DNA of 44,653 bases, taken from assembly GCF_008806325.1 (NCBI RefSeq), contig NZ_WACR01000014.1:1-44653 (forward strand). The letters run 5' to 3'. Position numbers and translations under genes: made by a program. The DNA is from Salibacter halophilus. Its GTDB lineage: Bacteria; Bacteroidota; Bacteroidia; Flavobacteriales_G; Salibacteraceae. The stretch's first letter is position 1, and each line of letters starts with the position of its first letter. The notes under the pieces are model-generated. The model was not told where the DNA came from. It did no database searches and saw only the letters and a list, made by a program, of their open reading frames with translations. Positions 1 through 44,653 of the stretch are shown here, in pieces.

Positions 1-25
1 TTCAAGACTAGTAGTGAAGTAATTA

Positions 26-52
26 AGAGGAGTGGATTGTCCACTCCTTTAG
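26..52 (+). terminator. Terminator of an upstream gene outside the window
   Basis: A 9-bp perfect stem (AGGAGTGGA, 3-nt loop, TCCACTCCT) extended by two weaker pairs and followed by TTT. It lies 45 nt upstream of the first gene and most likely ends transcription of a gene left of the window. Confidence 0.65.
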
Positions 53-97
53 TATAAACTTCACACTGATATTTGATACAAACAAAACTTTATTATC

Positions 98-1843
98 ATG
101 AATAAACTAATATCAAAAATAATAGCATTGGCTTTTGTGCTCTTTGCATTTCAAGCTAATGCTCAGTACTGCTTGCCAACTTACAGCAGTACCTCAGAGC
201 AAATCACTTCATTTGTCACAACTAATGGTTTGACGAATATTAATTATAACCCACCAAGTTATCCTTCAGGTGGGTTTGAAGACCTCACAGCAACACAAAG
301 CGTGAGTATTATTGTAGGAAATACTTGCAATTTCAATGCTTCTTACACTACACCATGGTCAAACACTTTTAGAATATGGGTGGATTGGGATAACAATGGT
401 GTTTATGATGATCCATCTGAGAGGGTTTACGATTTTGGTTCAACAACTCCAGCTTCAACAGGCTCATTTCCAGTGCCAATGACAACTACTCCTGGAACTT
501 ATAATATGCGAGTAAGGGCAGAGTATAGTTCTAGTAGTACTCCAGGTCCATGTACAGCCGAAACTTGGGGTTCTGCTGCGGATTTTTCACTCGTAGTTTT
601 GAGTCCACAAAATGTTGGAGTTGAAAGTATATTGAGTCCTGCAGCTCCGGATTGCTCTAATGATGACCTGTACATTCAGCTTGTTAATGACGGGAGTGAT
701 ACATTGTACAGTGCAGATATTGATTGGAGTATTAATGGAGTTCAACAAAATACAGTTCCATGGAGTGGTCAGTTGTCACCATTTGGAGATGTTTCAGACT
801 CAATTTTTGTTGGAAATGCATCTTCTTTAAATCAAGGTGAAGAGTTAAAAGTTTGGGCTTCAAACCCTAATGATACGACTGATCAATTCCCTTCAAATGA
901 TACAATGAGATATGTACATCCTGTTTATGGAGAGTTAAATGTTCCTGGTCAGTTTTTACTGTGTGAGAATGAAGTTGATACCATAAGCACGGGATTGACC
1001 TTTTCAGATCACACATGGAGTGATGGTAGCAAAAAGACATTCTTAGAAATTGTTTCGGCTGGACAATACGCTGTTACAACTGAGGATGTTTCTACTGGAT
1101 GTGTTCAGGAAGCTAGTTTCAATGTTGTTGAAGAGAGTCCTGTTAATTTACCAGATACAATTATAAAAGGTTGTGTTGTAGACGGAGGAGTTTCTCTCAC
1201 TGGAAATGTCCCGGGTGATTATGATTGGAGTACCGGTGCCAGTACAAGTTTTATTAATGTTACTGAATCTGGTACGTATTCAGTTTCCGTTACTGACCCA
1301 ACTGGAAAATGTACCTCAATTGACTCTGTTGAAATAGAAGTATTTGAAGACCCAGTCGCTGGTTTTATTGGTGATAGAGCATTTTTAACTATGACCTTTA
1401 CTGATACATCCCTTTATTCTGAGACTTACTATTGGGATTTTGGAGATGGATCTACTTCAACAAGTCAAAACCCTGTTCATATTTACTCTAGTGAAGGAGA
1501 ATATGATGTAATGCAGGCAGTTGATAACTTCTGTGGAACTGATACAATCTATCAGAGCTTTAATATTACTTCAACATCAGTTTATGAAAATGTGAATAAT
1601 GAAGAGGTTTCCATCTATCCAAACCCTACTTCTAGTAACCTCAATTTATACTCATCACAGTCCTTTGGTACATTAGATGTAACAATGATTGATATAACTG
1701 GAAAAGTAGTATACACAGAAACTAAAAATATACAGGCAGGTGATAGAATAATGTTTGATGTGTCAAACTTTTCTCCTGGGATATATACTTTAAAACTAGA
1801 TAACGCTACATCTTCTTCGAACTATAAGTTCATTGTTAAATAA
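98..1843 (+). CDS. T9SS-secreted adhesin-like protein with GEVED and PKD domains
   Basis: Predicted extracellular or cell-surface protein of 581 aa. Seen in order: signal peptide (1-22, ending ANA/Q); a GEVED-type domain (about 90-168) with its typical WVDWDNNG...DPSERVY core; a CARDB-like module (about 172-275); two related Ig-like modules (about 280-345 and 350-415), each with paired cysteines; a PKD domain (about 418-492, YYWDFGDGS); and a C-terminal sorting domain (about 503-581) starting SIYPNPTS and ending in a Lys-rich strand. The last domain directs export and anchoring through the type IX system. Residues after 172 are closely similar to the next two genes, so the three form a paralogous set with different N-termini. 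It probably binds a surface or glycan, but the ligand cannot be told. The start ATG is fixed by the signal peptide. A terminator follows it, so it is probably transcribed alone. Confidence 0.85.
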   Translation: MNKLISKIIALAFVLFAFQANAQYCLPTYSSTSEQITSFVTTNGLTNINYNPPSYPSGGFEDLTATQSVSIIVGNTCNFNASYTTPWSNTFRIWVDWDNNGVYDDPSERVYDFGSTTPASTGSFPVPMTTTPGTYNMRVRAEYSSSSTPGPCTAETWGSAADFSLVVLSPQNVGVESILSPAAPDCSNDDLYIQLVNDGSDTLYSADIDWSINGVQQNTVPWSGQLSPFGDVSDSIFVGNASSLNQGEELKVWASNPNDTTDQFPSNDTMRYVHPVYGELNVPGQFLLCENEVDTISTGLTFSDHTWSDGSKKTFLEIVSAGQYAVTTEDVSTGCVQEASFNVVEESPVNLPDTIIKGCVVDGGVSLTGNVPGDYDWSTGASTSFINVTESGTYSVSVTDPTGKCTSIDSVEIEVFEDPVAGFIGDRAFLTMTFTDTSLYSETYYWDFGDGSTSTSQNPVHIYSSEGEYDVMQAVDNFCGTDTIYQSFNITSTSVYENVNNEEVSIYPNPTSSNLNLYSSQSFGTLDVTMIDITGKVVYTETKNIQAGDRIMFDVSNFSPGIYTLKLDNATSSSNYKFIVK

Positions 1844-1862
1844 ATATCTTTTAACCATTTTG

Positions 1863-1898
1863 AAAAGCCATGCTACTTCTTTGTTGCATGGCTTTTTC
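1863..1898 (+). terminator. Rho-independent terminator
   Basis: AAAAGCCATGC and GCATGGCTTTT form an 11-bp stem around a 12-nt loop, running into TTTT. It ends the first adhesin gene and isolates it from the next paralogue. Confidence 0.85.
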
Positions 1899-2005
1899 AG
1901 TTATACCACTCTGTAAGTAAGTAAAAGAATTTAATTTTTTTTTGATCTGTTTAGTAAAAAATAATTAAATTGTTGCACTGTTAAATAAATAATAAATTGC
2001 TGACT

Positions 2006-3730
2006 ATGAAGAAATTTTTACTTTCAGTAAGTATGAGTGTCTTGGCCTTTTTCGGATACTCACAATCTAACATTGCCCCACAGGCAACGGCTAGCGCTAG
2101 TACTTGTAATACTGGCCCATGCTCAACTTTAAATGATCTCAATCTTGGAAATTGCGGTACACAGGAAATGTGGATTAGTACATCATCCCCACCAAGTTCT
2201 ACACCTGGAGTAGACTGGTTGAGGTTTGATTGGCCAACAGTTCGTGTTTTTGACGAATTTATTATACATCATGCTCAAAATAATGCCAGGTTCTTAACAG
2301 GCGGACTTATCCAATATTGGGATGGTTCGAATTGGGTTAATCATACAACTTTTTCGAATTTACCAATGCAATGTGTAAATACTGTTACATTTCCTGCTAT
2401 TGTATCTGACAGAGTTAGAATTACGGCATTTCAAATGACTGGATCAGGTCAAACTTCAAACCCTAACTTTCGAGAAATTGAAGTTATTGAAGCTATTCCA
2501 GATGATGCAGGTGTAACGATGATTGATACACCTAATGTACCTGATTGTTTGAATGAAAAGTTAGTTGTTAGGTTGAATAATCTGGGTTCTGATACTCTAT
2601 ATAATGCTTCGATTGATTGGAGTGTGAATGGTGTTCAACAAAATACTGTATTGTGGAGTGGACAAGTTGAAGAAGCTGGAGGAGTTTCTGATCCTGTATT
2701 TATTGGGAACTATAACTGGAACATGGGTGATACTATTAAGATTTGGACTAGTATGCCTAATGGTCAACCAGACTTACTTAGCAATAATGACACCTTAATA
2801 CATGTTATTCCTACTTATGATGAAATCGATCTCAATACTAATATTGTCCTATGTGAAGGATCTGAAGAGACTATAGATACAGAAGTATACTTTGGTGATC
2901 ATCAATGGAGTAATGGTAAAACATCGAGATTTATCAACATTGAAACTGCTGGTATTTATGATGTTACTGTTGAAGATGTTGCAACTGGATGCGTTCAGGA
3001 AGAGACATTCTTTGTTACAGAAGAAGCAGTAGTAAACTTACCTGATACTACAGTTATTGGTTGTGTTGAAGATGGAGGTGCTGTTTTAACCGGAAATGTA
3101 CCTGGATCTTATAGTTGGAGTACTGGCGCATCAACTAGTTTCCTTAATGTTACACAGTCAGGAATGTATTCCGTTTCAGTAACTGAACCAACAGGTAAAT
3201 GTACATCAAGCGATTCAGCTCAAGTTGACATTTTTGATAGTCCGGTTGCTAATTTTGGTGAAACTGTTAATTATATTACTGTAAGTTTTAATGACAGTTC
3301 AGAGTTCGCTTCTTCTTATTATTGGGATTTCGGTGACGGTTCTACCTCTACTGATCCAAATCCAGTTCATGTCTACGATTATCCAGGAGGTACTTTTGAT
3401 ATTACAATGGTTGTTTCTAATAACTGTGGAACTGATACTTTGACTAAGACAGTTACTGCTGATGAAACCACGGGTATTACTGATCTTAATGGTGAAGATG
3501 AAGTTGCAGTTTTCCCTAATCCAACCTCTAATAACTTCAGCATTAACTCAACTAGTAATAAGAACCTCACATCAGAGATTTATGATGTGACTGGTAAATT
3601 GACTAAAACTGTGAGATGGAAGTCTAGAGTTGATGTCAATATATCTGATCTTAACGGTGGTATTTACATCGTTAAAACTTATGACGATGACGGAATTGTT
3701 GATGTCACAAAATTATCTGTGACTAAATAG
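2006..3730 (+). CDS. T9SS-secreted protein with F5/8-type (discoidin-like) and PKD domains
   Basis: Second member of the paralogous set, 574 aa. The frame is open from a TTG at 1997, but I choose the ATG at 2006 because it gives a clean signal peptide (MKKFLLSVSMSVLAFFGYSQ). Residues about 22-165 resemble an F5/8 type C (discoidin) carbohydrate-binding fold: NIAPQATASAS near the start, a D-W-L-R-F-D-W strand, and a terminal strand NFREIEVIEA. From about 166 on it repeats the scaffold of its neighbours: CARDB-like, two Ig-like modules, PKD (WDFGDGS near 438) and a type A sorting domain (VAVFPNPTSN near 500 to the end). This suggests a surface adhesin or glycan binder sent out by T9SS. The scaffold is more diverged from the first and third genes than those are from each other. 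The substrate is unknown. Confidence 0.83.
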   Translation: MKKFLLSVSMSVLAFFGYSQSNIAPQATASASTCNTGPCSTLNDLNLGNCGTQEMWISTSSPPSSTPGVDWLRFDWPTVRVFDEFIIHHAQNNARFLTGGLIQYWDGSNWVNHTTFSNLPMQCVNTVTFPAIVSDRVRITAFQMTGSGQTSNPNFREIEVIEAIPDDAGVTMIDTPNVPDCLNEKLVVRLNNLGSDTLYNASIDWSVNGVQQNTVLWSGQVEEAGGVSDPVFIGNYNWNMGDTIKIWTSMPNGQPDLLSNNDTLIHVIPTYDEIDLNTNIVLCEGSEETIDTEVYFGDHQWSNGKTSRFINIETAGIYDVTVEDVATGCVQEETFFVTEEAVVNLPDTTVIGCVEDGGAVLTGNVPGSYSWSTGASTSFLNVTQSGMYSVSVTEPTGKCTSSDSAQVDIFDSPVANFGETVNYITVSFNDSSEFASSYYWDFGDGSTSTDPNPVHVYDYPGGTFDITMVVSNNCGTDTLTKTVTADETTGITDLNGEDEVAVFPNPTSNNFSINSTSNKNLTSEIYDVTGKLTKTVRWKSRVDVNISDLNGGIYIVKTYDDDGIVDVTKLSVTK

Positions 3731-3751
3731 AACTACTTTTATATCTATGTT

Positions 3752-3779
3752 AAAGGCGCACCATTGGTGCGCCTTTTTT
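3752..3779 (+). terminator. Rho-independent terminator
   Basis: AAAGGCGCACC, loop ATT, GGTGCGCCTTTTTT: an 8-bp GC-rich stem, extended by A-T pairs, with a six-T tail, about 20 nt after the stop codon. Confidence 0.92.
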
Positions 3780-3805
3780 GTTTTCTAATATTTGTGTTAA
3801 TTTTG
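3778..3805 (+). promoter_or_regulatory. Candidate promoter of the third adhesin gene
   Basis: TTG (3778-3780), a 17-nt spacer and TAATTTTG (3798-3805) fit the Bacteroidota consensus TTG-N17-23-TAnnTTTG. The TTG sits at the end of the preceding terminator's T-tract. The predicted leader is about 28 nt. Experimental start mapping is lacking. Confidence 0.5.
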
Positions 3806-3839
3806 AACGTATAATTAATACGTTGAAAATATATGTTTT

Positions 3840-5651
3840 ATGGTTTCAAAGTATAAATTAAGTTTTTTGTCATTTATTCTTTTATGTGTGTTTAGCGGAA
3901 GTTTAGTTTCCCAAAATACAGTCTCTACTATACCTCCATTAACAGAGAATAATGGGCAAGATGGGATTAAGTTTAACCTTAAGACCAATCAGGTTATACA
4001 AATAACCGCTTTTTTTTCAGCAATGTACTCAGGTACAAATGATATTGAAGTATGGATTTCTCCAACAGATACTTCCGGTACCCCAAATATTACAGCACCC
4101 GGTTGGACGCAAATAATGTCTCCACAGCCTGTCGTAACAGCTACAACAGGTGATGTTGATACTGCATACTTCAATTCTCCATATCTACTTCAACCAGGGA
4201 CCTATGGTGTTTGGATAGGGTCAGCCAGTAATACAGCAATAAGATATCACAATAATACCGCTGCACTTCCTTCATCGTTTACTGATGGAATTGTTACCAT
4301 AGAGACGGGTACAGGTATAGGTTTTGGTGGAGGATTGCCAACTCCTTCTTTTTCAGATAGAGAATTGGTAGGAGGTTTAATTTATCAACCTGCAGGTGAC
4401 GATGCCGGTATAGCTGAAATTTTAAGTCCTTCCGCTCCAGACTGCTCAAATGATAACTTATATGTTCAGCTTGTTAATGATGGGGGTGATACATTGACAA
4501 GTGCAGATATTGATTGGAGTGTTGATGGTATTCAACAAAATACTATTGTTTGGAATGGTCAACTAGCGCCTTTCGGAGGAACTTCAGACTCAATTTTTAT
4601 TGGTGATGTGTCATCTTTAAATCAAGGTGAAGAATTAAAGGTTTGGGCATCCAATCCTAATGGATCACAGGACCAATTACCAGGAAATGATACCATGAGG
4701 TTTGTACGCCCAAGCTATGGTGATTTAGATATTCCAGGACAATTTGTGTTGTGCCAGGGAGAGCGAGACACGATTAATACAGGTTTGAGCTTTTCAGATC
4801 ACATGTGGAGTGATGGTTCATCTAAGACATTTCTCGAGATAGAAACTGCAGGACAGTACTCTGTTACAACAGAAGATATTTCGACTGGATGTATTCAGGT
4901 AGCAGACTTTAATGTAATCGAGGAAACACCTGTAAACCTTGCTGATTCAGTAAATGGCTGTACAGTAGATGGCGGTACTACGGTTAGTGGAAATGTTCAG
5001 GGTAGTTACCAGTGGAGTACCGGAGCTAGTACAAGCTTCCTTAATATCACAGAAACAGGGTCTTATTGGGTGCAAGTAACAGACCCAACAGGGAAGTGTG
5101 TTTCGAGTGATACTGTTTACGCTACTATTTACGATGATCCAGAAGCTGGTTTTACTGGTGAAGTAAACTTTGTTACAGTTTCCTTTACTGATACCTCTAA
5201 TAACGGTACTGATATATTGTGGGAGTTTGGAGATGGATCATCCTCTTCAAATGAGAACCCTATCCATGTCTATCCAGGTGAAGAAGGAACTTACACAGTA
5301 ACGCAGGTTGTTTCTAATATCTGTGGATCTGATTCAATTACTCAAACATTTACTGTTAGCCCTGATCAGGTGAATAGTGTTGGAAACCTCAAAGAGATAA
5401 ACGATCTTAAGGTTTATCCTAACCCTGCTTCAAGCCAGGTGAATATAGCACTTGATTTAACAGAAAGGATGAATGTATCCATTGAAATAACGGATATGCA
5501 GGGGAGAGTTGTAATGATGGAGAACCTTGGAGATGTAAATGGAAAACAAGTATATAACTTCAATGCTTCAGATCTCAGTAGCGGTGTTTATATACTTAAC
5601 ATTCAGAACCGAAAAGGTTCTATAGGTCACCACACTCTTATCGTAGAATAA
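3840..5651 (+). CDS. T9SS-secreted adhesin-like protein with an unassigned N-terminal domain
   Basis: Third paralogue, 603 aa. Signal peptide 1-24 (ends LVSQ). Residues about 25-185 are a beta-rich, Cys-free region (TAFFSAMYSGTNDIEVWISPTD core) that I cannot assign to a named family; it replaces the GEVED or F5/8 domain of the two preceding genes. From about 187 (SPSAPDCSND) the protein is nearly collinear with the first gene: CARDB-like, two Ig-like modules, PKD (WEFGDGSSS near 460) and type A sorting domain (LKVYPNPASS near 524 to 603). The close match to the first gene, with the diverged second gene between them, suggests duplication or conversion within the locus. The product is expected at the cell surface via T9SS. 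It converges with the next gene, with a shared terminator between. Confidence 0.83.
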   Translation: MVSKYKLSFLSFILLCVFSGSLVSQNTVSTIPPLTENNGQDGIKFNLKTNQVIQITAFFSAMYSGTNDIEVWISPTDTSGTPNITAPGWTQIMSPQPVVTATTGDVDTAYFNSPYLLQPGTYGVWIGSASNTAIRYHNNTAALPSSFTDGIVTIETGTGIGFGGGLPTPSFSDRELVGGLIYQPAGDDAGIAEILSPSAPDCSNDNLYVQLVNDGGDTLTSADIDWSVDGIQQNTIVWNGQLAPFGGTSDSIFIGDVSSLNQGEELKVWASNPNGSQDQLPGNDTMRFVRPSYGDLDIPGQFVLCQGERDTINTGLSFSDHMWSDGSSKTFLEIETAGQYSVTTEDISTGCIQVADFNVIEETPVNLADSVNGCTVDGGTTVSGNVQGSYQWSTGASTSFLNITETGSYWVQVTDPTGKCVSSDTVYATIYDDPEAGFTGEVNFVTVSFTDTSNNGTDILWEFGDGSSSSNENPIHVYPGEEGTYTVTQVVSNICGSDSITQTFTVSPDQVNSVGNLKEINDLKVYPNPASSQVNIALDLTERMNVSIEITDMQGRVVMMENLGDVNGKQVYNFNASDLSSGVYILNIQNRKGSIGHHTLIVE

Positions 5652-5670
5652 TACCAAGTGGTTATCAATA

Positions 5671-5698
5671 AAAAAAGGGAGCAGCTGCTCCCTTTTTT
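5671..5698. terminator. Bidirectional terminator, perfect 28-nt palindrome
   Basis: A6-GGGAGCAG followed directly by CTGCTCCC-T6. It is symmetric, so it gives a U-tailed hairpin on both strands. It lies between two convergent genes (stops at 5651 and 5718). Confidence 0.93.
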
Positions 5699-5717
5699 AT
5701 TTGAAATATTTTAATCT

Positions 5718-6710
5718 TTATTCCTCAATCAAGTTAGGAGTAACTTTTAACTTATTGAGAATTTGGTGAGCCACCTCAAGCGCTTTGTAACCATCTTCGA
5801 GGGTGACCTCTGGTTGCTGGTTCTGACCAATAGCTTTGGCAAAACTTCTCAACTCCTCTTTAATGGCGTTATGAGGCTCAACCTTTGGCTGATTGAATTC
5901 GATTTCCTTAGGTTTTTTGCCGTTGCCAGGATCAATTGTGACAGCTAGAGGATCAGGTTCACCCTCTACGGTGTGAAGCTTGACAATTTCAACATCTTTA
6001 TCGAGGAAATCAACTGAGATGTAAGCATCGCGTTGGAAAATACGTGTTTTACGCATGTTCTTCATCGAAATACGACTCGCTGTAAGATTGGCCACACATC
6101 CGTTATCAAATTCGATACGAGCATTGCAGATGTCAGGATTGTCACTGACTACAGCAACCCCACTTGCGCTAATTTTTTTGATCCCAGAATTGACCATGCT
6201 CAATACAATATCGAGGTCGTGAATCATAAGATCCAAAATAACCGATACATCAGTTCCGCGAGGGTTAAATTGAGCTAGACGATGAGTTTCAATAAACATG
6301 GGTTGTGTAATGGAAGAGCGTGCGGTTTTAAATGCCGGATTGAAGCGCTCAACGTGACCAACCTGTATTTTTACATTGGCCTCGTGATTGAGAGCAATTA
6401 ACTTCTTGGCTTCTTCTACTGTATTAGTAACCGGCTTTTCAATGAAAATATGCTTTCCGTTGCGAATTGCCATATTAGCACAATCGAAATGTGACAGTGT
6501 TGGCGTTACAATATCAACAACATCAACTTTTTCGATTAATCCTTCAATAGTGGAAAAAGCTTCAACACCAAATTCCTTCTCTGCATTTTGGGCATTATCA
6601 GCGTTAGGATCGTAAAAACCAACAAGTTCAAACTCATCAGTCAACTCTTTTAACAGCTTGAGGTGGATTTTTCCCAAATGTCCGGCACCTAATACTCCTA
6701 CTTTTAGCAT
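5718..6710 (-). CDS. Gfo/Idh/MocA-family NAD(P)-dependent oxidoreductase
   Basis: Cytoplasmic 330-aa oxidoreductase, usual length for the family. Seen: Rossmann dinucleotide-binding motif GAGHLG (8-13), the EKP motif (91-93) whose Lys is catalytic in this family, GHVERFNPAF (118-127) and a conserved HDLD (164-167) in the C-terminal half. Family members oxidise or reduce a sugar or inositol carbon, and the closest functional analogues by motif are UDP-sugar 3-dehydrogenases. The substrate cannot be fixed from sequence. It stands alone with its own promoter (6726-6755) and a predicted leader of only about 10 nt. One GGTCAGADCC copy (5819-5828) lies in its C-terminal part, encoding GQN. Confidence 0.85.
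   Translation of the reverse strand: MLKVGVLGAGHLGKIHLKLLKELTDEFELVGFYDPNADNAQNAEKEFGVEAFSTIEGLIEKVDVVDIVTPTLSHFDCANMAIRNGKHIFIEKPVTNTVEEAKKLIALNHEANVKIQVGHVERFNPAFKTARSSITQPMFIETHRLAQFNPRGTDVSVILDLMIHDLDIVLSMVNSGIKKISASGVAVVSDNPDICNARIEFDNGCVANLTASRISMKNMRKTRIFQRDAYISVDFLDKDVEIVKLHTVEGEPDPLAVTIDPGNGKKPKEIEFNQPKVEPHNAIKEELRSFAKAIGQNQQPEVTLEDGYKALEVAHQILNKLKVTPNLIEE
5819..5828 (-). repeat. GGTCAGADCC motif, copy 1
   Basis: Reads GGTCAGAACC on the minus strand, inside the oxidoreductase gene, encoding GQN. Confidence 0.8.
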
Positions 6711-6725
6711 TACTTTCGTTTTCTA

Positions 6726-6755
6726 CAAAAATAGCGCTGACTTTTGTTGGCTCAA
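6726..6755 (-). promoter_or_regulatory. Consensus promoter of the oxidoreductase gene
   Basis: On the minus strand: TTG, exactly 19 nt, TATTTTTG, a full match to TTG-N19-TAnnTTTG. Transcription should start about 10 nt before the ATG at 6710, leaving almost no leader. Confidence 0.75.
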
Positions 6756-6811
6756 TTGTTTTTGTTTATTGTTTTTCAATCCACAGTGTTAATTGTTTAA
6801 ATCAGATCCAA

Positions 6812-7477
6812 ATGTTGAGGGAAGATTCGTTGAAATTCAAAGGCGCCAGGAAGCGACTCATCGATAAGGTGGGGAAGTTGATGAAGGATCACGGTGTTGA
6901 AGATAATCGTGTTTTAACAGCTATGATGGAGGTTCCAAGGCACATCTTTTTTGATAGCGTCTTTGATCAAAAGTTCGCTTATGAAAATACTGCTTTCAAA
7001 ATTGGAGCTGGTCAAACAATTTCACAACCGTTTACAGTAGCTATACAGAGTGCTTTGTTAGAAGTGAAAAAGCGTGATAAAATTCTCGAAATTGGTACAG
7101 GATCTGGTTATCAGGCTGCGGTTTTATTAGCTATGGGCGCTAAAGTATTTACAGTTGAAAGACAAAAACTACTCTATGATAAAGCTAAAGATGTGCTTCC
7201 AGCTCTTGGTTATCGACCACGCATGTTTTACGGTGATGGATTTAAGGGACTCCCCTCTTACGCTCCTTTTGATGGAGTAATTGTAACTTGTGGCGCTCCA
7301 TATGTTCCAGAAGCGTTAATCGATCAATTAAAGCCGGGAGGAAAAGCTGTAATTCCGGTTGGAGATGGAGATACACAAAAAATGCTCCGTATCATCAAGA
7401 ATAAAGATGGTTCCACAAAAACAGAGGATTATGGCGATTTTAGCTTTGTACCCATGCTTCAAAATACAGCTAAATAA
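6812..7477 (+). CDS. pcm: Protein-L-isoaspartate O-methyltransferase
   Basis: 221-aa SAM-dependent enzyme that methylates isoaspartyl residues in aged proteins, starting their conversion back to aspartate; cytosolic. Seen: VPRHIFF (41-47), GQTISQP (67-73), typical of the family, and the SAM-binding motif LEIGTGSGYQ (92-101), followed by the acidic strand VFTVER. Length is normal. It is divergent from the oxidoreductase gene with 101 nt between them, and I see no clear promoter on this side. The outer-membrane protein gene follows after 65 nt, with a GGTCAGADCC motif in the gap, so the two may be separately expressed. Confidence 0.95.
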   Translation: MLREDSLKFKGARKRLIDKVGKLMKDHGVEDNRVLTAMMEVPRHIFFDSVFDQKFAYENTAFKIGAGQTISQPFTVAIQSALLEVKKRDKILEIGTGSGYQAAVLLAMGAKVFTVERQKLLYDKAKDVLPALGYRPRMFYGDGFKGLPSYAPFDGVIVTCGAPYVPEALIDQLKPGGKAVIPVGDGDTQKMLRIIKNKDGSTKTEDYGDFSFVPMLQNTAK

Positions 7478-7497
7478 AAAATGTTAAAATAAATTTC

Positions 7498-7507
7498 GGT
7501 CAGAGCC
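7498..7507 (+). repeat. GGTCAGADCC motif, copy 2 (intergenic)
   Basis: GGTCAGAGCC, 21 nt after the pcm stop codon. It is one of two copies outside genes, so not explained by protein coding. Confidence 0.85.
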
Positions 7508-7542
7508 GTTAACAACTCAAACTTTCATTCTTAAAACCTGTC

Positions 7543-8316
7543 ATGAAGAAGAAAATATCAATTGCACTATTACTCCTTTCTCTTATTGGACTCGCTGCTT
7601 TTGCACAGGAGAAAAACCAGGAAGAAATCAATTATAAGTATCAACCAAAAGACTGGGGCGTTAGCTTCAATGTATCAGGGCTGATTGATAATATCAGCCT
7701 GCAGAGCATGGAAGATATCAATGGTAATCCTGCTATCAGAGTAAGAAAGTTTATTGATGACAGGTGGGCGATATCGGCCGGTTTTGGGTTGAACTCGTTC
7801 AATATTGAGAATTCTAGAGTTGACAGTGTTGGCGCTGCAGAGAATCAATTTGATTCAACTTACAAACGAACAGATTTCTTTTTTGCTCCCGGTATTGAAT
7901 ATCACTTCAAAGGAACGAACAGACTTGACCCATATGCCGGTTTAGGTGTTACAATAGGAACGGTAGGTAGTGAAGATATTGAGGTTAACGATCAAATGAT
8001 CGATACAACCGGTACTGCCTCTTTTCAAAGGACGTACAACAATCCGGGCGGATTTACATTTGGTGCAAACCTAACTATTGGATTTAACTATTTTATTGCC
8101 AAGAGACTCTCTTTAGGTGCTGAGTACCAATGGGGCTTTATCGCGAGTAGAACTGGCGGTGATTACGAAGTCGTGACGATTAACGACCCTATTAGCGGAG
8201 CCACAACTACTTCGCGTACCACAGGATCTGACCGTGTAACGAATAATGGTTTTAGAATGCGATCCACGATGGGGGTTACCCTGAGCTATTTTTTTAATTT
8301 AGAGCGGGAAAAATAA
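7543..8316 (+). CDS. Outer-membrane beta-barrel protein
   Basis: 257-aa predicted outer-membrane porin-like protein. A signal peptide (1-21, ending AFA/Q) is followed by alternating amphipathic strands rich in aromatics and Gly (WAISAGFGLNSF, FFFAPGIEYHF, DPYAGLGVTIG, GFTFGANLTIGFNYF) and a C-terminal strand ending in F (MGVTLSYFF), with a few trailing charged residues. This is the pattern of the OMP_b-brl group of small barrels common in Bacteroidota. Specific cargo or function cannot be deduced. It is followed after 41 nt by the small 4-TM protein gene. A GGATCTGACC motif at 8224-8233 encodes GSD in the last long loop. Confidence 0.75.
   Translation: MKKKISIALLLLSLIGLAAFAQEKNQEEINYKYQPKDWGVSFNVSGLIDNISLQSMEDINGNPAIRVRKFIDDRWAISAGFGLNSFNIENSRVDSVGAAENQFDSTYKRTDFFFAPGIEYHFKGTNRLDPYAGLGVTIGTVGSEDIEVNDQMIDTTGTASFQRTYNNPGGFTFGANLTIGFNYFIAKRLSLGAEYQWGFIASRTGGDYEVVTINDPISGATTTSRTTGSDRVTNNGFRMRSTMGVTLSYFFNLEREK
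8224..8233 (-). repeat. GGTCAGADCC motif, copy 3
   Basis: GGTCAGATCC on the minus strand, in the beta-barrel gene; on the gene strand it encodes GSD. Confidence 0.8.
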
Positions 8317-8357
8317 ACAGTTGCACAAAATAGCTGTTCAGTCTCTAAATTACCAAT

Positions 8358-8714
8358 ATGAAATTTCTATTTAAAATAATCATTTCCTCGCTGGCCGTTA
8401 TGGTTGCCGGATGGGTTCTTCCAGGTGTTGAAATAGATGACTACTTCACAGGAATTGCAGTGGCATTAATCCTCGCCTTTTTAAATGCTTTCTTACGGCC
8501 AATACTAGTGGTACTCACACTTCCTGTAACTGTGTTGTCACTTGGTCTTTTCCTTTTTGTTATCAATGCGCTTCTCATTCTCTTAGTTGATTATTTCCTC
8601 AGCGGATTTTATGTCGATAATTTCTGGTGGGCCTTGCTATTCAGTCTTGTATTGTCTATAGTGACATCAGTTTTTGAAGCAATTAATGGCAAGGACGAAC
8701 GGACAGATCGATAA
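8358..8714 (+). CDS. Small 4-TM membrane protein, phage-holin-4_2 family (superfamily IV)
   Basis: 118-aa integral membrane protein with four hydrophobic helices (about 5-22, 28-48, 50-78 and 88-108). The GWVLPGVEIDDYFTGIAVALILAFLNAFLRPIL region is typical of the family once named mycobacterial 4TM phage holin. Despite the name, members are common chromosomal genes with no phage link and no established function. No phage gene lies nearby. Its stop codon overlaps the start of the next gene (TAATG), which implies translational coupling with the HDAC-like protein. Confidence 0.85.
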   Translation: MKFLFKIIISSLAVMVAGWVLPGVEIDDYFTGIAVALILAFLNAFLRPILVVLTLPVTVLSLGLFLFVINALLILLVDYFLSGFYVDNFWWALLFSLVLSIVTSVFEAINGKDERTDR

Positions 8715-9616
8715 TGCTTAAAATAGCCTGGAGTAAAATTTACAAGCATCCACTCCCTGAAAACCATCGCTTCCCGATGGAAAAATACGAACTCTTACCT
8801 CAACAACTTCTCTACGAAGGAACTGTGACAGAGGAGAACTTTTTCCAGCCTGAACCTCTTGATGAGTCTCTTATCTTGTCTACGCACGACAAGGAGTACT
8901 GGGACAAACTAAAAAACCTCAAATTATCGAGAAAGGAAGAACGAAAAACGGGATTCCCTCTGTCAAAAGAACTTGTTGACAGAGAATTAATCATTACTGA
9001 GGGTACGGTCAGAGCCGCAAAATACGCACTTGAAAATGGCGCGGCAATGAACATAGCGGGAGGCACGCATCATGCCTATACGAACAGAGGTGAAGGTTTT
9101 TGCTTACTCAATGATATAGCTGTTAGCTCAAATTATCTTCTCGGTCAGAACCTGGCCAATCAAATACTAGTGGTAGACCTCGATGTGCATCAGGGAAACG
9201 GCACAGCTCAAATATTCGAAAATGAAGACCGCGTATTTACATTCAGCATGCACGGTGAAAAGAACTATCCACTCAAGAAAGAACAATCTGATCTCGATAT
9301 CGAACTACCTGATAATACAGGCGATAAAGAGTATTTAGAAATACTTAGAAATAAATTACCTGAACTAATTGAAGCTGTGAATCCAGATTTCGTATTCTTT
9401 CAATCAGGTGTTGATGTACTGGCCGATGATAAATTAGGACGACTGGCTCTGACCATCAACGGTTGCAAGCAGAGAGATGAAATCGTTTTAGATACATGTT
9501 ATCAAAATAACCTTCCGGTTTGTATGTCGATGGGAGGTGGTTACAGCAAGCAACTCTCAAAAATTATTGAGGCCCATTCTAATACTTATCGCCTAGCTCA
9601 AAAAATATTTTTTTAA
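8714..9616 (+). CDS. Histone-deacetylase-like zinc amidohydrolase
   Basis: 300-aa bacterial member of the HDAC/AcuC/acetylpolyamine amidohydrolase superfamily, predicted to remove acyl groups from lysine or polyamine-type amides in the cytosol. Seen: His pair THH (118-120); Zn ligands in DLDVHQGNGT (Asp157, His159) and SGVD (Asp234); DKLGRL after it; and GGGY (274-277), whose Tyr is the usual transition-state residue. All key residues are present. Length fits the short single-domain bacterial class. The start ATG overlaps the preceding stop by 1 nt. The true substrate is unknown. The gene carries three GGTCAGADCC motifs within 450 bp, the highest local density in the window. Confidence 0.9.
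   Translation: MLKIAWSKIYKHPLPENHRFPMEKYELLPQQLLYEGTVTEENFFQPEPLDESLILSTHDKEYWDKLKNLKLSRKEERKTGFPLSKELVDRELIITEGTVRAAKYALENGAAMNIAGGTHHAYTNRGEGFCLLNDIAVSSNYLLGQNLANQILVVDLDVHQGNGTAQIFENEDRVFTFSMHGEKNYPLKKEQSDLDIELPDNTGDKEYLEILRNKLPELIEAVNPDFVFFQSGVDVLADDKLGRLALTINGCKQRDEIVLDTCYQNNLPVCMSMGGGYSKQLSKIIEAHSNTYRLAQKIFF
9007..9016 (+). repeat. GGTCAGADCC motif, copy 4
   Basis: GGTCAGAGCC, in the HDAC-like gene, encoding VRA. Confidence 0.8.
9143..9152 (+). repeat. GGTCAGADCC motif, copy 5
   Basis: GGTCAGAACC, in the HDAC-like gene, encoding GQN in a different reading frame from copy 4. Confidence 0.8.
9445..9454 (-). repeat. GGTCAGADCC motif, copy 6
   Basis: GGTCAGAGCC on the minus strand, in the HDAC-like gene, encoding ALT on the gene strand. 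Confidence 0.8.
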
Positions 9617-9679
9617 CAGCTATAGCTCCCTGTTGTAGCGTAAAGTGTTTACTGTTAAAAAGAAACGATAACCCTTTTA

Positions 9680-9712
9680 TTTGACATGCGTCTTTTTTTA
9701 TTCCTATATTTA
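9680..9712 (+). promoter_or_regulatory. Candidate promoter of the three-gene T9SS operon
   Basis: TTTG (9680-9683), 21 nt, then TATATTTA (9705-9712), one base off TAnnTTTG. It leaves a leader of about 90 nt that holds the stem-loop at 9735-9784. Confidence 0.45.
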
Positions 9713-9734
9713 CACTGTTAGTTTATTCGATCGA

Positions 9735-9784
9735 GTCAGGAGTAGCGTGAAATTTCCTCCAGTCTTATGGAGGTTTCTACTGAC
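9735..9784 (+). promoter_or_regulatory. Structured 5' leader, long bulged stem-loop
   Basis: GTCAG pairs with CTGAC, then TA with TA, GAAA with TTTC and CCTCCA with TGGAGG, around a 6-nt loop, with bulges mostly on the 5' side. It ends 24 nt before the first ATG of the operon. There is no T-tract, so it is more likely an mRNA-stability or translation-control element than a terminator. Confidence 0.4.
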
Positions 9785-9808
9785 TTTTAAACTATTAATA
9801 CTTATATT

Positions 9809-12259
9809 ATGAAAAAGTTCACGTTACTCACAATCAGTATTTTATTAAGCTCATCATTTCTTTTTTCTCAGTCATTATGGAAGCACCGTTCAGGACCAAA
9901 TTTCCTTCCTAATGATACAGTGTTGTCTATCGACTCCAAAGGAGACACACTAATGTTAGGTACTATCGATGGTCTTATCATAAAAACTCCCCAACAACAG
10001 ACTCTCCTCACAACTGCCGATGGACTAGCTTCTGACACCATAGATAAAATTGAAGTTGCTGATGACGGAAGATTCATTGCATATCATTTTGGATCATCAC
10101 TCATCTCATATTATGATGGTACGAGCTTTAGTGTTATAGAAACTGAAAACTCATTTTCAGGTCCAGCTTTTGATTTAGAAAGTGATGCCGATAATGTTTT
10201 TTATGTTTCTTCTTTTAATGAATTATTCAAATTGTCAGGAGATTCGCTTATATCTGTAGGCCCAGCTTTCTATACTTTTAGAGGGATAAACTCTTTAGCA
10301 AGGGGAGGAGATAATGTATACAGCTTTTACAATGATACCCTATTTGAGTATAAAAATGGAAGTTTAATAAGTCAATATACAAAACAGGGAATTGAAAAAC
10401 TGGATGATGGAGATAGGGTTTTAGTTCAAACGACTGTTGGAATAGATGATGACTTTTACAGGTTTGACTCCCAAAATGGTTTTGTGGATATAGACCCAAA
10501 TGACAATTATTCTATAGGAACTCAGTATCAAACTATCATCTATTCAGATTCATCAATTGTTTTAGTTGAAAGAGGTGGTGCTTTGGAGCAGTTAGATGAT
10601 TCCCAAAAAACTCTTTCATCCTTGAATACTGGTACGCTGGTATCTCCATCAAATATGACTAAATGGCTAGATCAATACATAATTATAAGTAGTGAAAACG
10701 GATATTTAGAAAGCTATGATGAAAGGTTGACTTTAGAAGAGGAAAAAATAAGTTCTATTAACAATATGAACTTAAGACTAAATCCTAATGGTAGTATGGG
10801 TGCAATAAGTGATTATAGAAATGGGTATGATCAATTTAAAGGTAAGGCAGTTTTTTATAGTGCCACTAACTGGATGTCTGGAGAAGTTAGTTCTACTCAA
10901 TCTATTCGGTTTGCAGGTGATTTGCATCCTGGGCTTGACGAAGGGCAGAACATTGAGTCAATGCGGACTAACTCAGGACCTTATTCAAATAATTATGATG
11001 TATTTAAAAACCATAAAGCGTGGAAGGTAACTAGTGCTCAAATCGATAGCCATATTGTAAATTATTCAGATCCAGGGTATGTAATACCGGCCGGTATAAA
11101 TAGCTGGCCAGCTCACGGAGCAGTCGCAAGAGGACAGGCAACCTGTATGGCTCCTTTTGTTGATGTTAATCAAAATGGTATTTACGAACCTGAACAGGGA
11201 GAGTATCCTCAAATAAGAGGGGATGAAGCGCTGTATGCAGTTTTTAATGATAATTATCTACGAAGTACTATAGGCGAGCAACCAATGGGAGTTGAAGGAC
11301 ATGTAATGTTGTACAGTTATGAGTCTAACGATCCTGAGTTGAATAATACTGTATTTCTCAATTACAGGATTGTAAACAGAGGGGCTAAGGATTATGTTAA
11401 TTTTAGATTTGGTCACAATATGGACTCAAATTTAGGAAGCGCAGCTGATGATTATACTGGTTGTGATACTAACAATAACTTCTTTTATTTCTACAATGGA
11501 GACAATTATGATGAAGGAATTTACGGATTTGATAGTTTACCAGCTGCATATGGTGTTGCCTACTTAAATCATAATTTAACCTCTTACAGGAGTTATTCTT
11601 TCGGTACTAACTGGAGGGGAGCCCCTTTTAATGCGGTAGAATATCACCATCTATTAAATGGACGCTATAAAAATGGCCAGGAACCTGAAGATTTACAGGG
11701 TCAGCCAACTTCGTTTATGTATTCAGGAGATCCGGTTACGAATACAGGCTGGACAGAATTGAATCAAGGTAATTCTCCATCTACTAAAAGAGGTGTGGGA
11801 GCCATTTCAATACCTCAATTCAACAGCGGTGATACTGTAGAAATCGACATGGCATTGACTTTAGCTGAAAATGATGGAACTGTAGATAACTTTGAAGTGG
11901 TTGGAGATTTGCGTTCTCAGGTTCAGGATATTCAGCAGTGGTACAACAACCAACAATTTGATCCCTGGGAGTATGATTGCAATGCCTACAACTCAGTCCC
12001 TGATCACGATCTGACCGAAAACAGCTCATTTAAATTGTATCCTAATCCAACTGAGAGCAGGATTAATATTGAATTCCAGGAAGAGTTATCTCAGCCAGCA
12101 CGTATAGAAATATACAATGCAGTTGGAGCCCTGGTCAGATCCGAATATCGAACAGGTAAAAGAGTTCAGGTTCAATTAAGTTCATTAAATTCGGGGTATT
12201 ATTTAATTCGAGTTAAAACGGAATCAATAGTAGAATCAAAACCCCTAATCGTAAGATGA
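9809..12259 (+). CDS. Large T9SS-secreted protein, first of three tandem paralogues
   Basis: 816 aa, predicted to be secreted. Signal peptide 1-20 (LLSSSFLFSQ). Residues about 22-340 hold repeated short strands (GDTLMLGTIDGLIIKT, TTADGLASDT) that resemble the two-component-regulator beta-propeller repeats. The middle region contains the family's most conserved block, SWPAHG (from 432), then APFVDVNQNGIYEPEQGEYPQIRGDEALYAVFND, where DVNQNG looks like a calcium-binding loop. The C-terminus is a type A sorting domain (FKLYPNPTES near 740 to 816). I recognise the architecture from other Bacteroidota, but no function is established. The last four bases overlap the next start (ATGA), so the three paralogues form one translationally coupled operon. 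Confidence 0.85.
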   Translation: MKKFTLLTISILLSSSFLFSQSLWKHRSGPNFLPNDTVLSIDSKGDTLMLGTIDGLIIKTPQQQTLLTTADGLASDTIDKIEVADDGRFIAYHFGSSLISYYDGTSFSVIETENSFSGPAFDLESDADNVFYVSSFNELFKLSGDSLISVGPAFYTFRGINSLARGGDNVYSFYNDTLFEYKNGSLISQYTKQGIEKLDDGDRVLVQTTVGIDDDFYRFDSQNGFVDIDPNDNYSIGTQYQTIIYSDSSIVLVERGGALEQLDDSQKTLSSLNTGTLVSPSNMTKWLDQYIIISSENGYLESYDERLTLEEEKISSINNMNLRLNPNGSMGAISDYRNGYDQFKGKAVFYSATNWMSGEVSSTQSIRFAGDLHPGLDEGQNIESMRTNSGPYSNNYDVFKNHKAWKVTSAQIDSHIVNYSDPGYVIPAGINSWPAHGAVARGQATCMAPFVDVNQNGIYEPEQGEYPQIRGDEALYAVFNDNYLRSTIGEQPMGVEGHVMLYSYESNDPELNNTVFLNYRIVNRGAKDYVNFRFGHNMDSNLGSAADDYTGCDTNNNFFYFYNGDNYDEGIYGFDSLPAAYGVAYLNHNLTSYRSYSFGTNWRGAPFNAVEYHHLLNGRYKNGQEPEDLQGQPTSFMYSGDPVTNTGWTELNQGNSPSTKRGVGAISIPQFNSGDTVEIDMALTLAENDGTVDNFEVVGDLRSQVQDIQQWYNNQQFDPWEYDCNAYNSVPDHDLTENSSFKLYPNPTESRINIEFQEELSQPARIEIYNAVGALVRSEYRTGKRVQVQLSSLNSGYYLIRVKTESIVESKPLIVR
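12133..12142 (+). repeat. GGTCAGADCC motif, copy 7
   Basis: GGTCAGATCC, in the sorting-domain region of the first tandem paralogue, encoding VRS. It is the only exact copy in the 7.5-kb operon. The aligned site in the third paralogue (near 17190) reads GGTTAGATCA. Confidence 0.75.
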
Positions 12260-14796
12260 TCAAGCAACTTGTAACTATAATCGGATTGTTTTTTTGTGTA
12301 ACTTCTATAATAGCTCAAAGCGGATGGAGGGTTTATCAGGCGCCCAATGATTTACCCGATTCCACTGTTGTTCAATACTCTGTCCAGGGAGATAGCCTTA
12401 TTATTACAGATGAATTGGGGTTTTATGTGCAAACAAGAGATACACGAGAGTTTTTCAATAGTAATGATGGGTATAAAAATGAATCCTTCAAGAGAGTTAC
12501 AGCTAACACCAATAATGAATTATGTGTTCTGTATGACCATGCTGATTCTCTCCACATTTATGAGAATCATCAATTAAAAAGAAAAGTAGCAATTGGTGGC
12601 TGGTGGAGTAAATGTACTGATGATAATATCACAATAGTTCCGGGTCTCGATGGCTATTTCTATGCCAATTGTGACGGCTATGTTTACGTTCCAAATGGTG
12701 ATGTCCTTGACTTAATATCTGGTAGCCGCAGAATGAGAAATATGATACAGGGACCTGATAACTCAGTTTATGCTATCAAAAATGATGATTCAGTATTTTA
12801 CAAGATTCGTAATGGGAATATTATTGACACAACAGAAGTGCCAGATAGTCTAGTGAATAATAGAATATACTATTGGACTTCTAATAATGAGCAAATTATC
12901 TTTCAAAGTCGGTTCAATCATCTTTATTCTTTTAAACCAGGGGCTAACCCTGAAATATCTATATCTAGAAAAACTGATAAAGGAATATACAGGTTTGCTA
13001 TAGATGATCAAAATAGAATTTGGTTTACCGATGATTTTATAATCAATAGGTTGTCACTGGCAGATACATCAAAAGAAGTAGAGCAAATATCAGGGTTTAA
13101 AATGTCTCATAACTTAAGTAATACACTCTTTACAAAATCATTTGGAGATGAAGTTTTAGCTGTGTTTGATGGTGGTTATATGACAGCAACAACTGATGTT
13201 AAGTTTCATGCGATGGATTACTTAACCCTAAATGATTTTAATATTCCCGTTTACCCTGAAGGGTCTTTTGGAACAAGCTATTATTTACCTGATGATTTCA
13301 GAAAAATCACTTACAAAGATAAGAGCATTCTGTATTCAGATAAATTATGGGTCTCGGGCGAGAGTAGGTCTACAGGTATTGATTACTTTTCAGGTTCTGA
13401 TGTTATAGGGTATAACTACAACAATGATGATTATTTTATCGGGTTTAACCCGGGGCCAAATCAAACAGACTTAAATCACTATAGAAATTACAGAACTTTC
13501 AAAGTGACCAGAGCTCAAATTGATGATCATATTGCCAATTATAATTCATCATCTTATGAAGCTCCTGAGGATATAGTTGAATGGCCTGCACATGGCAATC
13601 CAAATGCAGGTGAGTCAACCTGTATAGCTCCGTTTATTGATGTGAACAATGATGAAATTTATGATCCAAATGATGGTGATTATCCGCAGATTAGAGGTGA
13701 TGAAGCTGTTTATACGGTGTTTAATGATTTGAGATATTCTCCTATGCGACCAATAGATCCGGTTGGGATTGAAGGTCACTTAATGATATACGGTTATGAC
13801 AATCCAGACCCAGTTCTGTCAAACACGTTTTTTGTTAACTATCGACTGATAAATATTGGTTTTAATAGTTATGAAAATTTATTGACAGGGATTAATAATA
13901 GAAGTGGAGTTGGAGCTTTTACAGATGATTTTATCGGTTGCGATACATTGAACAACTTCTATTATTATTACAACAATGATGATTTTGATGATACAGCCCT
14001 TGATCAGTTAGGTTTTGGAAGTAATCCACCAGCATTAGGTATAATACCATTAAACAAGAAACTTAACTCATTTGTAAGTTGGGATGGAATTGCTAACACT
14101 CAAACAGAATTACCTTACAATAAAGAGTTTTCAGTAAACTTTTTAAAAGGGAAGAAAAATCATGGAGCTGCCTTCTATGCTAATAGCTACAGAGCAGTAA
14201 ACCCAAGTCAGGCTTACGGAGATACTACTAAATTTATTTTCACTGGAGACCCCGTTCAAGATACAGGGTGGACTCATTATCGCGATAGTACTTTTACTTT
14301 CATGAATAACTCATATCCTCTTTCTTATGGGAGTGTAGGCGGAATCAACCACGGAGATTTCAACCCCGGAGATACAGTTGAAATCGATTACGCAATTACA
14401 ATTGCCGAGAATACTGGAAATACGCTTTACAGTGAAGTCGCGGATTTGCGTTCTCAGGTTCTGGATATTCAAAACTGGTACAATAATTATCAGTTTGATG
14501 ACTGGAAACACAGTTGTATGCTTGTTAATTCTACTATTCCAGGTAGATCAATCGATGATGAATCAGCATTTAAAGTCTACCCTAATCCTAATGCAGGGGT
14601 TTTTACCTTAGAAATCAAATCATTAAAAAGAGAGGCTAGTTTTCAATTATTTAATTCTTTGGGAACGTTAATTAAGGATGGAGCTATAGGAAATATAAGA
14701 ACAGACTTCAATTTCAGCTCACTTTCTTCTGGTGTTTATCTTCTTAAGGTAGATAACGGTTCTCAATCATCTACACAACCTATTCTAATCAAATGA
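12256..14796 (+). CDS. Large T9SS-secreted protein, second of three tandem paralogues
   Basis: 846 aa, the same plan as its neighbours: signal peptide (1-21, ending IIAQ); a propeller-like N-terminal half with Asp-Asn-rich strands; the block WPAHG at 443, followed by APFIDVNNDEIYDPNDGDYPQIRGDEAVYTVFND, in which the loop reads DVNNDE rather than DVNQNG; and a type A sorting domain (AFKVYPNPNAG near 771 to 846). The segment just before its sorting domain is unlike that of the first and third copies (see the 50-nt patch). The ATG overlaps the preceding stop by 4 nt and the next gene begins 1 nt after its TGA. Probably co-secreted with the other two; function unknown. Confidence 0.85.
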   Translation: MIKQLVTIIGLFFCVTSIIAQSGWRVYQAPNDLPDSTVVQYSVQGDSLIITDELGFYVQTRDTREFFNSNDGYKNESFKRVTANTNNELCVLYDHADSLHIYENHQLKRKVAIGGWWSKCTDDNITIVPGLDGYFYANCDGYVYVPNGDVLDLISGSRRMRNMIQGPDNSVYAIKNDDSVFYKIRNGNIIDTTEVPDSLVNNRIYYWTSNNEQIIFQSRFNHLYSFKPGANPEISISRKTDKGIYRFAIDDQNRIWFTDDFIINRLSLADTSKEVEQISGFKMSHNLSNTLFTKSFGDEVLAVFDGGYMTATTDVKFHAMDYLTLNDFNIPVYPEGSFGTSYYLPDDFRKITYKDKSILYSDKLWVSGESRSTGIDYFSGSDVIGYNYNNDDYFIGFNPGPNQTDLNHYRNYRTFKVTRAQIDDHIANYNSSSYEAPEDIVEWPAHGNPNAGESTCIAPFIDVNNDEIYDPNDGDYPQIRGDEAVYTVFNDLRYSPMRPIDPVGIEGHLMIYGYDNPDPVLSNTFFVNYRLINIGFNSYENLLTGINNRSGVGAFTDDFIGCDTLNNFYYYYNNDDFDDTALDQLGFGSNPPALGIIPLNKKLNSFVSWDGIANTQTELPYNKEFSVNFLKGKKNHGAAFYANSYRAVNPSQAYGDTTKFIFTGDPVQDTGWTHYRDSTFTFMNNSYPLSYGSVGGINHGDFNPGDTVEIDYAITIAENTGNTLYSEVADLRSQVLDIQNWYNNYQFDDWKHSCMLVNSTIPGRSIDDESAFKVYPNPNAGVFTLEIKSLKREASFQLFNSLGTLIKDGAIGNIRTDFNFSSLSSGVYLLKVDNGSQSSTQPILIK

Positions 14797-14797
14797 T

Positions 14798-17317
14798 ATG
14801 CGCTTTATAATCATACTTACATTCATACTATCTTCTGTAATACTCACTGCTCAAAATGGCTGGAGAGTTTTTGAATATCCTGATGAAATGCCTGGAGACA
14901 TAGTAAGAGACTTTTCAATTTGTGGAGATAGCCTTTTAATAGCAACTAATCAAGGTTTTATTATTCAAACTCCCAACAATCGGGAATTTTATGATACAGC
15001 AGATGGACTCAAACAGAATTACATAAATCAGATATGTGCTAAAAGAGATGGAGATATAGCTCTTATTTATAACAGTTTGGACTCTATTTATATTTTAAAG
15101 CCAAATGGAGATCAAATTGGAGTTGCCTTTAAAAACAAATGCCTATCCAATTACGCATATTTTTCCCTTGATGACCGGGATAATATTTATGTGAACTGTA
15201 AAAATGGAGTTTATCTATTGAATGAAGATGGCCTTGAGTTAGTATTCAATGAAGGAAATCTATATTCCTATTCATCAGGTCCTGATGATGCTATTTGGGG
15301 GTTTGAAGATAAAAAACTGTACAAATACAAAAATGGTGAGCAAGATGTTATTATTGGCGTGAATGATGGTTCAACGAGTAAGATTAGAAGAATAGCTGTC
15401 AATAAAAATAGAGTTGTATATACAAATGATAAAGGTGAACTTCATTCATATACACCAAATAATGGGTTTGAGTACATACGCGATGGGTTTTCAATTATAT
15501 CTAACATATTCCTTGATTCAAAAGACAGGGTCTGGTACATTAAGTTTGGAACCAGTCAAAATCCGGCTGAACCCAAATTAACTTTCTTTGATATAAAGAA
15601 TCCTTCAACAGAACAATCAATTTCAAAATATCAAATGGATTTGGACTACTATCATAATGAATCCATGTTTGAATGGAGAAACCAAATAGTTAGAAGTATT
15701 AGAGGAGGCTATATGATGGCCAACCTCGACTCAGAATTTGAAACCATAAAGAAATACGATCTCGGTGATTTTTCAGTACCGGTATTACCAGATGGCACCA
15801 TAGGTACAATGTCTCGCAATGAACAAGGCAATCAACATTTTTATAAAAATGGCGGATTACCATACAATTTATCAATTGCAGCAAAAGGTACCAACACTGC
15901 AAATCAGCAAGAACTCGTTTCAGGAGGGTTTGGCTCTGAGGTACGACTACGTCTTGATAGTACAAATTTTAAATCTGGCGCTTTTCAAAATGATTCAAAC
16001 TCCAAAAGAAATTTCATCACCTGGAAGGTGACACGTGCTCAAATTGAAGATCACATTCAGAACCACAATAGTGCAGGTTACGAAACACCAACAGATATAG
16101 AAAGTTGGCCAGCACACGGATTGGTTAACGAAGGTGAGTCGCAATGTTTAGCTCCATTCATTGATGTTGATAATAATGGAATCTATGAGCCGGATAAGGG
16201 AGATTATCCTCAAATAAGAGGAGATCAGGCTGTTTACACAATATTCAATGATCTTAGAAAGTCAAATCAAAGACCCATTGACCCTGTTGGTTTGGAGTGT
16301 CACCTCATGATTTATGGATACGACTCAGTGAATAACGCTGCTTTATCAAATACTTATTTCATTTCATACACAATTGTCAACATAGGAAATAACACTTATG
16401 AAGATTTCAAAACGAGTCAGTTTATAGATGGCGGAATTGGTGGTTTCAATGATGACTTAATGGGAGTTGATACAGTTGATCAGTATATCTACTCTGTCAA
16501 TCATGACGATTTTGATGAAGGGCAGGATTTTTCAGATGGATTTGGTCAAAATCCACCGGCTACTGCACTGGTTTCTTTAAGTCATGATTATACCTCGTTT
16601 ACTGTTACAGATGGAGATACAGCATCAAAATTGAGCTACCCATACAATCCACAAGAAAAAGCTAACTACATGGACGGGTATAAAGCTAATCGAAGCTCAT
16701 ATTTTACCAATAGCTTTAGGGCAACGAATGCTTCTCAGGCATCTGGGGTACCAACAAAATTTGTCTTTAGTGGAAGTCCGTATCTGAGTAACGGCTGGAC
16801 GCCCATTTCTGACGTAACCATATCAAATGAAAACCATTTGCGTCATAATGCCGGAATTGCATCATCTTATCATGGTACATTTAAACCGGGAGATACAATC
16901 TACAAGGATTTTGCATTTACAGTTGCTGAAAACTCTTCAACGGGATTATATCACGAAATGAATGATCTCGATAATCAGGTACAAACGATTAAACAATGGT
17001 TCACACAAAAACAATTTGAAAGCTGGAAGAGAGGATGCATCGCCTATAACTCTGTCCCTGATCGCGATCTGACCGAAAACAGCTCGTTTAAATTGTATCC
17101 TAATCCGGCTGAGAACTATGTGAAGGTTGAATTTAGTGTTGACCAAAAGAGTACTTCTCGAGTTGAGGTTTTCAATACACTTGGAGCAATGGTTAGATCA
17201 CAAAAAGTTAGCGATAACCGCGAAATAATTCAGCTCGATAATATGCCAGCCGGAATCTACCTCATTCGCGTTTCAGGAAGTGAAGTAAATGAAACAAAAA
17301 GGTTGATTGTAAATTGA
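14798..17317 (+). CDS. Large T9SS-secreted protein, third of three tandem paralogues
   Basis: 839 aa. Signal peptide 1-18 (SSVILTAQ); propeller-like N-terminal half; WPAHG at 437, followed by APFIDVDNNGIYEPDKGDYPQIRGDQAVYTIFND with a canonical D-x-D-x-N-G loop; type A sorting domain from about 762 to the end. It starts 1 nt after the second paralogue's stop. The linker before the sorting domain is almost identical at DNA level to that of the first paralogue, although the rest has diverged, which suggests gene conversion. It converges on hldD with only 10 nt between the two stops and no visible terminator. Confidence 0.85.
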   Translation: MRFIIILTFILSSVILTAQNGWRVFEYPDEMPGDIVRDFSICGDSLLIATNQGFIIQTPNNREFYDTADGLKQNYINQICAKRDGDIALIYNSLDSIYILKPNGDQIGVAFKNKCLSNYAYFSLDDRDNIYVNCKNGVYLLNEDGLELVFNEGNLYSYSSGPDDAIWGFEDKKLYKYKNGEQDVIIGVNDGSTSKIRRIAVNKNRVVYTNDKGELHSYTPNNGFEYIRDGFSIISNIFLDSKDRVWYIKFGTSQNPAEPKLTFFDIKNPSTEQSISKYQMDLDYYHNESMFEWRNQIVRSIRGGYMMANLDSEFETIKKYDLGDFSVPVLPDGTIGTMSRNEQGNQHFYKNGGLPYNLSIAAKGTNTANQQELVSGGFGSEVRLRLDSTNFKSGAFQNDSNSKRNFITWKVTRAQIEDHIQNHNSAGYETPTDIESWPAHGLVNEGESQCLAPFIDVDNNGIYEPDKGDYPQIRGDQAVYTIFNDLRKSNQRPIDPVGLECHLMIYGYDSVNNAALSNTYFISYTIVNIGNNTYEDFKTSQFIDGGIGGFNDDLMGVDTVDQYIYSVNHDDFDEGQDFSDGFGQNPPATALVSLSHDYTSFTVTDGDTASKLSYPYNPQEKANYMDGYKANRSSYFTNSFRATNASQASGVPTKFVFSGSPYLSNGWTPISDVTISNENHLRHNAGIASSYHGTFKPGDTIYKDFAFTVAENSSTGLYHEMNDLDNQVQTIKQWFTQKQFESWKRGCIAYNSVPDRDLTENSSFKLYPNPAENYVKVEFSVDQKSTSRVEVFNTLGAMVRSQKVSDNREIIQLDNMPAGIYLIRVSGSEVNETKRLIVN

Positions 17318-17327
17318 TATTGATTGA

Positions 17328-18293
17328 CTAAAAGTATTTACCCGGAATCAAATAGTTTTTGACATAATCTTCAATCCCTTCCTCCAATGTGTGGAAGGGT
17401 TTGTCGTAACCTTTCTTGCGAGTCTTTTCCATCTTTGCTTCAGTGAAGTACTGGTATTTATCGCGAATATCTTCAGGAGTTGGGATGAATGAAATATCAG
17501 GCTCTTTGTCCATCGCTTTAAAAGTGTTGGCAGCGAGATCGTAGAAAGTACGAGCTTTTCCTGACCCCAGGTTGTAAATCCCGCTCTTGATGCGGTTCTC
17601 CATGTGGAAAATGAGAACATCTGCTACATCTTTCACATACACAAAATCGCGTTTTTGCTCGCCATCTTTAAAATCGGGGTTGTGAGACTTGAAAAGCTTC
17701 ATTTTTCCCGTTTTCTGGATCTGATTGAAAGTGTGCCAAACAACTGAGGCCATACGGCTTTTGTGGTATTCATTGGGTCCGTAAACATTGAAAAACTTAA
17801 TCCCTATCCAGTATGGAGGCCTTTTGTCTTGTTTCAGAACCCATTTATCAAAATCGTTTTTCGATTCACCGTAAGGATTGAGAGGCTCTAGTTTTTCAGC
17901 TAACTCATCCTTGTCTTCATAACCGTGTTCTCCTAGACCGTATGTTGCAGCGCTACTGGCGTAAACGAGCGGAATTCCATACTCAATGCATTTTTCCCAA
18001 ACCATCTTTGAATAGTTCACATTCAAATGGTCAAAAATGCTTTTGTCAAATTCAGCCGTGTCAGTTCTGGCGCCCAGGTGAAAGATAAATTCAACGTGTT
18101 CTCCATTGCGCTTGAGCCAGTTGTCAAAATTCTCGCGATCAACACGAGCTGTTATCGACTTGTTTTCGAGGTTTTTGTTCTTTTCATCGTTCGAAAAATC
18201 ATCGACTACAACGATGTTTTTGTATCCCTGCTCATTGAGTCGGCCAACTAATACGCTGGCAATAAATCCTGCGGCACCTGTAACTACGATCAT
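17328..18293 (-). CDS. hldD: ADP-L-glycero-D-manno-heptose 6-epimerase
   Basis: 321-aa extended short-chain dehydrogenase that epimerises ADP-D-glycero-D-manno-heptose, the last step in making the LPS core heptose donor. Seen: TGAAGFIA (5-12) nucleotide-binding loop, GARTDT (75-80), SSAATYG (113-119), the YxxxK catalytic pair (Tyr141, Lys145), NVYGPNEYHKSRMASVV (169-185) and DGEQKRDFVYV, all hallmarks of HldD. The third glycine of the usual TGxxGFIG loop is Ala here. Other heptose genes (hldE, gmhA, gmhB) are not in the window. A TAnnTTTG box at 18314-18321 is well placed for its promoter. Confidence 0.9.
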   Translation of the reverse strand: MIVVTGAAGFIASVLVGRLNEQGYKNIVVVDDFSNDEKNKNLENKSITARVDRENFDNWLKRNGEHVEFIFHLGARTDTAEFDKSIFDHLNVNYSKMVWEKCIEYGIPLVYASSAATYGLGEHGYEDKDELAEKLEPLNPYGESKNDFDKWVLKQDKRPPYWIGIKFFNVYGPNEYHKSRMASVVWHTFNQIQKTGKMKLFKSHNPDFKDGEQKRDFVYVKDVADVLIFHMENRIKSGIYNLGSGKARTFYDLAANTFKAMDKEPDISFIPTPEDIRDKYQYFTEAKMEKTRKKGYDKPFHTLEEGIEDYVKNYLIPGKYF

Positions 18294-18313
18294 GGAGTAT
18301 GAATTTTATCCAA

Positions 18314-18321
18314 CAAATATA
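18314..18321 (-). promoter_or_regulatory. Candidate -7 box for hldD
   Basis: TATATTTG on the minus strand, about 20 nt before the hldD ATG. No TTG is found at 17-23 nt upstream, so only half of the consensus is present. Confidence 0.4.
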
Positions 18322-18458
18322 CAAATGGAGGAGAAGTGCCTGATGTGTTACGATTCATTTATTTTTGGCTCGAATTTTAAGAGCTGGTTGATTTGATTAA
18401 CTTGCTCCATTCCGGCTTGGCCGGAACTAATTGACAATAAGAAATCAAATATTTAGAT

Positions 18459-19340
18459 ATGAAAGCATACGTATTTCCGGGGCAGGGTGCCCAGTTTTCA
18501 GGCATGGGGAAAGACATGTACGATGGATCTGACCGTGCAAAAGATCTTTTCAAAAAAGCAGATGAAATTCTCGGTTTCGAGATTTCAAAAGTGATGTTTG
18601 AGGGAAGTGCTGAAGAACTCAAAGAAACGAAAGTTACTCAGCCCGCTATCTTTTTACATTCAACTATCCTTGCAGAATTGATGGATGATTTCAATCCTGA
18701 TATGGTTGCTGGGCATTCACTCGGTGAGTTTTCAGCTTTGGTTGCAAACGGTACACTCAACTTTGAGGACGGATTAAAACTAGTTTCAAAACGTGCTATG
18801 GCAATGCAAAAAGCCTGTGAAGCTGAGCCTTCAACTATGGCTGCAATTCTCGGTCTTGAAGATGAGGTTGTAGAAAAAGTGTGCAATGAGATTGATGGTG
18901 TTGTTGTTCCGGCAAACTACAATTGCCCAGGTCAGCTCGTGATTTCTGGAAGTGTTAAGGCAGTTGAAGACGCTTGCGAAAAGCTGAAAGAAGCCGGAGC
19001 TAAAAGAGCGATGGTTTTACCTGTGGGCGGTGCATTTCACTCTCCGCTGATGGAACCGGCTCGTGTTGAACTCGAAAAAGCGATTAACGAAACAACATTC
19101 AACCAACCAAAATGCCCGGTGTATCAAAACGCAGTTGCTAAGGCTGTTTCAAGTCCTGAGGAGATCAAACAAAACCTGATTGATCAACTTACAGCTCCGG
19201 TTAAATGGACACAAAGCGTTAAAGCGATGATGGAAGACGGAGCGAGTGAGTTCATCGAAGTTGGACCGGGAAAAGTACTCCAGGGACTCGTGAAGAAAGT
19301 AGACCGCAAAATGCCGGTTAGCAGCGGGAGTTTTGAATAA
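18459..19340 (+). CDS. fabD: Malonyl-CoA:ACP transacylase
   Basis: 293-aa cytosolic enzyme that loads malonate from CoA onto acyl carrier protein, feeding fatty-acid synthesis. Seen: FPGQGAQ (6-12), nucleophile elbow GHSLGE (85-90, Ser87), the malonate-binding Arg112, catalytic His194 in GGAFHSPLM, and a C-terminal EVGPGKVLQGLVKK. Length is standard. Unlike in many genomes it is not next to other fab genes. 165 nt separate it from divergent hldD. A GGATCTGACC motif (18525-18534) encodes GSD near its N-terminus. Confidence 0.95.
   Translation: MKAYVFPGQGAQFSGMGKDMYDGSDRAKDLFKKADEILGFEISKVMFEGSAEELKETKVTQPAIFLHSTILAELMDDFNPDMVAGHSLGEFSALVANGTLNFEDGLKLVSKRAMAMQKACEAEPSTMAAILGLEDEVVEKVCNEIDGVVVPANYNCPGQLVISGSVKAVEDACEKLKEAGAKRAMVLPVGGAFHSPLMEPARVELEKAINETTFNQPKCPVYQNAVAKAVSSPEEIKQNLIDQLTAPVKWTQSVKAMMEDGASEFIEVGPGKVLQGLVKKVDRKMPVSSGSFE
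18525..18534 (-). repeat. GGTCAGADCC motif, copy 8
   Basis: GGTCAGATCC on the minus strand, in fabD; on the gene strand it encodes GSD. Confidence 0.8.
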
Positions 19341-19443
19341 TGAATAGTTCACTTGTTGACATTATGCTCATCTTACAAATAGCGTTAAACTAAAAAGCCT
19401 CTTTGGAGTTTGAGTGATTAGGAACGATTGAAATTTTTGGATC

Positions 19444-20541
19444 ATGATTGACATACCTTCGCACATCGCCAACCTCAAGTCGTATAATCCGGGTAAATCT
19501 GTTGAGGATTACCGGGCCGAGTTTGGATTTACAAAAACGGCAATTCTCTGGAATAATGAGAATAATCTTGGAGTTTCAAAAAAGGCTCAAAAACATGTAA
19601 ATGAAGCGATAAAAAGAGTCAACACGTATCCTGATCCATTGAGCACTGAGCTTCGTCAAAAACTAGCGAAACTCAATAATGTCAATATGGAAAATGTAGT
19701 TGTCGGGAATGGTTCTGAAGCTATTCTCGACAATATTCTAAAAGCTTTTTGCCACGATGGTGAAGAGTTACTCACAAGCGAAGGAACTTTTGTTGCAGTC
19801 TATATTTGGGCGTTGAGCAACAACGTTCCGGTTAATAAAGTTCCGTTGACAGCCGATTATCAAATCGACCTCGATGAAATCATCAACAGGATAACGGACA
19901 AAACGAAAGTTATCTACCTCCCTAATGCCAATAACCCAACGGGTACAATGGTTTCTGAAAATGATCTCAAGAGCTTTTTTGAAAAAATCCCTGATCATAT
20001 TTTGGTTGTAGTTGACGAGGCGTACTTCGAGTACTCAAAAGATTTGCGATCTGATTATCCCGATACATCCGGCTGGCAAAAGGAGAATCTGCTCACGCTG
20101 CGTACTTTTTCGAAAGCTTACGGTTTGGCCGGTGTCCGTTTGGGATATGCTATCGGTCAGAGCCGAATAATCGATGCCCTCGACAAAGTTCGAAATACAT
20201 TTGAACCGTCAGATCTCACCCAAGCAGCCGGCATTGGAGCTCTCGAAGATGACGAATTCCTCAAAGCAGGGATTGCATTGAACTCTGAGTGGCTACCAAA
20301 ATTCAAAAACCTGATGAATGAATTGGGCATCAAACAAACCGATAGCTTCGCTAATTTTATCATGATTGACCTCGAATCGGAGGAACGTGCTGTTGAGGTA
20401 AAGGACGAACTCCTCAAACGCGGTGTTTTCGTTCGCCACTTACCGGCTTTTGGATTGCCATCATGTTTGCGAATCAGTACCGGAACAACTGATGAAAACG
20501 AATATTTTCTAGAAGTTTTTAGAGAAGTCATTTCAAAATAG
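19444..20541 (+). CDS. HisC-like PLP-dependent aminotransferase
   Basis: 365-aa fold-type I aminotransferase. Seen: NGSEAI (89-94, phosphate cup), NANNPTGT (161-168), DEAYFEY (191-197), PLP-binding Lys224 in TFSKAYGLAG, and Arg232. These match histidinol-phosphate aminotransferase, the seventh step of histidine synthesis, and its aromatic-amino-acid relatives. It is not in a his operon here, so it could serve phenylalanine or tyrosine transamination. The next gene starts 11 nt after its stop and is also a PLP enzyme, so the two are probably co-transcribed. It contains motif copy 9 at IGQS. Confidence 0.88.
   Translation: MIDIPSHIANLKSYNPGKSVEDYRAEFGFTKTAILWNNENNLGVSKKAQKHVNEAIKRVNTYPDPLSTELRQKLAKLNNVNMENVVVGNGSEAILDNILKAFCHDGEELLTSEGTFVAVYIWALSNNVPVNKVPLTADYQIDLDEIINRITDKTKVIYLPNANNPTGTMVSENDLKSFFEKIPDHILVVVDEAYFEYSKDLRSDYPDTSGWQKENLLTLRTFSKAYGLAGVRLGYAIGQSRIIDALDKVRNTFEPSDLTQAAGIGALEDDEFLKAGIALNSEWLPKFKNLMNELGIKQTDSFANFIMIDLESEERAVEVKDELLKRGVFVRHLPAFGLPSCLRISTGTTDENEYFLEVFREVISK
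20155..20164 (+). repeat. GGTCAGADCC motif, copy 9
   Basis: GGTCAGAGCC, in the aminotransferase gene, encoding GQS. Confidence 0.8.
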
Positions 20542-20552
20542 AGGAGCTTTTC

Positions 20553-21470
20553 GTGGAGTGGCCGCATAAAAAATCAACTATCTCGCAGGTAAAGTTACCT
20601 GGCGGCTATGAGGTTGATTTACTTCGCGATGATAATCTCCATCCTCAAATTTCAGGGAATAAGTGGCGAAAGCTCAAGTACAATGTGCTAAAAGCTGATC
20701 AAAAAGGATACTACCAAATCCTCACATACGGTGGTGCTTTCTCCAATCACATTGCTGCAACTGCTGCAGCGGGAAAAGAATTTGGGTTCAAGACCATTGG
20801 CGTTATTCGTGGAGAGTACGATCCCAACAATCCAACTCTTCAATTCGCAGAAAAATGCGGAATGCACCTTCACTTTGTATCGAGATCAGCTTATCGCGAA
20901 AAGGACAGCAAGTTTTTTCGGTCAGATCTCAGGAAAGAATTCGGTCCGTTTTTCAATGTTCCGGAAGGGGGAGCTAATTTCGAAGGAATTCAGGGTTGCC
21001 AGGAAATATGGAAGGATATCGACAAAGAGTACGATTACGTAATTGTTCCGTGCGGTACTTGCTCAACGATGGCCGGACTCATCCTTGGAAATCCCAATCC
21101 CGATAGAACGAAAGTCGTTGGAATTCCGGTTCTGAACGTGAACGATGGGTTGCAGGCAGATTTAAACCAAAAACTATTTCAGGTGCTCTATGATTGGGAG
21201 CTAGTTGAAGAGTATAAAGATGATTATTTGATTTTTCCTGATTTTCACCTTGGCGGATACGCCAAAATAACATCTGAATTGAAGGATTTTGTAGAGACAT
21301 TTAAGAGTGAAAACGCAATTCAGCTCGATTATATCTACAACGGAAAAATGATGTTTGCTTTGAGTGAATTGATCGGGAATGAAATTCCTGAGAATTCAAA
21401 AGTGCTGGCTGTTCACACTGGGGGAGTTCAGGGAAATGAAGGACTTCGCTACATGGGAAAGCTTCAATAA
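20553..21470 (+). CDS. ACC deaminase / D-cysteine desulfhydrase family PLP enzyme
   Basis: 305-aa fold-type II PLP enzyme. Seen: PLP Lys37 in SGNKWRK, the substrate and phosphate loop GGAFSNH (60-66), and a Gly- and Ser-rich cofactor loop VPCGTCSTMAG. The family contains 1-aminocyclopropane-1-carboxylate deaminases and D-cysteine desulfhydrases; the latter activity is commoner in bacteria, and I cannot decide from sequence. The start is a GTG, chosen because a GAGGAG Shine-Dalgarno-like sequence sits about 7 nt upstream, overlapping the end of the preceding gene, and no other start is near. A hairpin terminator follows. Confidence 0.85.
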   Translation: MEWPHKKSTISQVKLPGGYEVDLLRDDNLHPQISGNKWRKLKYNVLKADQKGYYQILTYGGAFSNHIAATAAAGKEFGFKTIGVIRGEYDPNNPTLQFAEKCGMHLHFVSRSAYREKDSKFFRSDLRKEFGPFFNVPEGGANFEGIQGCQEIWKDIDKEYDYVIVPCGTCSTMAGLILGNPNPDRTKVVGIPVLNVNDGLQADLNQKLFQVLYDWELVEEYKDDYLIFPDFHLGGYAKITSELKDFVETFKSENAIQLDYIYNGKMMFALSELIGNEIPENSKVLAVHTGGVQGNEGLRYMGKLQ

Positions 21471-21501
21471 AAAAGCCCCAACAGAAATCTGTTGAGGCTT
21501 T
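21471..21501. terminator. Bidirectional terminator between convergent genes
   Basis: AAAAGCCCCAACAG, loop AAAT, CTGTTGAGGCTTT: a long stem with one C-A mismatch, with A- and T-runs on both sides. It serves the PLP-enzyme gene and ahcY. Confidence 0.85.
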
Positions 21502-21522
21502 GAGATCAAAAAGAACCTAATC

Positions 21523-22821
21523 TTAATATCTGTAGTATTCTGGCTTGTATGGGCCTTCTGGTTTAACACCGATGTATTCTGCCTGATCGTCAGACAATCT
21601 CTCCAGTTCAACACCAATTTTGCTGAGGTGTAGTTCAGCAACTTTTTCATCGAGGTGTTTAGGAAGTGTGTAAACCTTGTTTTCGTATTGATCTCCGCGT
21701 TCCCAAAGTTCAAGTTGTGCGAGTACCTGGTTGGTGAAACTGTTACTCATTACAAATGATGGGTGACCAGTAGCACAACCTAAGTTTACAAGACGACCTT
21801 CAGCGAGTAGGATAATATCTTTACCATCTAAGTTGAAGAGATCAACCTGTGGCTTGATAGTATCTTTCTTCGCATTTTCAGTCAACCACGCTACATCGAT
21901 TTCATTATCAAAGTGACCGATGTTGCACACGATTGTCTTGTCTTTCATTTTCTTGAAGTACTTTCCGGTAATGATGTCTTTGTTACCTGTAGCAGTAACA
22001 ACGATATCAGCTTCGAGAACAGCGTTTTCCATTTTCTTCACTTCAAAGCCGTCCATTGCAGCCTGTAGCGCACAAATAGGATCGATTTCTGTAACGATTA
22101 CGCGGCATCCTGCACCTCTTAAACTCGCTGCAGTACCTTTACCAACGTCACCGTAACCAGCAACAACTGCTACCTTACCTGCAAGCATTACGTCAGTTGC
22201 TCTGCGGATAGCATCAACTGCAGATTCTCTACAACCGTATTTATTGTCAAATTTCGACTTTGTAACCGAGTCGTTTACGTTGATAGCCGGCATAGGAAGT
22301 GTTCCTTTGCGTTGGCGTTCGTAAAGGCGGTGAACACCAGTAGTCGTTTCTTCAGAAAGACCTTTGATGTCTTTTACTAACTCAGGATACTCATCGAGAA
22401 CCATGTTGGTAAGATCACCACCATCATCGAGGATCATGTTGAGTTTTTTACCACCTTCAAATGCATTGAGCGTTTGTTCAATGCACCAGTCAAATTCCTC
22501 AGCAGTCATTCCTTTCCATGCGAAAACCGGAACTCCCGCTTCAGCGATTGCTGCTGCTGCGTGATCCTGAGTTGAGAAAATATTACATGATGACCAGGTT
22601 ACATCTGCTCCTAATTCTACTAATGTTTCAATCAATACAGCAGTTTGGATTGTCATGTGAAGACAGCCTGCAATACGCGCACCTTTTAAAGGTTTGTCTG
22701 GGCCGTACTCTTCACGTAGCGACATTAAACCTGGCATTTCCGCTTCAGCCAATTCAATTTCTTTTCTTCCCCATGCGGCAAGGGAAATATCTTTTACTTT
22801 GTAGTTCAGCGTTTTTTCCAT
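21523..22821 (-). CDS. ahcY: Adenosylhomocysteinase
   Basis: 432-aa cytosolic enzyme that splits S-adenosylhomocysteine into homocysteine and adenosine, relieving product inhibition of SAM-dependent methylation. Seen: N-terminal [17 protein letters not shown] (51-67), [16 protein letters not shown] (76-91), the NAD-binding loop GYGDVGKG (222-229) and a C-terminal [13 protein letters not shown] tail that closes the neighbouring active site. Complete and of normal length. The 48-nt gap to the divergent phosphopantetheinyl transferase gene is too short for an SAH riboswitch plus promoter. A TATTTTTG box lies upstream at 22851-22858. Confidence 0.97.
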
Positions 22822-22850
22822 AATGAAATGCTGTTATTTTTAAATTTTGG

Positions 22851-22858
22851 CAAAAATA
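22851..22858 (-). promoter_or_regulatory. Candidate -7 box for ahcY
   Basis: TATTTTTG on the minus strand, 30 nt before the ahcY ATG. The triplet 19 nt upstream is TCG rather than TTG and lies inside the divergent gene's first codons. Confidence 0.45.
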
Positions 22859-22869
22859 AGAACTAATTC

Positions 22870-23496
22870 ATGGGTTTCGAATTTTCCCGGGAGATTAAAC
22901 CGTCAACAAGCTATTATGTTGCAGTAGTAAGTGTCAATTTTTCAATTGATTATCTTCTCGAACACATTGATATGTGCGATGATGAGCGCATTCGGTTTGA
23001 GAATATTACCCACGAAAATCGCAAGCGAGAATTTTTAGGAACTCGTTTTGCGATCAAGCAATTATTGGGAAAAGAACCTTATTTGTTGCGAGATAGTAAT
23101 GGAAAACCGCATTTTCAAAACCTGGCTATTGAGTTGAGTTTGTCTCATTGTGGTCAGAACCTGGCACTGATCATGCATCCGTACCACGATGTTGGAATCG
23201 ATTTGCAGGAGGTGAACAATAAGGTTTTGCTCGTTGCCAAAAAGTTCCTGAATGAGGGAGAGCTCGCTAGAGTTGGCTCTGACCGTGAAAAAGCGACTCT
23301 TTACTGGAGTGCTAAAGAAGCGTTGTACAAATATTACAGCAGGAGACAGCTCAGTTTGAAAAATGACTTGCAAATCGTGGAAAAGGAGGAAGGGCGCTTT
23401 ATTGGCGTAATTTCAAACGAAAGCCATTACGAGGAAGTGCCGCTCAATTGGGAGTGGATTGGTAACTTCGCATTAGTTTACACGGTAAAGTCGTAA
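22870..23496 (+). CDS. 4'-phosphopantetheinyl transferase (Sfp type)
   Basis: 208-aa enzyme that transfers phosphopantetheine from CoA to a carrier-protein serine. Seen: NGKPHF (77-82), SLSHCGQ (90-96), VGIDLQE (108-114, Mg-binding Asp111) and WSAKEALYKYY (146-156, Glu150 and Lys). The order and spacing match the Sfp/AcpT class rather than AcpS. With FabD 4 kb away it may activate the fatty-acid ACP. It is followed after 9 nt by the GGGPS gene, so it is likely co-transcribed. It holds two GGTCAGADCC motifs on opposite strands 113 nt apart. Confidence 0.9.
   Translation: MGFEFSREIKPSTSYYVAVVSVNFSIDYLLEHIDMCDDERIRFENITHENRKREFLGTRFAIKQLLGKEPYLLRDSNGKPHFQNLAIELSLSHCGQNLALIMHPYHDVGIDLQEVNNKVLLVAKKFLNEGELARVGSDREKATLYWSAKEALYKYYSRRQLSLKNDLQIVEKEEGRFIGVISNESHYEEVPLNWEWIGNFALVYTVKS
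23152..23161 (+). repeat. GGTCAGADCC motif, copy 10
   Basis: GGTCAGAACC, in the phosphopantetheinyl transferase gene, encoding GQN. Confidence 0.8.
23275..23284 (-). repeat. GGTCAGADCC motif, copy 11
   Basis: GGTCAGAGCC on the minus strand, same gene as copy 10; on the gene strand it encodes GSD. Confidence 0.8.
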
Positions 23497-23505
23497 TATT
23501 GCAAC

Positions 23506-24240
23506 ATGAATGTAACCGAACTCCATAAGATGAAAGAGGCTGGCCAAAAAGGGCTTGTCGTACTCATCGATCCCGATAAATGTGGAGACGGTTATTTAGA
23601 TGAATTGCTGACTATTGCGGCTGTCAATAAACCTACTTTCTTTTTTGTGGGTGGCAGCTTGATGACAACTCAGCGGTTGAATGAAACGGTTCAGTTTCTC
23701 AAAAAAAACACAGATGTTCCGGTTATTCTATTCCCGGGAAGCGGTAACCAAATCGATGAAAATGCTGATGCTATTTTGCTTCTTTCATTAATTTCTGGCA
23801 GAAACCCGGAATTGTTGATCGGGGAGCATGTGAAAGCTGCACCGGCTTTGAAAGCGAGCGGATTAGGGATTTGGTCTACCGGTTATATTTTAGTCGATGG
23901 TGGTGCTCCAACAACAGCTTCTTACATTTCCGGTTCTCAACCTGTACCTCGCAACAAGCCTGAGATTGCAGCGGTAACGGCAATGGCTGCGGAGATGATT
24001 GGCATGCAGTGTATTTACCTGGATGCGGGTAGTGGAGCGCAAAATGAGGTTTCGCCAAAAATGATCAATTCGGTTTCAAAATCGGTTGATTTACCCATCA
24101 TCGTGGGTGGCGGAATGAAAACACGCGATCAGCTGGAAGCTGCGTGGAATGCTGGCGCAACACTCGTGGTGGTGGGAAATGCAATTGAAAAAGAACCGGC
24201 ACTTCTAGAATCGCTCAGCGAATCAGGTTCTCAGCTTTAA
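23506..24240 (+). CDS. Geranylgeranylglyceryl phosphate synthase-like prenyltransferase
   Basis: 244-aa TIM-barrel enzyme of the GGGPS/PcrB family, which joins an isoprenyl diphosphate to sn-glycerol-1-phosphate; in archaea this is a core ether-lipid step. Seen: DPDK (22-25), FPGSGNQ (76-82), SGRNP (97-101), YLDAGSGA (171-178, glycerol-phosphate site) and GGGM (201-204). Bacteroidota carry a bacterial group of this family, and the physiological product there is poorly known. It begins 9 nt after the phosphopantetheinyl transferase stop. Its last 26 nt overlap the convergent epimerase gene. Confidence 0.88.
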   Translation: MNVTELHKMKEAGQKGLVVLIDPDKCGDGYLDELLTIAAVNKPTFFFVGGSLMTTQRLNETVQFLKKNTDVPVILFPGSGNQIDENADAILLLSLISGRNPELLIGEHVKAAPALKASGLGIWSTGYILVDGGAPTTASYISGSQPVPRNKPEIAAVTAMAAEMIGMQCIYLDAGSGAQNEVSPKMINSVSKSVDLPIIVGGGMKTRDQLEAAWNAGATLVVVGNAIEKEPALLESLSESGSQL

Positions 24241-25222
24241 GCCAATTTACAGTTTCGGTCAGAGCCTTCTTAAACGGTGTTACTTCGTAGCCGATTTCGG
24301 TTTTTGCTTTCGATAAATCTGTTCCCCAGTCGTGCATGTATTTCCTTGCAAATCCCGGAGTGATGAGCGGAGGCTTTCCTGTTGTTTCGGCAGCGAGCTC
24401 CATACCTCGGGCAACTTTTACCATGAGCCTGATGGGCAATTTCACCATTTTGTGTTTTTTCCCTTTTTGCTCTGCCAAATAGTTGAAAAACTCCCTGTAG
24501 CTGATATTCTCTCCACCCAAAATGTAATTGTGTCCGGTTTTTCCTTTTTCCTGAGCTGAAATATGCCCGTCCACAACATCATCGATGAAAGCGTAATTTC
24601 CAATTGAATTTCCGTCACCGGGCATGAAGCGGAATTTTCCCTGCCAGTACTGCATGATGAGCCTGGTAACAGCGTTACTGATCGAAAGTGCTCCGGGACC
24701 AAAAACACGAGTGGGACTTACAAACTTGATGTCGAGTCCGCGGTCGATGAATTTTAATGACTCTTCAATTGAGCGCTGCTTGGTCGATTCGTATTCTGTG
24801 AAGTGACTTGCAGGAGAAAAAGACTCATCAATCAGTTTTTCGTCTTTTTGCGGGCCAAATGTCCCGGCCGATGAAGTGATCACAACATTTTTAACACCAT
24901 TGTGATAAGCTGCTTCCAGTACGTTTGTGGTTCCTATTACGTTTACCTCAAAATAAGTTGCGCTGTCTTTTGCCCAGGGCCTTGCAAAGGCCGCCAGGTG
25001 ATAAATGGCATCGACATTTTTCGTGTGTTCTGATAGAGATTTCCTGTTGAGAATGTCTCCCGGGAGAATCTCTATTTTTGGATTAGTCGCAAGATAATCA
25101 GGAACTGCTGAACCGGGTCGGTTGAGTAGTTTTACTGATTCTCCACGTTTGGTCAATTCAGTCGCTAATTGACCACCAAGGTAGCCTCTTCCACCTGTAA
25201 TGAAATTGATTTTTTCTGACAT
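24215..25222 (-). CDS. NAD-dependent epimerase/dehydratase (extended SDR)
   Basis: 335-aa extended short-chain dehydrogenase. Seen: TGGRGYLGG (9-17) nucleotide-binding loop, HLAA (75-78), Ser in TSSAGTFGP (116-124), Tyr144 and Lys148 of YESTK, and a long C-terminal substrate domain. It resembles the 3-beta-hydroxysteroid-dehydrogenase-like or dihydroflavonol-reductase-like SDRs common in bacteria, and the substrate is unknown. Its 3' end overlaps the GGGPS gene by 26 nt tail to tail, so each mRNA is antisense to the other's stop region. The next gene on the same strand starts 9 nt upstream, pointing to one operon with the CPBP gene. Confidence 0.85.
   Translation of the reverse strand: MSEKINFITGGRGYLGGQLATELTKRGESVKLLNRPGSAVPDYLATNPKIEILPGDILNRKSLSEHTKNVDAIYHLAAFARPWAKDSATYFEVNVIGTTNVLEAAYHNGVKNVVITSSAGTFGPQKDEKLIDESFSPASHFTEYESTKQRSIEESLKFIDRGLDIKFVSPTRVFGPGALSISNAVTRLIMQYWQGKFRFMPGDGNSIGNYAFIDDVVDGHISAQEKGKTGHNYILGGENISYREFFNYLAEQKGKKHKMVKLPIRLMVKVARGMELAAETTGKPPLITPGFARKYMHDWGTDLSKAKTEIGYEVTPFKKALTETVNWLKAENLIR
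24257..24266 (+). repeat. GGTCAGADCC motif, copy 12
   Basis: GGTCAGAGCC, opposite to the SDR gene, which reads ALT here. Confidence 0.8.
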
Positions 25223-25231
25223 CTAAAAATA

Positions 25232-25957
25232 TTACAAGCTGCAAAAGTAAGTGTTCAATAGCCCAAGATAAAAGTGAAATATGAGCGCGTAGTAAATTGA
25301 CCCGGTTCTGAATGTGAGTAACCCCATGTAAATGCCGCCTGCCACGGCTCCCCATGTTTCGCCCTCAGGCTTGCCAATATGCATCAATGCGGTGAGTAAT
25401 GTTTGAAACATGATAGCACCAAATAGGCCCATTTTTTCTTTGAAACCGAATTGAATGAAACCTCTAAAAAAGAATTCCCATCCGATGTAATGAGGCAAAT
25501 AGGAAACTGCCCACAAGACAAACATCCAGCCCGATTGGGTTGCGAGATCGAGCGGGAAGTGAGAACTGTAAAATTCGCGATGCTCCGGATTTTGGGCGCT
25601 GTTGTAAATGATAAAAGGCATGATGATGAAAGTGATGAGTGTCGCCTTTAATCCAACTTTGTAATCGCCAATTTTTAATCCAAAATCTGCGAGTTTTTCT
25701 TTTAATACCAGTTTGATGGTCAGAACCGGAATCAGGAAAAACAACAAAAGTGATGCTCCGTGATGCCACAGCCATTTGTACCATAAAAACCACTCAGATC
25801 CATCGTTTAAATGTTGAAAGTGCTCCGTGAAAAACTTATGATCGCCCTCGTAGATCTTTAAAATGAGGAGTATCGTTATCGATATCCACAAAATGGCGTT
25901 TCTCTTACTTGTTTGAAATAGTGGAGCTGTAAAAGCGGTTTCTCTCAGCCATTTCAT
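25232..25957 (-). CDS. CPBP (CAAX/Abi) family intramembrane protease homologue
   Basis: 241-aa integral membrane protein with about six hydrophobic segments. The family signature is present but altered: WEFFFRG (160-166) aligns with EExxFRG, so the first catalytic Glu is Trp and only Glu161 and Arg165 remain. Later conserved His193 (LMHIG) and the HFYLGLLN segment (228-235) are kept. Active CPBP glutamic proteases need the Glu pair, so this may be a variant or a non-protease paralogue. It is sandwiched between the SDR gene (9 nt) and the histidine kinase gene (3 nt), on the same strand, so the three probably form one transcript starting at the kinase. Confidence 0.8.
   Translation of the reverse strand: MKWLRETAFTAPLFQTSKRNAILWISITILLILKIYEGDHKFFTEHFQHLNDGSEWFLWYKWLWHHGASLLLFFLIPVLTIKLVLKEKLADFGLKIGDYKVGLKATLITFIIMPFIIYNSAQNPEHREFYSSHFPLDLATQSGWMFVLWAVSYLPHYIGWEFFFRGFIQFGFKEKMGLFGAIMFQTLLTALMHIGKPEGETWGAVAGGIYMGLLTFRTGSIYYALIFHFYLGLLNTYFCSL
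25718..25727 (+). repeat. GGTCAGADCC motif, copy 13
   Basis: GGTCAGAACC, opposite to the CPBP gene, which reads VLT here. Confidence 0.8.
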
Positions 25958-25960
25958 TTG

Positions 25961-28009
25961 TTAGTCGTTATTTAATGGGAGAGTGAAATAAAAAGTTGAT
26001 CCTTTATCGGGCGAGCTGGAAACGGTTATTTTCCCGTTGTTTTGATCGATAAAATCTTTTACAAGCAGTAAACCAATTCCTGTCCCTTTTTCCTGTTTTG
26101 TTCCACGAGTGCTTTTCTTAGCACTGAATTCGAATAGCTTCTCCTGCTTTTCGAGCGGAATTCCTTTTCCCTGATCCTGTACTGCAAATTCTACATACTG
26201 TTCATTTTGGTCACAGGTTAGTGTGATTTTTTGACCGGGATATGAGAATTTAATCGCGTTGCTTATGAGGTTCCTGAAAACGGTGCTGATCATATTAGGG
26301 TCTCCGTAAACTTCAAGTCCTTGCGGGATATTGTTAACCAGTTCAAGATCTTTTTCTTCTAAACTTTTGTGGAGTAGTGCATCTACATCATTTAAGATTT
26401 TACTCACTCTGAATTTTTGTGGTGTGAAACTCATTACGCCCATTTGTGAGCGGGCCCAATCAAAGAGGTTCACGAGCAAGCTGTAAGCCGAATTGGCATT
26501 TTGTGTGAGCGCCTTGATTGTATCTGTTAGTTCTTCTCGTTCAATATCTCCTTTTTCCAGATCATCGAGCAATAATTCCAGTGCGACTTTTATTCCGCTC
26601 ACAGGACCGCGCAGGTCATGACCGATTACTGAAAGGTATTTGTTTTTGGCCTCGTTGGCTTTTGTCAGTTCACCATTTGTTTTTTCCAGCTTTTGCTGTG
26701 CCAACTTGAGTTCACGGAGCGAGTTGTGAAGTTCTTCTGTTCGTTCCTCTACCTGACTTTCGAGTTGCTGGTTGACTTCGTTGAGCTTCTCGGTGAGTTT
26801 CTCGTTTTTCATTTTGGTTCTGACCGATCGATCAGCGAGCAAAATGATTTGCGAAATCAGGAAAACAAATATTCCAACTCTCGACATCGTATCAGTGGGG
26901 ATGTAGCTGAGGTTGATAATAACATCGTGCAGAATGGCTCCGGCAAGCACGAAAAAACCCAACAAGAAAACCCATCCGCCTCGGGCTCCGTTTCGTATGG
27001 CTCTGACCACTACAAACAATAAATATACAAGTGCTATCAATGAGAAAAACTGGTAGAATGTAATGGTTTGAGCGCTCAGGTGAGTGGGTAAAAAGATCAT
27101 TATTCCGCTCATGATAAAGGAAACAACAATTATCGTGAACAGCACCCATTTGTGAAAATAGGATTTAAAGAGTTCGTAGAGGTAGAGCGACAACACACCA
27201 ACACCGGCATAGAATGAAACGATTTCAGACTTGATCAATACTGAGAAGGAGATTCCCGGTATGTAAGAAAGGACGAATTCATCACTTGCTGATACGTTGA
27301 GGGCTGCCAAAAGACATGCGAGAGCAAAGTAAACATGCCAGATTGAATCACGCTTGAGGAAGTAGAGTGCGAGGAAGTAGATTGCTGCAATGAAAAGTGC
27401 TCCCAACAGGAAAAAATCCCAAAAAATGCTTCGGTTGTGAGATTCTCTCAGCGTTTGTTCAGGTCCAATAATTACTGAATCCCAAATTCCACCAACCGAG
27501 AAGTCGTAATTTGAGACTTGTATGATAAATTCAAAATGGTTGGTGTCGTGCGGTAAGTCAATGATTTGTGGAGCGTACATCGCTTCGTAAGCTGATTCAG
27601 ACTTACCAACTTTACCTATTTCTATCAGCTTTTCACCATTAACATAGAATAGTGCTGAGGTTCCGATTGTGGGTATTTTAATGGATACGCGATTTTCACC
27701 TTTCGGAACCGTAACCGAAAACCGGTAAGTTCCGTAGCCTCTCGGGTTAAGCCTTGTGTAGGAATCGAGCTGAAAATCGTTCCAAACATGTGGGATTTTG
27801 ACAAATCGTTTATTGACATCAGACTTGAGAGGGAAATCCTCTGGTGCTAATAATTGATGCCAGTAGAACTCAGCTTCACCCTGTATTTTGATTGCCTGTT
27901 GGAAATCCTGTGATCTAGATAGGTCTAGCTTCCCTTCATCCAGCACCGTTTGGCTCTGAAGAAAAGAAACAGCAAAAAGGCAAATAAGGGATATAAAAAG
28001 CTGTTTCAT
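25961..28009 (-). CDS. Hybrid-sensing histidine kinase with 7TMR-DISM region
   Basis: 682-aa membrane sensor kinase. Seen in order: signal peptide (1-19); periplasmic galactose-binding-like beta domain (about 20-185, the 7TMR-DISM extracellular type); seven hydrophobic helices (about 196-392); coiled coil (about 398-456); phospho-acceptor H box VIGHDLRGP (His464); and a HATPase domain with N box NLISNAIKFS (Asn584), DQGKGIP (612-618) and GTGIGLLL (642-649). All catalytic motifs are intact. No response regulator is adjacent, so the partner must lie elsewhere. The ligand is likely a carbohydrate-like or other small molecule but is not deducible. It leads a probable operon with the CPBP and SDR genes. 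Two motif copies fall in it. Confidence 0.93.
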   Translation of the reverse strand: MKQLFISLICLFAVSFLQSQTVLDEGKLDLSRSQDFQQAIKIQGEAEFYWHQLLAPEDFPLKSDVNKRFVKIPHVWNDFQLDSYTRLNPRGYGTYRFSVTVPKGENRVSIKIPTIGTSALFYVNGEKLIEIGKVGKSESAYEAMYAPQIIDLPHDTNHFEFIIQVSNYDFSVGGIWDSVIIGPEQTLRESHNRSIFWDFFLLGALFIAAIYFLALYFLKRDSIWHVYFALACLLAALNVSASDEFVLSYIPGISFSVLIKSEIVSFYAGVGVLSLYLYELFKSYFHKWVLFTIIVVSFIMSGIMIFLPTHLSAQTITFYQFFSLIALVYLLFVVVRAIRNGARGGWVFLLGFFVLAGAILHDVIINLSYIPTDTMSRVGIFVFLISQIILLADRSVRTKMKNEKLTEKLNEVNQQLESQVEERTEELHNSLRELKLAQQKLEKTNGELTKANEAKNKYLSVIGHDLRGPVSGIKVALELLLDDLEKGDIEREELTDTIKALTQNANSAYSLLVNLFDWARSQMGVMSFTPQKFRVSKILNDVDALLHKSLEEKDLELVNNIPQGLEVYGDPNMISTVFRNLISNAIKFSYPGQKITLTCDQNEQYVEFAVQDQGKGIPLEKQEKLFEFSAKKSTRGTKQEKGTGIGLLLVKDFIDQNNGKITVSSSPDKGSTFYFTLPLNND
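26816..26825 (-). repeat. GGTCAGADCC motif, copy 14
   Basis: GGTCAGAACC on the gene strand of the histidine kinase, encoding VRT at the end of the last TM helix. Confidence 0.8.
26999..27008 (-). repeat. GGTCAGADCC motif, copy 15
   Basis: GGTCAGAGCC on the gene strand of the histidine kinase, encoding VRA. Confidence 0.8.
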
Positions 28010-28030
28010 TGAGGTTTGAAATTCGGCATG

Positions 28031-28061
28031 CGAAGGTAAAAGGCTTTTGAGATGTCTGCAA
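28031..28061 (-). promoter_or_regulatory. Possible promoter of the kinase operon
   Basis: Minus strand: TTG, 20 nt, TACCTTCG, one base off TAnnTTTG. About 22 nt before the kinase ATG. Confidence 0.35.
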
Positions 28062-28091
28062 GGAAATGAATTCTTACTTTAAACTATAAAG

Positions 28092-28132
28092 CTAAAACTG
28101 AGACTGTAAATAGTTCACAGCCTCAGTTTAGC
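28092..28132 (-). terminator. Terminator of the urocanase gene
   Basis: CTAAAACTGAGACTGT pairs with ACAGCCTCAGTTTAG with one A bulge and one A-C mismatch. Read on the minus strand it follows the hutU stop by 9 nt and ends in a T-rich stretch. Confidence 0.65.
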
Positions 28133-28140
28133 AACAAAAA

Positions 28141-30156
28141 TCATCCCTTTTCAAACGTCTTTTTGATGAGTTCATCATCAGCGATGTTTGGTAGTGTAAC
28201 CTTTAATTCTGGCGTGCGCTCCATTTCGCGCTTGATGGCGAACAATGCTTCATCGTTTCGTGCCCAGCTTCTACGGGCAATTCCGTTGTTGACATCCCAA
28301 AAGAGCATTTGTTTGAGGCGTCTGTCGGCATCGTCAGATCCATCGAGAACCATCCCGAAACCTCCGTTGATAACTTCGCCCCATCCAACGCCACCACCAT
28401 TGTGGATCGATACCCAGGTAGCTCCTCTAAACGAATCGCCAATCACGTTTTGTATCGCCATGTCAGCTGTGAATTTGGAACCGTCATAAATGTTGGATGT
28501 TTCGCGAAATGGTGAATCTGTTCCCGATACATCGTGATGATCGCGACCGAGCACAACCGGACCAATTTTTCCTTCTTTGATGGCTTTGTTGAAAGCTGCC
28601 GCGATTTTAGTTCTTCCTTCAGCATCAGCGTAAAGGATACGTGCTTGCGACCCCACAACCAGTTTGTTTTCACGGGCACCTTCAATCCACTGAATGTTAT
28701 CAGCCATCTGTTGCTGAATTTCTTCAGGAGAATTGGATTTAATTTCAGATAAAACGTCTTGAGCCAACTTATCTGTCATCGCCAAATCTTCTTCCTTGCC
28801 GGATGTACAAACCCAACGGAACGGACCAAAACCGTAGTCAAAACACATTGGTCCAAGAATGTCCTGAACGTAAGAAGGATAAATAAATCCGTCTCCGTCC
28901 TGGTTCATAATATCAGCTCCGGCACGAGAAGCTTCCAGCAAAAAGGCATTTCCGTAATCGAAGAAATACATACCGTTTTTGCTCAGTGCGTTTACAGCAT
29001 CTGCATGTTTGCGAAGCGTTTTGCGCACTTCTTCTTTGAACTTCTCAGGCTGTTTTGCCATCATCTCATTCGATTCCTCGTAGCTCAATCCGGCCGGGTA
29101 ATAACCTCCTGCCCATGGATTGTGAAGAGATGTTTGGTCAGATCCCAAATCAACATGAACATCGCGTTCCACAAAACGCTCCCACAAGTCAACGATATTC
29201 CCGAGGAATGCGATTGAGTGGGCTTCGTTTCGGTTCTGATAGTGAAGTGCAGTATCAATGCATTTATCAACATCTTCAATCACTTCATCTACCCAGCCCT
29301 GTTCGTGACGTTTGTAAGCTGCTTTTGGGTTGATCTCAGCAGTAATGCTCACAACACCGGCAATATTTCCTGCTTTTGGCTGAGCACCACTCATTCCGCC
29401 AAGTCCGGCAGTTACGAAAAGTTTTGTTTCATTTTTTGCCTTTCCTGAGCGGTCGAGCATACGCGCTGCGTTCATAACAGTAATCGTAGTCCCGTGAACG
29501 ATTCCCTGCGGACCAATATACATGTAAGATCCGGCAGTCATTTGTCCGTATTGCGTAACGCCAAGGGCATTGAAACGTTCCCAATCATCGGGTTTTGAGT
29601 AATTCGGAATCATCATTCCATTTGTAACAACCACGCGGGGACCGTCCTTATGAGAGGGGAATAATCCTTGTGGGTGACCTGAATTCATCACGAGTGTTTG
29701 CTCATTTGTCATCTCGCTGAGGTATTTCATCGTGAGCCTGTACTGTGCCCAGTTTTGAAATACTGCCCCGTTTCCGCCATACGTGATGAGCTCATCTGGG
29801 TGTTGTGCCACGGCCGGATCTAAATTGTTCTGAATCATCACCATAATGGCAGCAGCTTGTTTGCTTTTGCACGGGTATTCATCAATGCTGCGAGCGTAAA
29901 TAGCGTTTTTGGGTTTGTAACGGTACATATATATGCGGCCGTACTTTTTGAGCTCATCGGCAAATTCTGCAGCCAGTGTTTCGTGTTGCTCTTTTGGGAA
30001 ATAGCGTAGCGCGTTTTTAAGCGCCAGTGCTTTCTCTTTATCCGTTAAGATTTCCTTTCTTTTGGGAGCGTGGTTGATAGACTCATCGTACACCGGAGCC
30101 TCGGGTAGTTGAGCCGGTATTCCTTCTTTGATCTCTTCTTCAAATGATAGTGCCAT
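28141..30156 (-). CDS. hutU: Urocanate hydratase
   Basis: 671-aa cytosolic enzyme that hydrates urocanate to imidazolonepropionate using tightly bound NAD, the second step of histidine degradation. Seen: YGGNGAVFQNW (126-136), MTAGSYMYIGPQGIVHGT (206-223), the NAD loop GLGGMSGAQPKAG (251-263), and GPFRWVCTSG in the second half. It belongs to the longer form of roughly 670 aa typical of Bacteroidota, against about 557 in proteobacteria. No hutH, hutI or formiminoglutamate enzyme lies in the window, so the pathway is scattered or controlled elsewhere. Motif copy 16 lies at GSD. Confidence 0.96.
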   Translation of the reverse strand: MALSFEEEIKEGIPAQLPEAPVYDESINHAPKRKEILTDKEKALALKNALRYFPKEQHETLAAEFADELKKYGRIYMYRYKPKNAIYARSIDEYPCKSKQAAAIMVMIQNNLDPAVAQHPDELITYGGNGAVFQNWAQYRLTMKYLSEMTNEQTLVMNSGHPQGLFPSHKDGPRVVVTNGMMIPNYSKPDDWERFNALGVTQYGQMTAGSYMYIGPQGIVHGTTITVMNAARMLDRSGKAKNETKLFVTAGLGGMSGAQPKAGNIAGVVSITAEINPKAAYKRHEQGWVDEVIEDVDKCIDTALHYQNRNEAHSIAFLGNIVDLWERFVERDVHVDLGSDQTSLHNPWAGGYYPAGLSYEESNEMMAKQPEKFKEEVRKTLRKHADAVNALSKNGMYFFDYGNAFLLEASRAGADIMNQDGDGFIYPSYVQDILGPMCFDYGFGPFRWVCTSGKEEDLAMTDKLAQDVLSEIKSNSPEEIQQQMADNIQWIEGARENKLVVGSQARILYADAEGRTKIAAAFNKAIKEGKIGPVVLGRDHHDVSGTDSPFRETSNIYDGSKFTADMAIQNVIGDSFRGATWVSIHNGGGVGWGEVINGGFGMVLDGSDDADRRLKQMLFWDVNNGIARRSWARNDEALFAIKREMERTPELKVTLPNIADDELIKKTFEKG
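29136..29145 (+). repeat. GGTCAGADCC motif, copy 16
   Basis: GGTCAGATCC, opposite to hutU, which reads GSD here. Confidence 0.8.
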
Positions 30157-30233
30157 TTTTAGTATTTTATCATTTACATAACCGCGAACCTGACCGTTAG
30201 TTCATGAAAGTTTTTAGTCAGATTTGAAGTTAT

Positions 30234-30942
<709 letters not shown>

Positions 30943-32985
30943 ATGGATTTTAAACTCACATCACAATACAAGCCAACGGGAGATCAGCCACAGGCGATTG
31001 AACAGCTTACAAAAAGTATTCAGGACGGGGAACGCAGCCAGGTTTTGCTGGGAGTTACGGGTTCCGGAAAAACATTCACTATGGCGAATGTTATTCAGGA
31101 AGTTGAAAAACCCACACTCATTCTGAGTCACAACAAGACGCTTGCTGCTCAGCTCTACGGAGAATTTAAGCAGTTCTTCCCTGATAATGCAGTCGAGTAC
31201 TTTGTTTCGTACTACGATTATTATCAGCCTGAGGCGTATATTCCAACAAGTGATACTTACATAGAAAAAGATCTTTCGATCAACGATGAAATTGAAAAGT
31301 TGAGACTATCGGCTACTTCATCGTTGTTATCGGGAAGACGTGATGTGATTGTCGTTTCATCCGTTTCCTGTATTTACGGTATCGGGAATCCTTCAGATTT
31401 CAACGAAAGTGTTATTGAGATCAAGCAGGGAATGACGATCAGCAGGAATCAGTTTTTGCACAAACTCGTTGACTCACTCTATTCACGTACAACCGGAGAT
31501 TTCCAACGGGGCAATTTTCGAGTAAAAGGCGATACGGTAGATGTGTACCTCGCTTATGCTGATCACGCGTTTCGTTTCCACTTTTGGGGTGATGAAATTG
31601 AAGAAATAGAATCTATTGATCCTCATTCTGCAGAACGGTTGGATTCTTTTGAGGCTGTGAGGATATATCCTGCTAACATTTTTGTGACCTCAAAAGAAAG
31701 TACTCAACGAGCGATTAAAGAAATCGGTTACGACTTGATCGACAGGGTGGAGTATTTTAAAGATATGGGCCAGCCTCTCGAAGCCAAGCGAATCGATGAT
31801 CGCGTGAATTACGATCTCGAAATGATGCGCGAACTCGGGTATTGTAGCGGTATTGAGAACTACTCGCGCTATTTTGACCGCAGAAATCCGGGTGACAGAC
31901 CTTTCTGCTTACTCGATTATTTTCCCGATGATTTCTTACTCATCATCGATGAAAGTCACGTGACAGTTCCACAAATCTCGGCTATGTACGGTGGTGACCG
32001 CGCTAGAAAAGTAAACCTCGTTGAATACGGGTTCCGACTACCGGCTGCTCTCGACAACAGACCATTGAAATTCGAAGAGTTTCAGGGGCTTATTAATCAG
32101 ATAATGTATGTGAGTGCAACTCCGGCAGAGTTCGAGTTGCGCGAGACAGAAGGGCTTTATGTGGAACAGGTTATTCGCCCAACAGGCTTGCTCGATCCAC
32201 AAATAGAAGTGAGACCGAGAGACAACCAGGTCGATGATCTACTAGAAGAGGTAAGGGTCAGAACCGAACGAAAAGAGCGTGTCCTCGTGACAACGCTTAC
32301 CAAACGGATGTCTGAAGAGTTGGCGAAGTACATGACCAAGAACGGAATCAAATGCCGCTACATCCACAGTGATATCGATACGCTTGAGCGTGTAGAAATA
32401 CTCAGAGATTTACGTCTCGGAAATTTTGATGTACTGATAGGAATCAACCTATTGCGTGAGGGACTCGACTTACCGGAAGTATCGCTCGTTGCTATACTCG
32501 ATGCTGATAATGAAGGATTCTTGCGCAGTGAAACCAGCATGACGCAAACGGCAGGTCGCGCAGCCCGAAATGTGAACGGAAAAGTCATCATGTACGCTGA
32601 TCGTGTCACGAAAAGTATGCAGCGTACAATCGATGAAACGAACAGGCGTAGAGCTAAGCAGCAAGAATACAACGAAAAGCACGGCATTACGCCAACTCCA
32701 CTCGTAAAATCTGTCGATCGAATTATGGATCAAACAAGTGTGGTTGAAGGCAAAGACGGTGAGCGACAAGTGAAACCTGAAAAAGCTTATGTTGAGCCAC
32801 AGCAAACATCAGTTGCTGCAGATCCGGTTGTTCAGTACATGAACAAGCAACAACTCGAGAAACAAAAAGACCAAATCAAGAGTCAGATGATGAAAGCATC
32901 CAAACAAATGGACTTCATTGAAGCAGCTCGACTCCGCGATGAAATGTACGAGATTCAGAAAATGATTGACGAGAAGGAAGACTGA
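30943..32985 (+). CDS. uvrB: Excinuclease ABC subunit B
   Basis: 680-aa helicase-like damage-verification subunit of nucleotide excision repair, acting with UvrA and UvrC. Seen: DQPQAI Q-motif (15-20), Walker A GVTGSGKT (37-44), the beta-hairpin YYDYYQPEAYIP (90-101) that clamps DNA, a DESH Walker B, TTLTKRM, QTAGRAARN and a C-terminal UVR motif (about 640-675, DFIEAARLRDEMYEI) that contacts UvrC. The ATG at 30943 is chosen over an in-frame TTG two codons earlier. No LexA-type box is evident upstream. Motif copy 18 encodes VRT just before ERVLVTTLTK, a variable linker. Confidence 0.97.
   Translation: MDFKLTSQYKPTGDQPQAIEQLTKSIQDGERSQVLLGVTGSGKTFTMANVIQEVEKPTLILSHNKTLAAQLYGEFKQFFPDNAVEYFVSYYDYYQPEAYIPTSDTYIEKDLSINDEIEKLRLSATSSLLSGRRDVIVVSSVSCIYGIGNPSDFNESVIEIKQGMTISRNQFLHKLVDSLYSRTTGDFQRGNFRVKGDTVDVYLAYADHAFRFHFWGDEIEEIESIDPHSAERLDSFEAVRIYPANIFVTSKESTQRAIKEIGYDLIDRVEYFKDMGQPLEAKRIDDRVNYDLEMMRELGYCSGIENYSRYFDRRNPGDRPFCLLDYFPDDFLLIIDESHVTVPQISAMYGGDRARKVNLVEYGFRLPAALDNRPLKFEEFQGLINQIMYVSATPAEFELRETEGLYVEQVIRPTGLLDPQIEVRPRDNQVDDLLEEVRVRTERKERVLVTTLTKRMSEELAKYMTKNGIKCRYIHSDIDTLERVEILRDLRLGNFDVLIGINLLREGLDLPEVSLVAILDADNEGFLRSETSMTQTAGRAARNVNGKVIMYADRVTKSMQRTIDETNRRRAKQQEYNEKHGITPTPLVKSVDRIMDQTSVVEGKDGERQVKPEKAYVEPQQTSVAADPVVQYMNKQQLEKQKDQIKSQMMKASKQMDFIEAARLRDEMYEIQKMIDEKED
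32256..32265 (+). repeat. GGTCAGADCC motif, copy 18
   Basis: GGTCAGAACC in uvrB, encoding VRT. Confidence 0.8.
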
Positions 32986-33060
32986 TTGAGTCATTTGAGT
33001 TTAATGAACCAGTAATTTCGAAGCCGATTTGATTCGCGTTCAATATCAAATCCACTTCAT

Positions 33061-33068
33061 TATATTTG
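33061..33068 (+). promoter_or_regulatory. Candidate -7 box of the PASTA-rluD operon
   Basis: TATATTTG, followed by GCGTTC. The predicted start is about 13 nt before the TTG codon at 33088, leaving almost no leader. No TTG is found at the usual upstream distance. Confidence 0.45.
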
Positions 33069-33087
33069 CGTTCTAAATTGTACACCC

Positions 33088-33927
33088 TTGAGCTTAATTA
33101 AATTTTTAGTTTCAAAAGTATTCTGGCTGCAGGTTCTGATCGCGATTTTATTGACAATCGGGATTATTTACGGAACCATGATTTACCTCGAATCTTATAC
33201 CCGTCACGGGGTAACAGTTGAGGTGCCTGATTTGAGCGGCTATCACCACACTGAAGCAACACCTTTACTGAAAGAAAAAGATCTCCACTCGATTATTTCA
33301 GATTCTGTTTACGTAGCTGAAGAACCTCCGGGAACAATTGTTGATCAAAACCCAAAGGCTTTATCTGAAGTGAAGCCCGGCAGAAAAATATATTTGACCA
33401 TCAATACTCAAAATCCACCACAGGTTGTGCTTCCGGCTTTGAATGATTTAACATTACGCCAGGCACAGTCGCGCATTATCACTTACGGATTGAAAATTGA
33501 CACATTGATTTATCGTCCTTCGGAGTGTACGAACTGCATCGTGGGCGTACAGTTGAGAAATAAAGAATTGAAGCCCGGAGACAAAGTTGACAAAGGAACG
33601 GCAATTTCGCTTGTGGTGGGTTCTGGAGAGAGTGATCAGGTGATTCCTGTTCCTGCTCTTTACGGTCAGAGCCTGGAGCAAGCCAAGCAATTCCTCAATA
33701 GCAAAGGACTCAACATCGGGATTGTTCAATATGATGAAGATGTCGATTCTGAAGAGGATACCATGAATTCTGTGATTTACAATCAGTTCCCCGCATACGA
33801 CACGAACAGAAACGAAATGATCAACCTCGGTCGTTCGATGGACTTATTTTTGACAACTGATAGTACTAAAGTTCCCGAGTTTGAGTTAATAGAACAGGAC
33901 AGCATTACAACGCAAACTGATTCATGA
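33088..33927 (+). CDS. Membrane-anchored PASTA-domain protein
   Basis: 279-aa predicted inner-membrane protein with a periplasmic tail. Seen: one TM helix (about 13-34), then three PASTA-type repeats (about 45-105, 112-177 and 183-256) with the V-P-x-L start and the Gx3xxA pattern (VPALYGQSLEQAKQFLNSKGL). PASTA repeats bind muropeptides or the stem peptide of peptidoglycan in penicillin-binding proteins and Ser/Thr kinases, but here there is no kinase or transpeptidase domain. Translation appears to start at a TTG, since no ATG or GTG precedes the TM helix in frame. It overlaps the next gene by 4 nt (ATGA). Stand-alone PASTA proteins of this type are frequent in Bacteroidota next to rluD. Confidence 0.85.
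   Translation: MSLIKFLVSKVFWLQVLIAILLTIGIIYGTMIYLESYTRHGVTVEVPDLSGYHHTEATPLLKEKDLHSIISDSVYVAEEPPGTIVDQNPKALSEVKPGRKIYLTINTQNPPQVVLPALNDLTLRQAQSRIITYGLKIDTLIYRPSECTNCIVGVQLRNKELKPGDKVDKGTAISLVVGSGESDQVIPVPALYGQSLEQAKQFLNSKGLNIGIVQYDEDVDSEEDTMNSVIYNQFPAYDTNRNEMINLGRSMDLFLTTDSTKVPEFELIEQDSITTQTDS
33664..33673 (+). repeat. GGTCAGADCC motif, copy 19
   Basis: GGTCAGAGCC in the PASTA gene, encoding GQS in the third repeat. Confidence 0.8.
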
Positions 33928-36092
33928 AAAACCTGGTTCTGACATTAATAGGCGCCATTGCCTCTACAGGCTTATTTGCGCAGGATTCGCTATTGCCCCT
34001 CAAAGAACAACCTCGCGGAGGTTTTCAGGAAAGCGCTGAGCAATCATTTTCGGTAAGAGCCAGCAATAGCCGCATTGTTTACCAATTTGATACCATTGAG
34101 CTTCCTTTCATTGACGACTTTTCTAAAAATCTGATCAAAGATTACCGAATTGATTTGGACGATCCATCACTCGTAAAAGAGTTTTGCCCGGATTTTAGAA
34201 TTGATGGAAACGTAGTGAATGCGGTCGAGTTTATGACGGATACCTCTTACGACTATTCGTTTAATTCAAACTCTGGTCAGTGGGATTCAACTGCGAATGC
34301 TCCACAGATTATCGCCTTTTTAGATTCCTTGAATTGTGTTGATACCGTGGCGCTCGACACTGTGTGGCCATTACCAAACGGAAGACTCGTTAACGGAGCC
34401 CTCAATCCAGATGTGGTTGCCGATAGCTTTTTAGTGAGCATCAACGATACAACGGTTTTTGTTCCGCCATCAAATAATGTCTTGTGGACTTCTAATGATG
34501 TTTACATCAATGAGAGTTACGGACAGGAGCCACCGACAATTGGAGTCGCTACTTTTGACGGGCTCGATTCGCTCGGCATGCCTCACAGTCCTAATCAGGG
34601 TCCAGGTGTTGAAGGGTTGGCTGATGTCTTTACTTCAGCTCCAATTCAATTGGGATCTCGTCCATCAGGAGGGAATTACAACAACTCTGATTCAATCATC
34701 CTGAGCTTTTATTATCAGCCACAGGGATTTGGAGATATGCCAGAGGAAGACGACTCACTGGCACTTGAGTTTTTAAACCTAAACACAGGTCAATGGGATT
34801 ATATTTGGAGTGCCCAGGGTGAGGCGAATAAACCATTCGAACAGGTTTTCATCAAAATATCCAACACTGATTATTACCAGGACGGCTTCCGTTTCCGATT
34901 TAAAAATCGCGCGACAACCTCAGGGAATTTTGATCACTGGCACATCGATTACGTGAGACTCGATGCTAACAGAACATCTGATGAAAACACAATTGACGAT
35001 GTCGCTTTTTCAAAACAAGCTCCAAGTATTCTAAAAGATTACAGTCATGTTCCTTGGAGTCATTTCAAAAATGATCCGACAAGCTACATGGCAGATACAT
35101 CTGGTACGGAGTCGCACAACATGAGTGATATCCAGAAAAACGTCACTTTCAGTGTTCAGGTTGAAGAAAACGGAACTAATATTTTTACGACTCCCGTTTT
35201 CCCTATTCCTAACTTTCAACCAGAGACATTTCAGCAACGTGATGTTCCGCTTCAAAACTTTGTGTTCCCCGATACAGATACCAACAAAAGACACACTTTT
35301 AAAGTAGCTAACGTCCTCAATACCACGCCAGATTTAAACCGAAATAATGATACTGCTTTTTACTGGCAGGACTTTGGAACGTATTACAGTTACGATGATG
35401 GAACGGCTGAGTATGCTTACAAAGTTGTGGGAGCAAATTCAAAAATGTCTGTCGAGTACGACCTCGGTCCGGTGACTGATTCACTCAGAGCCATTAATAT
35501 TTATTTTCCACGTACACTAGAGGATTATTCTGACAATCTATTCAGGTTGCAGATTTATAAAGATTTAGATCAGAACCCAGTTTACCAATCGGCATATTTC
35601 AATCCACAGTACAGTTCGCGAAATATTGTCACACGTTATGAATTGTCAGAACCGCTAGAAGTGACCGGAACGATTTACGTGGGAATTGAGCAACAAAACA
35701 GGGATGTTCTTGTAGGTTTTGATCAGAACTTTGAAAAGCGTGATCGTTGTTATTACAATGCAGGAAGTGGATGGTACAACATCAGTTTTGATGGATCTTT
35801 GATGATTCATCCTGAGTTTGACTCACTTTACAACCCGTATCCTGTCAATACTCCTGAAATAAGCGAAGAAAAAAACATAAAACTCTATCCAAACCCTGTA
35901 TCTCACGAGCTTAGGATTGAAGGACTCGATGAACAACACAGGGCTTCAATACTGGATCTGACCGGTAGAGAAGTTTGGAACGGAAGAGTTTACAACAGAA
36001 TTGATGTGACCCAAATTCCGCGTGGCACGTATATTCTACATATTCAAAACGCGCAAAAGCCTATCATCAAAAAATTCATTAAAGCAGAGTAG
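33924..36092 (+). CDS. T9SS-exported protein in the PASTA-rluD operon
   Basis: 722 aa. Signal peptide 1-19 (TGLFAQ). Then a long region of beta strands with SNDVYIN, GVATFDGLD and LSFYYQPQG-like motifs, which I know from a conserved but uncharacterised Bacteroidota protein found beside rluD; a second beta domain (about 480-620) with YDDGTAEYAY; and a type A sorting domain (IKLYPNPVSHE near 652 to 722). It is predicted to be secreted or surface-attached via T9SS. It overlaps the PASTA gene by 4 nt and the rluD start by 1 nt. Unlike the two T9SS clusters to the left it is a single copy, and it carries one exact and several near matches to the GGTCAGADCC motif. Confidence 0.82.
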   Translation: MKNLVLTLIGAIASTGLFAQDSLLPLKEQPRGGFQESAEQSFSVRASNSRIVYQFDTIELPFIDDFSKNLIKDYRIDLDDPSLVKEFCPDFRIDGNVVNAVEFMTDTSYDYSFNSNSGQWDSTANAPQIIAFLDSLNCVDTVALDTVWPLPNGRLVNGALNPDVVADSFLVSINDTTVFVPPSNNVLWTSNDVYINESYGQEPPTIGVATFDGLDSLGMPHSPNQGPGVEGLADVFTSAPIQLGSRPSGGNYNNSDSIILSFYYQPQGFGDMPEEDDSLALEFLNLNTGQWDYIWSAQGEANKPFEQVFIKISNTDYYQDGFRFRFKNRATTSGNFDHWHIDYVRLDANRTSDENTIDDVAFSKQAPSILKDYSHVPWSHFKNDPTSYMADTSGTESHNMSDIQKNVTFSVQVEENGTNIFTTPVFPIPNFQPETFQQRDVPLQNFVFPDTDTNKRHTFKVANVLNTTPDLNRNNDTAFYWQDFGTYYSYDDGTAEYAYKVVGANSKMSVEYDLGPVTDSLRAINIYFPRTLEDYSDNLFRLQIYKDLDQNPVYQSAYFNPQYSSRNIVTRYELSEPLEVTGTIYVGIEQQNRDVLVGFDQNFEKRDRCYYNAGSGWYNISFDGSLMIHPEFDSLYNPYPVNTPEISEEKNIKLYPNPVSHELRIEGLDEQHRASILDLTGREVWNGRVYNRIDVTQIPRGTYILHIQNAQKPIIKKFIKAE
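35954..35963 (-). repeat. GGTCAGADCC motif, copy 20
   Basis: GGTCAGATCC on the minus strand, in the sorting domain of the T9SS protein (gene strand reads DLT). Confidence 0.8.
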
Positions 36093-37117
36093 TGGAGGAG
36101 AACGAAGAACAGGATTTAATTGTCAATCACACAGTTGTGGCTGATGTTGGTCAGTCACTCATCAGGATTGACAAATTTTTGAATGACAGGCTGCCCAATG
36201 CATCCAGGAATAAAATTCAGGAAGCGTTGAAAAGTGGCAACATAAAGGTGAATGATGAGGATGTAAAACCGAATTACAAAATTCGCCCTAATGATGTTGT
36301 GACGGTGATTATTCCTGCTGACAAAGAACCCATGAAAGCTGAGCCGGAAGAGATTCCGCTCGATGTACTGTTTGAAGATGATGAGGTGATGGTGATCAAT
36401 AAACCGGCCGGACTCGTTGTTCATCCCGGTGTTGGGAATAGATCGGGAACTTTGGTAAATGGCTTGTTGCATCATATCAAGAACCTGCCCGAGAAAAATG
36501 GATCTGACCGTCCCGGAATTGTTCATCGTTTAGATAAACTCACATCCGGCTTGATGGTGATCGGCAAAACGGAACAGGCTCTGAATAAATTGGCTGCTCA
36601 GTTTTTTCACCGCACAACAGATAGGCAATATATTGCTTTGGTTTGGGGTGACCTGGAAGAGGACGAAGGGATAATTGAAGGCAATATTGGTCGGAGCCTG
36701 AAGAACCGCAAGCTCATGAGTGTATTTCCTGAAGGGGATTTTGGTAAGCCGGCTATTACACATTACAAAGTACTCGAGCGATTTGGTTATGTCTCGGTTG
36801 TGAGCTGCAAACTTGAAACAGGACGAACACATCAAATACGCGTTCATTTTAAGCATATTGGTCATCCGCTATTCGCTGATCCTGATTATGGCGGAGATAA
36901 GGTTTTGAAGGGAACAGTCTTTAAAAAGTACAAGCAGTTTGTGATGAACTGTTTTGAAATGCTCAATAGACAGGCACTTCACGCTAAAACACTTGCATTT
37001 GACCATCCTAAAACCGGAGAGCGAATGTCATTTGATAGCGAATTGCCAGAAGATTTGCAGTCTGTAATCGATAAATGGCGCAGCTACATAGCAAACAGAA
37101 ATCCCAATGAAGCTTAG
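36092..37117 (+). CDS. rluD: 23S rRNA pseudouridine synthase, RluD family
   Basis: 341-aa RluA-family enzyme that makes pseudouridine in RNA, most likely in helix 69 of 23S rRNA. Seen: S4-like RNA-binding domain (about 20-75, RIDKFLNDRL...ASRNKIQEAL), INKPAGLVVHPG (102-113), catalytic HRLDKLTSG (145-153, Asp148), and the ETGRTHQIRVH signature in the second half. Usual length. The start is a GTG that overlaps the preceding TAG (TAGTG), so translation is coupled to the T9SS gene. Gene order PASTA-T9SS-RluD is a recurring Bacteroidota arrangement as far as I recall. Confidence 0.93.
   Translation: MEENEEQDLIVNHTVVADVGQSLIRIDKFLNDRLPNASRNKIQEALKSGNIKVNDEDVKPNYKIRPNDVVTVIIPADKEPMKAEPEEIPLDVLFEDDEVMVINKPAGLVVHPGVGNRSGTLVNGLLHHIKNLPEKNGSDRPGIVHRLDKLTSGLMVIGKTEQALNKLAAQFFHRTTDRQYIALVWGDLEEDEGIIEGNIGRSLKNRKLMSVFPEGDFGKPAITHYKVLERFGYVSVVSCKLETGRTHQIRVHFKHIGHPLFADPDYGGDKVLKGTVFKKYKQFVMNCFEMLNRQALHAKTLAFDHPKTGERMSFDSELPEDLQSVIDKWRSYIANRNPNEA
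36500..36509 (-). repeat. GGTCAGADCC motif, copy 21
   Basis: GGTCAGATCC on the minus strand, in rluD just before the catalytic motif (gene strand reads GSD). Confidence 0.8.
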
Positions 37118-37127
37118 TTTTAGTAGC

Positions 37128-37454
37128 ATGAAGAAAAGGCTGGCTTTACTCCCCATTTTTGTGTTGAGTATCGTACTGATTAACGCTTGCGTTTTGACTT
37201 TTGGAGGAAACCAACAACCGACTGGCAAAAAGTACCATGTGATCATGCAAACCGAAAAGGAAAACGTTTCATCGCTTGAAAAGGACTATCAACATTTCTT
37301 TTTGACTTTTGAAAGAACACTTAGTACTCGAAACGGGATTCAACTTTTTAGTTTTTATCCAGGAGATCAAAACCCCAAAGAAGTAGCTGAAAACTTCAAT
37401 AAAGACGTCAGAATTCAGTCTGCACATCTCGATACGCCCACACAATTGAGATAA
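37128..37454 (+). CDS. Small predicted lipoprotein of unknown function
   Basis: 108 aa from the ATG at 37128, which gives a textbook signal peptide MKKRLALLPIFVLSIVLINAC with lipobox L-I-N-A-C; an upstream in-frame ATG at 37107 overlaps rluD and would add seven residues. The mature part is short, polar and has no motif I recognise (GKKYHVIMQTEKEN, then an acidic and basic mix). It begins 10 nt after the rluD stop, so it is probably the last gene of the PASTA-T9SS-RluD transcript. Membrane-anchored periplasmic or outer-membrane location is expected. Confidence 0.65.
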   Translation: MKKRLALLPIFVLSIVLINACVLTFGGNQQPTGKKYHVIMQTEKENVSSLEKDYQHFFLTFERTLSTRNGIQLFSFYPGDQNPKEVAENFNKDVRIQSAHLDTPTQLR

Positions 37455-37705
37455 ATTTCAATTTTTTTGATAGTTTTTATTAGTTGATATACAGTGTGTT
37501 GTAGTTGTTATCTGTAAATAATTCAAACTTTTTATCAACCTTACCCAACCAAATTACAAGAACTCGCGTGTATGCTAGTGAATTTCTCATAGGCAGTTTA
37601 GGATTAACTTGTTAACACACACATCGAGGGGCGTTTTTTACGCCCTTCGCTGTTTTTGGACATTTCGTCCACAACTTATCTGCTGATTATTGAAGTTTTC
37701 CATTA
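37455..37705. other. Intergenic stretch with two small hairpins
   Basis: No gene seen. GGGCGT-TTTTT-ACGCCC (37629-37645) and TGGAC-ATTTC-GTCCA (37657-37671) form two consecutive hairpins just ahead of the terminator at 37706. A short non-coding RNA ending at that terminator is possible but unproven. Confidence 0.4.
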
Positions 37706-37741
37706 AGCCGATGTTGTAACATAGCAGCATCGGCTCTTTTG
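37706..37741 (+). terminator. Terminator of the PASTA-rluD operon or of a small RNA
   Basis: AGCCGATGTTG and CAGCATCGGCT make an 11-bp stem with one G-T pair and an 8-nt loop, followed by CTTTTG. It is 250 nt after the lipoprotein stop. Confidence 0.7.
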
Positions 37742-37774
37742 TTTCAGCGTAATTTGAAAAAGGAAATTCGGGGA

Positions 37775-38113
37775 CTATAGAGCTTCTTTGATCTCAACTA
37801 AAAACGATCTAATTTCTTTTAATTTGAGAGCGATCTCAGCATTTTTAACTGTTTCGTCTCTGTTTGTCTTCAACTTATTTTTAGCTCCTTCAAGTGTAAA
37901 ACCCCTCTCTTTTACGAGGTGAAAGATCAAATGAAAGTTTTCGATATCAGCTTTTGTAAATAACCGATTACCCTTGCTGTTCTTCTTTGGCTTAATGACA
38001 TCAAACTCCTTTTCCCAAAAACGGATGAGCGAAGTTTTTACATCGAACATGTCAGCTACTTCACCTATACTGAAGTAGAGCTTTTTGGAGTTGTGGATAT
38101 CATCGAGCTTCAT
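37775..38113 (-). CDS. MerR-family transcriptional regulator
   Basis: 112-aa DNA-binding protein. The N-terminal winged helix is clear: YFSIGEVADMFDVKTSLIRFWEKEFD (13-38), then NRLFTKADIENFHLIFHLVKERGFTLEGAKNKL, as in MerR, and a short C-terminal coiled coil. There is no effector-binding domain and no Cys ligands, so it is of the small MerR class common in Bacteroidota. Its ATG overlaps the stop of the M23 peptidase gene (TAATG), so the two are coupled. The target is unknown, but regulation of cell-wall or envelope genes is a reasonable guess from its partner. Confidence 0.88.
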   Translation of the reverse strand: MKLDDIHNSKKLYFSIGEVADMFDVKTSLIRFWEKEFDVIKPKKNSKGNRLFTKADIENFHLIFHLVKERGFTLEGAKNKLKTNRDETVKNAEIALKLKEIRSFLVEIKEAL

Positions 38114-39084
38114 TAATCAAAAGATTGATTTGTCTGTGAAGAAATTTCAATCATCCTGTCATACTCATCTGGTGTGAGATCGTTAGAGTAATAATTCACA
38201 GGATTCACTTTTTTCTCGTCTTTGATCACTTCGTAGTGAAGGTGAGGTCCGGTTGATCTACCGGTATTACCAATAAATCCAATAACATCACCACGCTTCA
38301 CTTTTTGGCCAACTCTAATATTGTAGTCGTTGAGGTGTGCGTAAAGCGTCTTATAACCGTATCCGTGATCTACAACAATGTGTTTTCCGTAACCACCAGA
38401 ACTGTATGACGCTTCTTCAACAACGCCATCACCAGTTACATGAATCTCTGTTCCAGTAGGAGCAGTGAAATCCATCCCCGTGTGCATCAGCCTAATTTTT
38501 AATATAGGGTGAAAACGCATACCGTACCCAGATGCAACGTGAGTTAAGTTTTCATTTGCAACAGGCATAATAGCCGGAATAGATGCGAGCAAACGCTCTT
38601 TTTTACGAGCCATTTTATAAACATCATCCAGTGACTTTGACTGGATGTACATCTGCTTGGCTAATTTGTCAAGTCTTTTAGTCGTTTCAATAACGAGCTC
38701 TGAGTTGTTAAAACCTTCCAAATCCTCGTACCGATTGGCACCACCAAATCCGGCTTCTCTGATGTTATCTGGAATAGGTTCAGCTTCAAAAATCACGCGA
38801 TAAATATTATCATCACGCTGCTCGATGTTTGCTAAAACATTATCCAATTGCTCAATTCTGTTATTAAGGATCGAATACTGAAGCTTGAGTTGCTCATTTT
38901 CGCGCTTGAGCCTTTTTTCCTTAGGTGAATCAAACAAAGTGAAAAATAGCGCGATAAACACAACTGCGAAAACCAGTCCGGTTCCAATATATGAGAAGAA
39001 TTTAAGTACCTTACCAAAAAACGATAACTCAGCTTTTTCGTAGGTGAGCGTCTTGGGATTATACTTATACTTGGCTTTTGACAT
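38113..39084 (-). CDS. M23 (LytM) family cell-wall metallopeptidase
   Basis: 323-aa membrane-anchored peptidoglycan endopeptidase. Seen: basic N-terminus, one TM helix (29-51), coiled coil (about 55-92), then a LytM domain with MHTGMDF (His201, Asp205), VVVDHGYGYKTLYAHL (237-251) and HLHYEV (His283), the complete set of Zn ligands and catalytic histidine. Such proteins cut or regulate cross-links during growth or division. It begins downstream of a full consensus promoter and is coupled to the MerR gene by a 1-nt overlap. Divergent from alaS. Confidence 0.93.
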   Translation of the reverse strand: MSKAKYKYNPKTLTYEKAELSFFGKVLKFFSYIGTGLVFAVVFIALFFTLFDSPKEKRLKRENEQLKLQYSILNNRIEQLDNVLANIEQRDDNIYRVIFEAEPIPDNIREAGFGGANRYEDLEGFNNSELVIETTKRLDKLAKQMYIQSKSLDDVYKMARKKERLLASIPAIMPVANENLTHVASGYGMRFHPILKIRLMHTGMDFTAPTGTEIHVTGDGVVEEASYSSGGYGKHIVVDHGYGYKTLYAHLNDYNIRVGQKVKRGDVIGFIGNTGRSTGPHLHYEVIKDEKKVNPVNYYSNDLTPDEYDRMIEISSQTNQSFD

Positions 39085-39102
39085 ATATCCAATGTTACTT
39101 CA

Positions 39103-39132
39103 CAAAATTAGGTATAAAAACTATTTTTGCAA
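39103..39132 (-). promoter_or_regulatory. Consensus promoter of the M23-merR operon
   Basis: On the minus strand: TTG, exactly 19 nt, TAATTTTG. A full match to the phylum consensus. The leader before the ATG is only about 14 nt. Confidence 0.75.
39122..39129 (+). promoter_or_regulatory. Candidate -7 box of alaS
   Basis: TATTTTTG, about 40 nt before the alaS ATG. It lies inside the spacer of the divergent M23 promoter, so polymerase binding in the two directions should compete. No matching TTG is found. Confidence 0.45.
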
Positions 39133-39167
39133 TCCCTTTAAAACGGGCATTAAAAACAAACAGTTAC

Positions 39168-41780
39168 ATGCAGTGGACATCAAACAAGATTAGGAAGGCA
39201 TTTTTAGATTTCTTTAATGGTCAGAACCACAAGATCGTACCCTCAGCTCCATTGGTGGTAAAGGACGATCCCACGTTGATGTTCACCAATGCCGGGATGA
39301 ACCAGTTTAAAGAGTTTTTCCTGGGCAATGAAAAGCCTGAGAGTACTAGAGTAACTGATTCTCAAAAGTGTTTGCGCGTAAGTGGTAAACACAACGATCT
39401 CGAAGAAGTTGGAGTTGATACCTATCACCACACAATGTTTGAGATGTTGGGGAACTGGTCTTTCAACGATTATTTCAAAGAGGAGACAATCGATTGGGCA
39501 TGGAAACTGCTCACTGAAGTTTTTGGAATCGATAAGGACAGACTTTACATCACCATTTTTGAAGGTGATAAAGAAGATGGCTTGCCTCGCGATACTGAAG
39601 CATTTGAGCTTTGGAATAAACATGTACCGGCAGATAGAATCCTGGATTACGATAAAGCAGATAACTTTTGGGAAATGGGTGATACAGGCCCATGTGGTCC
39701 CAGTTCTGAAATTCACGTAGACATCCGTTCAGATGAAGAAAGAAAAAAAGTAGATGCAAAAAAACTCGTCAACCAGGATCATCCTCAGGTCATCGAGATC
39801 TGGAACCTCGTATTTATTCAGTATAACCGCCAGGCGAGTGGTGAGCTAAAACCACTTCCCGCAAAACATATCGATACCGGTATGGGGCTGGAAAGACTGG
39901 CGATGGTGCTTCAGGAAAAGCAATCGAATTACGACACTGATCTTTTTCAGAATCTGATCCAGGCTACGGAGAAAGTAACCGGAGTTTCGTATTCCGGATC
40001 TGACCAAAAAAAGGATATTGCTTTTCGCGTAATCGTAGACCACATTAGAGCCATAAGTTTTTCAATCGCTGATGGGCAGCTACCTTCAAATACAGGAGCA
40101 GGTTATGTGATTCGCAGAATTTTGAGACGCGCAGTTCGATACGGTTATTCATTCCTCGATCAAAAGGAGGCATTTTTATACAAGTTGCTACCGGCTCTGA
40201 TCAAAGAAATGGGTGAAGCATTTCCTGAGCTCAAAAAACAGAGTACGCTTATTGAAAAAGTCATGAAGGAAGAGGAGGAAGCCTTTTTGCGTACGCTTGA
40301 AAAAGGAATCCAAAAGTTTAGTGAGTACCGAAAAAAGCACGATAAAGTAGAAGGTGAGTTTGCCTTTGAACTTTACGACACATATGGTTTTCCAATCGAC
40401 TTAACTGATCTTCTTGCAAGAGAAGAAGGAATGAAACTCGATTTAGAAGGCTTTCAAAAAGCACTTGAAGACCAAAAGAACAGATCGCGAAAAGCAACTT
40501 CAATGGAGGCTGGCGATTGGGTTGAAGTGAACTCGGCAGAGTCGACAAATTTTGTAGGCTACGATCAAACTCAAGCAGAGGTTTCCATTGCTCGTTATCG
40601 AGAGGTTAAACAAAAGGACAAAAAACACTATCAATTAGTTTTAGATCAAACGCCTTTCTACCCTGAAGGAGGTGGTCAGGTAGGTGATAAGGGAGTTTTG
40701 AAAAACGATTCTTCCCAAATCTCAATTTTCGACACCAAAAAGGAAAACAACTTAATAGTACACTTCACAAAAGAACTTCCTAAGGATCTGAATGGGAAGT
40801 TTAAAGCTGAAGTTGATGTGGCAAAACGCGAAAACGCAGCACGTAATCACACGGCTACACACCTGTTACATCATGCTCTTCGTGAAATTTTGGGTGAACA
40901 TGTTGAGCAAAAAGGATCCTTAGTCCGTCCTGATTATTTAAGGTTTGACTTCTCACACTTTCAAAAAGTCACTGATGAAGAGCTACAACAAATTGAAAAA
41001 CGCGTCAATGAACTTGTTTTAGAAAACACTCCGCTCGTTGAAAAGCGAAATATCCCAATGGATGAAGCCATGCAGATGGGAGCTCTTGCGCTTTTTGGTG
41101 AAAAGTACGGAGACGCTGTTCGCGTGATCAAGTTTGGCGATAGTGTTGAGCTTTGCGGAGGTACTCACGTTCCCGCAACTGGCGCACTCGGCTTGTTCAA
41201 GTTGACTAATGAAACATCTGTAGCAGCCGGAATTCGAAGGGTTGAAGCAATCACCGGAGCTGAGGCTTACCGCTACATTAGTGAGCGCATCCAACAACTC
41301 GATATCATTGCTGAAGAAGTGAAAAACAAAAAAGATCCTGTTAAAGGTGTTCAGCAAGTTATTGGTCAGAATCGGGAGCTGTCAAAGCAAATCGACTCTT
41401 TGAAACAAAAAGAAGAAGTAGCCGAAAGAAATGCGCTTTTATCAGAATTGAAAGAATTAAACGGAATTCAATTCCTCGCTAAAACAGTTGATCTGGATGC
41501 GGGATCTATCAAAAATCTCGCATTCAAATTGCGAAAAGAACTCAAGAATGCAGTTATCCTTTTGGGAAGCAAAGGCAAAAAAGTGACGCTTTCTCTCATT
41601 GTGACTGATGATGTCACACAATCTAAAGGAATAAAAGCCGGAGAAGAAATCCGTGACCTGGCTCAACACATCAAAGGAGGTGGAGGCGGTCAGCCGTTTT
41701 TTGCTACTGCTGGAGGAAAAGACGCAAATGGATTGGATGAGGCTTACAAACAGATTGAAGAAAAAGTGAAAAGTCTTTAA
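39168..41780 (+). CDS. alaS: Alanyl-tRNA synthetase
   Basis: 870-aa class II aminoacyl-tRNA synthetase. I start at the ATG at 39168 (MQWTSNKIRKAFLDFF), the family's usual N-terminus; an in-frame ATG at 39078 would add 30 unconserved residues and overlap the divergent gene. Seen: catalytic motif region DDPTLMFTNAGMNQFKEFFLG, the editing-site HxxxH (His561, His565 in HTATHLLHH), CGGTH (663-667), and a C-terminal C-Ala domain with a GGGGGQP loop. Normal length. Two motif copies are present. It converges with the glycosylphosphotransferase gene, with a 6-bp hairpin between that overlaps a near-match of the motif. Confidence 0.97.
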   Translation: MQWTSNKIRKAFLDFFNGQNHKIVPSAPLVVKDDPTLMFTNAGMNQFKEFFLGNEKPESTRVTDSQKCLRVSGKHNDLEEVGVDTYHHTMFEMLGNWSFNDYFKEETIDWAWKLLTEVFGIDKDRLYITIFEGDKEDGLPRDTEAFELWNKHVPADRILDYDKADNFWEMGDTGPCGPSSEIHVDIRSDEERKKVDAKKLVNQDHPQVIEIWNLVFIQYNRQASGELKPLPAKHIDTGMGLERLAMVLQEKQSNYDTDLFQNLIQATEKVTGVSYSGSDQKKDIAFRVIVDHIRAISFSIADGQLPSNTGAGYVIRRILRRAVRYGYSFLDQKEAFLYKLLPALIKEMGEAFPELKKQSTLIEKVMKEEEEAFLRTLEKGIQKFSEYRKKHDKVEGEFAFELYDTYGFPIDLTDLLAREEGMKLDLEGFQKALEDQKNRSRKATSMEAGDWVEVNSAESTNFVGYDQTQAEVSIARYREVKQKDKKHYQLVLDQTPFYPEGGGQVGDKGVLKNDSSQISIFDTKKENNLIVHFTKELPKDLNGKFKAEVDVAKRENAARNHTATHLLHHALREILGEHVEQKGSLVRPDYLRFDFSHFQKVTDEELQQIEKRVNELVLENTPLVEKRNIPMDEAMQMGALALFGEKYGDAVRVIKFGDSVELCGGTHVPATGALGLFKLTNETSVAAGIRRVEAITGAEAYRYISERIQQLDIIAEEVKNKKDPVKGVQQVIGQNRELSKQIDSLKQKEEVAERNALLSELKELNGIQFLAKTVDLDAGSIKNLAFKLRKELKNAVILLGSKGKKVTLSLIVTDDVTQSKGIKAGEEIRDLAQHIKGGGGGQPFFATAGGKDANGLDEAYKQIEEKVKSL
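39219..39228 (+). repeat. GGTCAGADCC motif, copy 22
   Basis: GGTCAGAACC in alaS, encoding GQN near the N-terminus. Confidence 0.8.
39996..40005 (-). repeat. GGTCAGADCC motif, copy 23
   Basis: GGTCAGATCC on the minus strand in alaS (gene strand reads GSD). Confidence 0.8.
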
Positions 41781-41810
41781 TGATAACTAATCAGAGTTAG
41801 GTTCTGATCA

Positions 41811-43229
41811 TTACTTTCCTCTTCGTTGTAATACTATCAAAACGGTGTAGATCAAAATCTTAATGTCCAAAAAGAGCGACATATTTTCGATATAGATAAG
41901 ATCGTAATGCAGTCGCCTAACCATTTCTTTTACTGATGACGCGTAGCCAAATTTCACCTGTCCCCAGCTCGTAATGCCGGGTCTCACTTTTAAAAGATGC
42001 ATGTAATGCGGAGCTTCATCAGTGATGAGGTCAATGTAGTATTGGCGTTCTGGTCTTGGTCCAACTAGGCTCATATCACCAATAATCACATTGTAAAACT
42101 GTGGCAGCTCATCGAGTCTTGTTTTGCGCATGAACCTACCAATTGGTGTAATACGAGGATCATCTTCAGATGATAACTGCGGACCATTCTTTTCCGCATT
42201 CTGGTACATGGATCTGAACTTGAAAATTTGAAAAGGCCTTCCGTTTTTACCGATTCGTTCCTGAGAGAAGAAAATAGGCCCCTTGGATGAGGTTTTAACC
42301 AAAATTGCCAAAACCAGCAATAGGGGGGAAAGAAGGATTAGTGCAATTATGCTAGCCACTACATCCATAATTCGTTTTACTGTAAATTGCCACAACGGCA
42401 TCAACTCCCTGTTGACCTGTATAAGCGGAGTGCCAAAGATGGAAGTCATATTTACCTGACCAGATAAGATATCGTACATGTCAGGAATAATTTTGATAAT
42501 CACATTTTCGTACTCGAGCAGCGTGAGGATCTTTTCCATCTTATCATGCTCTGAGGATTCCACAGCGATTATGACTTCTTCTACATTATTACTGCGAATG
42601 ATTTCATGGATATCTTCGAGTTTTCCTAAAACGGGCAGGTCAGATCCAAACTTATTAGAAGTCTCACCATTCACTTGTATACAGCCAATAAAATTGAAAC
42701 CGCTCGATTTTTTAGCAGTTTCCATTTCATCAAACAATTCTCGTGCTTTGACACTATTCCCTATTAATAAGGTATTAAAACCGATTATTCGGTTGTGTAT
42801 TTTGTGAGCCAGGATGGAAGAAAGCACTAACCTCGGAGTTGCGGTGAAAAAGAAATGCAATCCAAAAAGAGTGGCGTATGAGATGTAATACCCCGTGTAA
42901 TTGTGGATCTCATCATCCAAAACGAAAGCGAAGAACAATATTGTAACGCCAACAAAAGTTTGAACTAAAGTTTTTCCCAACTCACTCAACCTCGATTTGC
43001 GAAACGGGTTTTTGTAATATCCTGCCAGGTAATAAAAGTTAACCCAAAAAACAGGGATCAAAACAAGCGCAGCATAAAACTTCTCATTGAAAACAAGATC
43101 AACTGATTCGTCAAACTTAAGTGGTTCCAGGTACTTTTTTCTGAACACGTAAAAACTCACCCAGCTTAAACCTGCTGCTAATAAGTCGCTGATGATGTAC
43201 TTGAGCCGCTCGGCTTTTCTATTGAGCAT
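41811..43229 (-). CDS. Polyprenyl-phosphate glycosylphosphotransferase (WcaJ-like)
   Basis: 472-aa integral membrane enzyme that starts exopolysaccharide or glycan-repeat assembly by moving a sugar-1-phosphate onto undecaprenyl phosphate. Seen: four N-terminal TM helices (about 12-28, 52-70, 88-104 and 114-132), a Rossmann-like CoA_binding_3 domain (about 150-265), a fifth hydrophobic segment (about 287-312), and the catalytic Bac_transf domain to 472 with FKFRSM (337-341), KTRLDELPQ (369-377) and GDMSLVGPRPER (384-395). The sugar specificity (glucose or galactose) is unclear. The ATG overlaps the lipoprotein stop (TAATG). No further capsule genes are in the window. Confidence 0.93.
   Translation of the reverse strand: MLNRKAERLKYIISDLLAAGLSWVSFYVFRKKYLEPLKFDESVDLVFNEKFYAALVLIPVFWVNFYYLAGYYKNPFRKSRLSELGKTLVQTFVGVTILFFAFVLDDEIHNYTGYYISYATLFGLHFFFTATPRLVLSSILAHKIHNRIIGFNTLLIGNSVKARELFDEMETAKKSSGFNFIGCIQVNGETSNKFGSDLPVLGKLEDIHEIIRSNNVEEVIIAVESSEHDKMEKILTLLEYENVIIKIIPDMYDILSGQVNMTSIFGTPLIQVNRELMPLWQFTVKRIMDVVASIIALILLSPLLLVLAILVKTSSKGPIFFSQERIGKNGRPFQIFKFRSMYQNAEKNGPQLSSEDDPRITPIGRFMRKTRLDELPQFYNVIIGDMSLVGPRPERQYYIDLITDEAPHYMHLLKVRPGITSWGQVKFGYASSVKEMVRRLHYDLIYIENMSLFLDIKILIYTVLIVLQRRGK
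42638..42647 (+). repeat. GGTCAGADCC motif, copy 24
   Basis: GGTCAGATCC, opposite to the glycosylphosphotransferase gene, which reads GSD here. Confidence 0.8.
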
Positions 43230-44113
43230 TAAAGTCTGAGCAGTTTAAAGTTATCAAAATAGAATTCAGCAGGTGGATTTGAAGTGTTGTGAGCTGCAGA
43301 TATACTGATACCATATCGCTGGGCGTTTCTCGTTGCAAGAACCCTATCTGAAATATCAATATAAATTTTGTTCCATTTTGCTTCTCCGTTTTCAGTACTA
43401 GGATTCATATAAATGAGAGGGATTTCATCAATAACACCGTCAGTATCTTGATATCTCAAATTGACATTGAAAGTTGAAGTCGCCTTGTAATCCATTTCAA
43501 TGAAAACCGGAGCGCTCACAAAAGTGTTAGTCGCAAAGTTATTTGATGTCAAAGCGAAGTGCATGCGAGCACCAGTATCAATTTTGGTGTAAGCAACATA
43601 GTTCTCTTTATAAGGAATCGAGTCAACCTGTACTCTTTCTAATTCTACATCACTTGTAGGCATCCTTTTTAATGTTACTGCAGATTGCTCAAAATTCTCT
43701 TTCCAAAGGACCTCCGTATTAGGATTGTAGCTAACAGTAGGAATAAAACTTACTGTATCGAGATCATCAATATTAATAGTCGTATCAAATCGGGTATAAA
43801 AAGGATAGTCATTTCTAGTAGCTGCAATACCGTTTACCTTAATACCGGCTCTTACCGAAATGTCAACTTTTCCATCTTCTTTTATCGCAATCGTATTCGG
43901 CAGGTTGTAAATTCCCTGTTCAGATCCGTCAACATTGAGCCATACATCAGGGATATTTGGTTGGCCAACTCCAAATACAGATGGATTTTTGTAGTCAACC
44001 TTTACAGAATCTATTTTAATGTAAGAAGGAAGTTCCTCAGGCTGGTCAATTGCTTCGCAGCTAATAAGACTAATGGTCAGAACCGTAACCAACAATTGTA
44101 TAAATCTCTTCAT
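43229..44113 (-). CDS. Predicted lipoprotein with C-terminal carbohydrate-binding-like domain
   Basis: 294 aa from the ATG at 44113 (MKRFIQLLVTVLTISLISC), giving a lipobox L-I-S-C with Cys19; an in-frame ATG three codons earlier is possible. The mature protein is beta-rich; the N-terminal half (SVKVDYKNPSVFGVGQPNIPDVWLNVDG) and the final FYFDNFKLLRL, an ending common in galactose-binding-like folds, suggest a surface glycan-binding or scaffold role. I do not recognise a named family with certainty. It is coupled by a 1-nt overlap to the glycosylphosphotransferase gene, so a role in exporting or anchoring that polysaccharide is a reasonable inference. Confidence 0.7.
   Translation of the reverse strand: MKRFIQLLVTVLTISLISCEAIDQPEELPSYIKIDSVKVDYKNPSVFGVGQPNIPDVWLNVDGSEQGIYNLPNTIAIKEDGKVDISVRAGIKVNGIAATRNDYPFYTRFDTTINIDDLDTVSFIPTVSYNPNTEVLWKENFEQSAVTLKRMPTSDVELERVQVDSIPYKENYVAYTKIDTGARMHFALTSNNFATNTFVSAPVFIEMDYKATSTFNVNLRYQDTDGVIDEIPLIYMNPSTENGEAKWNKIYIDISDRVLATRNAQRYGISISAAHNTSNPPAEFYFDNFKLLRL
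44075..44084 (+). repeat. GGTCAGADCC motif, copy 25
   Basis: GGTCAGAACC, opposite to the lipoprotein signal-peptide region, which reads VLT. Confidence 0.8.
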
Positions 44114-44398
44114 ATAAGTCATCCCTTAACGAATAATACCCTTAAATATTGCTGCGAAAGTAATTGTTTTCAATTCTTGAGTCATGTATATAAGGTATAA
44201 ATTGCGTTTCTGCATCTTCAGGTATCTTCCGCTGCTAAATCTTACAGAGATGGTAGATCATATTCTGATTTGTTACCTCTGAATTATATTCAAATTATTA
44301 TTGAAAATGCTACGATTTGTATCTTTCTGTTTATTAGCGCTATATAAACAGAGCTATTAGCTAGACATGAAAAACTTCAAAAAAAAGCTAGGTAAATG

Positions 44399-44428
44399 TT
44401 GTATGCAATAAAAATACGCTTAGTTTTG
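44399..44428 (+). promoter_or_regulatory. Upstream tandem promoter (P1) at the right edge
   Basis: TTG (44399-44401), exactly 19 nt, TAGTTTTG (44421-44428), then CATCCGC. Full match to the phylum consensus, with an A-rich stretch just upstream. It reads out of the window with no gene before the edge. Confidence 0.7.
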
Positions 44429-44653
44429 CATCCGCATTTTAAGAAAAACGTTCTTACAAATAGCAGAAACTTTTTGAAATCATGATAGCGCTCAGCGCCA
44501 TGAATAAAGGCAAAGCGAAATATTTTCACTTTTTTACTTGCTAACTTTCAAAACAGTTATATATTTGCAGCCCGCTTTCGAGCTGAGGAAATTTAGCTAG
44601 GGAGTTAGGGGTAAAAAAAGCAACAAAAAGAGTTGTTAAAAGCGAAAAAGGTG
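44429..44653 (+). other. Non-coding leader, probably of an rRNA operon beyond the window
   Basis: No gene to the right edge. It holds the second promoter, then an AGCTGAGGAAATTTAGCT segment and A-rich sequence with AAAAAGAGTTGTTAAAAGCG. The layout of two consensus promoters, TTTGCA-CCGC start-site sequence and an A-rich leader resembles 16S rRNA leaders in this phylum. The rRNA itself is not in view. Confidence 0.4.
44538..44567 (+). promoter_or_regulatory. Downstream tandem promoter (P2) at the right edge
   Basis: TTG (44538-44540), exactly 19 nt, TATATTTG (44560-44567), then CAGCCCGC. Full consensus, 139 nt after P1 and in the same direction. The start-site sequences of the two (TTTGCATCCGC and TTTGCAGCCCGC) are alike. 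Confidence 0.75.

Follow-up and report, generated by a model that had tools for sequence, protein, structure and literature searches.

The window (the whole 44,653 nt stretch of Salibacter halophilus DNA analysed here) is contig C14 in full. It opens with a row of three neighbouring genes, A, B and C, each of which combines an N-terminal head, a stalk of beta domains and a C-terminal sorting tail of the T9SS. The features of the row are as follows.

2–22, + strand: probable C-terminus of an upstream T9SS gene (SRLVVK-stop, frame 2 translation), cut by the contig end
26–48, + strand: hairpin downstream of SRLVVK-stop (fold z −5.2)
98–1843, + strand: gene A, encoding a T9SS type A surface protein of 581 aa (ORF; Pfam and TIGR profiles)
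164–601, + strand: head A, GEVED domain (PF20009, 59.8 bits); start set by eye after the signal peptide
602–1582, + strand: stalk of A, with first beta domain, Ig1, Ig2 and PKD (scaffold alignments; inner limits approximate)
1613–1840, + strand: sorting tail of A (TIGR04183/PF18962 profile matches)
1860–1900, + strand: terminator-like hairpin of A (fold z −5.67)
2006–3730, + strand: gene B, 574 aa from the probable ATG at 2006, with TTG 1997 also possible (ORF, profiles)
2063–2494, + strand: head B, F5/8 type C-like domain (sub-cut-off Pfam matches; 73% identity to a Schleiferia thermophila head)
2495–3457, + strand: stalk of B (scaffold alignments; limits approximate)
3509–3727, + strand: sorting tail of B (profile matches)
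3752–3776, + strand: terminator-like hairpin of B (consensus scan; fold z −5.0)
3840–5651, + strand: gene C, 603 aa (ORF, profiles)
3912–4391, + strand: head C, a jelly-roll-like domain that recurs in other proteins and belongs to no Pfam family (sequence searches, structure model)
4392–5357, + strand: stalk of C (scaffold alignments; limits approximate)
5412–5648, + strand: sorting tail of C (profile matches)
5671–5698, + strand: terminator-like hairpin of C (fold z −5.36)

A stable hairpin with a T-run lies 3' of each gene (fold z −5.7, −5.0 and −5.4), in keeping with the separate terminators claimed in a preliminary description of the locus, but the consensus scan gave only that of B among the three, and its total of 5 was close to the shuffled mean of 3.9. 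Since the window is a whole contig and begins with SRLVVK-stop and a fourth hairpin, the row appears to start before the contig end, and at least one similar gene probably lies upstream of A. A join between contigs C12 and C14 was considered and rejected, as bases 1–97 match the genome elsewhere only weakly (two matches, of 19 and 23 bp) and the row on C12 (L031) has another type of stalk, with SprB repeats. A second T9SS trio in the window (nt 9809–17317) is 31–35% identical from end to end, with no break between head and stalk.

Export and anchoring are predicted from several features. The TIGR04183 sorting domain scores 42.0, 41.8 and 47.8 bits in A, B and C (cut-off 23), and the N-termini resemble signal peptides by eye. 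Of the T9SS machinery, the genome carries SprA (on C8, 2521 bits against a cut-off of 200) and at least 128 type A sorting tails above cut-off (150 of 175 candidates scored).

That the three proteins share one scaffold and differ in their N-terminal domains was confirmed: the scaffolds are 47–56% identical (A–C 56%, A–B 49%, B–C 47%) while the heads are unrelated by profile. When the C scaffold was used to search the genome (150 of 191 candidates scored), the other two genes of the row were recovered at E 5e-153 and 6e-116, and the next match by E-value was at 4e-24, with 28% identity over 295 query residues. A, B and C match one another far better than any of them matches the remaining T9SS proteins recovered from this genome. 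Identity elsewhere in the genome does rise higher over shorter stretches, reaching 46% in one of about 50 residues. Overall, the A and C scaffolds are the most alike, as they are in Ig1 (72%) and in the stalk domain before it (70%), but Ig2 is most similar between A and B (72%) and PKD is 44–48% identical in all pairs; the extra closeness of A and C is confined to the first two stalk domains. The proposed domain order (CARDB, Ig, Ig, PKD, sorting) stands in part. The stalk is shared and PKD exceeds the curated cut-offs in all three, but the sorting tails lie outside the shared block and are only 24–31% identical. The CARDB name of the first stalk domain is unconfirmed, because none of the three proteins matched Pfam CARDB at E up to 1; for seven members searched at E up to 10, it was likewise absent from the 25 families listed out of 26.

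The heads are of three kinds. Head A is a GEVED domain, as had been proposed (59.8 bits against a gathering cut-off of 24.4). Head B resembles DUF7402 (26.3 against 27 bits) and F5_F8_type_C_2 (21.3 against 27.8), and its Schleiferia relative likewise falls short for PF00754 (26.5 against 28.2; in the domain search with this relative, the L073 reference spanned the tail end and not the head). As no Pfam score exceeds gathering, it is called F5/8-like only. Head C matched no Pfam family, in agreement with its earlier listing as unassigned. By sequence comparison the three families have no detectable relationship, with pairwise hhalign probabilities of 0.1, 0.2 and 0.4%. Contrary signs are that single-head alignments give raised shuffle z values for A–C (3.9) and B–C (4.4), though not for A–B (0.3), and that the blastp match between B and C extends into the heads.

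The heads also differ in conservation. Head B is 73% identical to that of Schleiferia, whereas the adjoining stalk domain is 32% identical and four-fold third sites agree about as often as at random (13 of 44 the same), so that in this comparison the head has been more constrained than the stalk. On account of these sites, the idea that head B was recently acquired from Schleiferia by horizontal transfer was rejected. Between genomes, head A shows no extra conservation (30–42%, against 29–44% for the first stalk domain) and head C is modestly more conserved (37–44% against 29–34%). Head C recurs in seven other proteins, a count taken from a single-pass search because the iterated profile strayed into the stalks of G003 proteins; that iterated search supplied four of the six sequences aligned for head C. 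The structure model of head C is modest (pLDDT 66.7, pTM 0.68), its best Foldseek match having E 3e-3, with none at 0.001. It resembles PHR domains (Z 9.6), the lectin-like domain of Cwp84 (9.4) and CBM6/32/35 (about 5–7), but also jelly-roll proteins such as those of phage baseplates and capsids (Z 5–9), and the comparison tool itself warns that searches lacking a clear match usually peak at Z 7–8. This modest model suggests a lectin- or jelly-roll-like domain. A phage origin was rejected for gene A, which as sole query had no tblastn match in the phage collection at E 1e-5. The F5/8-like head and the CBM-like fold matches could also suit proteins for polymer capture or foraging, whose carbohydrate-binding stalks feed a degradation system, rather than adhesins. 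We regard this as unlikely, as no degradative domain was matched in A, B or C, rows for peptidase families span the sorting tail only, and the identified neighbouring genes are unrelated (Gfo/Idh/MocA and pcm, assigned by eye).

The exchange of heads predicted in the preliminary description was seen once when the locus was compared across genomes, in two congeners (G001 and G002). Their second-position genes have scaffolds 79% identical over 343 aa and unrelated heads of about 450 and 186 aa, which match heads on other scaffolds (L071, E 6e-103; L094, E 2e-50). Each adjoins headless orthologues (73% identical). At the sequence level this is a head replacement on an orthologous scaffold, and in this one case orthologues have not kept each head fixed. 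G001 and G002, like G027 (below), are metagenome assemblies, in which chimaeras are possible. Six more stretches and the earlier rows gave no further orthologous swap, every cross-locus scaffold pair there being below 58%. The headless members indicate that the scaffold can exist without a tip. A junction motif was noted, without a chance control. Upstream alignments of six rows showed little conserved DNA beyond the first codons that could act as a left homology arm.

Most of the neighbouring headed pairs compared differ in their heads. From nt 1–8000 of the window, L031, L062–L074 and L077–L152, 31 pairs were taken that lie on the same strand less than 1200 bp apart, with the first stalk domain detected in both and a readable N-terminus; the rest were dropped. 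In 21 of the 29 pairs with two heads no similarity between the heads was detectable by phmmer, and in the other 8 related heads are kept. The pairs are not independent (the 21 fall in 13 loci), two pairs (L069, L110) have fewer than 170 aligned scaffold residues and one (L090) includes a head of only 58 residues, and because loci were picked by similarity to the window scaffold the counts are not a census. T9SS proteins are commonly varied in domain make-up, so the row might be ordinary tandem duplicates with functionally meaningless N-terminal domains accreted by chance, and the neighbouring trio in the window is indeed a plain duplicate family. The frequency of differing heads argues against this, as do the recurrence of the same head types on scaffolds in several genomes and the strong conservation of head B, and it is the least probable of the alternatives considered.

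A tree of 26 hand-picked scaffolds, from which 5'-open and more distant genes were left out, groups them by locus: the locus label requires 12 changes, and none of 300 shuffles was as low. The head label requires 16 changes against a shuffled mean of 17.2, with 68 of 300 shuffles as low, no better than random. Head types, assigned by hand from alignments and searches, are scattered over the tree as if at random, in a test weakened by the several labels that occur only once. One row (L074) is unlabelled for head type, L068 and L069 come from the same genome, and two long branches meet. Sister scaffolds in G003 carry like heads, which indicates that heads have not been exchanged in every row.

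Exact tracts of DNA are shared between genes with different heads in relatives. In G027 a tract of 323 bp links a GEVED-headed gene with an X-headed one, and a tract of 464 bp an X-headed gene with a GEVED-headed one; in G003, a genome in a single contig, tracts between genes with C-type and MAM heads reach 146 bp. Because they join differently headed genes, these tracts indicate tract-wise gene conversion of the stalks. In the window row the longest exact DNA common to two genes is 21 bp, so recent conversion is rejected there and any exchange would be old. Conversion tracts in stalks are also what would be expected of an ancient row in which the heads stayed fixed and concerted evolution kept the stalks alike, and such a history would leave nearly the same pattern. 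The conservation of head B across genera, the recurrence of the head C type and the like heads on sister scaffolds in G003 fit it as well. Against it stand the second-position gene of G001 and G002, which requires that a head was replaced (unless one paralogue was lost and another converted), the existence of headless orthologues, and the differing head combinations of the rows. We consider fixed heads improbable, though the strongest of the competing accounts.

The suggestion of a modular locus with alternative heads holds in so far as one stalk carries different heads and heads are exchanged in relatives. The receptor-binding role proposed for the locus stays putative, and use of the heads one at a time is not supported, given the separate terminators and the lack of a switch-like inverted pair. 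Phase-variable inversion was rejected, as none of the 21 inverted pairs in nt 1–5800 is switch-like. The longest, 34 nt at 79% (no chance control), falls within the coding regions of genes A and B.

Taken together, the data favor, with a probability of about 0.6, a row of tandem genes for fibrillar-adhesin-like proteins that are exported by the T9SS, anchored at the surface and fitted with exchangeable N-terminal tips. Each protein would consist of a sorting tail, an Ig/PKD-type stalk and one exchangeable tip, a putative ligand-binding (glycan or polymer) domain held off the cell. Recombination within the homologous stalks, aided by the tandem layout, may homogenise the stalks and join new tips to them, and the several tips would be displayed together rather than switched.

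Tip and stalk shuffling is a known principle. Fibrillar adhesins are described as an adhesive domain, a stalk and a C-terminal anchor, and the NR2 domain of CshA/B as an adhesive domain that combines with different stalks (PMC8286594, PMC10952558). A, B and C have the stalk domains and anchor of this layout, with the heads as putative adhesive domains. In those studies shuffling is compared across proteins and phyla, whereas here exchange is between tandem paralogues and between congeners. Kgp, RgpA and HagA of Porphyromonas gingivalis are likewise T9SS cargo with combinatorial adhesin modules that recombine, and their repeats are reported to be beyond the resolution of automated assembly (PMC5266723). 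Their modules, as given there, are repeated CAD/DUF2436 adhesin domains, placed after the catalytic domain in the gingipains, unlike the present tandem genes, in which a single N-terminal tip varies while the stalk is of Ig/PKD type. In a Foldseek search, the full-length model of C matched best the grappling-hook protein GhpA of Aureispira (PDB 9flw, E 2.6e-11), but the TM-score is only 0.15, the model is poor and a generic string of beta domains, and human Ig-chain and complement proteins follow; kinship was rejected, because the 22 sequences matched by the scaffold profile do not include 9flw. No publication describing the exchange of heads in tandemly arranged genes for T9SS stalk proteins was found, a weak negative that covers titles and abstract openings among the matches listed, with few subscription journals.

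More tentatively, and at somewhat less than even odds, the rows may belong to a Bacteroidota-wide 'plug-in tip' platform, in which tips, including the head C family, are swapped as cassettes at a sharp junction and gene conversion makes the stalks recombinogenic. If so, a lineage would re-equip its surface while the anchor stays unchanged. Tip variation looks like a means of altering which targets the cell surface adheres to, and the rows are a concrete, testable case of how the outermost proteins of Bacteroidota diversify, with tips and stalks evolving apart. They show which tips are interchangeable and point out head families worth assaying, among them head C, which has no Pfam model, and the stalk itself could become a natural display scaffold.

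Genes A, B and C, which encode T9SS proteins near the start of the window, are arranged as follows.

98-1843, same direction as B and C, gene A
2006-3730, same direction as A and C, gene B
3840-5651, same direction as A and B, gene C

Each product carries a PKD domain and a type A T9SS sorting tail, both above curated cut-offs; the genome holds at least 128 such tails above the cut-off (129 matches, with 150 of 175 candidates scored). According to Pfam, the N-terminal domain (head) of A is GEVED, that of B is F5/8 type C-like at a score below the cut-off, and that of C matched no family. The preliminary description had all three share a scaffold that included CARDB and the sorting domain, but Pfam searches gave no CARDB match. 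The stalk (first beta domain, Ig1, Ig2, PKD) is indeed common, with identities of 56% (A-C), 49% (A-B) and 47% (B-C), and in a genome search with the C scaffold the next listed match after A and B was at E 4e-24 and 28%. The tails are only 24–31% identical, so the common unit is the stalk without the tail. The closer likeness of A and C holds overall, in the first stalk domain (70%) and in Ig1 (72%), but in Ig2 the top pair is A-B (72%), and PKD is 44–48% identical in every pair. Profile-profile comparison of the three head families gave no match (probabilities 0.1–0.4%); shuffle z was raised for single heads (A-C 3.9, B-C 4.4), and the blastp match between B and C ran on into the heads. A second T9SS trio (9809-17317; 816, 846 and 839 aa), in which Pfam recognises the sorting tail only, is 31–35% identical end to end and shows how plain tandem duplicates look.

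A stable hairpin with a T-run lies 3' of each gene, as would befit the separate terminators proposed earlier, but a consensus scan reported only that of B, and its total was close to chance. The window is the entire contig C14 (genome 3.12 Mb, 32 contigs), and since a frame at bases 2-22 reads SRLVVK-stop ahead of a fourth hairpin, a T9SS gene upstream of A probably continues beyond the contig end. Contig C12 also starts inside a T9SS row (locus L031, G000:C12:1-12000; 1-1083 and 1297-3681, minus strand), with a SprB-repeat stalk unlike that of A/B/C and other heads, one of them rich in glycine. In this assembly, two contig ends (C12, C14) fall within such rows.

Among loci picked by scaffold similarity, 31 neighbouring same-strand pairs were found, two involving a headless gene (scaffold without tip). 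Heads lacked phmmer similarity in 21 of the 29 headed pairs (13 loci; scaffold identity 30–85%, median 54%) and were related in eight. In a maximum-likelihood tree built from 26 scaffolds, locus label required 12 changes for 12 labels (0/300 shuffles as low), while head label (25 labelled rows) required 16 against a shuffled mean of 17.2 (68/300 as low), and recurrent heads only (GEVED, C-type and X; 15 rows) 8 against 7.4 (268/300 as low). No scaffold-phylogeny signal in head type was detectable in this sample. The relative G003 is a counter-example: two of its genes with MAM heads group as sisters, and so do two with X heads. These belong to a row of five tandem proteins of ~1120 aa (L064 and L065; contig C1, ~1083977-1101705), whose head order (C-type, MAM, X, MAM, X) suggests duplication of a two-gene unit; a right-handed beta helix is inserted in the stalk (Pfam; two members scanned). 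In Acidiluteibacter (L112) adjoining genes bear C-type and B-type heads. Judged from sequence, the head/stalk junction looks sharp, with a loose four-residue pattern near the scaffold start in 22 of 26 (a count without chance control).

A check of the kind proposed in the preliminary description for head-domain exchange favoured exchange, in a single case. In two genomes of one genus, G001 and G002, a headless scaffold gene (73% identical between the two) precedes a headed gene by no more than 14 bp. The scaffolds of the headed genes are 79% identical over 343 residues, with different heads of ~450 residues in G001, where the gene is truncated by the contig end, and 186 in G002. The former matches a head of G031 (E 6e-103), and the latter matches Bacteroidales loci L094 and L096. 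When six further stretches were added, no other cross-locus scaffold pair was at or above 58%. The headless proteins (L062:7571-8905 and L063:323-1660) have a signal-peptide-like start and then the stalk directly; they are kept in two congeners, with stalk domains 78–91% identical and sorting tails only 33%.

Head B shares 73% identity with a head in Schleiferia thermophila and 61% with one in Acidiluteibacter, against 32% in both cases for the adjoining stalk domain. Shared third sites number 13/44, near random, which indicates conservation and not recent transfer. Conservation is modestly higher in head C than in its stalk domain (37–44% against 29–34%), and in head A it is no higher (30–42% against 29–44%).

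Gene conversion would keep stalks alike: four tandem T9SS genes of G027, a metagenome assembly, form a DNA mosaic (L078 and neighbours/L159; C2, 36513-51404). An exact tract of 323 bp near the 3' end joins gene 1 (GEVED) to gene 2 (X head), and one of 464 bp, beginning ~0.9–1 kb into the genes, joins gene 2 to gene 4 (GEVED). Genes 3 and 4 have an exact tract of 60 bp, and their rear parts are 81–91% alike; genes 1 and 4, both with GEVED heads, are 44–77% alike throughout. Exact tracts reach 146 bp on the single contig of G003. In A/B/C the longest is only 21 bp, so exchanges in the window are old.

A model of head C (6 sequences; pLDDT 66.7, pTM 0.68) gave no Foldseek match at E 0.001. A second structural search returned PHR domains (Z 9.6), the Cwp84 lectin-like domain (9.4), phage baseplate proteins (8.8 and 8.1) and carbohydrate-binding modules (~5–7), compatible, short of proof, with a jelly-roll binding domain. 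The full-length C model was poor (pTM 0.29), and its top match, GhpA of Aureispira, was set aside as lacking sequence backing.

We read the A/B/C row as surface-anchored adhesin-like stalks bearing exchangeable tips, which would bind ligands. T9SS cargo with a sorting tail is exported and anchored; given these tails and the presence of SprA, the same would apply to A, B and C. Precedents appear in accounts of modular T9SS adhesins in P. gingivalis (PMC5266723) and of stalk/tip shuffling in fibrillar adhesins (PMC8286594, PMC10952558). Compared with these, the present row would be a variant in which tip exchange on tandem stalk genes is combined with stalk conversion.
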